From positions 11,102,580 through 11,166,579 of the forward strand of contig NZ_AP025018.1 of NCBI RefSeq assembly GCF_019977735.1: a stretch of 64,000 nt of DNA, in the 5' to 3' direction. The notes beneath the pieces were generated by a model. The model did no database searches. It was not told where the DNA came from and saw nothing but the letters and a program-made list of their open reading frames with translations. This stretch comes from Calothrix sp. PCC 7716 (GTDB lineage: Bacteria > Cyanobacteriota > Cyanobacteriia > Cyanobacteriales > Nostocaceae). The position numbers and the translations under genes were made by a program. Shown here piece after piece: positions 1 to 64,000 of this stretch. Each line of letters begins with the position of its first letter. Position 1 is the first letter of the stretch.

Positions 1-246
1 ATAGAAGAGATATTTAATGTTAAATGGATACTTGATTATTTGAAATATGAATATATATATTGGCTGAATTGGGCGCCTTTGATATTGACGGTTATCTGGA
101 CTACATTCTACCAGTTCAGAAAATTTTTTAAAAACAGTCAAAAAAAATCCGGATTGCACAAGAGGCAGGGTGTAATTGGACTTGATGTATTTAAACTCGA
201 AACTAAATTCAGTTTACATACTCCCTTAATGCCTGTATCTATTTGA
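1..246 (+). CDS. 3' end of an unknown, probably membrane-associated protein (partial)
   Basis: The reading frame is open from the left edge of the window to a stop at 244-246, so this is most likely the C-terminal 81 residues of a gene that starts before the window; a TTG at 40 is the first possible start inside it. One hydrophobic stretch (around WLNWAPLILTVIW, residues 22-34 of the fragment) is followed by a basic segment, suggesting a membrane segment with a cytoplasmic tail. I do not recognise a family. The PatS-like gene follows 57 bases downstream on the same strand. Confidence 0.4.
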   Translation: MEEIFNVKWILDYLKYEYIYWLNWAPLILTVIWTTFYQFRKFFKNSQKKSGLHKRQGVIGLDVFKLETKFSLHTPLMPVSI

Positions 247-303
247 TTCTGGGAAATAAATATTTGCAAAGTAAAACTATTAATTAAAATCGAGGAAAGA
301 AAA

Positions 304-429
304 ATGATGATATTTTTTGACTGCGAAAGAGGTAGCGGTAGAGTTGATGCAGTAATGTTTTTAAGTGATGATAGAGGTAGCGGCAGAATTGACACTATAG
401 TTGATACTATGATGGGCACCAACTCATAA
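304..429 (+). CDS. PatS-like peptide with two RGSGR motifs (41 aa)
   Basis: A 41-codon gene starts ATG-ATG behind a good ribosome site (GAGGA at 292-296, 7 nt spacing). The product carries ERGSGR at residues 8-13 and DRGSGR at 23-28. RGSGR is the HetR-binding pentapeptide of the heterocyst inhibitors PatS and HetN. The first 13 residues (MMIFFDCERGSGR) are collinear with the minimal 13-residue PatS of Anabaena (MLVNFCDERGSGR). The two copies are 45 nt (15 codons) apart and look like an internal duplication: FFDCE-RGSGR-VDAV against FLSDD-RGSGR-IDTI. Unlike classical PatS, the peptide does not end at the pentapeptide but continues for 13 residues, so release of active peptide would need cleavage on both sides. 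The last 6 nt overlap the end of the convergent sigma-like gene. The function is inferred from the motif; no HetR gene lies in the window. Confidence 0.75.
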   Translation: MMIFFDCERGSGRVDAVMFLSDDRGSGRIDTIVDTMMGTNS

Positions 430-1059
430 ATAGCCTTCGCTTTCTGCAAATTGACGTAACCTAGGTATACACTGACGCTGGTAAAAACTGCTCAAAGTCG
501 AAACTGTTAATCCGTATTCGTTCGCTAATTCCTTCCAACTAACTTCTGGTGGTAAACGTTTCAAGATTAATACCTGACAATTTACATCGGGTCGTCCTTG
601 AATATAAGTTTGACGCAAGTCTCCTGATATATCAGCTTCTGCCCACAACTGAACATTTTCTAAAATAGGGGGAGCATCAGGAGGTGCAGCAATATTGTCT
701 ACAGGGTCATATATATCACTTTTATCACCCGAAGCTAACTGCTGTATGCCCAAAGATGCTTTTCTGATATTGTCTTCTTGTGTTTTTAGGTATAAATCTT
801 GTAACCTATGCTTTAAGTACGCATTCAGCCACGTTACAACCGTTCCCCGGTCAGGGTCATAACCCTCGCAAATATTTCGGCAGAAATATAACCAAGTTTG
901 CTGTAAAGCGTCTTGATAATAAGAAGTATTTTCTCTCCACAGTCTGACGGTAACTAAACGAATAATTTGCGTCAAAACTCTAGCTCTTTGTGGACTTCCG
1001 GGTGGATGTCCACAAGCTTCTTCAACTAATCGACGTAATTGTTCCTCCAATCCACTCAT
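424..1059 (-). CDS. sigma-70-like regulatory protein
   Basis: A 211-residue protein from the chosen start (MSGLEEQL...). It resembles the cyanobacterial sigma-70-like/ECF-like family: an N-terminal helical part with a region-2-like segment (RENTSYYQDALQQTWLYF, then YDPDRGTVVTWLNAYLKHRL) and a C-terminal helix-turn-helix (SWKELANEYGLTVSTLSSFY) followed by a basic tail. It probably acts on transcription initiation; the promoter targets are unknown. The frame stays open upstream to 1155, but family members as I know them begin near the chosen Met. It lies 3' of the DUF2330 gene on the same strand and converges on the PatS-like gene with a 6-nt overlap of the stops. Confidence 0.7.
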   Translation of the reverse strand: MSGLEEQLRRLVEEACGHPPGSPQRARVLTQIIRLVTVRLWRENTSYYQDALQQTWLYFCRNICEGYDPDRGTVVTWLNAYLKHRLQDLYLKTQEDNIRKASLGIQQLASGDKSDIYDPVDNIAAPPDAPPILENVQLWAEADISGDLRQTYIQGRPDVNCQVLILKRLPPEVSWKELANEYGLTVSTLSSFYQRQCIPRLRQFAESEGYL

Positions 1060-1173
1060 GCAATAGTTCAAGCCAAACGATGCTAACTGAGTATTGCTTA
1101 TGGTCTGCATAAGTAATATTACCCTTGATGGTGATATTACCTGTTTGATGAGCAAAGGGGAAGGCTTTAGTTC

Positions 1174-2448
1174 TTAAGATTGGTTTTTTTGCTTGATTTT
1201 TTGACGAATATCCCGAATATTCCAATTAGTCAGTTTCGCTAGAGTTTGTGCTTCAAGTTCAAAACGTTTGTTTAAACGACGCTTATATTCTCTACCCGCA
1301 GCACATTTCGCTTCACCTGTAAAGGAATGCTGAAGGATGTAACGTCCTTGAAAATTTTCTTTATTTGAAGTTTCTTGAAATATCAAGTCTTCAGGAAACT
1401 TATCGCGTGTGTAGCGAACATGCAACCGGGTAATGAAAACGTTATTACTTTTATCACCCCAAAATACACCTGCGTCTTTGAGTTCAGAATTACTCAAAGG
1501 TTCTGCAGAGCAAGGGTCACAGCTTGCCATGTCCCAAGCATATTCAAGAAATGCGACTTTACGGTCTTCTTTTGTGTAAGAGGTTTGAAACATTGACTTG
1601 TAAAAGTCTGCAAATTCTTCTTTCACAAATACTGGAATGTTGACATCACTCGGAACCTTGACCGTTCGATAGTTAGTAACTTCAGCTTGTCCTTGTGGAG
1701 AAAGTATATACACTATCAAATCTTGTTCCAAGAGAGCGTTCATCATCCCCAAACGAATTGGCAGCATGAATTTGGGAGAAGTGTAAGATATTTGCAGGGG
1801 ACGTAAATATTGATAACCACTTTCTTCAAACTTATCAAGATTTACCTTCGCGACAAAGAACTTCATTTTTTGGCGAATGTAAGGTTTAAGTAATGAAGAA
1901 GCTTCTCGTGGAATTTTATAACCGTTACGGTTGAGCCAAGTTTGTAAACCCCCTGATTCTTTGGCGCCAAGAATGAGAATATCGTACTCACCCACACTAT
2001 ACCGCGCTTCCACCGTCACACCTAAATCCCCACCGCGCGCGCTACGATTAGATGGTAGATTAGGTCTAGGTAAAGGCATTGGTAGAGCGCTTTCTCTAGC
2101 ATAGCTTTGCTCACATGGGTCAGGGTCAAAATATTCAACTAAACGGGGAGCGCTAAAAGCATCCAAACGTTCGATAATTTTTGGCTTACCAACAATTACC
2201 TGTTCTTTTTGCAACACGGTTGGTACAGGAACAACCATTGCAAAATCTTTGACTTCACCTTGAAAGTCATTTGCCATTGTTAACACAGTCTTTTTATCGT
2301 CTCGCGCAATGACTACCTGTGATGCTTTGTTATATAGTTTGGTATCAGCTTTAGCTACGTAAAAACCGCAAAAAGCCCAAGCAGCAGGTGTAAAGCATAA
2401 TAGTGCAATACACAAAACAAATAGCGTCATCAAAAATTTTAATTTCAT
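1174..2448 (-). CDS. DUF2330 domain protein, exported
   Basis: This 424-residue protein has a clear signal peptide (MKLKFLMTLFVLCIALLCF then TPAAWAF) and the DUF2330 signature right after it: CGFYVAKADTKLYN and the conserved stretch on to FAMVVPVP. Cys-rich patches (DPDPCEQ, ASCDPCSAEP) suggest disulfides in the periplasm or at the surface. Biochemical function is unknown. In cyanobacteria this family is often next to an RnfD/NqrB-like membrane protein, and that is the arrangement here: the RnfD-like gene lies just upstream on the same strand, separated only by a repeat-filled 72-nt gap, so the two are probably co-transcribed. Confidence 0.8.
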   Translation of the reverse strand: MKLKFLMTLFVLCIALLCFTPAAWAFCGFYVAKADTKLYNKASQVVIARDDKKTVLTMANDFQGEVKDFAMVVPVPTVLQKEQVIVGKPKIIERLDAFSAPRLVEYFDPDPCEQSYARESALPMPLPRPNLPSNRSARGGDLGVTVEARYSVGEYDILILGAKESGGLQTWLNRNGYKIPREASSLLKPYIRQKMKFFVAKVNLDKFEESGYQYLRPLQISYTSPKFMLPIRLGMMNALLEQDLIVYILSPQGQAEVTNYRTVKVPSDVNIPVFVKEEFADFYKSMFQTSYTKEDRKVAFLEYAWDMASCDPCSAEPLSNSELKDAGVFWGDKSNNVFITRLHVRYTRDKFPEDLIFQETSNKENFQGRYILQHSFTGEAKCAAGREYKRRLNKRFELEAQTLAKLTNWNIRDIRQKIKQKNQS

Positions 2449-2462
2449 AACTAATAAGTAAT

Positions 2463-2535
2463 GAGTGCTGAGTGCTGAGTGCTGAGTGCTGAGTACTGAG
2501 TAAAGAATGTCGTATTCTACTCAGCACTCAGCACT
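2463..2535. repeat. heptamer short tandem repeat (GTGCTGA) with inverted arm
   Basis: Four copies of GAGTGCT plus a variant GAGTACT are followed 20 nt later by the inverse sequence CTCAGCACTCAGCA, so the block can fold into a hairpin. The same heptamer recurs at 25609 and 27099. Heptameric STRRs of this kind are characteristic of heterocystous cyanobacteria. The inverted arm forms the last codons (SAEC, stop) of the RnfD-like gene. Confidence 0.85.
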
Positions 2536-3351
2536 TTCTACTTTCCACTTAAAAGAATGTCCTTGAAACAAAGTATCAAACCATACTGTGGTGGGAGCGA
2601 GAGCAAATAACGCCCAAAAAACAGCGGTAGATAAATAAAAGTAGTTGCGTAAAATAAAAGTAAGTGCGGCAATACATAATGCCCAAGTAACTCTGCCAAT
2701 GGCGGTATTGGGTATTGAGCGAGGGTCTGTCACCATGAATAAAGCAAACAATAATAAAGACCCACTCATTAAACGATGCCAGAATACATCCCAAGTCCAT
2801 TCAAGCCAAAAATTGCGAACAGCTTCAAGTAAACTATAGGCGCCTAAAAATGCAGCAGTAGTATCCCAACGACCAACACGCTTGAGAACCATACCTCCAC
2901 ATCCAGCAAAAATTATTGCATACCACCAATCTTCGCCCCACTGTCCAGGTGACACCCAAGCATCATTCGTAAATACTAAAGCTGTAATAATGCCAAAGTT
3001 TGCCGGGTTGAAAAAGTGTTTATCACCGACTTTAAATACAAATTTACTTGCAATAGCACAAGTTGCTGCAAGTGCCATCGTTGTCCAATGGTCTACACGC
3101 AACAGCAAACTAAGTCCTAAAGAAGTAATTAATGCACTTTTTAGCGATTTTCCTATGGGTGATTCCTTACTGAGAAAAAAAGACATTAATAATTGTGTAA
3201 TTAAGCACGTGCCAATAGCTACACAAATAACTTCAGGTCTTAACGTCCAATCTCTGGCGCCTATTCCCAGTATTAGAAATGAACACAGGAATAGAATTTG
3301 ATAATCACGAGGGTCTTTAAAGTAAATTGCTAGCCACTTCACAATATACAA
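2521..3351 (-). CDS. RnfD/NqrB-like integral membrane protein
   Basis: A 276-residue polytopic membrane protein with about eight hydrophobic segments, a conserved loop GDKHFFNPANFGI and the MVTDPRSIPNT motif typical of RnfD/NqrB family proteins (Na+- or H+-translocating electron-transport complexes that bind flavin in this loop region). Other Rnf/Nqr subunits are absent, so this is the stand-alone cyanobacterial form paired with the DUF2330 gene. The start is uncertain: the frame opens with TTG at 3351 and a GTG lies at 3342, with no convincing ribosome site. The C-terminal residues SAEC and the stop are made of heptamer repeat, so the natural end may have been replaced by repeat sequence. 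Confidence 0.75.
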   Translation of the reverse strand: MYIVKWLAIYFKDPRDYQILFLCSFLILGIGARDWTLRPEVICVAIGTCLITQLLMSFFLSKESPIGKSLKSALITSLGLSLLLRVDHWTTMALAATCAIASKFVFKVGDKHFFNPANFGIITALVFTNDAWVSPGQWGEDWWYAIIFAGCGGMVLKRVGRWDTTAAFLGAYSLLEAVRNFWLEWTWDVFWHRLMSGSLLLFALFMVTDPRSIPNTAIGRVTWALCIAALTFILRNYFYLSTAVFWALFALAPTTVWFDTLFQGHSFKWKVESAEC

Positions 3352-3381
3352 GCCATGTAGTTGTTTTAATCTACATGGCTT
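3350..3381. terminator. perfect 11-bp hairpin between the SRPBCC gene and the RnfD gene
   Basis: AAGCCATGTAG (3350-3360) and CTACATGGCTT (3371-3381) pair perfectly around a 10-nt loop. It lies 3' of the SRPBCC-like gene and touches the putative RnfD start, so it may be a terminator without a strong T-tract or a translation-controlling hairpin. Confidence 0.5.
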
Positions 3382-3428
3382 GCATTCAAAATTACTTATC
3401 CGTTACAGATTTTGTTACAACTAGCTGT

Positions 3429-3956
3429 TTAATTACCTGCTCTTTCCAAGTACTTACGCACACCGTCGCTCATTTGGATCAAGCTTGGTTTTATTTTGGC
3501 AGCTAGAAAATCTTCGACGACACGGGCTATTTGACCTGTAAGAAATGCAGGCGCCCCATGAATTTGATTCGGGTCTATTTTCAGTTCGCCTCGACTTTGA
3601 ATAATAGTTGCATCGCCATCTTCAATAAAAGTATTTTTGCCTATACACGAGACGGCTTCAGTAAAAGCCCGCGTTTCTAGGCGCCAATCTAGTGTAAATT
3701 TAGATTCATCCCAGACATCGTGTTCATACCAAGACAGCATATCCTCACTTAGTAATGCTCTTGCTGCCAATGGAATTTCGCCACCACCATGCCACTCGTT
3801 GACTATATATATAATGTTATCTGCTTCACGTCGGGACTTGACGTTAATAGTGCGAATATCTGGCACATAACGAACTAATTCGGTTATTTTGTCCCGGTAG
3901 GTAGTATATACAATTTGGCGTGGAAAGGGAACTCGGTTATCGGTCGAAATTTTCAT
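3429..3956 (-). CDS. SRPBCC/START-like small-ligand-binding protein
   Basis: A 175-residue protein with the look of a helix-grip (SRPBCC/START-like) domain covering nearly the whole length: an N-terminal strand MKISTDNRVPFPRQIVYTTY, the EHDVWDESKFTLDWRLETRA region, and a long C-terminal helix (VVEDFLAAKIKPSLIQM). Such proteins bind lipids or other hydrophobic ligands; the ligand here is unknown. I start at the second ATG (3956); three more residues are possible at 3965. It is followed by the RnfD/DUF2330 pair on the same strand. Confidence 0.6.
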   Translation of the reverse strand: MKISTDNRVPFPRQIVYTTYRDKITELVRYVPDIRTINVKSRREADNIIYIVNEWHGGGEIPLAARALLSEDMLSWYEHDVWDESKFTLDWRLETRAFTEAVSCIGKNTFIEDGDATIIQSRGELKIDPNQIHGAPAFLTGQIARVVEDFLAAKIKPSLIQMSDGVRKYLERAGN

Positions 3957-3965
3957 CGGTGACAA

Positions 3966-4268
3966 ATTAATAGTATAAACAGCCAGATAAATAACAATTA
4001 ACCATTAACGAGAAACAATTAACAACTAACCGTTGAGAATATTTAGATTTTGCTACGGTAGTATATTTATCCAATTGCGATTATCGCATTATTTATATGC
4101 GTAAATTGCAAGTACACAGCACAATTGGCTTGAAACGAAATCAAAACACTTGTACATAATGCCATAATGATGAGACTCATGGGTTTATTTACTTACGCAC
4201 AAATGCAGAAAAGCAGCGGAGAGCGATTTATCGTCCCAGCACGCCTTTCTGCAATTTTATTACGTGTA
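3966..4268. other. intergenic region, no gene seen
   Basis: AT-rich spacer between two minus-strand genes. I see no open frame of interest, no strong hairpin and no member of the dispersed repeat families. Confidence 0.5.
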
Positions 4269-6242
4269 TCAAAAGCATTTTTTAAATTCTGTAGACCAGA
4301 AAACAATGCTGCTCAACCCTAAGCAGACGATTAAATCGGTAGCCGAGAGTGGTGTAGTTGAGAAGATTCGCGCGAATTCGGGAACGTAAATTATTACTAG
4401 CTGCATAAACAGCGTGAGTGTAACTGCCATTAATAGGGGTTTGTTTGAAAATAATCCAATTTTGAACAGCGATTCACGTTCGGCACGAGTTGCTAAAGCA
4501 TTCCCCATTTGAGACAGAGTGAGAACTGTAAGCAACATAGTCTGCCAGTTGGCGGCGCCACTTTTAAAGTAAATATAACCAGTGGCTAAAGATACAGTTC
4601 CCAACAATAATCCTGTCCAAAGAATATCTTTGCCCATACCTCGACTAAAAATATTTTCATCATGTGGGTATGGGGAACGATTCATTATATTACGTTCGGG
4701 TGGTTCCAGACTCAAAGCCAAAGCAGGTAATCCATCGGTAGCAAGGTTAATCCAAAGTATTTGCATTGGTAGTAAAGGTAATGGCATTCCCAAAAACGGA
4801 GCAATCAACATTACCAAAAGTTCACCAATATTACTACTTAACAGGTACTTGATAAACTTACGAATATTATCGTATATTACTCGTCCTTGCTTCACTGCTG
4901 CTACAATACTGGCGAAATTATCATCTAGTAACACAATATCAGCAGCTTCTTTAGCAACATCAGTACCGCGTAATCCCATCGCTATCCCAATATCTGCTGT
5001 ATGGAATGTCGGAACATCATCAATTCCATTACCTGTTATAGCAACAACATGTCGGCGCCGCTTTAAAGATTCAACAATTGCTAGCTTTTCTGTAGGTGAT
5101 ACACTTGCATAAACTGATACCTTTTTTAGTCTATATGTTGATTTATTTTTTAATAAATCATTGAATTGGCTACCAGTAACAACGCGCGCTTTTGTATTAA
5201 TATTTACTCGTTTCGCGATATGAACAGCTCTGAGGGGATGTTCGGGTGTAATCATAATCGGACGAATACCCGCACGCTTGCAATTTACAACAGCACTCCT
5301 AACTTCTGGAGGTGCGGAGTTATTCATTCCTGTTTTACCAGAACCAATTACTGTCACAAAACCAAGTGTTTCAACACAAGAGAGATTACGAACTAGAATA
5401 CGTCGTTTGAGTAGAGAACGGGCGCCGAGAGCAAGAGCAATTGCAACGGCAGCAGGTAAACCTTCAGGTAAAGCAGCGACAACTAAAGTAATTGCAGTCA
5501 AAAACATTAATTTTGGGTCTTCACCTCGCAGCAGTCCGAAAGCGAGAATAACTCCCACAACCGAAAAAACAACTATAGTTAATACTCGTCCCAGTTTTTC
5601 TAAACGAAGTTGAAGCGAAGTAGGGCTAGTTGCAGTAGTGTGATTAGTAATGCATCCAAACTTTGTGTTTACTCCGGTTTCGGTGACAATAGCTTTAGCT
5701 TGTCCAGATATAACTACTGAACTTTTATAAATCGAGCTTGTAGAGATAACATCTGCACTTTCTTCGACTCTGAAATTTTGGCTTTCTAATACTTGACAAT
5801 CAGCAGGTACAATATCCTCAGTTTCAAGATAAATAATATCTCCTGGTACCAAGTGCAAGGCAGAGATTTTCTGAATATAACCATCACGAAGTACCTTAAC
5901 ATCGGGTAATGATAGTTTTTTGAGAGTTATAATTGCTTTTTGTGCGCGATACTCTTGAGTAAATCCCAAGCAACAAATCAGCACAATCATCGCGATAATT
6001 CCTACCGCTTCTTTATAATCTCCAAAAATCGGGGTAATTACAGCAGATAAAATAAGTACAATTACTAACGTTGCGCTAATCTGCTGCCAAAGAATTTGCT
6101 TTACTGAACGCAGTTGTTCAACTTGTTCGTTGTTTCCATATTTTTTGAGCCGCAAGTTTGCTTCACTAGTTGTTAATCCATCAAATGCATTACTGTGAAG
6201 TTTTTGCAATATTTGTGTTGTATCCTCGCACAAATTGCTCAT
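4269..6242 (-). CDS. degenerate P-type ATPase (pseudoenzyme), in-frame
   Basis: An uninterrupted 657-codon frame clearly derived from a P2A-type cation (Ca2+-like) ATPase, whose members are usually about 900-950 residues. Retained: N-terminal cation-ATPase domain, TM1-2, the TM4 ion-site motif PEGLP (259-263), hinge MGLRGTDVAKEAAD and the TM5-TM10 region including LWINLATDGLPALALS. Lost: the phosphorylated Asp (VIGSGKTGMNN at 298-308 in place of the ICSDKTGTLT-type motif, Gly302 for Asp), TGES of the actuator domain (VEESADVIST), the whole nucleotide-binding domain (sequence jumps straight to APPEVRSAV), TGDH (TPEHP) and TGDGVND (TGNGIDD). It cannot form the phosphoenzyme. The frame and membrane part are intact, so it is either a young pseudogene or a non-catalytic membrane protein. 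No partner is obvious next to it. Confidence 0.85.
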   Translation of the reverse strand: MSNLCEDTTQILQKLHSNAFDGLTTSEANLRLKKYGNNEQVEQLRSVKQILWQQISATLVIVLILSAVITPIFGDYKEAVGIIAMIVLICCLGFTQEYRAQKAIITLKKLSLPDVKVLRDGYIQKISALHLVPGDIIYLETEDIVPADCQVLESQNFRVEESADVISTSSIYKSSVVISGQAKAIVTETGVNTKFGCITNHTTATSPTSLQLRLEKLGRVLTIVVFSVVGVILAFGLLRGEDPKLMFLTAITLVVAALPEGLPAAVAIALALGARSLLKRRILVRNLSCVETLGFVTVIGSGKTGMNNSAPPEVRSAVVNCKRAGIRPIMITPEHPLRAVHIAKRVNINTKARVVTGSQFNDLLKNKSTYRLKKVSVYASVSPTEKLAIVESLKRRRHVVAITGNGIDDVPTFHTADIGIAMGLRGTDVAKEAADIVLLDDNFASIVAAVKQGRVIYDNIRKFIKYLLSSNIGELLVMLIAPFLGMPLPLLPMQILWINLATDGLPALALSLEPPERNIMNRSPYPHDENIFSRGMGKDILWTGLLLGTVSLATGYIYFKSGAANWQTMLLTVLTLSQMGNALATRAERESLFKIGLFSNKPLLMAVTLTLFMQLVIIYVPEFARIFSTTPLSATDLIVCLGLSSIVFWSTEFKKCF

Positions 6243-6583
6243 AGCACACCCCCTCTTTAAGTGAAATAATTAGCGGTATCAAATATGACTATTTTGGCAA
6301 TGTCAGTATGAACCCATGATTTATGGCATCATGTATATGTCCACTATTTTAAGAACGGGCAAGGATGCCCATTCCACAATATAGAGAATTTAATTTTTGG
6401 AAGTTTTTTATTTAATGAAATTATGCTGGTGATATTTTCAAGGTCAGGCATAATTTTAAGTGTTGCCATGAGTTCTACCCCCTTGAACTGTGAAATCTTA
6501 GTTTAACACCAATAAGAGAAAAAACTTATTTTTAATTATGTAAATTTTTTTGCAGGTGGTGAAAACATAAGCGAGCTATAGGT
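6243..6583. other. intergenic region with one dispersed palindrome
   Basis: A spacer of 341 nt. It holds one copy of the GGGCAAGGATGCCC palindrome (6356-6379) and otherwise AT-rich sequence. I see no gene. Confidence 0.5.
6356..6379 (+). repeat. REP-like palindrome CGGGCAAGGATGCCC...CCACAA
   Basis: A member of a dispersed family whose core is GGGCAAGGATGCCC followed by (A/G)TTCCACAA or (A/G)TCCCACAA. Other copies are at 17313, 35934-35997 (inverted pair), 42109, 54842 and 60000. All copies are intergenic. Confidence 0.8.
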
Positions 6584-7771
6584 TTACCTTTTTAGAAGTG
6601 GAACCATATCGAGTTCTTCCCAAGGTAAGTTTTTTAAATCGTCTCTACCAACGTGACCGTAAGCAGCAAGTTTACGATAAAATCCGCCATCGGTAATGGC
6701 AGGTAGTGCGCGTAAATTAAATTTACGAATAATGCCACCCAAGCGGAAGTCAAAGTGTTCTTCTAAAATAGCAGCAATATCAGCATCGGGAATGGCGCCT
6801 GTTCCAAAGGTTTCGACTTGAATACTAACAGGACGCGCGAGTCCCATTGAGTAGGTAACTTGCACCTCACACTCCGAAGCAAGTTGAGCAGCAACGATAT
6901 TTTTTGCAGCGTAACGAGCAGCGTATGCACCCACTCTATCAATACGAGTAGGGTCTTTACCACTTAATGCGGCGCCGCTATGGCGTGAATATTCACCATA
7001 AGTGTCAATAGCGTTTTTGCGACCAGTTAAACCAGAATGTACTGATGGTCCACCAATAGCGAAAGACTGATCACAGTCAATGAAAATACGAGTATTATTA
7101 TCGGGTTTAATAACTTCGTCTTTAAAAACGTAATCAATGACAGCTTCTTTAATCTCTTGCTGTGCGACGATTGAGGCGTTTTGCTGGTTTTGACTAGCTA
7201 AAATTGAGATACTGTGGATGCGGTGAGGTTTACGATTACTATATTCAACTCCCACTTGAGTTTTACCATCAGGGGCAATATAGGATAATATCTTTTCTTG
7301 ACGTACTGCCGTTAATCGACGTGCTAAATTATGCGCTAACCAAATCGGTAAAGGCATAAAAGTTAGAGTTTGATTACAAGCAAATCCAAATACCGTAACC
7401 TGGTCTTTCACAGGTATTAAATCTAACTCTTCATCAGATAATTGTCGCGCGTCCCAATACCGATAGCCACTATAAGGTAACTCTTTCAAACTCGTAATAA
7501 TACTGCAAGTGTTAGCATTAAAATCAGGGTCATTGTAACCAACTTGTTTAATTACTTGTCGAGCTATCTTAGTAAAATCAACAACAGCATCCGACTCAAA
7601 TCGAGCAGCAATAAATACAATAGCCGTAGCTACAGCACACTCAGCAACAACTCTTGAATAAGGGTCGCGTTGCAAAAACTTATCAACAATTGCATCACTA
7701 ATTTGGTCACAAAGCTTATCCGGGTGTCCTTCAGTAACAGACTCGGAACTAAACATAAAATCTTTTTTCAT
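6584..7771 (-). CDS. metK: divergent S-adenosylmethionine synthetase
   Basis: A 395-residue member of the MAT family, which makes SAM from methionine and ATP in the cytosol. Hallmarks: FSSESVTEGHPDKLCDQISDA at the N-terminus (ATP-binding His-Pro-Asp), GLTGRK, SGKDPTRIDRVGAYAARY and DGGFYRKLAAYGH at the C-terminus. It departs from the housekeeping enzyme: the QSPDIA methionine/loop motif is missing, GAGDQGLMFGYA is replaced by PVKDQVTVFGFA, and GGPxGDxGLTGRK reads GGPSVHSGLTGRK. This matches a second, divergent MAT lineage rather than classical MetK, so it may be a paralog with a special role; the main metK would be elsewhere. Start at 7771 follows directly from the N-terminal motif. Confidence 0.8.
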   Translation of the reverse strand: MKKDFMFSSESVTEGHPDKLCDQISDAIVDKFLQRDPYSRVVAECAVATAIVFIAARFESDAVVDFTKIARQVIKQVGYNDPDFNANTCSIITSLKELPYSGYRYWDARQLSDEELDLIPVKDQVTVFGFACNQTLTFMPLPIWLAHNLARRLTAVRQEKILSYIAPDGKTQVGVEYSNRKPHRIHSISILASQNQQNASIVAQQEIKEAVIDYVFKDEVIKPDNNTRIFIDCDQSFAIGGPSVHSGLTGRKNAIDTYGEYSRHSGAALSGKDPTRIDRVGAYAARYAAKNIVAAQLASECEVQVTYSMGLARPVSIQVETFGTGAIPDADIAAILEEHFDFRLGGIIRKFNLRALPAITDGGFYRKLAAYGHVGRDDLKNLPWEELDMVPLLKR

Positions 7772-7815
7772 TTTTATTATCTAAGAACATGCGCCACGAA
7801 AAAACCCACTCGTAA

Positions 7816-7833
7816 TAAGCACTTCAGTGCTTA
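7816..7833 (-). terminator. AAGCACT/AGTGCTT palindrome overlapping a stop codon, T-tract follows
   Basis: AAGCACT-TC-AGTGCTT forms a palindrome that contains the stop codon of the upstream hypothetical gene. On the minus strand it is followed by GAGTGGGTTTTTTCG, resembling a Rho-independent terminator. The same palindrome with identical flanks occurs at 54777 behind another gene, and a longer version at 29183. Confidence 0.55.
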
Positions 7834-8276
7834 ACCATAAACACACTACCAGAAGATTTCCTCGCAACCGCTGCCTCCCACCCAATACCTTCCAAAAACT
7901 TCTCACCATCGCCAGTTTCCACCACATCAACTCCCCACTCCCCAGGTTGCAAAGAATCTGGTGAACTGCTCATAGCAGGAGTAACTTTGATACCACCTAA
8001 AATCAAAGTATCAGGTAATTTTACATCTTTAACCTGACTACGACGTAAACTCACCAAAGCTTGAGCGCAAAGTTCGCCCATTTGTGCAGGAGAATAACTT
8101 TCGGTATCAAACAACACTTCAACAATCCAATGAGGATTATTTACCAAACGACATTTAGCTACGGCGCCTAACCCATCAGTAAACACCTGTGCAAATGCAT
8201 CGCGACTCAATGGGGGAATAACCGAATCAGAAATATCATAGTTGTGAGACAGTAGCATTCGTCCTTGAGTAGCCAT
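7824..8276 (-). CDS. conserved hypothetical protein
   Basis: A 150-residue soluble protein of unknown function, MATQGRMLLSHNYD to FMVKH. It has no signal peptide or membrane segment and looks like a compact alpha/beta domain with the conserved-looking stretch PGEWGVDVVETGDGEKFLEG near the C-terminus. It is transcribed divergently from cysH with 132 nt between them, and its stop codon is embedded in a palindromic terminator-like repeat. Confidence 0.65.
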   Translation of the reverse strand: MATQGRMLLSHNYDISDSVIPPLSRDAFAQVFTDGLGAVAKCRLVNNPHWIVEVLFDTESYSPAQMGELCAQALVSLRRSQVKDVKLPDTLILGGIKVTPAMSSSPDSLQPGEWGVDVVETGDGEKFLEGIGWEAAVARKSSGSVFMVKH

Positions 8277-8408
8277 TAACCTTACCTTAAACTATCAACA
8301 TTGTCTAAAATAACATTCCGTGTACTCGCACGCACGATTCGGTTTATAGCATTATCAAGTGCTGCCAATTACTAGTAAAATCAGGGTTAGAGAGAGGAAA
8401 ATTAAAGC

Positions 8409-9146
8409 ATGGTAGCAGCTCAGACAAAATTTGATGTTGCAGCACTCGAAGCTGAGTACAGTCAAAAATCACCACGGGAAATACTCAAATTTGCCCTTGA
8501 AAGTTTCGATAATATCGCGATATCTTTCAGCGGCGCCGAGGATGTGGTACTAATTGATATTGCGTCAAAAATCACAAAAGATTTCCGTGTATTTACTTTA
8601 GACACCGCGCGTCTACATCCAGAAACGTATCAATTTTTGGAGGAAGTTCGGAAGCATTACGGCATAAAAATAGAAGTTATGTTCCCAGATGCCGCCGAAG
8701 TGCAAGCAATGGTTGAAGAGAAGGGAATGTTCAGCTTTTATCAAGACGGTCACAAAGAATGCTGCGGTATACGCAAAGTCAGACCCCTACGTCGTAAACT
8801 CAACACCCTTGATGCATGGATAACAGGTCAGCGTAAAGACCAAAGTCCTGGTACTCGCAATGGTATACCTGTTATAGAAAAAGATGGCGCCTTTTCAACC
8901 CCAGACCATGAGTTAATCAAATTCAACCCCCTAGCAAACTGGTCATCAGCCCAAGTGTGGGAATATATCCGCGCACTAGGAGTACCTTACAATAAACTCC
9001 ACGAACGCGGGTTTATTAGTATTGGTTGTGAACCCTGCACAAGAGCAGTATTACCTAACCAACACGAACGCGAAGGTCGCTGGTGGTGGGAAGAAGCTAC
9101 TCAAAAAGAATGCGGTCTACACTCTACCAACGTCAAAAACCCCTAA
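8409..9146 (+). CDS. cysH: phosphoadenylyl/adenylyl-sulfate reductase
   Basis: A 245-residue reductase of the assimilatory sulfate pathway, reducing activated sulfate (APS or PAPS) to sulfite with thioredoxin/glutaredoxin electrons. The PP-loop-like motif [15 protein letters not shown] (residues 37-51) and [16 protein letters not shown] are typical. It has the CC pair ([13 protein letters not shown]) and GCEPCTRA, the four cysteines that bind a [4Fe-4S] cluster in APS-type reductases, plus the catalytic C-terminal ECGLH. The cluster cysteines argue for APS as substrate, although cyanobacterial annotation usually says PAPS. It stands alone, with no other sulfur gene beside it. Confidence 0.9.
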
Positions 9147-9150
9147 ATTT

Positions 9151-9177
9151 GCAACGGATGCAACGGATGTAACGGAT
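9151..9177. repeat. 9-mer tandem repeat GCAACGGAT x3
   Basis: Three adjacent copies: GCAACGGAT, GCAACGGAT, GTAACGGAT. Inverse or decayed copies of the same 9-mer are found at 23932-23949 (two copies) and 46264-46290 (three degenerate copies). Confidence 0.75.
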
Positions 9178-9209
9178 AATTGATTTTTGTAATTAGGCGC
9201 CTTTTGTCT

Positions 9210-9274
9210 GGTGTGTTACGGTTAGCAAGGATTTGAGATTTAGGAAACTGCTAATTAACCGTAGCGCACCATCC
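9210..9274. repeat. imperfect inverted repeat (GGTGTGTTACGGTTA)
   Basis: GGTGTGTTACGGTTAGCA at the left pairs with TGCTAATTAACCGTAGCGCACC at the right, with differences that mostly keep pairing. It resembles the dispersed GGTGCGTTACG-type hairpins of filamentous cyanobacteria and may also serve as the cysH terminator. Confidence 0.55.
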
Positions 9275-9609
9275 AAATTGGCGCCTACAAAGCATAGATT
9301 TTAAATTAAATGTAGTAAGAATAACTATTTATCCAAAAAAAGTATCAAATACCTACAATTAATTAGATAAATATTAAATTTATTTGTGTATATTTACGCT
9401 TGTGTGGTATAAGGTTTATACGCAGGCTAACAGGCTTGTCAAAATTAGTGCATTTAATTAAGACTGCAAAGTTAGTAATTGTTAAAATTGTTAAACTTGA
9501 GACTTGATAAATTATTTTAATTATGGGTGTTACATAAATTTGAGTAGGTTTATTGAATATTTAAACTTTGTTAACAGTTTTATTTAATTGAATATTGGAA
9601 TTAATTTTT

Positions 9610-10821
9610 ATGAATAAGTCTTGTTCTATCTTTTTTCATGAAGGTTGGCTTTGTATTGCGCCTTCAATAATTAATTTAGCAACAATTTTGGCAAATATTG
9701 GCTATAATGTTATCATCTATACAAGAAAAAATCCAGATTATAATCTTACTTGTAACTTAGGTGAAAATATTAAAGTAATTTACTTAGAAAAGCCAAATTT
9801 CATAGCTTTTCTTATTAGCAAACTCAAAATAATAAAATTAGGCTCATTAAATAATTTAGTAGATTTGATAGCGTTTGGTATTCAAATTTTGATTGGCAAT
9901 TTTAAGCAGAAAGAATATTCAAATCGACATATATCTATAGGTATTGATACCAGTGGTTCAATAATCGCTTGGATTGAATCTATCATACTAAAAAGTAAGC
10001 TAGTTTATCTTTCACTTGAATTAACCATTGGGCACCAATTTAATAAACTTGATAAATTGAGACTATTTTTAGAGCGTTTATCTTTTAAAAATTCTTGTTG
10101 TGTATTAATTCAAGATGAAGATAGATTTGAATATCTTTGTACTCAAAATAAATATAAGCATCATCAGGTTTTTTATTTACCAAATACAGTTAACTTTAGC
10201 ATTAACGCATATGATGAGCCTGAGAGAAACTATTTTAGAGAGAAACTGAAAATAAATCAAGAAGATTATAAATACTTAGTTATCCAAGCAGGAATGATAT
10301 GTGATGCCGTTTTTTCTAAGGAATTAGCAATTGCTTTTAATAATGTAAATAATGGATGTGCGTTAATTTATCATGATGCACGAAAGAGAGATTGGGATGA
10401 ACCCTATATTCAGTCATTAATAAATACAAACTCAACTAACCTATTTTTATCTTTAAACCCATTACCATATGAGGAAGTATACAAGGTTTTTAATGCAACT
10501 ACTATTGGTGTAGCCTTTTATAAAGAAATCGATGAAAACTTTTCTAATATTGCTAAGGCATCGGGTAAATTATCTGCTTATTTACAGTATGGTAAACCTG
10601 TACTTATAAACAATTTAGAATCTTTGGTTAATTTAAATAATCAGTATAAATTTGGAAAGAATATTCATGATATTTCTTGCTCAACTGAAATAAATGAAGC
10701 GTTAGAAGATATTTTGAATAATTATGATTATTATAGTAAAAATGCCAGATATTGTTTTGAAAAAGAGTTTATGTTAGACACTAAAATTGAACCTTTTTTA
10801 AAATTTATTAATGCTTTGTAG
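9610..10821 (+). CDS. GT-B fold glycosyltransferase (GT4-like)
   Basis: A 403-residue cytoplasmic glycosyltransferase. The N-terminal half begins with a Rossmann-type segment (CSIFFHEGWLCIAPSIINLA). The C-terminal half has the sugar-nucleotide-binding layout of GT4 enzymes: YLPNTVNF linker, YLVIQAGMI, a short LNPLPYEEVYKVFNATTIGV stretch, then GKLSAYLQYGKPVLIN in place of the usual E-x7-E loop. I start at ATG 9610; the frame also offers a TTG 15 nt upstream. The gene is strikingly AT-rich and contains no GGCGCC, unlike most neighbours, which fits acquisition by transfer. It precedes a glycan-modification operon and probably acts in surface polysaccharide assembly. Confidence 0.7.
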   Translation: MNKSCSIFFHEGWLCIAPSIINLATILANIGYNVIIYTRKNPDYNLTCNLGENIKVIYLEKPNFIAFLISKLKIIKLGSLNNLVDLIAFGIQILIGNFKQKEYSNRHISIGIDTSGSIIAWIESIILKSKLVYLSLELTIGHQFNKLDKLRLFLERLSFKNSCCVLIQDEDRFEYLCTQNKYKHHQVFYLPNTVNFSINAYDEPERNYFREKLKINQEDYKYLVIQAGMICDAVFSKELAIAFNNVNNGCALIYHDARKRDWDEPYIQSLINTNSTNLFLSLNPLPYEEVYKVFNATTIGVAFYKEIDENFSNIAKASGKLSAYLQYGKPVLINNLESLVNLNNQYKFGKNIHDISCSTEINEALEDILNNYDYYSKNARYCFEKEFMLDTKIEPFLKFINAL

Positions 10822-11090
10822 CTTGGTTTATCTTGCTTTTATTTATACAACCATGTCAAATACAGTAGTTCAGATAGACAGAAAGTTATTTGGCTATATA
10901 TCAAGGTGCAGAATGTGACTTTATAATTGTAAATTTTCCTTGGAAATAGATAAAATAGTTGTTAATTTGTCAACTTTATTAGAATCTTTATAATTATTTT
11001 CTTTGAACTTAATCTCACGAAAAAAATACTGTATTAAGATATATTATATAATTTGTTTTCAGTACAAATCAAGTCATAAAATTCAAAGAA

Positions 11091-11534
11091 ATGGTTGAAC
11101 AAATTTTCTGCCAAAATCAACTAATTGCCATAATTGTTTCTCGACAATTTAATAAGCCAGGAACTCATTTTTTTACACCTAATGAGCTTTCGCAACAGCT
11201 AGCTTATATGCACCATCCTACTGGAAAAATAATTCAACCCCATGTTCATAATCTTGTACTGCGCCAAGTACAATACACTCAAGAAGTTTTGTTTATAAAA
11301 TCAGGTATCCTGCGCGTAGACTTCTACGACAATCAACAGCATTACCTAGAAAGTCGAGTTTTGGAGGCTGGTGATATCATTCTTTTAGTTACTGGTGGGC
11401 ATGGATTTGAGGTTATTGAAGAGGTGGAAATGGTTGAGGTTAAGCAAGGTCCTTACGTAGGTGAACAGGATAAAACTCAATTTATTGGTGTTAATTCTTG
11501 TGAAGTCGAGCTACTTGAGTACAGTCGTTTATGA
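11091..11534 (+). CDS. cupin-domain protein of a glycan cluster
   Basis: A 147-residue single cupin. Metal-binding-like residues are visible in HPTGKIIQPHVHNLV and, further on, the second cupin motif region LEAGDIILLVTGGHGFEVI. Small cupins of this sort accompany nucleotide-sugar modifying enzymes; whether it is an isomerase or a binding protein cannot be told. Its stop overlaps the start of the aminotransferase by 4 nt (ATGA), so the two are translationally coupled. Confidence 0.7.
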   Translation: MVEQIFCQNQLIAIIVSRQFNKPGTHFFTPNELSQQLAYMHHPTGKIIQPHVHNLVLRQVQYTQEVLFIKSGILRVDFYDNQQHYLESRVLEAGDIILLVTGGHGFEVIEEVEMVEVKQGPYVGEQDKTQFIGVNSCEVELLEYSRL

Positions 11535-12646
11535 AACCAATTCCAGTAAATGAAATACTACTAGACGGTAACGAGAAAAAATACTTACTTGAATGTATCG
11601 AGACTGGCTGGATTTCTTCAGAAGGTCCGTTTGTTAAACAGTTTGAAGAACAGTTTGCCGCGCGCGTGGGACGTAGATACGGCATTGCTGTTAGTAATGG
11701 CTCTGTTGCTCTTGATACCGCAATCGCCGCTTTGGGAATTGGTGCTGGTTCGGAGGTGATTCTCCCAACATTTACAATAATTTCCTGTGCAGCTGCAATT
11801 GTTCGTGCAGGCGCCATTCCAGTGGTGGTAGATTCTGAACCTCACACTTGGAATATGAATATTAGTCAAATAGAGGAAAAAATTACACCCAGAACCAAAG
11901 CCATCATGGTTGTTCATATTTACGGACTACCTGTAGATATGGCGCCGATATTAGCTTTAGCCTCTAAGTATGGATTGCAAATAATTGAAGATGCAGCCGA
12001 AATGCATGGTCAAACCTATAAAGGTGTTCCCTGTGGAAGTTTTGGCGCCATTAGTACTTTCAGTTTCTATCCCAACAAGCATGTTACTACAGGCGAGGGG
12101 GGAATGCTGGTAACGGATGATGAAGAGTTAGCCGCTCGCTGTCGTAGCTTACGCAATTTATGCTTTCAGCCCCAAAAACGTTTTGTTCATGAAGAACTGG
12201 GTTGGAATTTTCGGATGACTAATTTACAAGCTGCTCTTGGAGTTGCACAATTAGAACGACTTGCGGAATTCGTTGCTCGTAAACGTTCTATCGGGCAACG
12301 GTACACAGAACTTTTAAAAGATATTTCCTGCCTAGATTTGCCGATTGCAAAAACCGATTATGCCGAAAATATTTACTGGGTGTATGGTGTCGTTTTAAAA
12401 GATGAAGTTTCCTTTGACGCAGAGGAAGCAATGCAACGTTTAGCTACTTATAAAATTGGGACTCGCCCTTTTTTCTGGTGTACGCACGAACAGCCCGTGT
12501 TTCAAAAAATGGGTTTGTTTAATAATGTATATTGCCCTGTTGCTGAAAGAATCGCGCGTCGCGGCTTTTATATTCCTAGCGGAATGGCAATTAAAAGTGA
12601 ACAAATCGAACAAGTTGCAATAACCATTGGAGAAATTTTTTCATGA
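11531..12646 (+). CDS. DegT/DnrJ/EryC1/StrS-family sugar aminotransferase
   Basis: A 371-residue PLP-dependent aminotransferase that typically adds an amino group to a keto-sugar nucleotide for surface glycans. Family marks: early GWISSEGPFVKQFEEQFA, SNGSVALDTAIAALGIGAGSEVI, the IIEDAAEMHGQTYKG segment, and the PLP lysine in FSFYPNKHVTTGEGGM (Lys of NKH). GRRYGIAVSNGS is the usual phosphate-binding region. Overlaps of 4 nt on both sides place it in an operon between the cupin and a TIGR04325-type methyltransferase. Confidence 0.9.
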   Translation: MKPIPVNEILLDGNEKKYLLECIETGWISSEGPFVKQFEEQFAARVGRRYGIAVSNGSVALDTAIAALGIGAGSEVILPTFTIISCAAAIVRAGAIPVVVDSEPHTWNMNISQIEEKITPRTKAIMVVHIYGLPVDMAPILALASKYGLQIIEDAAEMHGQTYKGVPCGSFGAISTFSFYPNKHVTTGEGGMLVTDDEELAARCRSLRNLCFQPQKRFVHEELGWNFRMTNLQAALGVAQLERLAEFVARKRSIGQRYTELLKDISCLDLPIAKTDYAENIYWVYGVVLKDEVSFDAEEAMQRLATYKIGTRPFFWCTHEQPVFQKMGLFNNVYCPVAERIARRGFYIPSGMAIKSEQIEQVAITIGEIFS

Positions 12647-13476
12647 AGAATATTATTAAGCAAATCCCATTTGTTAACCGTTCTTATCAGTTTTATAAAG
12701 AAAAACAATATAAGTCTCAGTTCGCGACTAATTACTACGGATGTTTTTGGGGAGTATTTAACACATTTGAGGAAGCCATACAAGCGGCGCCTAAAACTAA
12801 AAGTATTGGATATGATAATGAGGAACTAGCCCAAGAATACCAACAAATGTTAGAAAATAACAACTGGGAAAATCAAGGTGATAGCATTTTTTTATATGAT
12901 TATCCAGTATTATTTTGGTTGAACTTAATTATTAATTCAAACAGTACAAACGTTTTTGATTTTGGGGGTAACGTAGGAGTTCATTATTACAGCTATAGAA
13001 AATACTTAGAGCAATCAAAAAAAATTACGAGCAACACAAATTTCAAATGGACAGTTTGTGATTTACCAGAAATAATTAAGGCTGGTAAAAAAATTGCGGA
13101 AAAGCGTGAGGTGAAATATTTAGACTTTACTAGTAAATTTGAAGATATTGTAAATAAAGAAATATTTATTGGTGGTGGAGTAATTCAATATGTAGAAAAT
13201 TTTCCAGAAAAGCTATTATCTAATTACAAACCTCAACATTTATTAATCAATCGTATACCGCTGTATGATGGTCAGCAATTTGTTAGTTTACAAAATGGTG
13301 GAAAAGTTTTTTATCCGCAGTATATTTTTAATAAAACCGAATTTATTGATGGATTAACAAATATTGGTTACGAACTAATTGATATTTGGGGAGGTACTGG
13401 CAGTTGCTACATTCCTTTCCATCCAGAAAAATCAGTTAACAGCTACTCTGGATTATACTTTAGGTTGAGGAATTAA
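12643..13476 (+). CDS. TIGR04325-family putative methyltransferase
   Basis: A 277-residue protein matching the TIGR04325 pattern: an N-terminal region with FWGVFNTFEEAIQAAP, then a SAM-binding-like motif VFDFGGNVGVHYYSY and later WTVCDLPEII. Such proteins are found in polysaccharide clusters and are assumed to methylate a sugar. The start overlaps the aminotransferase stop by 4 nt, and the next methyltransferase follows after 2 nt. Composition is AT-rich, in line with the rest of the cassette. Confidence 0.75.
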   Translation: MKNIIKQIPFVNRSYQFYKEKQYKSQFATNYYGCFWGVFNTFEEAIQAAPKTKSIGYDNEELAQEYQQMLENNNWENQGDSIFLYDYPVLFWLNLIINSNSTNVFDFGGNVGVHYYSYRKYLEQSKKITSNTNFKWTVCDLPEIIKAGKKIAEKREVKYLDFTSKFEDIVNKEIFIGGGVIQYVENFPEKLLSNYKPQHLLINRIPLYDGQQFVSLQNGGKVFYPQYIFNKTEFIDGLTNIGYELIDIWGGTGSCYIPFHPEKSVNSYSGLYFRLRN

Positions 13477-13478
13477 TT

Positions 13479-14246
13479 ATGACAATATTTAGTAACTATG
13501 CTCGCTATTACAATTTAATTTACCGTGATAAAGACTACGTAGGAGAAGCCAAATTTATCCATCGATTAATTCAAACTTATGCACCAAATGCAAAAAGCAT
13601 CCTAGAACTAGGATGTGGTCAAGGGAAGCACGCTTTTGCTCTAGCTGGTGATGGATACCAAATTCACGGTGTAGACTTAAGCCAAGAAATGCTGCAAAAA
13701 GCTAACAATTCTCTCGCGTCACTGAATAATGATTTAGCTTCCCGGCTAAAGTTTTCACATGGAGATATTCGTCAAATCAGACTTAATCAAACTTTTGATG
13801 TTATTCTCTCACTCTTTCATGTTATTAGTTACCAAACAACAAATGAAGATTTACTCTTTTCTTTTGCAACTGTTAAGAAACACTTAAATCCAGGTGGTAT
13901 TTTAATATTTGATGTTTGGTACGGGCCTGCTGTACTAACTCAACTGCCTACAACTAGGGTTAAACGTATAGAAGACGAAAAAATCCAAGTAATACGAATT
14001 GCAGAACCAGTAACTTATCCAAATAAAAATCTAGTAGATGTTAATTATCAAGTCTTTATCAAAGATAAAATTACTGGAACTGTTGAAGAATTGCAGGAAA
14101 CCCATAAAATGCGCTATTTATTTGAGCCAGAAATTGAATTTTTATGTCGTGCAAATCAATTGGCACCTATCGAAAGCTCCGAATGGATGACGGGCAATAA
14201 ACCTGGTTTAAATACTTGGGGTGTTTATTTTGTTGTACGAAATTAA
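13479..14246 (+). CDS. class I SAM-dependent methyltransferase
   Basis: A 255-residue methyltransferase. SAM-binding motif I is clear (ILELGCGQGKHAFALA, residues 40-55), followed by GVDLSQEMLQKA (motif II) and GDIRQIRLNQTFDVILSLFH (motif III/IV). The substrate is not visible; the context (cupin, sugar aminotransferase, TIGR04325 protein) suggests a nucleotide sugar or glycan. It is the last gene of the operon and is followed by a compact palindrome. Confidence 0.85.
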   Translation: MTIFSNYARYYNLIYRDKDYVGEAKFIHRLIQTYAPNAKSILELGCGQGKHAFALAGDGYQIHGVDLSQEMLQKANNSLASLNNDLASRLKFSHGDIRQIRLNQTFDVILSLFHVISYQTTNEDLLFSFATVKKHLNPGGILIFDVWYGPAVLTQLPTTRVKRIEDEKIQVIRIAEPVTYPNKNLVDVNYQVFIKDKITGTVEELQETHKMRYLFEPEIEFLCRANQLAPIESSEWMTGNKPGLNTWGVYFVVRN

Positions 14247-14259
14247 GCTAAGTTTGTAT

Positions 14260-14276
14260 GGTGGGCAATGCCCACC
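14260..14276. terminator. short GGTGGGCA/TGCCCACC hairpin
   Basis: GGTGGGCAATGCCCACC is almost a complete palindrome between two convergent genes. There is no T-tract, so it may be a bidirectional terminator or a short relative of the GGGCAAGGATGCCC repeat family. Confidence 0.45.
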
Positions 14277-14300
14277 TTACGAGAATAACCTGAGAGAAGC

Positions 14301-14606
14301 TCAAAGTTGAATTGGTTTTAATCCTTTGCCTGGGTCTTTGGGTAAATTAATGCTGGGTTCGGCATAATATTGAGTGGAGGTAGGACTGGTAGCAGGGGGT
14401 AAAGCAGGGATCGGTTCTTGAATTTCCTGTAGTGGTACAGAAGAAAGTAGAGGAACACCTACCCATGACTCTAATTCTTTACCGTATTTTCTCAACAACA
14501 ACTCTACTACGTGGCGATGAGTAAGACCCGTAATTTCAGAGAGTCGCTCGACTATATCTACACTTTCACCTCGGATAGTAACCTGCTTCTTTTTTTTCTT
14601 GCTCAT
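14301..14606 (-). CDS. ribbon-helix-helix-like partner of ParM-like protein
   Basis: A 101-residue protein. The N-terminal half (KKKKKQVTIRGESVDIVERL then SEITGLTHRHVVELLLRKYG) reads as a ribbon-helix-helix motif: a basic strand followed by two helices. The C-terminal half is proline-rich and probably disordered. Its start overlaps the stop of the actin-like gene by 4 nt, and the order actin gene then RHH gene is that of parM-parR operons. I infer that it is the ParR-like adaptor of the filament; homology to ParR itself cannot be shown by eye. Confidence 0.6.
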   Translation of the reverse strand: MSKKKKKQVTIRGESVDIVERLSEITGLTHRHVVELLLRKYGKELESWVGVPLLSSVPLQEIQEPIPALPPATSPTSTQYYAEPSINLPKDPGKGLKPIQL

Positions 14607-15622
14607 AACAGCATACCCAATACACCGCTAATATCAGGTTGGTCAGCAATTTTGAATCTTCCTTCGGTTTGCTCTTGTAGACTTGTTGCCAAATGAGCAG
14701 AACCACCTATTATCAACACCTCTCCTAACTCTGGCAACCAAGATGCCCAACTAATTTTAAGCTTATTACGAATGCCAGAAAGCCATTGAGAAACATATGT
14801 GGGGAATCTGTCGGCAAAACTAATTCCTGTGGTGCCATAAATTAGAGAACCATCAGCAATACCATCCATAATTAAACTTAAACTAGGAGTCATATCCTGT
14901 GCAATTAATGCCGGATGTCTTGCTATCATTTGCGCGAGTTTATAGGTTCCTTCAACTATGACTCTAGATTCTCGAATCAAAGTACCGTTTTTTGTATAGA
15001 GTTGCCCAATTCCAGTTTTGCCACCTAAATCTAAAATGCCGTTAACCCTGGCATAATTAAATAATCTATTTGCCAAAGCGTATTTATATGCTCCCAAAGT
15101 TTCGGGTTGAACTTCCACCTCCCGAACTTCTATATTCAACGATTGATTATTACGAATAATATGGTGATTCCCAATTAATCCCTGAATCAAAACCTCAACT
15201 TTATCTGCTTGCAAATCGTTAGGCAGAGAACAAACAAGGCGGTTTACGGTTAAATGACTTACACCTGGTTGCGGGTCAATCATTGCTAAAACCAACTTCG
15301 GCGCCAAAAATGCCTTTTCTGATTCGTAAGTCGGCATTCCTCCTAAATCTTGAGCCACCGTTCCCACTGCCCAACTATTATCTACTAAGGCAGAATTATC
15401 TCCTCGTAAGTAAGTGATAATAGCTGAGTTTTCATCTGGTTTGGGTGTATCCCATTGTTCTAAGTCTTTGTGCCACGATGAAAAAACTTTTACTATTCCT
15501 TCTCCTGTACAATATTTGATTAATCTATTTCCAACATCAACAGCTACCTGCACTCCAGATTTTTGGGTTTGTTGCTCGGTCTGTAGATGAATTAATTGTG
15601 AATGTTTATACAAATTAGACAT
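14603..15622 (-). CDS. ParM/StbA-like actin-family ATPase
   Basis: A 339-residue actin-fold protein. The phosphate-1 motif is VAVDVGNRLIKYCTGEG (residues 27-43), phosphate-2 is GILDLGGKTGIGQLYTKNG, and the adenosine-binding motif is EVLIIGGSAHLA near the C-terminus. ParM-type proteins form dynamic filaments that push plasmids or, in filamentous cyanobacteria, may have been recruited to other roles. It is followed by an overlapping RHH gene. I see no other plasmid genes here, so the locus appears chromosomal. Imperfect direct repeats (AGAGCCGTTTTA/AGAGCGGTTTTA near 15770-15800) lie upstream and could be an adaptor-binding site. Confidence 0.8.
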   Translation of the reverse strand: MSNLYKHSQLIHLQTEQQTQKSGVQVAVDVGNRLIKYCTGEGIVKVFSSWHKDLEQWDTPKPDENSAIITYLRGDNSALVDNSWAVGTVAQDLGGMPTYESEKAFLAPKLVLAMIDPQPGVSHLTVNRLVCSLPNDLQADKVEVLIQGLIGNHHIIRNNQSLNIEVREVEVQPETLGAYKYALANRLFNYARVNGILDLGGKTGIGQLYTKNGTLIRESRVIVEGTYKLAQMIARHPALIAQDMTPSLSLIMDGIADGSLIYGTTGISFADRFPTYVSQWLSGIRNKLKISWASWLPELGEVLIIGGSAHLATSLQEQTEGRFKIADQPDISGVLGMLL

Positions 15623-15889
15623 AGGTTTTTTGGTAGCACCTGTGCGCGATAGTTAATTTCCACAACAATTTACCCTGAACTTCGGGATCAATTTTTTCAA
15701 TCACCCATAAATCAAGGGAGCAATTTGTTATAGAGTTGATACAAAACTAAAATTATTGGTTCTTTACCAGAGCCGTTTTATAGCATAGCAGAGCGGTTTT
15801 ACTATTTCTTGTTATCTAACACACACTAAGTAATAGTTATAATTACGGCGCCTTCATAAGAAGATGTTTTATTTAAAACTTACCAGCCC

Positions 15890-16105
15890 TCATAATCTAT
15901 TGTAGGCGCCACCAATTGCTCCATAATAAGCACAGGGTTCACCACGTTTTAAACTTGAGTTAATTGCTTTGATTGCAAATTTGCTTAATTTTCCTGTTTC
16001 TAGTTGCTGTTTAGCAATTCGTTCTTCTAATTGTTGGCGCCAATGATGTATTTTTTTAAGTTGTGTAACGCTGGCTTTAAAGATAAGTTGATTTGATTCC
16101 GACAT
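15890..16105 (-). CDS. small conserved-looking hypothetical protein
   Basis: A 71-residue basic, mainly helical protein (MSESNQLIFKASVTQLKKIH start; CAYYGAIGGAYNRL end). Function unknown. It is divergent to the cytosine methyltransferase with 49 nt between the starts, so the two may share a control region. Two GGCGCC sites lie inside it. Confidence 0.5.
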   Translation of the reverse strand: MSESNQLIFKASVTQLKKIHHWRQQLEERIAKQQLETGKLSKFAIKAINSSLKRGEPCAYYGAIGGAYNRL

Positions 16106-16154
16106 AACTTGTTGTAATATAATTATTTACACACACATTATATTTTAAGTATTA

Positions 16155-17147
16155 ATGGCACAACCTGTAGCAATCGATTTGTTCGCTGGAGCGGGGGGTT
16201 TCGGTTTAGGCTTTAAAATGGCAGGGTTTTCTGTTCCGGTTTCGCTGGAAGTTGACGCTTGGGCTTGTGATACATTGCGTTATAACCATCTAAATATGGT
16301 AGTTCTTCAAGAAGATATACGCAATTTTAATACCTTAAGTAGTGTTACAAAAATTTACTCTTCTAAGCCTGATATTATTATTGGCGGTTCACCGTGTCAA
16401 GGTTTTAGTATTGCTGGGCCAGCAGTAAAAGACCCAAAAGACCCAAGAAATAGTTTGTTCCAAAACTTTGCTCAATGGATTACCTTTTTAGAACCCAAAG
16501 CATTTGTAATGGAAAACGTCAAGGGTTTACTTACACGCAGAAGTGCAGAAGGCGAAAAAGTTATAGACATTATTAAAAAAACATTCACTGAACTAGGTTA
16601 TTTTGTAGAAGTGTGGTTATTAAATGCCGCAGAGTATGGAATACCACAAATTCGCGAGCGTGTTTTTATCGTAGGCAATAAAATAGGGAAAGAATTAAAA
16701 CCTCCTCGTAAAACGCATTCATTAGAGTTGGTTAATAAAAAAACTATTCAATTATCTGTATTTGACACCGTAAATTTATTACCAGCGACTACTTTGTGGG
16801 ATGCAATATCTGATTTACCACTGCTTGAAGCGCGCGAAGGTTTAGAAGAGCAAACTTTTACAGCAGAACCTCAAAACGAATATCAACACTGGATAAGAAA
16901 TTATAGCAAAACGCTTTACAATCATGTAGCGATGGAGCATTCAGAAAGATTAGTTGAACGCTTTAAACATATCAAATGGGGCGAGTCTAGTTCAAATGTT
17001 CCAGAAGAACATGGAGCTAGGCGCCGTAGTGGTAATGGAGATCTATCAGGGATAAGCTATGACCAAAATAATCGGCGCCTACATCCATATAAACCATCAC
17101 GCAAAAAAATACTGACCGAGAATATAGGTATGAGCAAGACTATGTAA
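16155..17147 (+). CDS. C-terminally truncated DNA (cytosine-5) methyltransferase
   Basis: The first 306 residues or so are a good C5-methyltransferase: motif I AIDLFAGAGGFGLGF, motif IV GGSPCQGFSIAG with the catalytic Cys, motif VI FVMENVKGLL, motif VIII QIRERVFIVG. The protein then reaches RRLHPYKPS, where family members continue with P-T-I-T-A and motifs IX-X (GNAVPP). Here it runs into RKKILTENIG and stops, so the last conserved motifs are missing and activity is doubtful. A run of seven A at the junction and an open frame downstream (to 17269) suggest a deletion or frameshift joining foreign sequence. It probably belonged to a type II restriction-modification system. Confidence 0.8.
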   Translation: MAQPVAIDLFAGAGGFGLGFKMAGFSVPVSLEVDAWACDTLRYNHLNMVVLQEDIRNFNTLSSVTKIYSSKPDIIIGGSPCQGFSIAGPAVKDPKDPRNSLFQNFAQWITFLEPKAFVMENVKGLLTRRSAEGEKVIDIIKKTFTELGYFVEVWLLNAAEYGIPQIRERVFIVGNKIGKELKPPRKTHSLELVNKKTIQLSVFDTVNLLPATTLWDAISDLPLLEAREGLEEQTFTAEPQNEYQHWIRNYSKTLYNHVAMEHSERLVERFKHIKWGESSSNVPEEHGARRRSGNGDLSGISYDQNNRRLHPYKPSRKKILTENIGMSKTM

Positions 17148-17269
17148 AAAATCCAGTTAATGTGGCTGTGGTTAAACATCTTTTTTATAAAGTTAGGAAA
17201 CACTTAACTACTGATTGGAGTGAGGGTATTGAGCAAGGAATAAAACGCGGCTGGCTCATTGATGAGTAA
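17105..17269 (+). pseudogene. remnant of a second reading frame (possible restriction-enzyme tail)
   Basis: A different frame from the methyltransferase is open here and ends with a protein-like C-terminus (EYRYEQDYVKNPVNVAVV, later VRKHLTTDWSEGIEQGIKRG). No start codon or ribosome site belongs to it. Because it follows a broken methyltransferase it may be the tail of a cognate restriction enzyme fused by deletion; the identity is inference only. Confidence 0.35.
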
Positions 17270-17276
17270 ATGTATA

Positions 17277-17386
17277 CTATAGCATTTCCCGCTTTGATGA
17301 AGTATATAAAGGCGGGCAAGGATGCCCGCTCCACAATAACTTTACTAATTTGATTTGTACCTAACTTGACTAAGGGTTTGAAAAAT
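17277..17386. repeat. MITE-like element, copy A (contains GGGCAAGGATGCCC)
   Basis: About 110 nt that align along their whole length with 54806-54914: TATAGC(A/G)TTTC at the left, GATGAAGTA(T/C)ATAA, the GGGCAAGGATGCCCG palindrome, CTTTACTAA, then TTGTACCT(A/T)ACTTG and GAAAAAT at the right. The right terminal repeat is eroded in this copy. There is no coding potential. Confidence 0.65.
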
Positions 17387-17409
17387 CTACAAACAGGCAG
17401 TGACGCACC

Positions 17410-17943
17410 TTACATTTCCAATATAAAGCTTTCTCGGAGGTGAAAGTTAGGTTCGGCACCTTTATGACTCAATGCCCAGTAACTAACATCACCATTTGTG
17501 CTTTTTATGACAGTTGTAATTGCTACCTCAATTTGTTGCGCTATAGAAATAATTTTAGTTAAGTCTATATCAAGTGCTAAGTCAAAAGAATCGGGATTAT
17601 GCTTTACGTTAAATGGGAGTGTTGTAAAAGCAGTTTCTTCTTGCATTCCTTGACGGTAGTTATCAAAGCGGTAGGTGTTCCAGTGTCCAGCAGGAGAAAG
17701 ATTAAATTCCCAGTAACCAGGAGAATTTTCGGCGCCTAGAAAAAACTCAAAGCACGTGTCAAGCCAAAGTTCGTTTTTACGTTGGGGTGTTTCAGGTGAT
17801 GCAATATCAACTTGTTGGATATCGCCAAGAAGGTTATAGCTGATAGTAAGTAAATTCTCGTTTCTAGCTATGTTACCTGTAATTTTCAGATTGGATGGCG
17901 CCTGTGTGGATGGAAAAGGCTGTAAAGAAAAAGTCTGTGCCAT
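17410..17943 (-). CDS. DOMON-like domain protein
   Basis: A 177-residue protein resembling the stand-alone DOMON/CBM9-like beta-sandwich: KNELWLDTCFEFFLG followed by YWEFNLSPAGHWNTYRFDNY and the C-terminal WALSHKGAEPNFHLRESFIL. There is no signal peptide, so it is probably cytoplasmic. The ligand may be a sugar or heme in the wider superfamily; the role here is unknown. Its ATG overlaps the stop of the phosphotransferase gene by one base, so the two form an operon. Confidence 0.75.
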   Translation of the reverse strand: MAQTFSLQPFPSTQAPSNLKITGNIARNENLLTISYNLLGDIQQVDIASPETPQRKNELWLDTCFEFFLGAENSPGYWEFNLSPAGHWNTYRFDNYRQGMQEETAFTTLPFNVKHNPDSFDLALDIDLTKIISIAQQIEVAITTVIKSTNGDVSYWALSHKGAEPNFHLRESFILEM

Positions 17944-19046
17944 TATTTCACATCTTGAATAATTTTATTAATCGTTGCTTGTTGTGCTTCGATGCTTTCG
18001 GTGAGTTTAAATTGTACGAGCGCGCGGGCTAAGTTATGTTCTGGATGTTTGACTTTGAAGTAAAAATTGCCTGCTAAATAGTCGGCAAAGAATCTTAACC
18101 CTAACTCGAATGCTATCAAACGGATGGCATCGTACATATATATATAGTCATTCTCGGTCAGAAATTCTTTTGCTACTGCTAGATACCCTTGGAGAATTTC
18201 TTTACATATATCAGTATCAAAAGTAACGCTTTGCCAATTTTCGGTTTCTTCACCCGCAGGGTTACAGCCAGACCGCAAACAGTCACCAATGTCATAATGT
18301 ACTAATCCTGGTTTGACTGTATCAAGGTCAATAACACTTACTGCTTTTTTAGTACTAGTATCGAACATGACATTATTTATTTTCGGGTCGCCATGCATCA
18401 AACGTAGTGGTAGCTGACCCGAAGTTTTGGCATTTTCTAATATAGGCGCCAGTGAATAATGTTTTTCGACAAATTCTAGGCAATAATTGACTTCGGGAGT
18501 TAATTGTGGAGTTACTGTAGCTAAAACTTCGTTATAGTGTTCTAAATAAAGTGGGGTAATATGAAACCCTTTGAGAGTATCAGCAAGTTTTTGTGGTGAC
18601 AGGTCGCTAATAAGGTTATGGAACATACCCAAAGCGTAACCAATTTCTCTAGCTTGCTCCCCAGAGTGCATAATGTCGAAAGACTCGGAAGCTTCGATAA
18701 AACTAATCGCGCGCCAAAATGAACCATTGGCATCAGTATAATAATCTTGAATATCTTTGCTTGGTAACACATTTGGTACTTCCCAACGACGATTTAAGGG
18801 AGTATTTTGTAACCGCTTGCTAACATGCTCTGTAAAAGTACGCATATTTTGCATAACAAGCTGAGGTTGACGAAACACTTGTGTATTGATGCGTTGTAAA
18901 ACAAAGTTCTGTTGTGTTGATACCTTGACCAAAAAAGTATCATTTATATTGCCACTGCCAAATGGTTGAACGTCTACAACTTTGCCCGTTTGGGTAAATT
19001 GGTCAGCAATTGCAGTTAAATTATCTGTTTTAATATTACCTGTCAT
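17943..19046 (-). CDS. APH-family phosphotransferase (sugar-kinase-like)
   Basis: A 367-residue kinase of the aminoglycoside-phosphotransferase fold. Visible parts: N-lobe FGSGNINDTFLVKVSTQQNF, catalytic loop LMHGDPKINNVMFD (Asp, Asn) and the metal site VIDLDTVKPGLVHYDIGDC. Members with this layout phosphorylate small metabolites such as N-acetylhexosamines. I start at MTGNIKTD (19046); the frame is open to 19112 with an extra N-terminus that does not look like the family. It is followed by an overlapping DOMON-like gene, suggesting work on the same carbohydrate. Confidence 0.75.
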   Translation of the reverse strand: MTGNIKTDNLTAIADQFTQTGKVVDVQPFGSGNINDTFLVKVSTQQNFVLQRINTQVFRQPQLVMQNMRTFTEHVSKRLQNTPLNRRWEVPNVLPSKDIQDYYTDANGSFWRAISFIEASESFDIMHSGEQAREIGYALGMFHNLISDLSPQKLADTLKGFHITPLYLEHYNEVLATVTPQLTPEVNYCLEFVEKHYSLAPILENAKTSGQLPLRLMHGDPKINNVMFDTSTKKAVSVIDLDTVKPGLVHYDIGDCLRSGCNPAGEETENWQSVTFDTDICKEILQGYLAVAKEFLTENDYIYMYDAIRLIAFELGLRFFADYLAGNFYFKVKHPEHNLARALVQFKLTESIEAQQATINKIIQDVK

Positions 19047-19235
19047 GTCCACGCGACTCCCCTTGTCATGAAAGACATAGTAGCGCAATTGCTGCATCAA
19101 GGTCTGTATCAAGGTGCTATAAGAGTTGTTTTTTCTTACAACAAGACTCTGCTTAAGTCTAAACTAATAGGTTCAAACCCAGGAATTAATATACTTTAGT
19201 GAGGTAGGTAAACTTGAATTGACAGATAATTATAT

Positions 19236-21359
19236 TTACTCTGAGCGTTTTGATATGGGTTTTGATAGCACTGTAACTGGCGCCCGTTTAAGTTTACTTT
19301 CCTTCAATTTATATGTTTTTTGTATGTTTTTGATATCATCAATATTTTTAGCTTCGCTAATTTCTAACTCTGATACCATTTTTTCAGCTTTATTATTTAT
19401 ATTCTTAGTTTCATATATATGAATTTCATTAACAATATACATAAAGCCAAATAATAACATTGAGCCTAATGCGCCAAACCAAAGGCGTTTATTATATAAT
19501 GATTTTGACAATTGATTTTCTTGACTAGACCTTTCTGATAGAAAATTTTGCTCCTCTTTTTTCTGTACTAGATTATTATTGCTATTATAAGTCCAATTTA
19601 CTCTTCTTTGTAATTTTTCTAATGATTGATTTAAACAGGAATATTCATGACGAATTGTATAGTAACTTTTCGTTTGATTACAGGAAACAAAGAATAATCT
19701 GATTTCACCATTGCCATTATTCTTCAAAGCGATTTCATCTACGGTTTGATAAAATTTTAAGATATTCTCAGTAGGCTGAATATAGTTTTCATTAAAGAAT
19801 ATATAATCATGTTTACTATCAGTTTTGTAAGCTGTATCATTCACAAATTTTGCATAGTTTTGTATTGTTTTTAATTCATTATATATAAATTCAATAGTTG
19901 ATTGTTTTTGCTCTAATTCTATACTGCTTGCTTCCGAACTCAACTCAGCTTGTTCTAGCTTTTGATAATATTCATCTACAAGTATCTGAATATCTTCTGA
20001 TTTTTTTAAATAAGATTGTCTCAGTACATTAAAAAATCCTGAACATTCAAAACATTGCTTACCAGTTTCCAAAAGTAAGTTTGTTGTGGGAATACATTTT
20101 TTAAGTTTATTTTGTACATTGGTTAATTTTTTTATAAAGTTATCGAAAGTGGTAAATTGAGATTTATTGTAATTATAATATAAAATATATTCTCCAAAGC
20201 CATCTAGCCCTATTCCTTTGATTGAGACACCAAATATTTCTATTAAAGCCTTAATTGTATCGAAATCTAATATATAATTACTTTTATAATTTTGTAAAAT
20301 TATTTTATTTGTATCATAAATAACGCAAAAATATTGATAATTAGTATCATTTAGTAAAGTTTTTATACTATTATCCAATACACTGGGAGATACCAAGTTT
20401 AACTTGTAATTTATATTGTTGAAATAATCACTAGTTATTTCATTCAATTTACTAATTGAACATCCTTTCTTATTACTATAAATTTGTTCGCGAACTTTGG
20501 TAAAACTTTTGTCATTGAAATAGCTGTTTATCAATGGTATAAATGTTTGTGCTTTACCAAGAATACGTGCTGTTTTCCTTTCAAGTTTTTTACATATACA
20601 GATAATATCTTGAATAAAATAGTCTTGCTCATCTATCGTTATAACTATTTTACATTGCCCATTAACCGTAATTTTCTTAATTGTGGTTATGTCAAACAGT
20701 TCTATTAAATATTTTACTATATCAGTACTTATCTCAAATTTACTGCTGTTTTGCTCTAAAGAGAGTAATTGATTTAAGGTCGCATGTATTTTCTCAATTT
20801 CTTTAATTATTTTTTTAAGTTCATTTGTTTGCGGCTTCGATTTAAACTGAAATTTAATTTTTAAGCTTAAAGTTGATAAATGTTTATCTAATTTTGTAAA
20901 ATTATAATAAGATGTATTTTTAGTTGTTCTTCTAAATATATTATCTTTAAAGTGATAAATTATAGTTTCAATATAATTGGCTTGTGTAATAGAATTGGAT
21001 ATTATATCTATTAAGTAATTAAATTCACTTTCAATTTTTTCTAAGTCCTTCTTGCTATTGATATAATGACCGATAAATTCTTGCAATTCTTCTGGTACTT
21101 CCGCATATATATATGATTTATTTGCGTTCTTTATATTTTCCAATAACTCACTTTGCTTAGACTTTCTTTGGGCAATATCTTTTTTGAATTTTTCAAATAG
21201 TTTATACTGATTTTCTATAAACTTTTGATGTTTCTCTAAGATTTTAATTACGTTACCTACATAAATAAGTTGTTGTTTATATTCGCCTTTTAAAATAAGT
21301 TGTATCAAAAGAATATTTGGCAAAATGTATTCATCAAAAAATGTGTATAATCTAGCCAT
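19236..21359 (-). CDS. large orphan coiled-coil protein with one C-terminal membrane segment
   Basis: I do not recognise this 707-residue protein. It is Lys-, Asn- and Ile-rich with long helical, coiled-coil-like stretches (residues 30-85 and 440-490). One membrane segment (LWFGALGSMLLFGFMYIV, about 626-643) is followed by a 64-residue basic tail. Two segments resemble each other: about 211-260 (DIVKYLIELFDITTIKKITV) and 365-414 (DTIKALIEIFGVSIKGIGLD), each ending in a (F)I-x-KKL helix, so a small alpha/beta module may be duplicated. The gene is very AT-rich and has only one GGCGCC, at its 3' end, which suggests recent acquisition. Start chosen at ATG 21359 with CCAGG upstream; a GTG lies 9 nt earlier. 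It stands alone. Confidence 0.75.
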   Translation of the reverse strand: MARLYTFFDEYILPNILLIQLILKGEYKQQLIYVGNVIKILEKHQKFIENQYKLFEKFKKDIAQRKSKQSELLENIKNANKSYIYAEVPEELQEFIGHYINSKKDLEKIESEFNYLIDIISNSITQANYIETIIYHFKDNIFRRTTKNTSYYNFTKLDKHLSTLSLKIKFQFKSKPQTNELKKIIKEIEKIHATLNQLLSLEQNSSKFEISTDIVKYLIELFDITTIKKITVNGQCKIVITIDEQDYFIQDIICICKKLERKTARILGKAQTFIPLINSYFNDKSFTKVREQIYSNKKGCSISKLNEITSDYFNNINYKLNLVSPSVLDNSIKTLLNDTNYQYFCVIYDTNKIILQNYKSNYILDFDTIKALIEIFGVSIKGIGLDGFGEYILYYNYNKSQFTTFDNFIKKLTNVQNKLKKCIPTTNLLLETGKQCFECSGFFNVLRQSYLKKSEDIQILVDEYYQKLEQAELSSEASSIELEQKQSTIEFIYNELKTIQNYAKFVNDTAYKTDSKHDYIFFNENYIQPTENILKFYQTVDEIALKNNGNGEIRLFFVSCNQTKSYYTIRHEYSCLNQSLEKLQRRVNWTYNSNNNLVQKKEEQNFLSERSSQENQLSKSLYNKRLWFGALGSMLLFGFMYIVNEIHIYETKNINNKAEKMVSELEISEAKNIDDIKNIQKTYKLKESKLKRAPVTVLSKPISKRSE

Positions 21360-21708
21360 AAAATGCACCTGGAATCATGATTATTCCATCATGCATAATT
21401 TTCTTTTTATTTTAAACCGTGCTATTTCTGAATATCAGAACGAAATTCATTGGTACGCTAGCACCAGAATCAGTAATATTACGCCCCTACTTTTATTGCA
21501 GTGACTGTTTTACTGCTTTTTTCAGTTATATAGTTTTAAAGTTTTAAAATATTTTTAATAATACTGATTATTATAATCATTAAAAATTAAAATGCTGGGG
21601 TACCAAGCTCCTCGACCCAACCTACTTTCTTATTTATCCTCTTCTCTATGGTCTCTGTGTCTCTGTGGTAAAGATAATTACTTTAACTACACAGATGAGA
21701 CACCTATG
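21360..21708. other. intergenic region with a repeat related to 23830-23912
   Basis: A 349-nt spacer, AT-rich in its first half. The part from about 21646 (CTCTGTGTCTCTGTGGTA, an AAGATAATTACTTT palindrome-like core, then GAGACACCTATGCTACA) matches the element at 23837-23912. I see no gene. Confidence 0.5.
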
Positions 21709-22875
21709 CTACATTTGTTCAAACTGGCGCCAACACAAGTACATTGCGCGCGGTACATGGAAACATCCTTTCCATTTACCACCTTTAAGGTTTAATAATA
21801 CTTCTCCCCGTCTGTTTAAATAACCGAACCATTCGCCATGTTGGGGGTCTGCGAAGTGTGACCATGAATATTCGTGCAGTTTTTTATACCATTCCCAACA
21901 AAGTTGGCGCCCTGTTAATTTATAACCCATAGCGAGCGCAACCAAAGTCTCTAAGTGTACCCACCAAAGTTTTTGATCCCACTCAAGTTGTTGGGGTGGA
22001 TGTCCTGCGCTATCCATAAAGTAATACAATCCACCGTATTCTCTATCCCATGCGAAGTTAAGGATATTTAGTACAACTTCGACAGCTTGGTCGATTGTTT
22101 TTGTGTCATTTTTACGGTGAGCGATATCCATAATGAACCACATCGCTTCAATACCATGACCCGGGTTAATTACTCTACCATCGAAACTATCTATATGGGC
22201 GCCTTCTGGAGTAACGTTTTCAAACATTAATCCTCGCTCTTGGTCGAGAAAGTCACCCATCACTTCTGTTACGGTTGCTTCCAGAACTTGTTCAAGGGTT
22301 TCATTCGGTAATAACCACTCCATCTCCAAAGTCAGGTTCGCTAAAATCATAGGCACTGCTAACGATTTCATAGCGCGCGTACCGGGATAAGCTTTTGTAT
22401 ATTTACCTTTAGGATTATCTTTACGACGCAACACATTATTATACGCTTGCATCGCTACATCTTTCGCCCACTCTTCACCGGAAGCCAGTGCATATTTACT
22501 AAACGCCATTGCCGCAAAGCAATCGGAGAATATATTGTAAGGTTGTACGAGTGGTTGACCTTCGCGGTTGAGTGCAAAATACCAGTTACCTTCCTCGTCA
22601 CGTCCGTGTTCTGCAAGAAATTTGGCGCCACATTCAGCTATTTTTAGCCAGTCTTCACGCTTTTCTATTTCGTTGCACAGCATGGAGAACGTCCATACTT
22701 GACGGTTTTGCAGCCAAATAAATTTGTCGGTGTCGTATACTTGCCCATTTGTATCTAAACAGGTAAAGTAACCACCTTTTTCCCAGTCGATAGAGTATTT
22801 TTCCCAAAACGGCAGTACATCGTTAAGGAGAGCGTTTTTGTAGAGTTGTGCTAATTCCTGAAAGTTGTACTCCAT
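21709..22875 (-). CDS. AGE-family (N-acylglucosamine 2-epimerase-like) isomerase
   Basis: A 388-residue (alpha/alpha)6-barrel protein of the AGE/cellobiose-2-epimerase superfamily. Recognisable segments: [46 protein letters not shown] (with the conserved Gly-His and Glu), and [14 protein letters not shown]. These enzymes interconvert C2 epimers of (N-acyl)hexoses. Starting at MEYNFQEL gives the usual length. The 3' end is near a repeat; there is no operon partner, though an APH-type sugar kinase lies 3 kb away. Confidence 0.85.
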
Positions 22876-23041
22876 GAGTTTTAACCTGTTGCAGAAGAAT
22901 GATATTTGATACTAAAGGCGCCGACGTTTAAACGTTTCCAGGTTGAGATTGGAAACTAATCGTTAATTATTACTCTGTTAGTGAATAAGTACAAGTGTTT
23001 AGAGCAACAAAGTAATTATTACCATCTTTGTAAGCAGGCAT

Positions 23042-23096
23042 TTGTCAAGCAAAACTTGACAAGTTTCTCGCAATTATGTAAAGTAATACTTGACAA
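23042..23096. promoter_or_regulatory. TTGTCAAG/CTTGACAA operator-promoter upstream of the XRE-ClpN gene
   Basis: TTGTCAAG (23042-23049) and CTTGACAA (23055-23062) form a perfect 8-bp inverted repeat with a 5-nt spacer, and a third CTTGACAA lies at 23089-23096. The TTGACA within them could be -35 boxes; from the second, TAAAGT follows at 17 nt. The position 15-70 nt before an HTH regulator gene suggests autoregulation. Confidence 0.55.
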
Positions 23097-23110
23097 AACT
23101 AGAGCAAATA

Positions 23111-23764
23111 ATGAAAAACCGACTGAAAGAACTTCGACAAATGCACGAATGGTCACAATCAGACCTAGCTAGAGAATTAGGAGTAAGTCGTCAAGCGGTT
23201 AACGGGTTTGAATCAGGCAAATTTGACCCAAGTTTAGACATGGCTTTCAAAATTGCCAGTCTTTTCAACGTTGCAATTGAAGATGTTTTTATCTACGAGG
23301 CTAGCAATGCTATGCAAACACTTGTCAAACAATTCAAAAAATACTTTGGCTTCGAGAGGTTTACAGAGAAAGCAATAAACGCTATCAAGTTTGCACGTAA
23401 TGAAGCAACACGTTTACAAAAATCACAAGTTGAGCTAGAACATATGCTCCTGGGGTTATTGGCTGATCCAACAACAACCTCTGCTCGTTTACTGCGAGCA
23501 AACGGTATGACACTTGATATCGAAACCAATGACCATTCCTTTGAATCTCGTGGGAATCTAAAATTTAGCCCACAAGGTAATTCTGCCCTAGAGCTTGCCT
23601 TAGAGATAGTTAAACTAAAGAGTAGAAAATATATTGGAACTGAACATCTCTTGCTGGCTTTAGTCCAATTAGCTCAAACAGAAAATGCTGGTTTAAGCGA
23701 CCTGTTTCAAAGATACGAAATTGATCTTGAAGCCTTGAACAATCAATTGGCAGAAATTGTTTAA
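23111..23764 (+). CDS. XRE-family regulator fused to a Clp N-terminal domain
   Basis: A 217-residue two-domain protein. Residues 1-65 are a compact XRE HTH of the YozG-like type (MKNRLKELRQMHEWSQSDLA, LGVSRQAVNGFESGKF). Residues 75-217 form a ClpA/ClpB-type N-domain repeat (FTEKAINAIKFARNEATRL then VELEHMLLGLLADPTTTSAR, and a second half IGTEHLLLALVQ). Clp N-domains bind adaptors or substrates of the AAA+ unfoldase, so the protein may couple gene control to Clp proteolysis; this is inference. I start at ATG 23111, not the upstream TTG at 23090, because the HTH begins there. An inverted repeat upstream fits an operator. Confidence 0.8.
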   Translation: MKNRLKELRQMHEWSQSDLARELGVSRQAVNGFESGKFDPSLDMAFKIASLFNVAIEDVFIYEASNAMQTLVKQFKKYFGFERFTEKAINAIKFARNEATRLQKSQVELEHMLLGLLADPTTTSARLLRANGMTLDIETNDHSFESRGNLKFSPQGNSALELALEIVKLKSRKYIGTEHLLLALVQLAQTENAGLSDLFQRYEIDLEALNNQLAEIV

Positions 23765-24133
23765 ATTTTAACTATTAGCCCGTATCATTTATAACTCTTT
23801 CTTTGTGTACGAGCGTGCCTAAAGAGCTTCTCTCCGTGTACTCTGTGTCTCTGTGGTAGAGACCGAATTAATTGGGTCTCTACCACTGCACAGGCGAGAC
23901 GCCTATGCTACAACTGTAACCAATCACTCATCCGTTACATCCGTTGCCAAATAACTCACCCTCTTAGGTGAAGGCGCCATAACGCACAAGCGGTTAATAT
24001 GAACTCATATTAAGCAAATCTTTACAAAGTAGATTACGGTAATTAATAGACGATTGGTTGTATATCAAACCAGCGGCTAAAAATATATTCTCCATTAACC
24101 ATACCCATTAATTAAATATATATACGTATTTCT
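23765..24133. other. intergenic region filled with repeats
   Basis: A 369-nt spacer. It has a 28-bp palindrome (23856-23883), a GAGACGCCTATGCTACA tail shared with 21698-21714, an inverted pair of ATCCGTTAC 9-mers (23932-23949) and one GGCGCC. The last 130 nt before the exporter operon are AT-rich and probably hold its promoter. No gene is seen. Confidence 0.55.
23856..23883. repeat. 28-bp palindrome of the GTAGAGAC-N12-GTCTCTAC family
   Basis: Arms GTAGAGAC and GTCTCTAC flank the core CGAATTAATTGG, which is palindromic except for one pair. Other copies: 44413, 46639, 48515 and a degenerate one at 60852. Confidence 0.75.
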
Positions 24134-25606
24134 ATGGCAACGCAAATTAAAATTCCTGTTTTTGGTACAAAGATAAAGTCTCCATCCCGTTGGGTATTGG
24201 GTTTAATGGCAGCTGGTGTTTTTGTCGCTGGGACTGTCGCTACTAATACATTTATTACTCAACGTGGTCGAAACGAAGATATTTCCCAGCTTACGGTTCC
24301 AGTTGAGGCAAAAAATGTCACGCTACGAATTACAGCGAGTGGTAGAGTTACCCCAGTTCAAAGTGTGAATGTTAGCCCTAAAAATGGTGGTATTCTTGGG
24401 CAGTTACTTGTCGAACAAGGCGACAAGGTACAGCAAGGGCAAATTATTGCCAAAATGAATAGTGCTGATATTCAAGCTCGTATCCAACAAGCGCGCGCAA
24501 ATGTTGCACAAGCAAAAGCACAACTCGACCAAGCGCGTGCAGGTAGTCGTCCACAAGAAATTGCTCAGTCCCGTGCTAGGTTAGCATCACAAGAAGCACA
24601 ACTTGCGGCAAGCATAGCAGGAAACCGTCCGCAAGAAATAGCCCAAGCTCAGGCACAAGTTGATGCTGCACAAGCAAGAGCTAATTATACTGCTGAACAA
24701 GTGCGACGCTATCAATATCTTGTTGGTCAAGGTGCCGAAAGACAGCAGTTATTAGACCAAGCTATAAGCGATGATAATTCTGCTAAAGCTTCTTTACGCG
24801 AAGCCCAAAAACGTTTATCGTTATCGCAAAGTGGTAGCCGTTCCGAAGATATTGCTCAACGTCAAGCGGCAGTTGCAGAAGCGCACGCAGCATTACAATT
24901 AGCTGAAAGTGGTTCGCGTCCTGAAGAAATTGCTCAACGCACCGCAGCAGTAGCAGAAGCACAAGCGCGACTCCAAGCAGAATTAGTTAATTTAGAAGAC
25001 TCAATTATTCGGGCGCCGTTTTCTGGTATTGTCACACAAAAATATGCCAACGTTGGTGCTTATGTGGCGCCGACAACTTCGGCATCAGCAAGTGCTTCTG
25101 CAACATCAAGTTCGATAGTTGCTTTAGTACGCGGTTTAGAAGTTTTAGCAAGTGTACCTGAAGCCGATATTGGTAGAATTAAAGTTGGGCAGCAGGTAGA
25201 AATTACTAGTGATGCTTACCCAGACCAAGTATTTAAAGGACGTGTTCGCTTAATTGCACCTGAAGCGGTAAAAGAAGAAGGTGTAACTTTATTTCAAATA
25301 CGAGTACAAATCGAAACAGGTGAAGAAAAATTGCGCTCTGGCTTAAACGTTGATTTGACGTTCTTAGGCGATGATGTACCAAATGCGTTAATGATACCGA
25401 CTGTAGCTATTGTGACAGAGAAAGGAAATACTGGTGTATTAGTACCTGATAGCAAAAATCAACCTCAGTTTCGTCCCATTGTCGTTGGCTCACAAATAAA
25501 AAACCAAACCCAAATTCTGGAAGGAGTCAAACAAGGAGAGCGAATTTTCTTAAACCCTCCTAAAGAATATCAAATGCAAAAGCAAATGGAACAACAAAAT
25601 AAATAA
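24134..25606 (+). CDS. HlyD/MacA-type membrane fusion protein (DevB-like)
   Basis: A 490-residue periplasmic adaptor that links an ABC exporter to an outer-membrane channel. It has an N-terminal membrane anchor (WVLGLMAAGVFVAGTVATN), a lipoyl/biotinyl half GRVTPVQSVNVSPKNGG, a long helical hairpin with four SGSRPEEIAQ-like repeats (AGSRPQEIAQ, AGNRPQEIAQ, SGSRSEDIAQ, SGSRPEEIAQ) and the second lipoyl half RAPFSGIVTQKYANVGAYV. A Ser/Ala-rich loop (TSASASASATSSS) is inserted after it. It is followed by a permease and an ATPase gene in the DevB-DevC-DevA order. The outer-membrane channel (TolC/HgdD) is not in the window. Confidence 0.85.
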   Translation: MATQIKIPVFGTKIKSPSRWVLGLMAAGVFVAGTVATNTFITQRGRNEDISQLTVPVEAKNVTLRITASGRVTPVQSVNVSPKNGGILGQLLVEQGDKVQQGQIIAKMNSADIQARIQQARANVAQAKAQLDQARAGSRPQEIAQSRARLASQEAQLAASIAGNRPQEIAQAQAQVDAAQARANYTAEQVRRYQYLVGQGAERQQLLDQAISDDNSAKASLREAQKRLSLSQSGSRSEDIAQRQAAVAEAHAALQLAESGSRPEEIAQRTAAVAEAQARLQAELVNLEDSIIRAPFSGIVTQKYANVGAYVAPTTSASASASATSSSIVALVRGLEVLASVPEADIGRIKVGQQVEITSDAYPDQVFKGRVRLIAPEAVKEEGVTLFQIRVQIETGEEKLRSGLNVDLTFLGDDVPNALMIPTVAIVTEKGNTGVLVPDSKNQPQFRPIVVGSQIKNQTQILEGVKQGERIFLNPPKEYQMQKQMEQQNK

Positions 25607-25608
25607 TT

Positions 25609-25740
25609 TAGTGCTGAGTGCTGAGTGCTGAGTGCTGAGTGCTGAGTAGAAAGTTAGGATTACGGAGTTACTACTTACTACTTACTACTTACTACTTATT
25701 TCTCATTACTAGTACTCAGCACTCAGAACTCAGCACTTTT
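25609..25740. repeat. double heptamer tandem-repeat block
   Basis: Five copies of GTGCTGA (from 25611), then four copies of TTACTAC (about 25677-25706), then inverse CTCAGCA-type copies before 25737. The outer arms are complementary, so the transcript would form a long hairpin between the adaptor and permease genes. Confidence 0.85.
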
Positions 25741-25756
25741 ATACTATTTAATTATT

Positions 25757-26974
25757 ATGAATATTGTCGAAAGTATGAAAATGGCGGGGAAAACCCTGCT
25801 CTCAAATAAATTACGTAGTGCCTTGACAATGCTTGGTATTGTAATTGGCAATGCTTCGGTAATTGCGATGATTGGAATTGGCGAGGGTGGTCAAAAGTAT
25901 GTTGCCAAGCAGTTAGAATCACTGGGTCCAAATGTGTTGTTTGTGCTTCCTGGAAATGAGGAAACGCAACGGATTTCATTTGAAGTTCCCAGAAATTTGG
26001 TTTTAGCTGATGCTGATGCGATTGCTTCTCAAGTTCCAACTGTAGTAGGAGTGGCGCCGGAATTAAACCGTAGGCAAAGAGTAAGCTTCGGTAATCGTAA
26101 CACCGATGTCAATATTATTGGTACAACTCCTAGCTTTTTACAGGTGCGTGATTTTACGACATCCAAGGGTCGCTTTTTTAGCGATGTTGATATGAAACGT
26201 AATAATCAAGTTATTGTGCTTGGAGGTAAATTCGCGACTAAGTTATTTGGCTCAACTAACCCTATTGGGCAATCAGTACGTGTAAAAGATTCTCGGTTTG
26301 AAGTTATCGGTGTACTTACAGAAAAAGGTTCTAGTGTCGGCGCCGACTATGATAGTGCAGCAATAGTACCATTGACAACTTCTGCAAATCGGTTAATTGG
26401 TCGCAACTCTCCATATGGTATAGCTCTAGATTATATTGTTGCTTCGGCTCGTGACGGTCAAAGCGTAGATGCAGCAGTATTCCAAATTACTAACTTACTG
26501 CGTTTACGTCACAAAATTACTAACGAAGACGACTTTACTATTCGTACTCAAAAAGACGCACTCCAAACCGTTGGACAAATTTCAGGCGCCTTAACTGTTA
26601 TGCTTGCTGCAATTGCCGCAATTTCGTTATTTGTCGGCGGTATCGGTATTATGAACATCATGCTCGTTTCTGTCACCGAACGTACACACGAAATTGGTTT
26701 ACGCAAAGCTATTGGCGCCACTGAACAAGATATTTTGTTGCAATTTATGATTGAAGCCGTAATCGTCTCTGCCGCAGGTGGTTTAATAGGTACTGCTGTT
26801 GGTGTTTCTGGAATTGTATTAGTAGGCGCCTTAACTCCTTTAGAAGCAGCTATTTCTCCAATTGCCATAGGTTCTGCCGTAGGTATTTCTGGCGCAATTG
26901 GCTTATTCTTCGGTGTATTCCCAGCACGTCGCGCAGCCAAACTCGACCCAATTGTCGCATTAAGAAGCGCGTAA
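25757..26974 (+). CDS. MacB/DevC-type ABC permease (FtsX-like)
   Basis: A 405-residue permease without a fused ATPase. It has the MacB N-terminal part (MKMAGKTLLSNKLRSALTML then GIVIGNASVIAMIGIGEGGQ), a periplasmic domain (about 55-270) and a C-terminal FtsX core (MNIMLVSVTERTHEIGLRKA) with three further membrane segments. It would transport a lipid, peptide or other small substrate to the adaptor. The gene begins 150 nt after the adaptor, across a heptamer-repeat block, and is followed by the ATPase. Confidence 0.9.
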   Translation: MNIVESMKMAGKTLLSNKLRSALTMLGIVIGNASVIAMIGIGEGGQKYVAKQLESLGPNVLFVLPGNEETQRISFEVPRNLVLADADAIASQVPTVVGVAPELNRRQRVSFGNRNTDVNIIGTTPSFLQVRDFTTSKGRFFSDVDMKRNNQVIVLGGKFATKLFGSTNPIGQSVRVKDSRFEVIGVLTEKGSSVGADYDSAAIVPLTTSANRLIGRNSPYGIALDYIVASARDGQSVDAAVFQITNLLRLRHKITNEDDFTIRTQKDALQTVGQISGALTVMLAAIAAISLFVGGIGIMNIMLVSVTERTHEIGLRKAIGATEQDILLQFMIEAVIVSAAGGLIGTAVGVSGIVLVGALTPLEAAISPIAIGSAVGISGAIGLFFGVFPARRAAKLDPIVALRSA

Positions 26975-27040
26975 CCGTAGGTGCGGCATAGCCACCTTAC
27001 AAATGCAGTCAGAAAATTATATTTATAATAGGAGAAAAAT

Positions 27041-27847
27041 ATGAAGGAAGAACAACCAATTGATAATATAATAAATCAACAATCTATTACTAACTCTACT
27101 CAGCACTCAGCACTCAGCACTTTCAACTTCAAAAAAACGATTATTCGTCTAGAAAATATATTTAAAGTATACGGTATTGGTGAAACAGAAGTCCGCGCTC
27201 TTAGTGATGTCAATCTTACAATAGAAGAAGGTGACTATTGTTCAATTATGGGACCATCCGGTTCAGGAAAATCTACAGCAATGAACATTATCGGTTGTCT
27301 AGACCGTCCTAGCTCTGGACATTACTACTTAGATAGTCTCGATGTTGCTCAAATGGAAGATAGCGAACTTGCACACATTCGTAACAAAAAACTAGGCTTT
27401 GTCTTCCAACAGTTTCACTTATTACAGCAACTAAGCGCTTTAGAAAATGTAATGCTGCCAATGGTATATGCGGGTATTCCTAACTCTGAACGTAAAGACA
27501 GAGCAACCGAAGCATTAATTAAAGTTGGACTTGAAAAACGTTTACTAAATAAACCCAACCAACTGTCTGGAGGACAACAACAACGGGTAGCTATTGCACG
27601 CGCTATTGTTAATCGTCCAGTTTTACTCCTTGCCGATGAACCTACAGGCGCCTTAGACTCGCGTACTACTCAAGAAGTACTTGATATTTTTACAGAACTT
27701 AATGACAGTGGTATCACGGTTGTAATGGTAACACACGAGCCAGAAGTTGCACGTCAAACTCGACGTATTGTCTGGTTCCGTGATGGTCAGGTTGTGCATT
27801 CAAATTTAACACCAGCTGATTTAAGTCAAGTTGCAGCTATGCAATAA
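27041..27847 (+). CDS. MacB/LolD-type ABC ATP-binding protein (DevA-like)
   Basis: A 268-residue ATPase: Walker [11 protein letters not shown]-loop [11 protein letters not shown], signature LSGGQQQR, Walker [15 protein letters not shown] and the H-loop VTHEPE. It powers the permease encoded upstream. The ribosome site is strong (AGGAG, 27031-27036). The first 35 residues precede the normal start of this family and include STQHSALST, which is encoded by three heptamer repeats (CTCAGCA), so repeat DNA has become part of the coding sequence. The stop is followed by a dispersed repeat element. Confidence 0.9.
27099..27119. repeat. heptamer repeat inside a coding sequence
   Basis: Three CTCAGCA copies, the inverse of the GTGCTGA repeats at 2463 and 25609. 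21 nt equals seven codons, so the reading frame of the ABC ATPase is kept. Confidence 0.8.
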
Positions 27848-27862
27848 GTTGTGAGTTATAAG

Positions 27863-27960
27863 TGTCATGCTGAACGTAGTGAAGCATCTCTTAAATCTCG
27901 AAATATAAAGATTCTAGCCTGCGGCAAATGCTCCGCATTACGCTGCGCTCAGAATGACAA
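27863..27960. repeat. dispersed inverted-repeat element (GTCATGCTGAA...CTCAGAATGAC)
   Basis: The ends GTCATGCTGAAC and GCTCAGAATGAC are near-perfect inverted repeats, and the interior carries GTGAAGCATCTC. Elements with these ends are widespread in cyanobacteria and some other bacteria as non-autonomous repeats. It lies right after the exporter operon. Confidence 0.65.
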
Positions 27961-27987
27961 TTTGTATTCCGCGCCTCCTAACTTTAA

Positions 27988-28518
27988 TTAAAGGCTTGCG
28001 GTTTTTCCGGTTTGGGCTTGTGTTTCTATTGGTTTAACGTCGCTGTAACCCATTTGGTTTACAATTGTACGGAATACGGACATTTGTCCTTCAAATTCGA
28101 GGTTTTGGATTTTAGATAATAAGCTTTTTACATTGTCGCTTGGTGTATAGTCGTTAGGCATTCCCACTACGCTTTTACCCATTTCTTCTGCCCAAGCGTA
28201 CCAAACTAGTAATTGATTGTTATCTTTTAAGGCGCCGTATGTACGCGAGTATTCTGTATTTTCTTTGTCAATGATATCGCGCATGATTTGTAATTGTTCG
28301 TCGTCAGATAATTTTAAATAGTCTTGGAAAAGTTGTGGCGCCAGGTTTGGTTCTGCGGCTAGAGGTGCAGCAGGAGTGATAGATTCACCCATATGTTTGT
28401 AAACAACATAAAACCAAGCTAATTTTGCGTCAGTGTCTAATTTATCGAAGCCCTTTACCACTTCTTGAGCTTCTTCTGTCAATGCTTGTGGAATTTGATT
28501 ATTAAAACTGCTAACCAT
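27988..28518 (-). CDS. helical carotenoid protein (OCP N-terminal-domain homolog)
   Basis: A 176-residue all-helical protein matching the N-terminal effector domain of the orange carotenoid protein, without the C-terminal NTF2-like domain. The AWFYVVYKHMGESITPAAP stretch (residues 34-52) aligns with the carotenoid-contacting WFAYLEMG region of OCP, here with Tyr37/Tyr40 at the Trp41/Tyr44 positions. The second half (LLVWYAWAEEMGKS and VFRTIVNQMGY) completes the fold. HCPs bind a ketocarotenoid and quench singlet oxygen or phycobilisome excitation. A CTDH gene lies 2.5 kb away on the other strand. Which HCP clade (1-4) this is cannot be decided by eye. Confidence 0.85.
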   Translation of the reverse strand: MVSSFNNQIPQALTEEAQEVVKGFDKLDTDAKLAWFYVVYKHMGESITPAAPLAAEPNLAPQLFQDYLKLSDDEQLQIMRDIIDKENTEYSRTYGALKDNNQLLVWYAWAEEMGKSVVGMPNDYTPSDNVKSLLSKIQNLEFEGQMSVFRTIVNQMGYSDVKPIETQAQTGKTASL

Positions 28519-28791
28519 CTTTGAGTTCCCTTATATTTTGATAATTGAATGATTGCTCTTTAAATCAGGAGTAACAAATTAAGGGTGTCAAAAACTACTA
28601 CTGTTAGTAAGATTATTTAGAAAATATTGTGTTAAATTTATCTGTCTCTGTGTAGAGGTAAAGTAAAAATCTTGATTTATCTATCTTTTTATAGAGGTAA
28701 GAATCTATCAAACGGTATCAAGACGTGATTTATCAATGTTGGTAGGATGACATCATAGAATGAAATGCGTAAATTACGAGGGAGCAAAATA

Positions 28792-29157
28792 ATGGCTGAC
28801 GAAGTAAAAATTAATCCCAGTGAAGTGTCTCACGATGCACAGTTACTTGCAGATAATGTTGCTGAAGGTGTAGAAAAGGCGCCTAAAGTTGATTTTGATG
28901 CTGACTATGAACTCGCTAAACAAATGAGCGTCAGCCCAATTGATAATACTGAAGAAGGTCAAAAAGCTGCTGAAGCTGCGGTTGCACCTCAATATGAAAT
29001 GCCTGAACCTGAAGATATGAGAGTTGAACCGGGTGTAACTGGTAATCCTAGTGATTACATGAGCATGGCTAGTGAAATTACGGGTACAGAAGCTGTTGGT
29101 AACGTTGATGATGATATTGTAAAGAAAGCTTTAGAATTAGGTCAACCTGGTCAATAA
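28792..29157 (+). CDS. small acidic conserved-looking protein, unknown function
   Basis: A 121-residue, very acidic protein (MADEVKINPSEVSHDAQLLA at the N-terminus; NVDDDIVKKALELG near the end) with no membrane segment and probably much disorder. I start at ATG 28792 behind GAGGGAGC; an ATG at 28765 would add 9 residues. I do not recognise the family. It is followed by a long perfect hairpin. Confidence 0.6.
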   Translation: MADEVKINPSEVSHDAQLLADNVAEGVEKAPKVDFDADYELAKQMSVSPIDNTEEGQKAAEAAVAPQYEMPEPEDMRVEPGVTGNPSDYMSMASEITGTEAVGNVDDDIVKKALELGQPGQ

Positions 29158-29182
29158 TTTTGTATAAGCTCGTTGTAAGCTC

Positions 29183-29234
29183 GTTGTAAGCACTTTAGTG
29201 CTTGATTTAAGGAAAGCACTAAAGTGCTTACAAC
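29183..29234. terminator. 21-bp perfect hairpin between convergent genes
   Basis: The left arm 29183-29203 (GTTGTAAGCACTTTAG...) and the right arm 29214-29234 are exact reverse complements around a 10-nt loop. It lies between convergent gene ends and probably terminates both. The core AAGCACTTTAGTGCTT is related to the palindromes at 7816 and 54777. GTTGTAAGC is also repeated just outside. Confidence 0.7.
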
Positions 29235-29251
29235 AATGGTTACAACAATGC

Positions 29252-29893
29252 TTACAATGGGTCTCTATTTACAACATGTATTAACTCACTAGGATGATTA
29301 ATTAAAAAGTTAGGTTTCTGCTTCGCTAACGCTTCTGGCGAATTAAATCCCCATGTTACAGCAACAACTTTAATATTGGCTTTCTTTGACGCTTCAATAT
29401 CGCGCGTTTCATCTCCTACGTAAATTACTTCTTGTGTTTTAATTTGTTTCTGCCGTAATACATTATTAATTATTGTAGTTTTACCAAATATTGTCACTCC
29501 CGAATAAAGAAATTCAAATAGATTATCTAAATTATTTATTCTCAAAAACTCTGCGACATTATCTTGCGAATTAGAGGTAATAATTCCTAATCTATGTCCT
29601 TGATTTCTTAATTCTACTAAAGCTTCTTGCATTCCAGCAATTGGCTTAAGTTCAGGAATTTTATTCTTTAATTCTGATTTGACTTTTTTAACTAAAAACG
29701 GAATTTTAAAAATTGATATACCAGAATACTTTATTATTTCCCTAGATGTTAAATTTCTTAATATAGATAATTCTTCTGATGTAATTTGAATATAGCCAAA
29801 ATCGGCGGCTAAACGATTTGCAACGCTAACAAGCGCATCTACTGTATCGGCGATAGTACCATCGAAATCAAAAATAATTACTTTGGTCGTCAT
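29252..29893 (-). CDS. HAD-superfamily hydrolase (Gph-like phosphatase)
   Basis: A 213-residue HAD hydrolase: motif I FDFDGTIADT with the nucleophile Asp, motif II GIITSNSQ, motif III/IV YVGDETRDIEASKKANIKVV. It resembles phosphoglycolate-phosphatase-like enzymes; the substrate is not determinable. It overlaps the queG stop by 4 nt and is therefore translationally coupled to it. Confidence 0.85.
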   Translation of the reverse strand: MTTKVIIFDFDGTIADTVDALVSVANRLAADFGYIQITSEELSILRNLTSREIIKYSGISIFKIPFLVKKVKSELKNKIPELKPIAGMQEALVELRNQGHRLGIITSNSQDNVAEFLRINNLDNLFEFLYSGVTIFGKTTIINNVLRQKQIKTQEVIYVGDETRDIEASKKANIKVVAVTWGFNSPEALAKQKPNFLINHPSELIHVVNRDPL

Positions 29894-30855
29894 AATTTTG
29901 CCTGGAATGCTTCTATATTAGCGCGGGCATTCCGTCGTAACATTTCTGGCTTTATTCGTCTTAAAGCCGATGCGGTAAAACGTTTATCCCATTTTTCGTC
30001 TGATATTTCTGCTAACTCTGCTAAAGACGGTGCCACATTTTCAGGATATGGTTGAAATTCGACGACATCAGTTAAAGAAGCGAAGCGTTGATTCCAAGGA
30101 CAAACATCTTGACAAATATCACATCCTGCTACCCAACCTTGCATTTTTGATTTAATCGTTTCTGGTAGTTCTTCGCTACGATTTTCAATTGTATGATAAG
30201 CAATACAACGATTTGCATCAACTACACCATCCGCAACAATGGCGCCTGTAGGACAAGCATCTATACAACGAGTACAAGTTCCACAATGCTGAGTGTGTGG
30301 TGTATCGGGCGTTAGCTCCAAGTTTGTTAGCACTTCTCCCAAAAATATCCATGAACCATGAGAACGTGAAATTACGTTACCATTTTTTGCTATCCAACCA
30401 ATACCCGCTTTTTCTGACCACACTTTATCTTGAATTGGCCCTGTATCGGCATAATATCGCGTTTTGATATCCGGATGTAACGATTCTAACCAACTGCTTA
30501 AGGCTTTGAGTTTTTTGTGCATGACTTTGTGATAATCCCTTCCCCATGCGTATCGAGAGATTTTACCACATCTGTCCCCTGTCTCTGTAACTTCTTGATG
30601 TTGATGCGGTGTGTAATAATTTAATGCTACGCATACTAAAGATTTTACTTCAGGCATCACTAGCTTTATATCTTGGCGCGCTTTGTTTGACATCCACATC
30701 ATATCGGCTTGATAGCCCAATTCGAGCCACTTACTCAAATTATTTACTTCAGAGAGCGAATTTGCACTTGGCACAGTAATTCCAACCTTATGAACTCCAA
30801 GTTCTAAGGCTTTACGCTTAACTTCATCGCTACTGATTTTTTGCAATCCACTCAT
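29890..30855 (-). CDS. queG: epoxyqueuosine reductase
   Basis: A 321-residue enzyme that makes the last step of queuosine synthesis in tRNA wobble positions, using cobalamin and two [4Fe-4S] clusters. The cluster motifs are CGTCTRCIDACPTGAI and CDICQDVCPWN, and the N-terminal cobalamin-binding part includes ALNYYTPH and GRDYHKVMHKKLKAL. Length and ends are those of the family. It forms an operon with the HAD phosphatase (4-nt overlap). Confidence 0.92.
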   Translation of the reverse strand: MSGLQKISSDEVKRKALELGVHKVGITVPSANSLSEVNNLSKWLELGYQADMMWMSNKARQDIKLVMPEVKSLVCVALNYYTPHQHQEVTETGDRCGKISRYAWGRDYHKVMHKKLKALSSWLESLHPDIKTRYYADTGPIQDKVWSEKAGIGWIAKNGNVISRSHGSWIFLGEVLTNLELTPDTPHTQHCGTCTRCIDACPTGAIVADGVVDANRCIAYHTIENRSEELPETIKSKMQGWVAGCDICQDVCPWNQRFASLTDVVEFQPYPENVAPSLAELAEISDEKWDKRFTASALRRIKPEMLRRNARANIEAFQAKL

Positions 30856-31033
30856 TTATGTTATCTACCTACTGCGCCAACACTCGAATAAAATGTACTT
30901 TCTAATACTTTATCATTTACAACCACCCTTAGAAGTATTTGTAATGGTTTTAATAAATCCTTCTTAAATAACTTTTATTTTCAGTTCAGGTGATGCAAAT
31001 TAAGTTTAGCACGCATGATATATGGGTAATTTT

Positions 31034-31450
31034 ATGACAGCCGCTGAATTTACTTCTGTTGCAAATTCAACAAAAATTGAAGGAATTGAGGAGCCAACAG
31101 TTTTAAGTTATTTTGAAACACTTAACGCTGGAGATTTTGAAGCAACGGCTGATTTATTTGCACCTGACGGTGTTATGCGTCCACCATTTGAATCAGATAT
31201 TTCTGGACGCGACGCAATAGTCAGTTACCTCAATCAAGAAGCTAAAGGTATAAAAGCTTACCCGAATCAAGGAATTATAGAAGTTATAGAAGATGGGCAA
31301 TACCAAGTGCAAGTGTCTGGGAAAGCAGAAACTTCTTGGTGCGGTGTTAACGTTAGTTGGATATTTATTCTCAATGAAAGCAAGGAAATTGTTTACACGA
31401 GAGTAAAACTTTTAGCTTCGCCGCAAGAACTGTTGAATTTACGCAGGTAG
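31034..31450 (+). CDS. OCP C-terminal-domain homolog (CTDH)
   Basis: A 138-residue NTF2-like protein: PTVLSYFETLNAGDFEATA, LFAPDGVMRPPFES and the C-terminal LLASPQELLNLRR are the standard OCP-CTD/CTDH sequence. CTDHs carry a carotenoid as a dimer and deliver it to HCP. From ATG 31034 the Cys in TSWCGVN is residue 103, which as I recall is the disulfide-forming Cys103 position of the Anabaena CTDH, and this supports that start over ATG 31022. It faces the HCP gene 2.5 kb away across queG, HAD and a small gene. Confidence 0.88.
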   Translation: MTAAEFTSVANSTKIEGIEEPTVLSYFETLNAGDFEATADLFAPDGVMRPPFESDISGRDAIVSYLNQEAKGIKAYPNQGIIEVIEDGQYQVQVSGKAETSWCGVNVSWIFILNESKEIVYTRVKLLASPQELLNLRR

Positions 31451-31477
31451 TATGTATATTATGTACTATGAAATATG

Positions 31478-31499
31478 CACAGGCATCCCTGCCTGTGCT
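31478..31499. repeat. GCACAGGCATCCCTGCCTGTGC palindrome
   Basis: A hairpin with 8-bp arms (GCACAGGC/GCCTGTGC) around ATCCCT. It resembles the inverse of the GGGCAAGGATGCCC repeats and lies 28 nt after the CTDH stop, so it may act as a terminator. Confidence 0.5.
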
Positions 31500-31651
31500 A
31501 CTTTGTGGCGCCTCCTAAACAGTCACAATTTAATAGCATGTGTATAGTGAGGTATTAAGATTAGTGGAGATAATAGAGTCCACAATTAAAAGGCTAATAA
31601 ATGATTCAACTATTTTATTTATGAACCAGAAATAAATATTGGTAAAGCTGT

Positions 31652-32077
31652 TTAAGCAATTTCAGGCAACTTTGCTTCAAGTTTGAGGCAGTTACCACCA
31701 TTAACTTGTAATTGATACTCAACTTTGTCCATTAAACGATTCATAATTAGCCATCCGTAACCACCTTCTTGTTTATCAGTGGGACTAGGGGCAAAGTAGT
31801 CTGACATATCAAAACCATCACCACTGTCCCAAACTTCTAGAGCAATATCTCGGTCTTGAAGTTCTAGACGAATCAATATAGGAGCGTTTGGCAGGTCTTT
31901 GTGAGCGTGACGCACAGCATTTGAATAGGCTTCAACTAATACTAACCGTAACCGATTAGACTGCTTAGACCAATCAACCGATTGTCCTAACTCGACCTTA
32001 AGACATCCTAGTAGCCAATCTTCTACAATCGTCAAAAACTTCAAGTCACTCGGTACATGAAGCTCAGTTTTCATCAT
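31652..32077 (-). CDS. RsbW-like anti-sigma regulatory kinase
   Basis: A 141-residue GHKL ATPase of the anti-sigma-factor kinase type: N-box VLVEAYSNAVRHAHKD, G1 VWDSGDGFD, and G2 GGYGWLIMNRLMDKVEY. Such proteins bind a sigma factor or other target and are released when a STAS antagonist is dephosphorylated. It follows 2 nt after the RsbU-like phosphatase gene, so the two form a partner-switch module. No STAS gene is in the window. Confidence 0.85.
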   Translation of the reverse strand: MMKTELHVPSDLKFLTIVEDWLLGCLKVELGQSVDWSKQSNRLRLVLVEAYSNAVRHAHKDLPNAPILIRLELQDRDIALEVWDSGDGFDMSDYFAPSPTDKQEGGYGWLIMNRLMDKVEYQLQVNGGNCLKLEAKLPEIA

Positions 32078-32079
32078 TA

Positions 32080-33747
32080 CTATAAAACCTCCAAAGCAAG
32101 TATGGTTTGGTCGTCTTCTTGAGAATCAGTATCTTCCTGGATGCGAGCTAGTAAACTATCTAGACATAAGGGTTGCGGTTGATTTTTTAGTAGCTTCCAC
32201 AAACCTTCCTGTTTTAACATAGAGCGGTTAATACCAGCACCAAGCTTGGATACCTCAGCATCAGGATGATTTGTTACCATTGCTTCGGTAATTCCGTCGC
32301 TAGCAAGGAGTAGTATATCTCCGCTTGAGAGAACTAACTGACCATACTGAGCTTGCCACTTGGGCAATATACCTAAAGGAACCCCACGTGTTGTTAAATA
32401 AGTTGGTTGTTGAACGCTCGTATCTTTGCTCGACCAAAGCAAAGGATAAATGTGTCCAGCATTAGCATAAACTAACTCCCCAGTTGCACTTCTATAGCGC
32501 GCCAAAACTATAGTTATGAAGCAATTATTGCCGATTAAATCATCGCACAAGGCATGATTTAGGTTTTGCATAACCACGTTTGGCAATTCAGGTGTTTCTT
32601 GGGATAGTTCACGACGTAGCACTGATATTGCGCTTGCCATAAACAAAGCTGCTGGAACACCTTTTCCAGATACATCCCCAACAGCTAACCATAAGTCACC
32701 TTTTGGGTGAACAAACACCTCAAAAAAATCGCCTCCAACCTCGCGTGCAGGCAAACAACTAGCTTGTATGCGCGCGCTCTCAATTTCTGGTAGTCTTTGA
32801 CGCAGCAAATTATTTTGAATTTGACGTGCAACTCCTAGTTCCAACCGAATTTGCTCTTGTTTCTCTTGTAGACGCTGATAAAGTTTGGCTTGCGAAAGCG
32901 CAAGTGCTGCTTGTTCAACAACTCCTGTTATCAACTGTATGTCCTGTTCTTGCCAAGAATAATCACGTTTATACTGGCATAAAGTCAAGATAGCTAAGAA
33001 TTGTTGCTGATAAATCAACGGTACAACTAGTTGGTAATAAGGGTAAGTATCGTCACCTGACTGCGAAACTTGATAATTACGAGTTTCCAGAACTTTTTCG
33101 ATTAAAATTTCTGAATCAACCGGACAGCAAAATTCAGAAGTTTTTGGGTCTTGGTAGTAAAACTCGTCTTGTGTTAAATGGTCGTTTTCAACTGGTCGTA
33201 CAAAGCAATAAGTCGCGTCAAAACTTTGCCCAAGTGTCGCGACAATTTTTTGCAGCATACTACGGTAGTCAAGTGACTCCCTAACTGCCGTTGTCACTGC
33301 ATTAAATAGTGACTCACGTCTTAAAGCGCGACTCAATTCTTGGGTTCGCTTTTTAACAACACGATACGTATCGGCTGCCTGTTCGACTACTGCTTTGAGA
33401 CGGTCAGGTTTCCAAGGTTTGGTAATATACTTGAACACCTGACCGGAGTTAATAGCATCCACTAAGTCTTCGACATCTGTAAACCCAGTTAGTAAAATGC
33501 GGATTGTGTCGGGGAAACGCTCAACCGTGAGGCTAAGAAATTCCGTACCGTTCATCTCAGGCATTCGTTGGTCTGAGATAATTACAGCCATTTCGCCTTC
33601 TTTATCTAAGATGTCAATAGCACTGATAGCGTTGCTCGCTTTGAAAACTTGAAAATCGCGCCGAAAAGTACGGTAGAGTAGTTCTAGATTATCCGGTTCA
33701 TCGTCTACCACCATCAGCTTCAGTTTATCTAGCCCTGTTTCAGTCAT
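32080..33747 (-). CDS. response regulator with GAF and PP2C (SpoIIE/RsbU) phosphatase domains
   Basis: A 555-residue three-domain protein: receiver (about 8-130, VVDDEPDNLELLYRTF, phospho-acceptor IISDQRMPEMNG, ITKPWKPD), a GAF domain (about 150-290, ATYCFVRPVENDHL) and a C-terminal PP2C-type Ser/Thr phosphatase (about 320-555, REVGGDFFEVFVHPKG, AVGDVSGKGVPAALFMA, LLLASDGITEAM). It probably dephosphorylates a STAS anti-anti-sigma protein in response to a His-kinase signal. It lies directly before the RsbW-like gene. No cognate kinase is in the window. Confidence 0.9.
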   Translation of the reverse strand: MTETGLDKLKLMVVDDEPDNLELLYRTFRRDFQVFKASNAISAIDILDKEGEMAVIISDQRMPEMNGTEFLSLTVERFPDTIRILLTGFTDVEDLVDAINSGQVFKYITKPWKPDRLKAVVEQAADTYRVVKKRTQELSRALRRESLFNAVTTAVRESLDYRSMLQKIVATLGQSFDATYCFVRPVENDHLTQDEFYYQDPKTSEFCCPVDSEILIEKVLETRNYQVSQSGDDTYPYYQLVVPLIYQQQFLAILTLCQYKRDYSWQEQDIQLITGVVEQAALALSQAKLYQRLQEKQEQIRLELGVARQIQNNLLRQRLPEIESARIQASCLPAREVGGDFFEVFVHPKGDLWLAVGDVSGKGVPAALFMASAISVLRRELSQETPELPNVVMQNLNHALCDDLIGNNCFITIVLARYRSATGELVYANAGHIYPLLWSSKDTSVQQPTYLTTRGVPLGILPKWQAQYGQLVLSSGDILLLASDGITEAMVTNHPDAEVSKLGAGINRSMLKQEGLWKLLKNQPQPLCLDSLLARIQEDTDSQEDDQTILALEVL

Positions 33748-34119
33748 ATTTGACTTTGGTTTCGCGCCTGCTTAAAAGTGTTTCAGTACGAGTACTTCCA
33801 CTCAATGAACGAAAATAAATTACATGCTTATATAGAGGATACCCAGTTTGAATCTTATATTTTACAAGTATTTAAAAATATCCATCACACTCCATTATGT
33901 ATTACTCCACACCAACCAATAGTTTAACAGTCTTCGTTTCTTATCCGCACACTAATGTATTTTTATTATCTAATGTATTACGTAAGTAATAATACTGAAG
34001 AAATTATAATATACAATACTAGTATACGTAAAGTATTTGATACCATGACAGTGTTTACAAATGTAGAGGCGCCCTCACGTAAGGCGCCTCTGCATCAATT
34101 GATTAATTATTTGTCTCTA
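33748..34119. other. intergenic region, hairpin at its right end
   Basis: A 372-nt AT-rich spacer between two minus-strand genes. It contains ATTACGTAAGTAAT near 33978 and a strong GGCGCC-based hairpin at 34061-34095. No gene is seen. Confidence 0.5.
34061..34095 (-). terminator. hairpin built from two GGCGCC sites, 3' of the NarL-type gene
   Basis: ATGTAGAGGCGCC (34061-34073) pairs with GGCGCCTCTGCAT (34083-34095), with one G-T pair and a 9-nt loop. It lies 25 nt after the response-regulator stop codon, the usual place for a terminator; there is no long T-tract. Confidence 0.5.
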
Positions 34120-34839
34120 CTAACCTACTAAACCAGAACGCAACGCGCGCACAGCAGCTTGAGTACGGTCATCAGCACATAGCTTATTTAAAATGTTACG
34201 TACATGGGTTTTGACGGTACCGACGGTGATATATAACCTTTCGGCAATAACAGCATTACTACAACCTTCAACAATTAACTGTAATACCTCTAACTCTCGT
34301 TCCGTAAGAGTATAAGGGTCAATCATTTGTTCATCGGTTTGCCCACCCGACTCAACCGACGCCGCGTTCGCCTCGCTGGTTGTGGCATCTATTTTGGTAG
34401 GATTAGTTTTTGCCTGTTGTAGGACAATTCGGGCAATCGCTGGGTCAATCCAAGCGTTACCGTTATAAGTGACGCGAACCGCTTCAAGCAAATTATCGTA
34501 CTTAACATCCTTCATGCAGTATGAATCTGCTCCTGCTGCAAACGCCGCTAAAACTGCCTCCTTACTATCGCGCAGCGTTAAAATTAATACTCGAGTTCTT
34601 GTTTCATCGTTACCTGCTTCTGATTTAATCTCGCGCGTTAACTCGATACCATCTTTGTCAGGTAATCCAATATCCACAATTGCTACATCCGGATGCACCA
34701 AAGAAAGCAGTTTTAGCCCTTCTGCTGCATTCGGCGCCTCTCCAACAACTTCAATTTCTCCTTTTTGTTGCAATGCAGTGCGGATACTCACACGGGTGAG
34801 GTCATGGTCTTCAATCAGAGCAACACGAATTTTACTCAT
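34120..34839 (-). CDS. NarL/FixJ-family response regulator
   Basis: A 239-residue regulator with an N-terminal receiver (RVALIEDHDLTRVSIRTAL; phospho-acceptor Asp in VAIVDIGLPDKDG) and a C-terminal LuxR-type HTH (LTERELEVLQLIVEGCSNAV, LYITVGTVKTHVRNILNKL). The linker (about 145-175) is Thr/Ala-rich and low in complexity. The kinase and target genes are unknown; it stands alone. Confidence 0.9.
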   Translation of the reverse strand: MSKIRVALIEDHDLTRVSIRTALQQKGEIEVVGEAPNAAEGLKLLSLVHPDVAIVDIGLPDKDGIELTREIKSEAGNDETRTRVLILTLRDSKEAVLAAFAAGADSYCMKDVKYDNLLEAVRVTYNGNAWIDPAIARIVLQQAKTNPTKIDATTSEANAASVESGGQTDEQMIDPYTLTERELEVLQLIVEGCSNAVIAERLYITVGTVKTHVRNILNKLCADDRTQAAVRALRSGLVG

Positions 34840-35147
34840 GGTCGATTTTTGCCCGTTTCGCAGTTGGCTGTAAAGTTGAGTTTACTAAAAAGTTTTACGC
34901 TCAGGTAGTAGTCATACATCTTTACAAAACTAGGAGAAACCTAGAAACCCGGTTTCTCCCTGATTTACAAGAGATATAAAAGTACTAACTATAATTTGGT
35001 TTAACGAGACACTCCAAAGCATATTCAACATCAAAAAATTATATTCTACCCTTTGTTTGTAACTATTCAGACCAATCACAACAGGAACAAATTTGATAAA
35101 CTAGCGTTCGTAATTAGTATGGTGTGAGGAACCAGAATTTGCAGGCT
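34840..35147. other. intergenic region with a GGAGAAACC hairpin
   Basis: A divergent 308-nt promoter region. A palindrome lies at 34933-34959 and the rest is AT-rich. No gene is seen. Confidence 0.5.
34933..34959. repeat. GGAGAAACC/GGTTTCTCC inverted repeat
   Basis: Nine-bp perfect arms around TAGAAACCC. Similar GGTTTCTCC hairpins are common repeats in cyanobacteria. It lies between divergent genes, so a termination role is unlikely. Confidence 0.55.
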
Positions 35148-35915
35148 ATGTCTAATTTGCCTAAATCGTTTTCAGTTTTGGGACTACCCGTCCACGTAAT
35201 CGCTAACTACCCTAACTGGTTACAAGAACGCATAGAACTAAGTCAGGGAGCGCATGTTGTCACCCTAAATGCGGAAATGACGATGCAAGCGGAACGTAAC
35301 GAAGCTTTGTCTAAAATTATTCAAAATGCAGAGCTTGTAATTCCCGATGGCGCCGGAGTAGTTCTATATCTCCAACTTTTGAAGAAGCAAAATGTCAACC
35401 GTGTTCCAGGCATTGAGCTTGCAGAAGCATTACTACAAAATTTGGCACAATCAAGCTCAAAATTAAATCCACCCAAAGTATTTTTCTACGGTGGAAGTCC
35501 TGGAGTCGCTCAAAAAGCTGCCGACTATTGGCAATCACAGTCACCAGGATTAACAATTGCAGGTACCCATTCTGGATATCACTCAGAACTTGAAGAAGAA
35601 CTTCTTAAGCAAACTTTGGTTCAAATTCAGCCACAGCTAATTTTAGTTGGTTTGGGAGTACCTCGCCAAGAAATGTGGATTGCTCAAAATCGTCATTTAT
35701 GCCCACATGCCATTTGGATAGGTGTTGGTGGTAGTTTAGACATTTGGTCGGGTGTCAAAACACGCGCCCCCCATTGGCTAGGAAACAATAACTTAGAATG
35801 GCTATATCGTTTATATAAAGAACCTTGGCGCTGGAAGAGAATGTTATCTTTACCTGAATTTGCACTGAAGTCTATTGTATATTGTATTACCGATAGACGC
35901 GCAGTCAGTCAGTGA
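35148..35915 (+). CDS. WecG/TagA/CpsF-family glycosyltransferase
   Basis: A 255-residue GT26 enzyme (255 from ATG 35148; a GTG at 35124 adds 8). Family marks: VVTLNAEMTMQAERNEAL (with the catalytic Thr-Leu-Asn), IPDGAGVVLYLQLL, VFFYGGSPGVAQKAADY, LVGLGVPRQEMWIAQN and GVGGSLDIWSGVKTRAP. These enzymes add N-acetylmannosaminuronic acid or a related sugar to a lipid-linked intermediate. It probably acts in cell-wall or exopolysaccharide synthesis. It is followed by an inverted pair of REP palindromes. Confidence 0.9.
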   Translation: MSNLPKSFSVLGLPVHVIANYPNWLQERIELSQGAHVVTLNAEMTMQAERNEALSKIIQNAELVIPDGAGVVLYLQLLKKQNVNRVPGIELAEALLQNLAQSSSKLNPPKVFFYGGSPGVAQKAADYWQSQSPGLTIAGTHSGYHSELEEELLKQTLVQIQPQLILVGLGVPRQEMWIAQNRHLCPHAIWIGVGGSLDIWSGVKTRAPHWLGNNNLEWLYRLYKEPWRWKRMLSLPEFALKSIVYCITDRRAVSQ

Positions 35916-35933
35916 TTAAAATAAAAAATTATC

Positions 35934-35997
35934 TTGTGGAGCGGGCATCCCTGCCCGCCCTCATACCAAGAACGGGCATGGATGCCCATTCCACAAC
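35934..35997. repeat. inverted pair of GGGCA-GGATGCCC palindromes
   Basis: A minus-oriented copy (TTGTGGAGCGGGCATCCCTG...) is followed by a plus-oriented copy (CGGGCATGGATGCCCATTCC). The outer TTGTGGA and TCCACAA are also complementary, so the whole 64-nt block forms a compound hairpin. Confidence 0.75.
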
Positions 35998-36095
35998 AAA
36001 AAAATATTCAAATTTTGATATTGTTGGGCGTAGTCTGGGAATCCTTAATTTTGTAACCATACATATTTAAGTAAAATACCCCTTTAAATGACTCT

Positions 36096-36839
36096 ATGGC
36101 TGTCTCAACAAATCAAGCAACTTCCAATCAAACTGTACTAGACCGAGAACAAGATGTTGCAACGTTAAATGCAGTAAACATGGTACAACTGCATAACGTT
36201 ACAAAAGCATATGTTAACCAGCTTGCCTTATCTGACATCAACTTAGAGGTCAAAAAAGGAGAATTTCTATTTGTTACAGGAGCAAGCGGTTCGGGTAAGT
36301 CCACGCTTCTAAAAATGCTGTACGGCGAAGAACTACCTACACAAGGTGAAGTGACGGTCGATGAATGTAATGTCCCACGAATGCGAGGTGACGCTTTATC
36401 TTTATTACGGCGCCGTATTGGCATTGTTTTTCAAGACTACAAATTAATTCAACAGCGAACAGTTGCAGAGAATGTGACGGTCGTTTTAGAAGCTCAGGGT
36501 TATACACGTAAAGAAATTCAACGGCGCCTAGAACCAACTTTAAAACTAGTAGGTTTGCGAGACAAAGCCAATTGTTTTCCGGGTCAACTTTCTGGAGGAG
36601 AGCAGCAAAGAGTTGGAATAGCTCGTGCAATAGTTAGTACACCACCGTTAATACTCGCAGATGAACCTACCGGAAATCTTGACCCCGATAACTCTTGGCA
36701 AATTATACAAATTTTTCGGAAATTAAACGCTTTTGGCGCCACCGTCATTATCACCACCCACGACGAGCAGTTGGTACGACGCTGTAATCACAGAGTTGTA
36801 CAGGTTTGTAATGGAAAACTTTTAACCAAAAATATTTAA
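36096..36839 (+). CDS. ftsE: FtsE-type ABC ATP-binding protein
   Basis: A 247-residue ATPase of the FtsE branch: [20 protein letters not shown] (Walker A), [40 protein letters not shown]. FtsE with FtsX controls peptidoglycan hydrolases at the septum. FtsX is not adjacent here. An N-terminal extension of 28 residues precedes the common start ([14 protein letters not shown] at 36180), so the shorter start is possible. It ends with a 4-nt convergent overlap with the next gene. Confidence 0.82.
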
Positions 36840-37606
36840 GCAGTGGGAACCTTGTGTTTGACTTTGACGAACAGTGGCTTTAATGGAATAGCACCACCAT
36901 TTGATGTTTGTAGCTTTTCTATAGCTTGTAAACTATCAAACGCTGTATCTCGTATTAATGTTTCTTCTTCAGTAGTTAACAAAAGCTGTAAGCAATCAAT
37001 TACAGCTTTGCGCTCTGAAACGTCGATATCAAAACGAGTCACTAATTTTGTTAGTTGACGTAAAGCAATTAAACGTTTCAGTGGGTCGGATTCAGTTAAC
37101 TTTTGTAACAATTGGTCAATTTGGCTCTGCTCTTTGTTGTCGTTAATAGTGGTGATTAGCCATACTAGTAAAATTAAAGTCAAAAGCGTTCCTGCACCTT
37201 GCATTAAGGCGCCAGTTGCAATCCAAGGATTTTTCGAGCCAAGAAATACAGCTATAGCCGTGTAGCTAGTAAAAGTAGCAATACCACCACTAAATACAGC
37301 TATTAGTAACCGCCGATTGTGCTTGTCAAAAAATTGACTCAATTGCAACCAATAGTTTGACAAGTCTCGCTTTTGCAACGAATAAGCTGATACCATTGTA
37401 CCAACACCAATACTAGTTGCAAGCAGTAACTTCCAGTTCCATAGCAGCATCGCTAAAACGATTGTTAAAAAGCTAAGAACTCCACCAGGGCCTGGTTGGA
37501 ATCGCTCTTTACTTCGTAGATGCGTGGCTTTTATCTTGGGCATTCCAAGTGCCAAGTTGGAAATCTGGTTTATTAATTGCTGCCACGAAGACGAAGCCTG
37601 TGCCAC
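36836..37606 (-). CDS. membrane protein with armadillo-like C-terminal half
   Basis: A 256-residue protein. Two or three hydrophobic stretches (VLSFLTIVLAMLLWNWKLLL, LIAVFSGGIATFTSYTAIAV, MQGAGTLLTLILLVWLI) occupy the N-terminal half. The C-terminal half (about 150-235) is a set of amphipathic helices like an ARM/HEAT-type fold (LLQKLTESDPLKRLIALRQL). Cyanobacterial genomes carry this as an uncharacterised protein. It is convergent with ftsE. Confidence 0.65.
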   Translation of the reverse strand: MAQASSSWQQLINQISNLALGMPKIKATHLRSKERFQPGPGGVLSFLTIVLAMLLWNWKLLLATSIGVGTMVSAYSLQKRDLSNYWLQLSQFFDKHNRRLLIAVFSGGIATFTSYTAIAVFLGSKNPWIATGALMQGAGTLLTLILLVWLITTINDNKEQSQIDQLLQKLTESDPLKRLIALRQLTKLVTRFDIDVSERKAVIDCLQLLLTTEEETLIRDTAFDSLQAIEKLQTSNGGAIPLKPLFVKVKHKVPTA

Positions 37607-37779
37607 TGTTTTTTACCTTTTTATAACCTTGTATTGAATTGATATAAGTAAGGTTGACCCTAAAATAATGGGACAGATACCTTGCTCCCGTATATTCTAT
37701 ACAAGAATATCCAGCAAACGGAAAAAACAATTGATTTTTTAGGTATTTCAAAAAGTTTTGGTGCCATCGTAAATAATGG

Positions 37780-38388
37780 TTAAGAGCAAAAGCTAAAATT
37801 ATCGACGGTAAATTGCCCATCAAACGCGCAGAAGGTGATGCTGTATATTTGGGATGCTTTTACTGACATCAGAGCGTTAGGAAGAAGCGTTGAGTCAGTA
37901 TTTGCCAGATTCCCTACTGGGAGTACTGCTTGTGCCACAATTTTACGTTCGCGGTTGTATGCCGACATTAGTAGTCGCTGCGAACTTGTAACTAAAGCTT
38001 TTACTATATTTACCGGACGTGTGAAAGCAACTTCTAAGAAACCACCTTTAGGTGCCCCCATCAATACAATTGCATTATCGGTTGGAAATGCGGGATTTGA
38101 GGGTTGTATCGCAATACAATTATTGAAAATGACCCCGAATTCTTCATACTGACGTTCGACAACTTCAAAGCATTTCAAAGTCTCTAAATTTAGGCAAACG
38201 CAATCTCCATTATCATTTGTAGTATCGACCTCATTACGGGTTACTGGCACTGGCGCCTCTAGATACTCTAACGAAGATGGTTCGATAGTAGGCGACATTC
38301 GATTGGAGGTGAGTTGACGTCTGTGTTGGGATAACTTGAGTAAAGTATCTGTATCTGTATCTGGTTGAAAAAAACTCTGTTTTATCAT
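37780..38388 (-). CDS. hypothetical protein, beta-rich C-terminal domain
   Basis: A 202-residue protein of unknown function. It is polar in the first 55 residues and then has a beta-rich domain (CLNLETLKCFEVVERQYEEF to the C-terminal AFDGQFTVDNFSFCS), which resembles the jelly-roll-type ending seen in bacterial lectin-like or PEP-CTERM-associated proteins. There is no signal peptide, so any carbohydrate-binding role is speculation. Confidence 0.55.
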   Translation of the reverse strand: MIKQSFFQPDTDTDTLLKLSQHRRQLTSNRMSPTIEPSSLEYLEAPVPVTRNEVDTTNDNGDCVCLNLETLKCFEVVERQYEEFGVIFNNCIAIQPSNPAFPTDNAIVLMGAPKGGFLEVAFTRPVNIVKALVTSSQRLLMSAYNRERKIVAQAVLPVGNLANTDSTLLPNALMSVKASQIYSITFCAFDGQFTVDNFSFCS

Positions 38389-39003
38389 AAAAACCTCGCC
38401 TCTAGCATAAACGAGAAATTAAAACCACTGTTAATTAGATACAAGGCAATCGCTCTAATTTCGGTGATAGTGCGTATTTTCTTAAATTTTAAACTTTGTG
38501 TATAAGTTTGTTTCATCACAGTCATTAAGTGTAAAAGACTGATTTACAAGGATTGCCGCTTGCAGGGAATGAACACTAAGTACTATCAGTAATATTTCTG
38601 ATAGATTATCACAAAACATGGTAGTTAAAATGCACCATAAGTAATACCTGCTACACGTATTCGCATTAAAATCATAGTGTGTATAGCTATGATTCGACTC
38701 TATGTGTGGCATAAAAATCACTAAATCTTCACAAATGTTACGGTGACATTTACATCGGCTTAATTTGCAAGTCAGGGAAATATAGGCTTTTCCTGACAGT
38801 GCTTACAAGATTATCTATCTAAGTAAATATAATTCTATAGTATTTTTTAACTAGTGCTTATATTTACATAAAGCCGCCGATAATCGCAAACCATACGACA
38901 AATGAGAGGTAAGGCACAGGTCAATTAAATATAAAGTGTGTTAGTTAAGTACTTGAGAATGCAATTTTTTGTTTCCCGTTCCCAAAAAAACTCTAATTTA
39001 TTT
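38389..39003. other. long intergenic region, nothing recognised
   Basis: About 615 nt between divergent genes. It is AT-rich with a few short inverted repeats (for example AAATGT-TACGGTG-ACATTT near 38733). A 79-codon minus-strand frame at 38482-38721 has no ribosome site or protein-like composition, and I do not call it. Confidence 0.45.
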
Positions 39004-39903
39004 ATGTTTCAGCCATTAGGATTTGAGCAACGCTCCATAATAACCTCACTTGGTAGAATGGTATATTACACCAATGGCGCCAACCCTTGGCAAAAAAGTG
39101 AGCAAAAAAATATAGTAAAGGAAAACTTAGTATTTCTACACGGCTTCGGTGGTGGTTCTTCTGCTTACGAGTGGTCAAAAGTTTACCCAGCGTTTGCTGA
39201 CTTCTACCAAGTTTTGGCGCCTGATTTAATCGGATGGGGAAGTTCAGAGCATCCTGCACGCAATTACCAGGTAGATGATTACTTGACGACAATTCGAGAA
39301 TTCTTAGTATCAACCTGCCCAGAACCAGTAACCGTAGTTGCTTCTTCGTTAACTGCTGCTTTTGTAATCAGAGTAGCTTGTGTACATCCAGAACTTTTCA
39401 AATCGCTAATTTTAACCACACCTGCGGGACTTGCCGACTTTGGTGAAGATTATTCACGCAGTATTTTTGCTCAAATCGTCAGCATACCGATAATTGACCG
39501 TTTGCTTTACAGTACGGGTATCGCCACAAGAGAGGGTATTCGCTCATTTTTAGAGCAACGTCAATTTGCCGAAAAAGACCGAATTTTTCCAGAAATTATC
39601 GAGGCATATTTAGAATCGGCACAGCAGCCAAATGCCGAATATGCGGCATTATCATTTGTACGTGGCGATTTAAGCTTCGATTTATCATTATATATACATG
39701 ATCTTAAAACCCCTACAGGAATTATCTGGGGAAAAAAATCTCAGTTCACAGGCCCCGAAATTGGGCGCCGTTTTGCCCAAATAAACAGTAACGCAATCCG
39801 CATTTTTGAACAAATAGAAAACGTTGGCTTAACACCACAGCTAGAATTGCCTGCTGTGACGATTGGATTAATCCGCCAATTTATGCCTTTGCTGGCAACT
39901 TAA
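39004..39903 (+). CDS. alpha/beta-hydrolase fold protein
   Basis: A 299-residue hydrolase-fold protein from MFQPLGFEQRS (ATG 39004; upstream in-frame starts at 38938 and 38959 are less family-like). The oxyanion segment is LVFLHGFGGGSSAYEW, followed by LAPDLIGWGSSEHP. The nucleophile elbow reads VVASSLTAAF, not a canonical GxSxG. The usual late catalytic Asp/His are not obvious (TGIIWGKKSQ; C-terminal EQIENVGLTPQLE without His), so activity is uncertain. The 3' end overlaps the convergent NYN gene by 23 nt. Confidence 0.7.
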   Translation: MFQPLGFEQRSIITSLGRMVYYTNGANPWQKSEQKNIVKENLVFLHGFGGGSSAYEWSKVYPAFADFYQVLAPDLIGWGSSEHPARNYQVDDYLTTIREFLVSTCPEPVTVVASSLTAAFVIRVACVHPELFKSLILTTPAGLADFGEDYSRSIFAQIVSIPIIDRLLYSTGIATREGIRSFLEQRQFAEKDRIFPEIIEAYLESAQQPNAEYAALSFVRGDLSFDLSLYIHDLKTPTGIIWGKKSQFTGPEIGRRFAQINSNAIRIFEQIENVGLTPQLELPAVTIGLIRQFMPLLAT

Positions 39904-41167
39904 ATAAAGTAATAAAAGTCTCTAAATCTTCAGGAAGATGGTGAACAGCAAACTCAGCGTGTTCAAGAAAAATGTCTTTAGCGGTTTTACCCTGAAAATG
40001 GTGTGATACTACTTGGTTAACACCAATATGGTACTTATTGTGAAATATCTTGGACATTTTGGACAACTTCATCCATTGATTCCCAGTCCGAGACTCTTCT
40101 TCGCGAATAATATCTTTGATTTGACTGACAAATTGCTCCATAGTTGGTAAAACCGTATGAACATGTGTTTTACCGTTTTGAATATCAAGTACCGTCAAAT
40201 TACTACCTTGTTTTACTACCCTAAATACATTTAACCCATTTTGCATCATGTGATTGCACAAGTTTGTCATCACATTATCTGATGAGCAAACAAAAACCTC
40301 TTTGGCATTTGGAAAGCGCTGATTAATCGACGAGCCAAAAGTTATCATCTTTCCATCTGCGTTATCTCTACCCGAAGGTACATGAATTAAATCATAGTTA
40401 CGTGCATGTAGTTCAGCGTCGAGCTTACCTTTACGACACCAATTTGCAAAAGCAACTTTAACTTGAATTGGATAATTGCAAACTGAACTCAAGAATTTTT
40501 CAGTTTCGTTATTAAATTGTAAGTTTTCTGCATCCAATAATAATACTGCGACTCCACCCTGTGTATAAGCGGCGTTGTTTGTATTATCATCTATGGCGCC
40601 AGGAGTATTATTTGTAGTTTCTGAAGTGTTTGATTCTAAAGTGTTTGATTCTGAGGTGTCTTTTGTAGTATCGACATTCTCTTGAGTTTCTTGATCGACT
40701 ATCGCAGCTTGAGGAGCATTATTTGTAAGCTTTTCTGTCTCAGGAGCAGATTTTATGAGTTCATTTAGATTAGTTTCACTTTCACTTTCACTTTCACTAA
40801 TTTTACTAATTTTACTGGTACTGGCGCCGTTGCCATCTATTTTTGAACTACCAAGTTGAGAAACTTCCTTAAATAAGTTAATTATTATAGGTGAAGAAAA
40901 AGACTCAGGGGAAAGCAACGCTCTCAAAAATTTCTGTAAAAGTTGCTGTGTAAGCTTTTCGTCTTGAGTTTGTCCAAGTATCTCGGTTAACTTGTTAACC
41001 AAACCAGATTGATGACGACTACTTTGCCAAGGTATATCTCGATACTTACCGAGTAGTAATTCTGGCTGCTGTACTTGAATAGCAATAATAGCTTGGCAAA
41101 CCTTAGAACCTATTTGCGAATGTAAAGTAGAATTGTCAGCAGTCAGAACAGTACTCATAACGCTCAT
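39881..41167 (-). CDS. NYN-domain putative ribonuclease with C-terminal LOTUS/OST-HTH-like region
   Basis: A 428-residue protein in three parts: an N-terminal helical region (1-100), a long acidic low-complexity linker (about 105-200) and a NYN domain (about 203-345) with the acidic residues LLLDAENLQF, DAELHARNYDLIHV, GRDNADGKM and FVCSSDNVMTNLCNHM, followed by a helical C-terminus like an OST-HTH. NYN domains are Mg-dependent nucleases acting on RNA. The linker is encoded partly by microsatellites: (TTTCAC)4 giving SESESESE, ATTTTACTA repeats giving SKISKIS, and ESNTLESNT. The gene overlaps the hydrolase gene by 23 nt tail to tail. Confidence 0.7.
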   Translation of the reverse strand: MSVMSTVLTADNSTLHSQIGSKVCQAIIAIQVQQPELLLGKYRDIPWQSSRHQSGLVNKLTEILGQTQDEKLTQQLLQKFLRALLSPESFSSPIIINLFKEVSQLGSSKIDGNGASTSKISKISESESESETNLNELIKSAPETEKLTNNAPQAAIVDQETQENVDTTKDTSESNTLESNTSETTNNTPGAIDDNTNNAAYTQGGVAVLLLDAENLQFNNETEKFLSSVCNYPIQVKVAFANWCRKGKLDAELHARNYDLIHVPSGRDNADGKMITFGSSINQRFPNAKEVFVCSSDNVMTNLCNHMMQNGLNVFRVVKQGSNLTVLDIQNGKTHVHTVLPTMEQFVSQIKDIIREEESRTGNQWMKLSKMSKIFHNKYHIGVNQVVSHHFQGKTAKDIFLEHAEFAVHHLPEDLETFITLFKLPAKA

Positions 41168-41263
41168 ATAGCACAGTAGGGCATCCTCGAACAGGAATGA
41201 TTTTCATAGACGGTAATATACTTATGTTATATTCTCAGCGAAAACTCACTGACATCAGTATAT

Positions 41264-42022
41264 TTACGGAGCTACGACTGGCTTCAAGACTTCTTTAACT
41301 TGATTTTGCAACCAATTCTCAAATAATTCGTTGAGTAAACGTTGTTGTGTTGGTTCGTCTAACTTAGCAGGAATCAGCTTTTCGAGTCGAACTATCATAA
41401 ACCATTCTGCCAGACGAGTTGGTGGTAGCAGTTGTCCGGGTTGACTAGTTGCAAGCAAGTTGGCTAATGCTGGGTGTGGTGTTGCTAGTTCCATTGGTCC
41501 TAGTAAACCACCTGTTGAAGCTTCGGTACCTTGGGAATACTCGCTTGCGAGTTCTTGAAACGTTTGTTCGCCTTCAGCGATGCGGAAATATAATTCTTGG
41601 GCAATACCAATATCATTGACGCGAATTAATGAGTATACTACTCGGTCCAGTTTGGCTTTGCGCTGCATAAAATATGATTCTAATTGACTCAGCCAGTTTG
41701 CTCGTTTGAATTTTTCAAGTTTGGCGCCACGGGTAACTGTATAGTCTAATAAAGAGCGGGTTATTTGACGCGCCGAAAGCCAAGCTTGTAAATCTCCATC
41801 GGAATTTAGCTGTTGCTCTTGATAAAACTGTTTGTATATTGTAAAAACTTCGTCTTGACTGAGTTCGATAGATGATATAGCACAATCTATAATAATTTCA
41901 CGCACGAGTTGTGGTAAAATGCCGTACTGCTTGAGCAAGGGTGTAATTTTATCTTTAGAAACATCATTTAAACGTTTTGCTGCTTCTTTCCAAATTTCAT
42001 CTATTTCTACAACTGATGTCAT
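41264..42022 (-). CDS. parvulin-type peptidyl-prolyl isomerase
   Basis: A 252-residue protein with an N-terminal helical chaperone-like part (SurA-N-like, 1-120) and a C-terminal rotamase PpiC domain (FRIAEGEQTFQELASEYSQG then GGLLGPMELATPHPALANLL). No signal peptide is visible. In cyanobacteria such proteins often sit near type I secretion genes, and here the next gene encodes an RTX-type secreted protein, so a role in its export is possible. Confidence 0.8.
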   Translation of the reverse strand: MTSVVEIDEIWKEAAKRLNDVSKDKITPLLKQYGILPQLVREIIIDCAISSIELSQDEVFTIYKQFYQEQQLNSDGDLQAWLSARQITRSLLDYTVTRGAKLEKFKRANWLSQLESYFMQRKAKLDRVVYSLIRVNDIGIAQELYFRIAEGEQTFQELASEYSQGTEASTGGLLGPMELATPHPALANLLATSQPGQLLPPTRLAEWFMIVRLEKLIPAKLDEPTQQRLLNELFENWLQNQVKEVLKPVVAP

Positions 42023-42108
42023 GACCCGATTATTTTTTGCAGTGGCAATGATAAGGTTAGCATTTTAGTTTGGTAATTAGTGTTGTTTATAATGCTAAGT
42101 AGGTAGGA

Positions 42109-42134
42109 CGGGCAGGGATGCCCATCCCACAAGA
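42109..42134 (+). repeat. REP-like palindrome GGGCAGGGATGCCC
   Basis: A copy of the GGGCAAGGATGCCC family, with CATCCCACAAGA following; the 3' part is echoed as ATCCCACAAGAT about 15 nt later. It lies in the short gap behind the parvulin gene. Confidence 0.75.
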
Positions 42135-42158
42135 TTATATCCCACAAGATTTTAATGG

Positions 42159-45100
42159 TTAGGTGGTGGTGGTTAGTGAGTTAAGCTGCACATTTTTTAG
42201 TGTTGCTAGTAAGTTATTGCCTTTGCTGATTAGGGTGTCGTTGCCGTTAATTTTGGTGTTTAGTACATCTGTTGCGAGTAAAGTGCTACCGCGACTGATT
42301 TGGTCGTTGGCGCCAAATCCAATTATGGTAGTTGTACCATTACCTGTGTTGATGACGAATTTATCGGTGCCACTTCCAGCATAGATAGTATTGTTCCCAC
42401 CAAGAGTTGTGATGGTGTTTGCTCCTTCACCTGCGTAAATGGTGTTATTTCCTTTACCAACGGTGATGTTATCATCTCCGGCGCCTGCGTAAATTAAATT
42501 ATTACCGTTGCCTGTAGAGATACGGTTTTGACCTTCACCTGCGTAAATGGTATTATCTCCGTTGCCTAAAAAGAAAGTATCGTTGTTGGCGCCACCAAAA
42601 GCTTTGTTGTTTCCGGAACCAGCAATAATATAGTTATTACCTTCACCACCGTAAATAACATTATTGCCATCACCAGCAGTAAGTAGTTCTGAAGCTACTG
42701 TGCCATATAATGTATCATCTCCGGAGCCACCTGTAATTTCAATGGTTGGCAGATTGAGTCCAGCAACTCCAACACGTGGGTCGAGGTTGAGGGGTGTATC
42801 AAGTCCGAGCAATATTATTTCGTTATTGTCGATGGCAGGAGGACGACCAACGGAAAATGGATAGTTGTTATCGTTCGCAACCAAAATAGTGTTTTCGTCA
42901 ATTACTAAAACATCTTCAATGGTTTGGAACGGGAATTTAAAGTTGGTGCTTCCGTCTTGGTTGAGGTCGTTAGGGTCTTTGACGTTGAGTAAATCTACAA
43001 TTTCTTGCTTGCTCACAAAACCATTAGCATCTTTTTGCGATAAATCAACTTTGTAGATTTTCTTAAATTGTGCCGCATCTCCCTGTCCGTTATCACGCTC
43101 AATAACCAAATACTCGTTAGCATTCACAACGGCAAAGTCACCAATTGCATTATTAGGACTTTCCATTTGGTAATAACCTGCTAAACCTTCGTACTTGTTC
43201 GATGCAATATCAAATTCATAAATCCTTAACGAACCAGCAGGGTCTCCCACTACTGTTCCTTCGAGCAAAGGATACAATTTGGTTTTGTCAGGATTAATTG
43301 CCATTCCTTCAAAACCTCTAGAACCAGCTAAATTAGATACTGCTGGTGTACTTACATAAAGGTCACGGATTGTATCTCCTAATCCAGGGAAGTCAGTGAA
43401 ATAACCGTCAACTCCTAATTCAATAAACTGCTTGTATTCGTTTGCTGGATTCCCGTTATAATCTGGCGCCAAGAATACATTCTCATTACGCAGTGTATAA
43501 AGGTGTACTAGTAAGCCTGCTGCATGAGCATCTTGAACTAAAGTTGTAGGCGCCAAAAGTGTACCATCTCTACCTGCTGGTACAATTAATCTTTTATTGG
43601 GTCCAATACCAGCAGCATATTTAGCTATTTCACCAAGTTCAACTGGTTTTGTTAAATCACCGTAAGTCCGGTTGTCACCATTAACAACGAAATCATACGG
43701 ACGGTCGTTTGCACCACCAAATAATTGCACCAAAGGAATATCAACACCAGCGTTGGGCATGATGACATCGTTGAGTTCCCTAAGATTACCAGTTTCAAAC
43801 GACTGGATAAATACACGTTTGGGGTCGGTAAAGTTTTGGGCAACGAGAGTGTCGATTAATTTTTGTCCCAAGTTCGTATTAATGGGAGTACCATCGATGC
43901 GCTTACCTTCGCTGGCAAAATATGTAGGGTGCTTGGTTTCTGGATAAATACCAATTTTACGTCCGGTTTCTAGCTCGACTTGTTGTACTAAGTCGATAAT
44001 TTCATCCAAAGTTGGAACTTGAAGTTTATCGTTATTGAAACGAGTACCGCGTAAAGCTGGTAAACGTTCAATTGCGTTGAGAGTTTTGAGTTCCGCCAAT
44101 GTAAAATCTTCGGTAAACCAACCACGTACCGAGCGTCCATCGATAACTTTCGTTGTTAAACGGTCAGCAAATTCAGGACGTTCATAAACATCAGTACTAG
44201 TATCAGTATTATTAAGGCTACCATTAGCATTAAGAACTGCTAAAGCATTTTCGTGACGCGCAACGAGAATACCATCTTTGGTTGCCACTAAATCAGGTTC
44301 AATAAAATCGGCGCCTTGAGCAATTGCTAATTTATATGCCGCCAAAGTATGCTCAGGACGTTCACCACTGGCGCCTCGATGTCCAATGACTATAGGTGGT
44401 TGTCCATCTAATGTAGAGACGCGATTAATCGCGTCTCTACCCGTTGCCAAAACATCGGGGTTTTGCGGTGAACGAACAAATGGCGCCACAATTTGGTCGC
44501 GGACGAAATCACCTGTACCAGGAAAATCAGTAAAGTAACCATCAACTCCCAACTGAATAAACTGTCTATATTCAAGTTCAGGATTCTTGTTATAGTCTGC
44601 TGCTAAAAATCTTCCTTCGTTACGAAATGTATATGGATGTACTAGCAAGCCTGCAGTATGGGCATCTTGAACTAGGCTGGTTGGTGGTAAAGTGGTTTTG
44701 TCAGCATCGTTGATTGCACCATCTTTATTTACATCATCAGCAATACCATCGTTATTGGCATCTACTCCTTTAACAGAAACAATCATTCGTTTCCAAGGGC
44801 CAATACCATCAGCATAAGTGGCGATTTCTTTCAACCCATCAGGTGTTCGCAGGTCAGCATAAGTACGTTCATCACCATTGACTACAAAATCATAAGGTTT
44901 TGTCTCAATTAACGAACCATCTAATCGAACATCGGTAGCATCGAGTAACTGCACTAAAGGTATATCAATACCAGCATTCGGCATTAATACACTATTAAGT
45001 TCTTTTAAATTACTAGTTTCAAACGACTGAATAAATACTCGTTTGGGGTCGGTAAATTCTGTTTTGACAAGCGTGTCAACAAGCTTTTCTTCGAGCGATA

Positions 45101-46091
45101 GACCTAAATTATCATGGTATATCGGGTGCTTAGTTTCTGGATAGATACCAACTTTGCGTCCGGTGAGTGATTCTTCAAGTTTTACTAAATTAATGATTTC
45201 TTCAAGCGTAGGAATTTCTAAAACTCCGTTAAACACTTGCGTTCGGTAATCTTGCGGCATTATTGCGCGCAGGGTTTTAATTTCTGCCAAAGTAAAATCA
45301 GAGGCAAAGAAACCTTCTTCTGCGACACCATCAACAATTTTAGTTGTTTTACGGTCTGCGAATTCTGGACGGTTGGCAACGTCGGTGGTGTTAATTAAAT
45401 TTGGTTCATGACGCGCGATTAATACCCCATCCTTAGTAGAAACTAGGTCAGGCTCGATAAAATCAGCACCTCGGTCAATTGCTAATTTGTATGCAGCTAA
45501 CGTATGTTCGGGTAATTCACCACTGGCGCCTCTGTGTCCAATTACCAATGGAGGTTGTCCATTTAGGGTGTTTAATGTAAACTCATTCGGTGTCGCAATT
45601 GGAGCATCGAGTAATTTACCACTGTTATCGAAGTGTAGTAAATAGGGTCCAAACTCATCACCAATCCAGATAGTATTATCTTTGGCAATGACAAACGATT
45701 CAATATCAAAATCGGCGCCTGTAAGTAAGCGCTCTTGTGATTCTTCGTTGGTAATTTTGAATGGTACTTTTTTATCTGGGTCTGCTAACTGAATAAAATT
45801 ACTATCTACTTTTACAGTTCCATCACCTGAAGAAATAGTACGAAAATTTGGTTCAACTTTGTATATACGTAATAAAAAATCTGAACTATTTGTTTTGGCG
45901 CCGAAACCGTTATCAGCCATGAACCAAAATTGATTTGGAGAAGCAAATTGCACCGCACTAAATCCTTGAACAGGTTGCCCAGGAAACGGGCCAGTGCGAC
46001 CATTTGCAGAAATGTCTTTACCTGATGCTGGGCCTGAAGCAAAGGTATCGGCAGGAAGGAACGCGAATCCTTTGAGTGTTGTGTTTGTCAT
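42159..46091 (-). CDS. giant secreted phytase-like / double GDPD / RTX-type protein
   Basis: A 1310-residue protein for phosphorus scavenging. Residues 1-170 are the first part of an esterase-like phytase domain ([34 protein letters not shown]). Two glycerophosphodiester phosphodiesterase domains follow (about 180-545 and 563-905), each with [16 protein letters not shown], then [10 protein letters not shown] and a catalytic His. The phytase-like domain resumes (about 915-1105, [20 protein letters not shown], ending [13 protein letters not shown]), so the GDPD pair is inserted into it. Residues 1120-1280 are glycine/asparagine-rich nonapeptide repeats ([20 protein letters not shown]) like RTX calcium-binding repeats, implying type I secretion. 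There is no N-terminal signal peptide. A 28-bp repeat codes for RDAINRVST in the linker. It lies next to pstSCAB. Confidence 0.88.
44413..44440. repeat. 28-bp palindrome inside the GDPD gene
   Basis: GTAGAGAC-GCGATTAATCGC-GTCTCTAC is a perfect palindrome. It is translated in frame as RDAINRVST just before the second GDPD domain ([13 protein letters not shown]). Confidence 0.85.
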
Positions 46092-46263
46092 TGTTTCTAT
46101 ATGTGTAAATACAAAAGAGTAGGGAAATACAACTTTCCCGTATGATTCTTAATTCTTATGCTTGTGGTAAAGAAAAACACACTATAGCCGTATATTCCAC
46201 AAGCTTGTAACTACACTTTTGCACTTAAAAGTTAAGAAAAGGCAAATAAGCGATTAACAGTTT

Positions 46264-46290
46264 GCAACGGATACAAGGGATGTAACAGAT
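46264..46290. repeat. degenerate 9-mer array (GCAACGGAT family)
   Basis: GCAACGGAT, ACAAGGGAT and GTAACAGAT are adjacent; this is a decayed version of the array at 9151. Confidence 0.55.
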
Positions 46291-46638
46291 AATCTTTGGC
46301 TAGGTTACACAATCTTACTTATTGTTACCAAAGTCTTGAGGGGCGACTAATTGAAGCGGTTGGAAAAGAATTAGATATGGCTCATATCGGTATAAACGAT
46401 TGCGCTGCCAGCCTGTAATTTCTTTTTATACCTTGTTCGACTTTTCAAACATCCTCTAATGGGTATTAGTACATCTAGTCATAGTAATTTATGAAGTATT
46501 TTTTAGAATCGCCTTTCAGTCACTAATTTTTGAGAATGAATATAATTAATAATAAATATTTATATTAAGCATGAAAATAGAAAATGATGGCAATAGTTCT
46601 AGGCATATATTTGCTGTATGGAATGCAGAATTTGTGTT

Positions 46639-46666
46639 GTAGAGACTAAACATGTTTAGTCTCCAC
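46639..46666. repeat. 28-bp palindrome, core TAAACATGTTTA
   Basis: GTAGAGAC-TAAACATGTTTA-GTCTCCAC; one arm base differs. It lies 75 nt beyond the pstB stop and could terminate the pst operon. Confidence 0.75.
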
Positions 46667-46740
46667 ATTATGGGTTAAAACGAAGTGGTAAGGAGTAAAT
46701 TTAGTTGTCGATATGGGAATTGAGCGAACAAGCGAAAGAA

Positions 46741-47529
46741 TTAACCGAAACGACCGGAAACGTAATCGCGCGTGCGTTCATCGAGAGGACTGTTGAAGAT
46801 TTGAGTGGTAGCACCAAATTCAACCATTTGACCGATGCGACTTTCGTCAGTAGTAAAGAACGCTGTAAAGTCAGATACGCGCACAGCTTGTTGCATGTTA
46901 TGGGTAACAATTGCAATTGTGAACTCTTCGCGTAATTGATGAATGAGTTCTTCTACTTTCATTGTCGCGATAGGGTCTAAGGCTGAACAAGGTTCATCCA
47001 TTAATAGAATTTTTGGTTTAACAGCAATTGCACGAGCGATACAAAGACGCTGCTGCTGTCCTCCAGAAAGTCCTAAAGCGGATTTACCAAGTTTGTCTTT
47101 GACTTCATCCCACAGTGCGGCGCCTCGAATTGCCGTTTCGACGATTTCATCGAGTTGCCCTTTTGGAACAAATCGGTCGATACGTAAACCGTATGCGACG
47201 TTATCATAAACACTCATTGGAAATAAATTCGGCTTTTGAAACACCATACCAATTTGGCGCCGTAACCGATTTAAATTAATGCGACGTTCGTAGATATTTT
47301 GACCAGCGAATTCAACGCTGCCTTTAACCTGAACGTCACCTTCTAATTCGCTAATGCGATTAAGAGTTTTGATAAATGTCGATTTACCACAACCACTAGG
47401 ACCGATAATAGCAGTGACTTGATTTTGGTAGATATCCATTGAAATATTTTCAATGGCTGGTTTAGTCGTTTTAGCTCCGTAGTAAAACGTGAGATTTTTG
47501 ACTTTGATAGCCGGGATTAATTTATTCAT
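46741..47529 (-). CDS. pstB: phosphate ABC transporter ATP-binding protein
   Basis: A 262-residue ATPase of the high-affinity phosphate importer: [20 protein letters not shown] (Walker A with PstB-specific continuation), [53 protein letters not shown]. The C-terminus [17 protein letters not shown] is typical of PstB. It is the last gene of pstSCAB; phoU does not follow. Confidence 0.95.
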
Positions 47530-47574
47530 GTTTGCCCAAATTATGCGACAAAAATTGACAACACCACTTACTCA

Positions 47575-48453
47575 TTACTTTGTTTTTTTGCTAGTAATCA
47601 AACGCGAAAGCAAGCTGATGCACAAAACTAAACTTAGTAGGACTATAGAGGTAGTCCAAACAAGTTGGTTTTTCTCTGGCGAGGGGTCGTTGTAGAGGTT
47701 AAAAATTAGTACTGGTAGCGAAGCAGTTGGGCCATTAAGGTCAGTTGACCAGTCCAAACTAAATAAAGCAGTGAAAACGAGCGGTGCTGTTTCGCCAGCA
47801 GCACGAGCTACAGCTAGTAAGACCCCTGTAGTAATACCAGGTACTGCCGCAGCAAGTACAACTTTAAACGTGGTCTGAAAACGGCTGCTACCCAAAGCCG
47901 CAGAAGCTAGTCGTTGAGCGTTTGGAATTAGCTTTAAGGCTTCTTCAGTAGTTAACGCAATAACTGGCAGCATAATAATTGATAACGCAAAACCACCAGC
48001 AAAAGCGCTGAACGATTTTGTAATAGCAACTACAACACCGTAAGCAAATACACCCACAACAATCGAAGGTACACCTGTCAAAATGGTGGTAATAAAACGA
48101 ACAAAGTTAGCCACAGGATGGCTTTGACCAAACTCTGACAAATAGATGCCCGTCATTACCCCTGTCGGTATACTTATGAGCGAAGCAATTGTTACCATAA
48201 TTGCTGTACCGACTATTGCGTTAGCAATTCCGTTGTCAATCACAGCTGTAACAAACATTGTAGGTCTCAAACCGGAGAAACCCCGTATTATAATTTCCCA
48301 CAATACTGATAGTAATGGAACAATTGCGAGTCCAGATAATCCGAATGCAAGCCCGTTCATAATATACGTGAACAGGCGCCGTGTAGTCGGTAAAGGACTG
48401 CACAATTCGTTCGCTAATGATGTATCAACTTGCGAATCTTGATAAGCACTCAT
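47575..48453 (-). CDS. pstA: phosphate ABC transporter permease PstA
   Basis: A 292-residue inner-membrane permease with six hydrophobic segments and the EAA-type loop (EEALKLIPNAQRLASAALGS). It pairs with PstC to form the phosphate channel. It lies 45 nt before pstB and behind pstC across a hairpin-containing gap of 85 nt. Confidence 0.93.
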   Translation of the reverse strand: MSAYQDSQVDTSLANELCSPLPTTRRLFTYIMNGLAFGLSGLAIVPLLSVLWEIIIRGFSGLRPTMFVTAVIDNGIANAIVGTAIMVTIASLISIPTGVMTGIYLSEFGQSHPVANFVRFITTILTGVPSIVVGVFAYGVVVAITKSFSAFAGGFALSIIMLPVIALTTEEALKLIPNAQRLASAALGSSRFQTTFKVVLAAAVPGITTGVLLAVARAAGETAPLVFTALFSLDWSTDLNGPTASLPVLIFNLYNDPSPEKNQLVWTTSIVLLSLVLCISLLSRLITSKKTK

Positions 48454-48514
48454 GCTATTTTGGCTTTTACTTCGTAATATGAATGGATTTTTGATTTTTA
48501 CAGACGTTACATGT

Positions 48515-48542
48515 GTACAGACGTTACATGTAACGTCTCTAC
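48515..48542. repeat. 28-bp palindrome between pstC and pstA
   Basis: GTACAGAC-GTTACATGTAAC-GTCTCTAC, preceded by a partial direct copy (CAGACGTTACATGT). It overlaps the pstC stop codon by 4 nt, so it forms an intercistronic hairpin in the pst transcript. Confidence 0.75.
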
Positions 48543-49537
48543 TTGGTCTTGACTCCTAACCACTGCACCAAAAGGTTGGCAGCTACATTCACACCTAAAG
48601 TTAAAACAAACAATATTAGTGCCAAATAAGTTAAAGCACCTGTATGTAGCGGACTTAACGCTTCAGCAAATTCATTCGCAAGCACTGAAGGAATTGTATA
48701 CGCAGGCGCCAGTAGTGAGGCATCGATTTGAGGCGAGTTACCTATTACCATTGTCACAGCCATTGTTTCACCCAGCGCGCGTCCCAAAGCAAGCATTGTA
48801 GCGCTGATAACTCCAGAAAGCGCTGTAGGTAATATAACTCGGAAAATTGTTTCCCAACGAGTGCTACCTAAAGCCATTGACGCGCTGCGTAACTCTTTAG
48901 GCACAACTAATAATACATCTCGTGATATTGCTGCCAGTGTTGGCAAAATCATAATCGCCAGAACAATACCAGCAGTCAGCATATTAAACCCAGCCGGACT
49001 CTCAGTATTAAATAATGGTATCCAACCTAGGGTTTTGTACAAAGCGTTTTGAACTGGTTCCAAAACAGGAATAAATACAAATATACCCCATAAGCCAATG
49101 ATCACACTGGGGATAGCAGCAATTAACTGGACAATAAATGCAAAAGTGCTGCGTATTGATGGAGGGAGAAAGTTTTCGCTAGTAATCAAAGCTACAGCTA
49201 CACCAATAGGGAAAGCAAGTAGAATTCCAATACCACTACTAACTAGCGTTCCGTATATATATGGTAACGCGCCAAACAATTCATTGCCCGTATCCCATTC
49301 GATACTTGTCAGAAACCCAAATCCAAACTTATCAATTGCTGGTTTAGCTTGCTGAAATACTATTAAACTCATCCAAAAAAGAATTAAAACAGTAATAGCA
49401 GCAAAAGCGTAAACAAACCATGTGAAAGCTTGATTAGTCCAGTAATTTCTTCCACCGATAACTGTTAGGTCGAGATTAGCATCAACAGCATTGGAGGAAT
49501 GCGTATATTTGGGGGAGACTGGTTCAGGTGTTGCCAT
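48539..49537 (-). CDS. pstC: phosphate ABC transporter permease PstC
   Basis: A 332-residue permease with an N-terminal membrane segment (FTWFVYAFAAITVLILFWMS) and the permease core GTLVSSGIGILLAFPIGVAV to the EAA-type loop (LVVPKELRSASMALGSTRWE). Its stop codon lies within the 28-bp palindrome. It is the second gene of the operon, 144 nt after pstS. Confidence 0.93.
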   Translation of the reverse strand: MATPEPVSPKYTHSSNAVDANLDLTVIGGRNYWTNQAFTWFVYAFAAITVLILFWMSLIVFQQAKPAIDKFGFGFLTSIEWDTGNELFGALPYIYGTLVSSGIGILLAFPIGVAVALITSENFLPPSIRSTFAFIVQLIAAIPSVIIGLWGIFVFIPVLEPVQNALYKTLGWIPLFNTESPAGFNMLTAGIVLAIMILPTLAAISRDVLLVVPKELRSASMALGSTRWETIFRVILPTALSGVISATMLALGRALGETMAVTMVIGNSPQIDASLLAPAYTIPSVLANEFAEALSPLHTGALTYLALILFVLTLGVNVAANLLVQWLGVKTK

Positions 49538-49570
49538 TACAGTTTAGTGAAATAAATTATTCTCATACAA

Positions 49571-49596
49571 GTAAGGTGGACTAAAGTCCACCCTAC
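49571..49596 (-). terminator. intercistronic hairpin between pstS and pstC
   Basis: GGTGGACT-AA-AGTCCACC with flanking GTA/TAC. Located in the 144-nt gap, it could attenuate transcription or stabilise the pstS mRNA end, giving more binding protein than permease. It may also be a dispersed repeat. Confidence 0.5.
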
Positions 49597-49681
49597 GTTC
49601 ATGCGTTGGTTTTGTTTTAAGTAAGGGTGGGGCTAATTATATATAAATGTCACCCCTTTTATTTTTCCTTTACCTAAAAAA

Positions 49682-50740
49682 TTACTTAACAGTGCTGTTA
49701 ACTACGTTCAATACACGATTAACTACAGCAGGAGGAATTGATGTGTAGTTGAGGTCATCATTGATCTTTTGACCGTCTGTAAGTGCCCAGTTAATAAATT
49801 GCTTAATTGCAGTTGCTTTAGCAGCGTTGGGGTACTTTTTGTAAATCATCAGCCAGGTTAAACCAACGATTGGATAACCATCGTTAGGGTCGCCAACGAA
49901 TACACGGAAGTTATCAGGGAAGCTAACAGTTCTTAATGCTGCGTTAGCACCTGCTAAAGAAGGAGCAACAAATTGCCCTTTCTTGTTCTGAACTTGCGCC
50001 ATTCTTATGTTATTTGCTCTAGCATATTCAAATTCAACATACCCGATGGAACCTTGGGTACGAGATACTAAGTTCGCAACACCAGGATTACCTTTTCCTC
50101 TGAGGACGTTGTCAAGCCCTGCCCATCTTGGAGCTGTGTTGGCGCCAACTCTACCTCTGAAGTAGCCATTGATTGCACTGAGGTGATTAGTAAAAATAAA
50201 AGTTGTACCACTGCTATCTGCACGAACAACTGATCTGATTGGAGTAGAAGGTAAATTTACACCTGGGTTGTCAGCTCTGATTGCTGGGTCATTCCAGTTT
50301 TTGATTTGACCAGAGAAGATAGCTGGTAAAGTCTTGCGAGACAATCTGAGGTTGTTTACACCAGGAACGTTGAAAACTACCGCAACCGCACCACCAGCTG
50401 TAGGGACGAGGATTACGCCATTCTTGACTTTTGCAATATCTGCATCTGTCATTGCTGCGTCAGAAGCACCGAAGTCAACGGTTCCTGCAATTGTTTGTCT
50501 AATACCACCGCCACTACCAATTGCTTGGTAGTTAATTCTGAGGTTAGGGAACTTCTTACGAATTTCACGAGCATATCTTTCGTACAAAGGTGCTGGGAAG
50601 GTAGCACCTGCACCATTAAGAGTTTGAGCTTGTTGAGCTTGTGCTTGAGTAACTGTTGCAAACAATGGAGCAACAGCAACAGCAGCAGCTACTACTGAAC
50701 TGGTAATTGCACGACCGAAAACGGTAGTATAAATTTTCAT
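49682..50740 (-). CDS. pstS: phosphate-binding periplasmic protein PstS
   Basis: A 352-residue substrate-binding protein. It has a signal peptide (AITSSVVAAAVAVAPLFATV then TQAQAQQ) and the phosphate-binding motifs GAGATFPAPLYERYA, IGSGGGIRQTIAGTVDFGAS and VRADSSGTTFIFTNHL. It captures phosphate for PstCAB. The ribosome site (GAGGAAAT before ATG) is clear. A tandem Pho box lies 66 nt upstream, so induction by phosphate starvation is expected. Confidence 0.95.
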   Translation of the reverse strand: MKIYTTVFGRAITSSVVAAAVAVAPLFATVTQAQAQQAQTLNGAGATFPAPLYERYAREIRKKFPNLRINYQAIGSGGGIRQTIAGTVDFGASDAAMTDADIAKVKNGVILVPTAGGAVAVVFNVPGVNNLRLSRKTLPAIFSGQIKNWNDPAIRADNPGVNLPSTPIRSVVRADSSGTTFIFTNHLSAINGYFRGRVGANTAPRWAGLDNVLRGKGNPGVANLVSRTQGSIGYVEFEYARANNIRMAQVQNKKGQFVAPSLAGANAALRTVSFPDNFRVFVGDPNDGYPIVGLTWLMIYKKYPNAAKATAIKQFINWALTDGQKINDDLNYTSIPPAVVNRVLNVVNSTVK

Positions 50741-51252
50741 ATTTCCTCGTATCTAGAATTTAATTTCTGTTATCAACACAGACTTAAATTAAAGTACATG
50801 CTAACTGGTTAAGAATTGTTTAAGCATATTCAAATTTCAATTTAAACTATATTTAAATTTTGATTTATAGAGTTTTTTTACAAAATTATATGTATTGTAC
50901 AAGACATTTAACTTCATCTAATTTTATTCAAAAAACTAATAAAAAATAGTTTTTATAATATCAAATAATTTTGACAAAATTATGCTAACATGCTGAATAT
51001 ATAAAGCTAATTATTTACGCTTCAGGGCAAAAGATAATTTTGTGTAGGTTGGGTTATGCTGGCGCTACAGCCAACCTAAGTTTTAGCGACATAATCAATA
51101 AAATATTTTTTAGTGAATCAAGTTCATCTATTTGATTGTTAATTAGGTTGCGATTGCATTTTTATTTGTAAATTTGCTCAGAGAGTTTTCTTTATTTTAT
51201 GTTGAAATAACTTATCAAAATCTTTTATTAAATAATTATACTAAATTAATAT
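50741..51252. other. divergent promoter region with Pho box and a hairpin
   Basis: A 512-nt AT-rich region between pstS and the TonB-like gene. Besides the Pho box it holds an AGGTTGG/CCAACCT inverted repeat (51042-51079), a dispersed-repeat type. No gene is seen. Confidence 0.55.
50806..50824 (-). promoter_or_regulatory. tandem Pho box upstream of pstS
   Basis: On the minus strand CTTAAACA-ATT-CTTAACCA: two 8-mers separated by 3 nt, matching the cyanobacterial PhoB/SphR repeat (C/T)TTAA(C/T)(C/A)(T/A). It lies 66-84 nt before the pstS start, and further weaker TTTAAA-type repeats lie beyond. Confidence 0.65.
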
Positions 51253-52203
51253 ATGTTCAATTCATCTTTCTCGAAAGATTGGTTGTCGGCTGTCAGGCAA
51301 TTATCACCTTCGATGCTATTAATGTCTTTAACTCTACATGGTTTACTGCTATTAATGCCCTTATCATCTTTTACAGGAAGAAAAATACCTGACAGTAAAA
51401 CAACATCAAAACAAGAACAAATATTTGTTTCCCAATCAAAATCGAGTCAATTTTTTAGCGATGACAAAGCCCTAGTCAAGCAAAAAGACTTGACGAGTAC
51501 TCCTATACCCACCATTGACCCACAATTTACGTCACAGTTACCTTCTCTGCCACAAGATGCACCAACGCAAACTCAACTACCAATACCAGAAATTCCAGAA
51601 GCACTTCCAGAGGTAACTCCAACTGTGGCGCCAGCTAATTCAGATGTCTCTTTTACATCATTTAAAGAAGCACAGCAAGTCACCGACGGGACAGCAGCAG
51701 TTGTTGTGGCGCCAAAAACAGCTTTACCGAAAAAACAGAATGCCACACCCAAAGTACCCGTAAAAGCAAAAACCGTGACTCCAGTTACTTCACCAACGCA
51801 AGAACCACCAAAACCAGTGCCCACTAAACTGGCGCCTATCAAAGAAAGCATACCACCTGAAGCATTACCAAGCTCTCAAGAAAAAGAAACGTTTGATGGT
51901 ATCTTGAACAAACTCAATGAAGAGCTGAGTCTAAACGAATTCGTAAACTCCCAACCAGAGAAATTTTCTGCTGCTATAGAAATAGAACGCATTTACGGAA
52001 CTGTTATAGACAAAACACCCGAAGAAGTAGCTGCAAATGTCATTAGTAAGTTAGAACTGCAAAGTTTTAAAGTATCCCAACTTAATAACTATGCAGGTGG
52101 ACTTGTTTATACAGTGACGAAAAATAAGTTTACTCAATACATCACTTTTACTGCTAATGCTGACAATATGGGAACGGTTATCATTATTTGGAAAAATTTA
52201 TAA
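51253..52203 (+). CDS. TonB-like proline-rich envelope protein
   Basis: A 316-residue protein with one N-terminal membrane anchor (SMLLMSLTLHGLLLLMPLSS), a long Pro/Lys/Thr-rich stretch (about 90-215; TPTVAPANSDVSF and PTQEPPKPVPTKLAP) and a folded C-terminal domain (FDGILNKLNEELSLNEFVNS onward). This is the layout of TonB-like energy transducers or envelope-spanning proteins, but the C-terminal domain is not a recognisable TonB domain and ExbBD are absent. Function unknown. Confidence 0.6.
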   Translation: MFNSSFSKDWLSAVRQLSPSMLLMSLTLHGLLLLMPLSSFTGRKIPDSKTTSKQEQIFVSQSKSSQFFSDDKALVKQKDLTSTPIPTIDPQFTSQLPSLPQDAPTQTQLPIPEIPEALPEVTPTVAPANSDVSFTSFKEAQQVTDGTAAVVVAPKTALPKKQNATPKVPVKAKTVTPVTSPTQEPPKPVPTKLAPIKESIPPEALPSSQEKETFDGILNKLNEELSLNEFVNSQPEKFSAAIEIERIYGTVIDKTPEEVAANVISKLELQSFKVSQLNNYAGGLVYTVTKNKFTQYITFTANADNMGTVIIIWKNL

Positions 52204-52310
52204 ATCTTAAAAAGTAATTTTGTCAAGTTCTATGCGCCCCCTTGTTGAACATGGTAAACTCAACGGCAAAGGTCGCCCTCTTCAAATATCGGCGCCGAGA
52301 CAACCGAATA

Positions 52311-54776
52311 ATGAAGCTAGTCAATTATCAATTGTTGCTTTTTATTTCGTTTAATTGCGTCTTCGCAATATCTACCGCAGGCGCCGAGATTATTCCCGAT
52401 GCGACTCTGCCTAGCAACTCAAAGTCATCACAAACGGATAGTATCATTACTATAAGTGGTGGTACACAAGCTGGCGCGAATCTGTTTCACAGCTTTTCCC
52501 GTTTTAACATTCCTACAAATACTGAAGCAATTTTTAACAATTCTGCGGTAGTAAAAAATATTATTACGCGCGTAACAGGTAGCAATGTATCACAAATTGA
52601 TGGACTTATATCCACTACAAGTAAAGCGAATGTCTTCTTAATTAATCCTAACGGTATTATATTCGGTGAAAACGCGCGTCTTAATATTGGCGGTTCCTTT
52701 CTTGCTAGTAGTGCGATAAATATAAAATTTGCCGACGGTACTATATACTCAGCACGTCCTGCACCAAATACTCCACTTTTAACAGTTAGCGCACCAATAG
52801 GACTTGATATTGGTAATAACTCCAGTGCAATAACCGTTCGAGGTCAAGGACATAATTTGAGTGGAACACCATTCCGTCGTAAAGACTACAATACTGGTTT
52901 ACAAGTTGAACCCGGACAAACTTTGGCTTTAGTGGGTGGTAAAATCAACTTGGATGGAGGAATATTAACGGCGCCAGGTGGACAAGTTGAGTTAAGTAGT
53001 ATTAAAGAACAAGGAACAGTAAGCATTATTACTAATTCCGAATTTAATCTTGGTTATCCAAAAAATCTTAACTTCGATGATATCCAATTATCGAACAAGT
53101 CACTTATTGATGTGAATGGGACTTCGAGTGGTGTTGTGAAAATTTATGGTCGTCAAGTTAATTTTCAAGATGGTTCGCTTGTTTGGTTACAAAACCGAGG
53201 TATGCAACAAGCAGGTGATATTGATGTTTTGGCATTGGAGAGTTTAAAACTCACTAATACTACACTCAATGGTATTCCTAGCGGTCTTGTAAATGAAACT
53301 ATTGCAGCAGGCGCCAGTGGCAATATTAATATTACTACACCTTTGTTAGATATTCGTAATGGTGCTGTGCTGGCAGCAAATACATTTAGTACTGGTATTG
53401 GTGGTAATATTAATATTACCGCACAATCGATGGGTGTTTTTGATTATTCCCCTTCTTTGTCTCGTGCGATTAGTACTGTAAGTGCTTTTGCTTATTCCAA
53501 AGGAAACGCTGGTAATATTAATATATCTGGGCAGTCGCTATCAATATTTGGTGGTGGTTTTATTGGGTCGGTGACAACTTCGAGCGGCGCCAGTGGTAAT
53601 GTAAATATTAAATCTGAAAATATTCAAATTTCTGGAAGGGCGCCTGCTGGTGATGTAAGTAATATCACTTCTTCAAGTTGGACAAATGGTAGTCCTGGTA
53701 AAATTGATATTAACACAGCAAGACTAAAAATATCTAATGGAGGCTTAATATCCTCTTCTAGTTTTAGTAATAGTTCTGCTGGAAATGTGACTATTAATGC
53801 CTCTGATAGTGTGGAAGTTACTGGTAAATCTGGTTCGACCACAAGTCAAATACGCTCGGCAGTTCGTGTATTTGGTTCAGAATTAGAAGATAAAAACCAA
53901 GCTGCGATTATTCGTAATCAATTAAAACTACCTGATGTTCCCCAAGGAAATGCAGGAGATGTAACAATTAATGCACGCAATTTACAAGTAAGTGATGGAG
54001 CAAGAATTAGTGTTCAAAATCAAGGTATCGGAAATGGGGGAATGCTTTATATTAATAGTAATTCGCTTGTAGTTAAAGACAAAAGTAGCATTACAGCAAA
54101 CACAGCATCAGGTGTAGGTGGTAATATTCAGATTAAATCGACAGATGTGCGTTTGCAAAACAATAGTAATATTACAGCTACTGCTGTTGGCAGTACAGGT
54201 AGTGGAGGAAATATTAGTATTGACACAAAAAATCTTGTGGCATTAGAGAACAGTGATATTATCGCAAATGCCCAAGCAAGTTTTGGTGGTAGAATTACAA
54301 TTAATGCTATAGGAATATTTGGCACACAGCCTAATAAAAATTTAACATTGCAAAGTAATATCACAGCAAAATCGCAGCAAGGAAGTTCATTCAACGGAGT
54401 GGTTTCGATAAATGCATTTAACTTTAACCCAAATATAACAGCAACTGAATTACCCTCTAGCATCACCCAAGTCACCGACAAAATTACTACAGGATGTGCA
54501 GCCGAAGCTGGAAATAGATTTGTAGCAGTTGGTCGGGGTGGACTACCTGAAAATCCTACAGATGCTTTAAGAGGTGAAACAATTTGGTCAGATTTAAGAC
54601 CATTACAAGAAAGTACAAATAGAATCAGTAAAATTATTACATCTTTACATACAGAGGCGCCTGCAATTATTGAAGCAACAAATTGGGAACTAGATGCATC
54701 AGGAAATATACAACTAGTCGCACGCTTCCCCCACCAAAAAAACCAACTTGCTTTAAAATGCACAAACCAATCGTAA
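52311..54776 (+). CDS. TpsA-type exoprotein (filamentous hemagglutinin N-terminal domain)
   Basis: An 821-residue secreted beta-helix protein. It has a signal peptide (LLLFISFNCVFAISTAGAE), then the two-partner secretion domain (about 25-240): SGGTQAGANLFHSFSRFNIP, IITRVTGSNVSQIDGLI and NPNGIIFGENARLNIGGSFL. The remainder is Asn/Ser/Gly-rich beta-helix repeats (GNINI, GNVNIKS). I start at MKLVNYQLL (ATG 52311), not at the upstream in-frame ATG 52242, because the signal peptide begins here. The cognate TpsB outer-membrane transporter is not in the window. Likely an adhesin or surface protein. Confidence 0.88.
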   Translation: MKLVNYQLLLFISFNCVFAISTAGAEIIPDATLPSNSKSSQTDSIITISGGTQAGANLFHSFSRFNIPTNTEAIFNNSAVVKNIITRVTGSNVSQIDGLISTTSKANVFLINPNGIIFGENARLNIGGSFLASSAINIKFADGTIYSARPAPNTPLLTVSAPIGLDIGNNSSAITVRGQGHNLSGTPFRRKDYNTGLQVEPGQTLALVGGKINLDGGILTAPGGQVELSSIKEQGTVSIITNSEFNLGYPKNLNFDDIQLSNKSLIDVNGTSSGVVKIYGRQVNFQDGSLVWLQNRGMQQAGDIDVLALESLKLTNTTLNGIPSGLVNETIAAGASGNINITTPLLDIRNGAVLAANTFSTGIGGNINITAQSMGVFDYSPSLSRAISTVSAFAYSKGNAGNINISGQSLSIFGGGFIGSVTTSSGASGNVNIKSENIQISGRAPAGDVSNITSSSWTNGSPGKIDINTARLKISNGGLISSSSFSNSSAGNVTINASDSVEVTGKSGSTTSQIRSAVRVFGSELEDKNQAAIIRNQLKLPDVPQGNAGDVTINARNLQVSDGARISVQNQGIGNGGMLYINSNSLVVKDKSSITANTASGVGGNIQIKSTDVRLQNNSNITATAVGSTGSGGNISIDTKNLVALENSDIIANAQASFGGRITINAIGIFGTQPNKNLTLQSNITAKSQQGSSFNGVVSINAFNFNPNITATELPSSITQVTDKITTGCAAEAGNRFVAVGRGGLPENPTDALRGETIWSDLRPLQESTNRISKIITSLHTEAPAIIEATNWELDASGNIQLVARFPHQKNQLALKCTNQS

Positions 54777-54794
54777 TAAGCACTTCAGTGCTTA
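54777..54794 (+). terminator. AAGCACT-TC-AGTGCTT palindrome behind the TPS gene
   Basis: It begins immediately after the stop codon. The palindrome and the preceding CGTAAT are the same as at 7811-7833, so this is a repeat that probably terminates transcription. Confidence 0.55.
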
Positions 54795-54805
54795 CTAGAG
54801 TAATG

Positions 54806-54914
54806 ATATAGCGTTTCTTATTTAAATGAAGTACATAATGACGGGCAAGGATGCCCGTTCCACAAGAGTTTTACTAACTTAGTTTGTACCTTACTTGGTT
54901 GAAAAATGCTATAT
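54806..54914. repeat. 109-bp MITE-like element, copy B
   Basis: Terminal inverted repeats are visible: ATATAGCGTTTC at the left and GAAAAATGCTATAT at the right. The interior has a GGGCAAGGATGCCC palindrome and aligns with 17277-17386. It is non-coding and lies between the TPS gene and the protease gene. Confidence 0.7.
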
Positions 54915-54924
54915 TACAAGTTAA

Positions 54925-57174
54925 TTAAAATCCGACTTGCGAAAGCATCCAAGCGTACTCAAACGCAGTATCTTTGAGTTCAGAGTAACGACCACTGGCG
55001 CCTTGATGACCTGCTTCTAGGTTAACTTTTAGTAGTAAGGGATTATTATCTGTTTTGAGGGTGCGTAATTTAGCGACATACTTTGTGGGTTCCCAATATC
55101 CAACTTGACTGTCGTTAATACTGGTAGTAACGAGTATTGAAGGGTAAGCTTTACGCGCTAAATTATCGTAAGGGCTGTAAGAGCGCATGTAACTATAGGC
55201 AGATTTTTCGTGCGGATTGCCCCATTCAAGATATTCTTCGGTAGTTAATGGTAAACTTTCATCCCACATTGTGTTCATGATATCTACAAAGGGTACATCA
55301 AGATGTGCTGCTTTAAACAGGTCAGGACGCATGTTTACTACAGCACCAACAAGTAAACCACCTGCACTACTACCACTAATTAGCAAACGGTCTTTGGATG
55401 TCCAATTATTACTAATTAAATATTCGGTACTGTCGATAAAATCATTAAAGGTGTTTTTTTTCTTCTGAAGTTTACCGTCTTCGTACCATTGCTTGCCTAA
55501 TTCATTTCCACCACGTACATGAGCAATGGCATAAATCATACCTCTATCAAGTAAGCTAATTAAATTGCTATCAAATCTTGCTTCTTCTCCTAGACCGTAT
55601 GCACCGTATCCGTAAAGAAACAAAGGCGCCTTACCATTAAGTTTTATTCCTTTACGATAAACTATAGATAACGGTACTTTTATACCATCTCGAACTGGCG
55701 CCCATACTCTTTGCGTTGTATATTTAGTAGCATCGTAATTTGGAACTTGTCTACGCTTGATTACTTTTTGTATACCTGTAGCAAGGTCTTGTTCGTAAAC
55801 GGTTGATGGTGAAATTAAAGAAGTATAGGTGTAGCGAAAAGAATTAGAATCAAAGGATTGATTAATAGCATCGCTTTTACCATCTTGGTATAACCCTAAA
55901 GTTGCTGTATAAGCACTTTCAGAGAAATTAACTTCGCGCCATTTTTTGGTCTGAAAGTTATATACAATAAATTGATTTAAACCAAGCTGTTTCTTCGATA
56001 CAACGGCAGAATCTTTATATAAATCAATATCTTCTATAAGTACATTTTGATTATGCCCTATAAACTCCCGCCAGTCGGCGCCGTTAGATTTGCCAACGGG
56101 TGCTGTTACAATTCGATTATTAATCAGTTTTTGATTATTTATATTTTTATTAGTAATTATATACCATAATCCCTGGCGGTGTTCAACTGAGTATTCATGT
56201 CCTTTTGCACGTTTAGAGATGACTTTTAAATTGGTTTTAGGGTTGGCTGCATCTAAGTAATGCGTTTCGCTAGTATCTTTACTACTAACTGTGTATAAAA
56301 TATACTTTTTGTCTTTAGTGCGACTAACTTGTGAGAAAAATTCTACGTCTTTTTCTTCGATGACTTTAACAGGTTTGCTTCCTAATTTGAGGCGCCATAA
56401 TGTATTCGCACGGTTAGTAATTGGGTCTTGAGTGACATAAAATAGGGTATTATTATTTGCCCAAGTTAAAGAACCGATATTTTCAATCGTTAAAGGTAGT
56501 ATTTTTTTAGTTCGTAAATCTTTGACTTGAAGATTATAACGAATATCACCTTTTGTATCAATTCCATAGGCTAGTAAATTACCATCATCAGTAACATCGA
56601 ACATACTAGCGTTCAAATATTTTTCGCGTGCAGCTATTTTGTTTTCATCAAGTATTATTTCTTCTTTTGCATTCGCGGTTTTCTTCTTGCGGCAATGGAT
56701 AGCGTAGTTTTTGCCTTTTTCGTAGCGTGTGTAGTAGTCATAGTTACCTTCACTCACAGCTACACTAGTTCTATTTTCTTGTATTCTTGATAGCATTTCC
56801 TGATACAGCTTTTCTTGCAGAGGTTTCAGGTTCGCTGTCATTGCTTCAGTATATGCATTTTCAGCTTTGAGATACTTTAATACTTCAGGGTTTTGTTTGT
56901 CGCGCAACCAAAAGTAATCATCGCGTATAACTTCACCGTGACGAACTTCTTCGTGAGGCTTTATTGGCGCCAGTGGTGGTCTTATAGGCGCCTGGTTTTG
57001 GGCCAGTGATAAGGGTAGATTCAGTATAAGTGAAACACTAATTGTGATCCCCCCAACCCCCCTTAATAAGGGGGGCAAAAGGTTTTTGAGAATGTTTGTT
57101 TTTAAGGGGGATTCTCTTAAAGTCCCCCTTATTAAGGGGGATTTAGGGGGATCAGATTTTGCCATATTAACCAC
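54925..57174 (-). CDS. ptrB: S9 peptidase, oligopeptidase B-like, with repeat insertion in its signal peptide
   Basis: A 749-residue serine peptidase. The propeller half begins at HEEVRHGEVIRDDYFWLRDK. The catalytic Ser is in LISGSSAGGLLVGAVVN, Asp in TSINDSQVGYWEP and His in LEAGHQGASGRYSE; the GSSAGG and GHQGASG contexts are those of oligopeptidase B, which cleaves after Arg/Lys in short peptides. The signal peptide is unusual: MVNMAKS is followed by 36 residues encoded by a 108-bp repeat (SDPPKSPLIRGTLRE to LLRGVGGI) before the hydrophobic core TISVSLILNLPLSLAQ. Start 57174 or 57165. Confidence 0.88.
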   Translation of the reverse strand: MVNMAKSDPPKSPLIRGTLRESPLKTNILKNLLPPLLRGVGGITISVSLILNLPLSLAQNQAPIRPPLAPIKPHEEVRHGEVIRDDYFWLRDKQNPEVLKYLKAENAYTEAMTANLKPLQEKLYQEMLSRIQENRTSVAVSEGNYDYYTRYEKGKNYAIHCRKKKTANAKEEIILDENKIAAREKYLNASMFDVTDDGNLLAYGIDTKGDIRYNLQVKDLRTKKILPLTIENIGSLTWANNNTLFYVTQDPITNRANTLWRLKLGSKPVKVIEEKDVEFFSQVSRTKDKKYILYTVSSKDTSETHYLDAANPKTNLKVISKRAKGHEYSVEHRQGLWYIITNKNINNQKLINNRIVTAPVGKSNGADWREFIGHNQNVLIEDIDLYKDSAVVSKKQLGLNQFIVYNFQTKKWREVNFSESAYTATLGLYQDGKSDAINQSFDSNSFRYTYTSLISPSTVYEQDLATGIQKVIKRRQVPNYDATKYTTQRVWAPVRDGIKVPLSIVYRKGIKLNGKAPLFLYGYGAYGLGEEARFDSNLISLLDRGMIYAIAHVRGGNELGKQWYEDGKLQKKKNTFNDFIDSTEYLISNNWTSKDRLLISGSSAGGLLVGAVVNMRPDLFKAAHLDVPFVDIMNTMWDESLPLTTEEYLEWGNPHEKSAYSYMRSYSPYDNLARKAYPSILVTTSINDSQVGYWEPTKYVAKLRTLKTDNNPLLLKVNLEAGHQGASGRYSELKDTAFEYAWMLSQVGF
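57046..57153. repeat. 108-bp MITE-like inverted-repeat element inside a coding sequence
   Basis: The element begins GATCCCCCCAACCCCCC and ends GGGGGATTTAGGGGGATC, with CCCTTAATAAGGGG-type hairpins at both ends and TTTTTAAGGGGG inside. Its length is 36 codons exactly, so the protease frame is preserved. Elements with CCCCCTTAATAAGGGGG are common in filamentous cyanobacteria. Confidence 0.8.
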
Positions 57175-57236
57175 AAAACAGCCATATTCTTGGAGAATTT
57201 AGTATACGGCGCCTGCTATAAACTTGTCTGTAAATT

Positions 57237-57635
57237 TTATTTTTCTTCCATATGCTCGGCTAAAGAAGTATATAAAGTTACAATATGGTCGTCTGCCAAA
57301 GTGTAATAGACATTGCGACCTTCACGACGGTAATTAACCAAACGCATTGCTTTTAATAAACGCAGTTGATGGCAAATAGCAGATTCGGTCATTTTTGTGA
57401 CTGCGGCTAAATCACAAACGCATAATTCTTGTGATGCCAGTGCGGAAATTAAACGCAGACGATTTGTATCTGCTAGCAGACTAAATACTTCTGCCATCTG
57501 CTGCGCTTTGTCAGTTGGTAATATTTGTGACTGTATAGAGCGCACGCTTTCTAAGTGTACTAAATGGTCGTCACACTTTGGCGCCTCTAGTCCTTGAGAC
57601 AATTCGACACTTTCTTGGCGCTTGCGTTTACTCAT
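57237..57635 (-). CDS. SmtB/ZiaR-type ArsR-family metal-sensing repressor
   Basis: A 132-residue winged-helix repressor. The alpha5 metal site D-x-H-x10-H-x2-E is present (DDHIVTLYTSLAEHMEE), the alpha3 region has ELCVCDLAAVTKMTESAICH with two Cys, and the N-terminus has CDDHLVH. This combination resembles zinc sensors such as ZiaR/AztR, which derepress a metal exporter. No exporter gene is adjacent, so the target is elsewhere or the protein is autoregulated. A 12-2-12-like operator lies upstream. Confidence 0.85.
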   Translation of the reverse strand: MSKRKRQESVELSQGLEAPKCDDHLVHLESVRSIQSQILPTDKAQQMAEVFSLLADTNRLRLISALASQELCVCDLAAVTKMTESAICHQLRLLKAMRLVNYRREGRNVYYTLADDHIVTLYTSLAEHMEEK

Positions 57636-57703
57636 ATATGTATAACTACTTATGGTTACTTATATTCCTATATAAAGTATAGCAAGTTAAGTTAAAGTTA
57701 TTT

Positions 57704-57729
57704 AACAATTGAATAATTGCTCAAATAAA
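57704..57729. promoter_or_regulatory. possible SmtB-type 12-2-12 operator
   Basis: TGAATA-AT-TGCTCA within AACAAT...AAATAAA matches the SmtB-family consensus TGAACA-NN-TATTCA imperfectly. It lies 70-95 nt upstream of the repressor start and 110-135 nt before the peptidoglycan-binding gene. Confidence 0.4.
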
Positions 57730-57839
57730 TACTCTATATCATGGCGCCACTCACAATAATTTTTTCTACATATGCGGAATAAGCAGGTTGAGAGGTGATT
57801 TTAAATATAGATTCAGATTTGTAGGTGTAATTTTTTACT

Positions 57840-58406
57840 ATGACCACTAGTTTTATCGTACTTAAAGAAGGTTCAAGTGGAGCAGAAGTCAAAAAACTGC
57901 AAGAATCCTTGAAAAAACTCAATTTTTATTCAGGTGCTGTTGATGGTATTTTTGGTGCCAACACAAAAGGCGCTGTAATAAAGTTTCAACAGTCGCAAAA
58001 TTTACTTGCAGATGGAATTGTTGGTAATCAAACTTGGTCTAGAATTAATGAATTAGTAGGAAAGAATATGTCTAATAGCAAATGGCGGAAAATGACAGCG
58101 CAACAAGAAATTGATGAAATCAAATCGCTGATTGATAGTCGTATGGGAGTTGCTGCGTTGAATCAATTAGCCTTAGAAAATTTTATTGGTTTTGATTGTA
58201 CCAGAACTTTTTATATCAATGAAGAATTTGGTGGCTTTCAAACTTTAATGCGTGTTAAGTGTAGTACGCCTCGTGGAGCTTCATCAGCTATTGCATATGA
58301 TGAAATTCGAGTTATTTTCAATCGTTTTGAAAGTAATATAGAAAATTTTGAAATTGAGAGGGTTTCTGAAGAAACAGGCCCTCCAAAGATTCAACTACCA
58401 TTATAA
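57840..58406 (+). CDS. peptidoglycan-binding-domain protein
   Basis: A 188-residue protein. Residues 5-72 are a PG_binding_1 domain (LKEGSSGAEVKKLQESLKKL; VDGIFGANTKGAVIKFQQSQ; ADGIVGNQTWSRI). The C-terminal 115 residues are not recognised (GFDCTRTFYINEEFGGFQTL is the most distinctive part). No signal peptide is present, which is odd for a wall-binding domain. Upstream lies the SmtB-like gene on the other strand. Confidence 0.75.
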   Translation: MTTSFIVLKEGSSGAEVKKLQESLKKLNFYSGAVDGIFGANTKGAVIKFQQSQNLLADGIVGNQTWSRINELVGKNMSNSKWRKMTAQQEIDEIKSLIDSRMGVAALNQLALENFIGFDCTRTFYINEEFGGFQTLMRVKCSTPRGASSAIAYDEIRVIFNRFESNIENFEIERVSEETGPPKIQLPL

Positions 58407-58453
58407 GTTTTATTTGCTTTTTTTGACACCTGTCCCAATTTTACTACCGTTTT

Positions 58454-59842
58454 CTAAAATTCACATGCTATTGCGCGGTTATCTTCTTCAAAACTAATTA
58501 GCTTTAAATGTTCAGGGTTGGCGATAAGTTGCTTAGAGAGTAGGAATGCTGCTATCGACCAAGTTTGATAACGACGCGCTTCTTTACCAATGAGGCGCCC
58601 ATTTTTACCATCATAATATTCGGGGAATAAGTCTTTACCTAAACGTGCTTCGGTAAGTTTAATGGCATTTTCTGCAAGTTGAATATTACCTGTTTTAACT
58701 GCGGCAGCAACTAAAAACCATAATAAAACGGGCCAGTTACCTCCATTATGGTACGACCAAGGTACATTTTTAGGGTCAAAACCAGTAAATAATTGCCAGT
58801 CGCGGTCTTCTACTGCGGGGAAACAAATCTTCATCGGCATTTGTCCCACTAAATCATCCCAACGGTTTGCTACCAAAGTTAGAATATTACTCGATTGCTT
58901 TTTAGTTGACAGCGAAGTAATTACCGACATTAAATTGCCTAGCGTAAAGAAACGAAAGTCTATTAAACCGGGACCAATATTTCCGGCAAAATATCCACCT
59001 TCATCAGGAAGCCAATTTATAAACCAAGCAGGTATAGAAGAAGCGTAAATATTAAACTTGTTAACTGCGCTGATGCCAAACTCTTCACCTTTATAATGAT
59101 AAATTTCGCTCAAGCGTTGCATATCAAGCCAGTAATAGCTTCGCATATGAAAAGCTAAATGACCCAAACGTTCAATTACTGCTGTACGTATACCATCTAC
59201 GTCGTTTGGTAACAATAATTCTTCTGCCGACCGTAAAGCTGCATAAAATAAAGCTTGAATTTCTAATGGGTATCCATACACACCCATCCGACGGTCAATC
59301 ATAAATGAACCATCGGGTACTAACAGTGTAGGATACATATCAAACCGGGTTTCCAAACATAAACGCAATATCAAACGCATTCCATGCTGAAAGTCACTGC
59401 GGTTTGCAAGCGCTAAATCTCCTGTTGCTTTGACATAAGCGCGTAGCAAAATCATCCACCACAAACAAGAGTCGATAGGAGTGACTCTTGCTATAGCGTG
59501 TTCGCCAAAATCAGCAATTAGAACTTCTCCACCACCGCGTAACTCTACCTTGAAACTAGCAGGCATTAAACCTAGTCCTGGTTTAAAGCAGTCCATTCGT
59601 CGTTCTTGGCTTTGCAGCGTTAAGGTTATTTCCAAGAAATTACGAACTATATCTTCTCTGCCTGTTATTAAAAATACTAATGCTGATGATACAAAATCGC
59701 GCACAAAACACTGGTCATAGTTGAGCGCAAGTGCATCTTTATCACGTGCGGCAATCGTTCCTACTGCTTGCCCTTTATAGTACATAATACTTGCTTCAAG
59801 GGCTTTTTGAGCATCTTCAACTAAGTTTCTTACCGGAGGCAT
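58454..59842 (-). CDS. GH100 alkaline/neutral invertase
   Basis: A 462-residue sucrose hydrolase of glycoside hydrolase family 100, cytoplasmic, giving glucose and fructose. Diagnostic segments: [20 protein letters not shown] near the N-terminus (catalytic region), [56 protein letters not shown] and [20 protein letters not shown]. In heterocystous species such enzymes (InvA/InvB) help turn over sucrose imported into heterocysts; which of the two this is cannot be decided. Confidence 0.93.
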
Positions 59843-59999
59843 GAGTTATATAAATTAAATAGGAGAAGGTTAAAGTAATACTGTGGTTAGTTCTATTATT
59901 TTACGTATTCTTGTAATTCTCTAGTGTGAATAATTACGAACGTACCTAAAATTATGTTAAGTTTAAATTAAGATTGCTGTATATAATTTATTTTAGGGA

Positions 60000-60024
60000 C
60001 GGGCAAGGATGCCCATCCCACAAG
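60000..60024 (+). repeat. REP-like palindrome GGGCAAGGATGCCC
   Basis: Another copy of the dispersed family, ending CATCCCACAAGAT as at 42109. It lies in the 257-nt gap between the OmpR-type gene and the invertase gene. Confidence 0.75.
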
Positions 60025-60099
60025 ATTTATATAATTCCCTTTCTAATATTAAAATTACTTTACGGTTGGTTTTCCTATCGATTCCAATAATTATTTATA

Positions 60100-60768
60100 C
60101 TACCTTCGCAATCTGTAACCTATACCTCTAACTGTTTCGATTCGATTGCTGCCAAATTTTTTTCTTAGATGTCCAACATATACATCAACTATATTTGAAC
60201 CTGGGTCATAGTCATACCCCCAAATACGGTTTAATAGCTGCTCACGACTTAGTACTTGCATAGGGTGACGCAAAAATACTTCTGCCAAGATAAATTCGCG
60301 GGTGGAAAGTTCTACTAAGTTATCTCCTACCCAAACTTGACGTGTTAGCAAGTCTAAACAAATATCACCAACTCTTAATGTAGTGTCTTCTTGTTGACGG
60401 GGAATATGACGGTTTCGCATTTGTACTCGGACGCGCGCTAGTAGTTCTTCAAAGCGAAATGGTTTGGTAATATAATCATCGGCGCCTCCTTCTAATCCTG
60501 CAACTGTATCATCTACGGTATCACGGGCTGTTAGTACAATAATTGGTAAGGTTTCTCCTCTACCACGTAAATTCCTTAACACATCAAAACCATCGAGGTC
60601 GGGTAAACCAATATCTAAAATTAGTAAATCAAATATTTTACTATCAGCAACGTTTATAGCTTCACTACCAGTTGCTACTATCGCTGTTGTGAACCCGTGT
60701 GCTTGTAACCCTGTTTCCAAGAAGGAACTAATGCGGGGATTGTCTTCGGCGATGAGTATTTGGTTCAT
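60100..60768 (-). CDS. OmpR-family response regulator
   Basis: A 222-residue regulator: receiver ILIAEDNPRISSFLETGLQA, phospho-acceptor LLILDIGLPDLDG and DDYITKPFRFEELLARVR, then an OmpR winged helix (VELSTREFILAEVFLRHPMQ, LLNRIWGYDYDPGSNIVDVY, ETVRGIGYRLRR). No histidine kinase is encoded nearby, so it is an orphan regulator. Start ATG 60768. Confidence 0.92.
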   Translation of the reverse strand: MNQILIAEDNPRISSFLETGLQAHGFTTAIVATGSEAINVADSKIFDLLILDIGLPDLDGFDVLRNLRGRGETLPIIVLTARDTVDDTVAGLEGGADDYITKPFRFEELLARVRVQMRNRHIPRQQEDTTLRVGDICLDLLTRQVWVGDNLVELSTREFILAEVFLRHPMQVLSREQLLNRIWGYDYDPGSNIVDVYVGHLRKKFGSNRIETVRGIGYRLRR

Positions 60769-60816
60769 GCGTTGCTGTTTCGAGCATAGAACTAATATAT
60801 AACGATAGTTATAGTA

Positions 60817-60951
60817 TCACAACTCGGTAGTGTGTATGGGTTGGCGCCCTTGTCCTGACGTTATATATAACGTCTTAGTAGAGACGATAGTGCGAGGTGG
60901 TTCCTGAGCATTGGAAAAATCAATCTTAGCTTTTTGCTCTTCGTGTGCCAT
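60817..60951 (-). CDS. possible 44-residue protein
   Basis: An ATG frame (MAHEEQKAKIDFSNAQEPPR start) on the same strand as its neighbours and in the 239-nt gap between them. There is no good ribosome site, and the second half is encoded by a degenerate repeat palindrome. The polar N-terminal half looks protein-like. It may be chance. Confidence 0.3.
   Translation of the reverse strand: MAHEEQKAKIDFSNAQEPPRTIVSTKTLYITSGQGRQPIHTTEL
60852..60879. repeat. degenerate 28-bp palindrome, core GTTATATATAAC
   Basis: The core is perfectly palindromic, while the arms (GTCCTGAC/GTCTTAGT) have drifted from GTAGAGAC/GTCTCTAC. A fresh half-arm GTAGAGAC follows directly. Confidence 0.55.
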
Positions 60952-61007
60952 AAATTACTTTAAACATGATTACACCTATAGTGTTTTACTAGTGTTCATA
61001 ATAAACA

Positions 61008-62552
61008 TCATTCTAAAGATTGATACGTATCTTGCAAAAAAGGCGAAAGTTCTTTATTTAACCAACCAGTTTTTACAAATTCCCCATATGTATCAGCTTC
61101 AACTGCTAGCAGTTCTTCGCGTAGTTGTTGTTTTGTAAATTTCTGTAAATTTGGATATTCATCTTGCATTTTGTCTATTTCTGTTTGTAAACGGGTTAGT
61201 TCTCCCTTAATTAATGTTTCCTGGTAACGATAAAATTCTGGCTCTATACCTATACGGTTTTCTGTCTGTGCTAAATGTTCCAGTACACGATTCAGCGCTA
61301 CTTGACGAGCTACAGCTTCTGTATACAGTTTACGTAATGGTTGTTTATCTATAAGCTGCAACTTTTCTAACAAGGGTTTAACGGTTAGTCCTTGTACTAG
61401 TAATGTAAATAAAACTACACCAAATACGGTGGCAATAATTTCTTCCCTTGCTGGAACTACAACAGATACACTTAATGCAAGTGCAATAGAAACCGAACCT
61501 CGTAATCCTCCCCACCAAACAACCGTTTGGTCAGGAATTGGAATTTCTGATTTAACGAGGAAGTTACTCAAAGCACTCAACAAATAAATTGAAATTGCCC
61601 GCGCGACTATCATGGCGCCGACTGTGATGGCAATAGTAATAAAATTAGCTTGCAATACATCAAAACGAATTTGGTCGCCAATCAACAGAAACACAATAGA
61701 ATTGACGAAAAAAGCTAAAAACTCCCAAAATTCGCTGACAATAATTCGCGTGCGTGGGTTCATGCCAATGCGCGAACCAAAATTACCCAATATCAAACCA
61801 CAAGTGACAACTCCAATTACCCCAGAACCTCCTAAATCTTCAGTAATGAGGTAGGTTCCATAAGCAGAAACTAATGTTAGAGATTGCTCTACTAGTGGCA
61901 AATCAAAGCGTTGCGTTAAATAAGAAATACTAAATCCGATTAAGCAACCAACAGCAATACCAATACCAACTACTGAAAGCAACTCAACCAAAATAGGTTG
62001 TAATGTTAATTGTGCAGTTCCCTGTTGTAATGCAACTAAAAATCCAAACGCCACTACAGCCATGCCATCATTGAACAGGCTCTCACCTTCCATCAATGTA
62101 GTCAAGCGTTGTGGGGCGCCTAATTCTCGAAACAAAGCAGTTACAGAAACAGGGTCAGTAGCAGACAAACTGGCGCCAATTAATAATGCAGTAGTCAAAG
62201 ACATTCCTGCAATCTGGTTTAAACCGAGCGCAACACCAGCAATTGTAATTAGTACACCTAAAATGGCATACAAGCAAATTGGTACTAAATCTCGTTTTAA
62301 ATTTGACCATTTTAAATTCCAAGCGGCTTCAAATAATAGTGGTGGTAGAAAAATAGTCAAAATTAACTCTGGAGATAGATTGACTAGTCTGACATCTACC
62401 AAAGCTAATATTAATCCTACAATCACTAACAATAGTGTGTAAGGAATTTGACGTAACCAACTAAATATTTGCGGTAGCGTTGCAACACTTAAAGAGACAG
62501 AGAGTACTAACAGAAACGATTTTAGATTGGCGTGGATAAGTTCTTCTTCCAT
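61008..62552 (-). CDS. CPA1-family Na+/H+ antiporter (NhaP-like)
   Basis: A 514-residue membrane protein with about twelve hydrophobic segments (1-405) and a cytoplasmic helical tail (about 410-514). Family motifs are FLPPLLFEAAWNLKWSNLKR, GASLSATDPVSVTALFRELG (with the Asp ion site), GESLFNDGMAVVAFGFLVAL and TVVWWGGLRGSVSIALALSV. It exchanges Na+ or K+ for protons, in salt and pH homeostasis. It is 18 nt downstream of the SDR gene, so the two may be co-transcribed. Confidence 0.92.
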   Translation of the reverse strand: MEEELIHANLKSFLLVLSVSLSVATLPQIFSWLRQIPYTLLLVIVGLILALVDVRLVNLSPELILTIFLPPLLFEAAWNLKWSNLKRDLVPICLYAILGVLITIAGVALGLNQIAGMSLTTALLIGASLSATDPVSVTALFRELGAPQRLTTLMEGESLFNDGMAVVAFGFLVALQQGTAQLTLQPILVELLSVVGIGIAVGCLIGFSISYLTQRFDLPLVEQSLTLVSAYGTYLITEDLGGSGVIGVVTCGLILGNFGSRIGMNPRTRIIVSEFWEFLAFFVNSIVFLLIGDQIRFDVLQANFITIAITVGAMIVARAISIYLLSALSNFLVKSEIPIPDQTVVWWGGLRGSVSIALALSVSVVVPAREEIIATVFGVVLFTLLVQGLTVKPLLEKLQLIDKQPLRKLYTEAVARQVALNRVLEHLAQTENRIGIEPEFYRYQETLIKGELTRLQTEIDKMQDEYPNLQKFTKQQLREELLAVEADTYGEFVKTGWLNKELSPFLQDTYQSLE

Positions 62553-62570
62553 TATTAAATTCTACCTTAA

Positions 62571-63380
62571 CTAAGCAGACCAAGCTTCTCGAAAATCTGC
62601 ATATAGCGTCAAGCCACCATCTACAAAAAGTGTTTGCCCTGTAATATATGCAGCTTCATCAGATGCTAAAAAAGCTACAGCAGCAGCCACTTCTTCTGAA
62701 GTTCCCGCGCGACTCATCGGAATATGACTTTCGACAACCGCTTTTTTTTCGGGGTCATTAACCCATTCTTCGTTGATGGGTGTTATGGTAGCTCCCGGCG
62801 CCACTCCATTAATACGAATACTTTTATTAGCATACTCTAATGCGAGAGTTTTAGTCATGTTTTCCATTCCACCTTTGCTGATGGAATAGCTAAGATAAAA
62901 CGGTCTTGGAATAATTTCGTGGACACTGGAAATATTAATAATTACTCCAGAACGGTTTTGTGAAAGCAGGTGTTTGATGGTTTCACGAGCGCACAAGAAA
63001 GAACCCCTTAAATTGACTCCTAACACAGAGTCAAAATCTTCTGTCTTAAGCTCATGGGAAGCACATTCTTTCTGAATTCCAGCATTATTAATTAGTATAT
63101 CTAGACTACCGAACTCTTGAACTACGGTATTGACCATGTTAATAATATCTTCTTCTTTAGAGACATCACCTTTGACTGGTAAAGACTTAACACCGCAATT
63201 GCTAATATCTCCACAAGCTTTCTCCATTGCCATGTCTTCCGTATTTTCCGCATCTTCAATGTTTCTACGGTAATTAATCGCAATATTACAACCTTCTTGA
63301 GCTAGACGAATTGCTATTACCTGCCCAATACCCGAAGTGGCGCCTGTAATTAGTGCATTCTTACCTTTTAATCCTTTCAT
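62571..63380 (-). CDS. SDR-family dehydrogenase (glucose 1-dehydrogenase-like)
   Basis: A 269-residue Rossmann enzyme: TGATSGIGQVIAIRLAQEG (NAD(P) binding), NNAGIQ, ISSVHEIIPRPFYLSYSISK (Ser, Tyr-x3-Lys catalytic triad) and the C-terminal YITGQTLFVDGGLTLY. It resembles bacterial glucose 1-dehydrogenases and 3-oxoacyl reductases; the substrate is uncertain. It sits with the antiporter and the reductase-like genes on the same strand. Confidence 0.9.
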   Translation of the reverse strand: MKGLKGKNALITGATSGIGQVIAIRLAQEGCNIAINYRRNIEDAENTEDMAMEKACGDISNCGVKSLPVKGDVSKEEDIINMVNTVVQEFGSLDILINNAGIQKECASHELKTEDFDSVLGVNLRGSFLCARETIKHLLSQNRSGVIINISSVHEIIPRPFYLSYSISKGGMENMTKTLALEYANKSIRINGVAPGATITPINEEWVNDPEKKAVVESHIPMSRAGTSEEVAAAVAFLASDEAAYITGQTLFVDGGLTLYADFREAWSA

Positions 63381-63412
63381 AGTAATTTCTCCTTCTCGTT
63401 AACTATTCAATC

Positions 63413-63550
63413 TTACTTTGTTTGTTCTGTTAGTGAAGCACCTTGCTGAGGTGGGTTAGGACGGTTTTGTATCCAGGCAAACATGGCGGCGCCACCAACT
63501 AAAACTAAAGTGATGCCTGTAACTAGTTGAAGCATTATACTGTAACGCAT
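63413..63550 (-). CDS. small single-span membrane protein
   Basis: A 45-residue protein from MRYSIMLQLV (ATG 63550); the frame extends further upstream but overlaps the reductase gene. One membrane segment (LQLVTGITLVLVGGAAMFAW) and a polar tail with PNPPQQG. It probably belongs to the same operon as the reductase. Unknown function. Confidence 0.5.
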   Translation of the reverse strand: MRYSIMLQLVTGITLVLVGGAAMFAWIQNRPNPPQQGASLTEQTK

Positions 63551-63566
63551 GGCGGTATATTGAGTA

Positions 63567-64000
63567 TTAAACAAGATTGAAGTGTTCCATGTGAATATTT
63601 GTAGGTGGAACATCGAGTTGATGCAGTGCTAACTCTACTTGTTCCATCATTTTTGGCGCCGCACAAATAAGATATTGCCTCGTACCGCGCCGCTTCGGAA
63701 TATAACGCTGTAGTAATTCTTTGTCTACATAGCCTGTTTCACCTGACCAGTCTTCTGGTGGTTCTCTTAGAACATGAATGATTTTTAAGTCTAACTTTTG
63801 TTGTAATTCATCCAATTCTTCACGAAAGGTTATATCTTCCCATTTTTTGCTGGCATAGATAAGTAAATAAGGACGCTCGTCTTTACGCTTAGAGGCAGTT
63901 AAAAGTATACTCATCATTGGTGTAATACCTATACCACCTGCGATTAATACAAATCCTGCTGAGTCTTCATAACGTTCTGTTGTAAAAACTCCATATGGGC
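63567..64000 (-). CDS. C-terminal part of an FAD/NAD(P)-binding reductase (cut by the window edge)
   Basis: The frame is open to the right edge (first codons PYGVFTTERYEDSAGFVLIA), so the gene continues beyond the window. The GFVLIAGGIGITPMMSIL motif is the NAD(P)-binding signature of ferredoxin-NADP-reductase-like proteins (ferric reductases, NOX-type and CDP-6-deoxy reductases). The typical C-terminal ICAAPKMMEQVELAL (Cys-Gly-x-Pro position is CAAP) follows. The electron partner domain must lie outside. Confidence 0.8.
   Translation of the reverse strand, partial: PYGVFTTERYEDSAGFVLIAGGIGITPMMSILLTASKRKDERPYLLIYASKKWEDITFREELDELQQKLDLKIIHVLREPPEDWSGETGYVDKELLQRYIPKRRGTRQYLICAAPKMMEQVELALHQLDVPPTNIHMEHFNLV

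Follow-up and report, generated by a model that had tools for sequence, protein, structure and literature searches.

Tandem RGSGR motifs in a positional patS ortholog of Calothrix sp. PCC 7716 and its relatives: a putative multi-peptide precursor

The patS peptide spaces nitrogen-fixing cells in filamentous cyanobacteria, and PatS is a much-studied bacterial morphogen. The window considered here, a stretch of 64,000 nucleotides of the Calothrix sp. PCC 7716 genome, encodes the motif RGSGR twice, and both copies lie within a single short open reading frame (ORF) in which neither is C-terminal (Table 1). Is this ORF a patS gene, and what could be the meaning of its second motif? Overall, it is probably the patS of a Dulcicalothrix/Calothrix clade in which the motif has been multiplied in frame, and its product would be a precursor from which several inhibitory peptides are released.

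Translation of the ORF yields MMIFFDCERGSGRVDAVMFLSDDRGSGRIDTIVDTMMGTNS, a protein of 41 residues with a short leader followed by E/D-RGSGR, as in PatS. This agrees with the initial annotation, which had described two motifs at a distance of 15 codons with a single synonymous base difference between them, a good ribosome site and a gap-free alignment with the minimal PatS; residue 13 is indeed the last of the first RGSGR, which matches the 13-residue PatS, and the ribosome site is unchanged in all seven genus genomes. Simulated windows (first-order Markov, window dinucleotides, n = 200) contained a mean of 0.06 RGSGR sites per 64 kb, and an in-frame pair no more than 40 codons apart occurred in none of these 200 windows. 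The proposal that whole units had been duplicated internally is plausible but finds weak backing within the ORF, where 15 of 30 bases outside the motif match between units (shuffle p 0.017); the corresponding matches in two relatives are 11/30 and 12/30.

Table 1. Features of the tandem patS locus (positions in the 64,000-nucleotide window)
Feature	Position	Strand	Evidence or remarks
Tandem patS coding sequence, 41 codons plus stop	304..429	+	Translation; relatives with 2-4 motifs
RGSGR copy 1, in ERGSGR context, followed by Val	328..342	+	Codons AGA GGT AGC GGT AGA, the same in 7/7 genus genomes
RGSGR copy 2, in DRGSGR context, followed by Ile	373..387	+	Residues the same in 7/7, synonymous changes at 3 codons
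RBS-like GAGGAAAG	292..299	+	Just 5' of the ATG; GAGGAAAGAAAAATG the same in 7/7 genus genomes
Candidate DIF1 promoter motif TCCGGA	148..153	+	Exact in 4/7 genus genomes, TCCGG in 6/7
Candidate -10 element TGTAAT	171..176	+	Kept in 7/7 genus genomes
Small upstream ORF, 3' part (97 codons, starts outside the window)	1..246	+	N-terminal part recurs in both tandem genera
Convergent neighbour, sigma-like by eye, synteny anchor	424..1155	-	No Pfam match at E 0.01

The genomic position of the ORF bears directly on its identity. The tandem gene and pyrC share a strand, and the gene begins 765 bp beyond the point where the pyrC match ends. Six tandem genomes were read gene by gene and share the order lepB (-), pyrC (+), small ORF (+), tandem gene (+) and convergent neighbour (-), with lepB only partial in one and the small ORF broken in another; the other four have pyrC just upstream and the neighbour on the other flank, as judged by coordinates, so that all ten tandem genes follow pyrC. 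The lepB-pyrC pair also lies upstream of patS in 10 of 14 classic-patS regions read. A search of 155 family genomes with the pattern E-RG(S/T)GR-stop, filtered to ERGSGR-stop, retained 86 genomes, of which a few are probably chance matches, and pyrC could be placed in 83 of these (G148 and G130 are without a pyrC match, and the place of pyrC in G108 was not listed). In 56 of the 83 the ERGSGR-stop ORF follows pyrC on its strand at a distance of 226-2629 bp, and it lies away from pyrC in 27, some of which represent other contigs of draft genomes; in G103, G120 and G128, among the 27, pyrC is far from the ORF or on another contig. By this pattern search, which did not cover D-RGSGR-stop in all ten, an ERGSGR-stop ORF is absent from every tandem genome, and the pattern matches in G003, G004, G025 and G097 do not encode RGSGR-stop. 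Against the NCBIfam PatS model (NF047415) the tandem protein scores 24.5 bits (E 1.6e-5), and because the curated cut-off is 30, naming by this model would miss it. The tandem protein has no match in Pfam, and a sub-cut-off HCBP_related match of the C. elsteri PatS was taken as chance.

The place downstream of pyrC also accommodates forms that are neither classic nor tandem. Among 40 further, hand-picked pyrC-downstream stretches, 11 contain a PatS-like ORF with one RGSGR followed by a tail (e.g. MTNFENDCNERGSGRFDQPSI), two a classic PatS and 27 nothing, and G011 supplies a twelfth tailed ORF; Scytonema NIES-4073 and Tolypothrix campylonemoides are examples of the tailed form. The C-terminal position that the initial annotation ascribed to RGSGR in PatS is thus not universal, and since these 12 single-motif, pyrC-linked ORFs lack a C-terminal RGSGR just as the tandem protein does, this trait may perhaps not define PatS. 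As the surveys downstream of pyrC reveal classic, tailed and tandem forms at one place, the tailed form is a plausible intermediate between the other two, which would also set the order of change. Putative PatS proteins of 65-115 aa were known earlier, in a section of the source that is silent on several motifs (PMC5812504).

How widely is the tandem form distributed, and is it maintained? A protein search of 60 relatives (E <= 10) gave matches in 13 genomes, comprising all seven of the genus (Calothrix sp. PCC 7716 included), a clear match in another genus of the same family (G025) and, in five more genomes, weak matches (E 0.4-3.3). A scan by neighbour gene retained 80 of 156 loci with DNA up to 5 kb on each side, less at contig ends; within this DNA, 71 of the 80 carry no tandem ORF, and three of these 71 hold one unrelated-looking RGSGR string each. 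Short frames with several RGSGR motifs, which the initial annotation had proposed to look for in related genomes, are present in all seven genus genomes and in three of the sister genus. Two motifs are found in Dulcicalothrix desertica PCC 7102, Calothrix PCC 7103, FI2-JRJ7, HK-06, NIES-4105, C42_A2020_038 and our own genome; at the same place, the sister genus has three in Calothrix NIES-4101 and CSU_2_0 and four in C. elsteri CCALA 953. A quick tree built from the neighbour protein (82 rows) unites the ten tandem genomes in one group (SH-aLRT 94), which requires one change. Both motifs and the 10-residue gap between them are invariant in the seven genus genomes, and it is in this part of the frame that the conservation looked for over codons 1-41 holds; the codons after 30 vary, the frame being 41 codons long here and 30-37 in the others.

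The pattern of substitution supports purifying selection, as far as sequence comparison can tell. Variable sites in codons 1-30 of the seven genus genomes number 8, 5 and 13 at the first, second and third codon positions. Estimates of dN/dS are imprecise on so short a gene, and close pairs are uninformative (dS 0 in two); the values obtained are 0.135/0.464 (own versus NIES-4105), 0.219/0.385 (own versus C42), 0.196/0.491 (NIES-4105 versus C42) and 0.076/0.392 (C. elsteri versus CSU_2_0). These data also bear on the possibility that a single copy is active and the others are replication-slippage repeats kept by chance, a reading that would suit the variable copy number of the sister genus (3-4) and the almost identical units 2 and 3 of C. 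elsteri. We consider it unlikely, because every copy keeps RGSGR in ten of ten genomes though the residues between copies change, and because copy 2 has gained synonymous changes without a change of amino acid.

The presumed receptor is in place. The HetR of Calothrix sp. PCC 7716 (299 aa) keeps R223, E253, E254, D256, D270 and D278, the residues tied to PatS6 (PMC4649674), and 15 of the 17 genomes examined have a HetR_C match (E 0.001), including all ten with tandem patS and excepting G043 and G349. Taken together, the place downstream of pyrC, the lack of an ERGSGR-stop ORF in tandem genomes, purifying selection and the conserved HetR contact residues support the identification of the gene as a patS ortholog by position with internal multiplication of the motif.

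A multiplied motif raises the question of how HetR would receive it. The HetR dimer is described as binding two PatS6 hexapeptides, with contacts to the N-terminal amino group of the peptide and with Arg223 near the carboxyl group at its C terminus, and longer N-termini are predicted to hinder sterically and to weaken binding (PMC4649674). Because HetR holds the N-terminal amino group and Arg223 lies near the C-terminal carboxyl, an internal motif should need cuts on both sides. The residue following the motif is V or I in 24 of 24 cases in the ten tandem PatS, F or I in 12 of 12 tailed PatS, and I/V/L/F in 85 of 93 in the hetR-linked PatX-like ORFs of the G797 family, where the sequences are interrelated and counts of residues and motifs therefore not independent. 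This shared preference is as expected at a cleavage site, or else may have a structural reason. On the reading that we favour, tandem patS would be expressed in differentiating cells, and a peptidase would cut before X-RGSGR and after the last Arg, that is before I/V/F/L, to yield two or more XRGSGR hexapeptides per molecule (ERGSGR and DRGSGR here). These would reach neighbouring cells and release HetR from DNA, and multiplication of the motif would raise inhibitor output per transcript. PatP is the reported peptidase of PatX (PMC12756182); the present data provide no link of PatP to PatS. The polyprotein-like interpretation put forward by the initial annotation is strengthened by the relatives that carry three and four copies.

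Alternatively, the uncut peptide could serve as a bivalent ligand that fills both clefts of the HetR dimer, the repeats raising affinity rather than the number of peptides; the dimer does take two PatS6 (PMC4649674), and a short linker between motifs could permit such an arrangement. This seems rather improbable given the predicted hindrance by longer N-termini and the proximity of Arg223 to the C-terminal carboxyl. In addition, a signal-less PatX precursor made no contact with HetR in the two-hybrid experiment reported in PMC12756182, copies number up to four in PatS, a PatX-like protein has as many as 17, and the spacing of the motifs is not uniform (14 codons in NIES-4101, 15 codons in the remaining tandem genomes).

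That the ORF encodes a different RGSGR protein, of PatX or HetN type, instead of PatS is very unlikely. Weak scores against the NCBIfam PatX model (NF047413, cut-off 30) speak in its favour, at 12.7 bits for the own protein and 22.4 for C. elsteri, above the PatS score of the latter (19.2). Nevertheless, a hydrophobic leader is absent by eye, the genome has a separate PatX elsewhere that reaches 52.7 bits, and the gene occupies the patS position.

The multi-motif design recurs among PatX-like proteins. The initial annotation had listed PatX-type proteins as carriers of RGSGR; to this must be added that other families and orders of the class have PatX-like ORFs, many of them adjoining hetR, with 2 to 17 RG(S/T)GR motifs. 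The ORFs beside hetR in the G797 family were sampled on the basis of HetR_C, irrespective of motif (57 genomes, of which 53 have HetR_C; the best 30 loci were read). Two to four motifs are present at 28 of the 30 loci, namely three motifs at 17, four at 10 and two at one; these counts are lower bounds where a locus stops within the ORF, and the two exceptions are truncated at contig ends. In the G271 family a multi-motif ORF is within reach at 2 of 12 hetR loci. Proteins with nine motifs are encoded roughly 1 kb ahead of the HetR_C match in G783 and G629, an 11-motif array is found in G043 and a 17-motif protein in G246; for a nine-copy protein NCBIfam gives no match at E 1. It is important to point out that the G043 array sits in a genome without a HetR_C match (E 0.001), which may reflect a missing contig, a divergent HetR or another receptor. 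A search of 388 genomes of the order gave matches in 36 at E <= 0.1, many weak or single-motif, and a second search gave 51 matching genomes among 388 of the class at E <= 0.01, with 2-9 motifs at all 29 loci read; its count of I/V/L after the motif (146/160) was set aside, since its model favours multi-motif sequences and I/V/L. Elsewhere, two RGSGR-bearing repeats lie in a 1221-residue open frame that resembles pyruvate:ferredoxin oxidoreductase by eye (G032:C1:4156238-4156315). Three more short ORFs of our own genome (C1 8796865, 9613129 and 9644228) end in or near ERGSGR or HRGSGR, one of them with a hydrophobic segment, and may be further inhibitor genes.

The region upstream of the tandem gene offers a hint of regulation. 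TGTAAT lies 17 bases beyond TCCGGA, an arrangement that resembles the DIF1 promoters of patS (PMC7377430) and is weak evidence for DIF1-type regulation. As proof it was rejected, the motif being exact in only four of seven genus genomes; TCCGGA is absent within 420 bases upstream of the tandem gene in the three sister-genus genomes, where the DIF1 and NtcA patterns were both sought and not found, and the window holds five copies against 5.8 expected by chance, which is no enrichment. The generic promoter scan did not report the TGTAAT. A search for NtcA (GTA-N8-TAC) and HetR (GGG-N5-CCC) sites over 1.5 kb upstream in the seven genus genomes found a sole NtcA-like match, 756 bases upstream in NIES-4105. 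A spurious ORF, suggested by its shortness, the variable codons after 30 and the unremarkable promoter scan, is scarcely credible when frame, ribosome site, motif pair and place are all conserved and no such pair arose in simulation.

The flanks of the gene hold several further features. The small ORF between pyrC and tandem patS spans 64-97 codons, of which the first 45 or so are conserved in both tandem genera (copies in the window, G000:C1, L084 8533-8826; in L085, 2777-2986; and in L086, L087, L088 and L089), and is broken by a stop in one genome, down to 36 codons. The own copy has no NCBIfam or Pfam match, and the other pyrC/patS stretches searched returned only stray weak matches (E about 0.25). 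Between C. elsteri and CSU_2_0 its dN is 0.157 and its dS 0.383, with variable sites spread evenly over codon positions (10, 11, 12). The 3' end of the convergent neighbour, which is present in 114 of 155 family genomes, overlaps the last six bases of the tandem ORF. Farther on, a run of seven-base repeats (GTGCTGA) lies between two genes at 2461-2500 of the window.

Counting against a patS with a multiplied motif are the sub-cut-off PatS score, a motif that is not C-terminal, the 27 of 83 ERGSGR-stop ORFs off pyrC, the patchy DIF1 and the G043 array without HetR_C. If several signals are freed, one precursor molecule could yield two to four five-residue messages. A PatS ortholog with tails on all its motifs makes C-terminal cleavage testable, and the natural series of copy numbers at one place (1, 1 with tail, 2, 3, 4) amounts to a dose test of the activator-inhibitor model. 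Reliance on a C-terminal motif or on the NCBI model could wrongly class genomes as PatS-less.

In the literature searched, which did not extend to Elhai and Khudyakov 2018, a precursor with several RGSGR copies is not described, and absence from print is not claimed. With PatS (NF047415; 17 residues in Anabaena PCC 7120) the tandem protein shares the place downstream of pyrC, the ERGSGR hexapeptide, a conserved HetR and an eight-residue stretch before the first RGSGR; unlike PatS, it has two motifs (three to four in the sisters), none of them C-terminal, and scores under the family cut-off. The tailed PatS-like ORFs are likewise found downstream of pyrC, with RGSGR followed by F/I and a tail, but have one motif only. 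HetN also contains an internal RGSGR (PMC7761841) but is set apart, by description only, as a large protein resembling short-chain dehydrogenases (PMC4133259). PatX (NF047413) and the multi-motif PatX-like ORFs are alike in being a source of RG(S/T)GR, and those in other families of the class repeat the motif, mostly followed by I/V/L, as tandem PatS does. In contrast with tandem PatS, PatX has a hydrophobic leader and often adjoins hetR, with no link to pyrC seen; export has been demonstrated for the Anabaena protein (PMC12756182). It is conceivable, though we put it forward tentatively, that HetR-bearing cyanobacteria have repeatedly made their inhibitor precursors, PatS as well as PatX-like proteins with 2-17 motifs, into polyproteins akin to multi-copy pheromone precursors; the shared XRGSGR followed by I/V/L/F would then point to an Arg-directed endopeptidase, and copy number would tune the gain of the inhibitor that forms the pattern.
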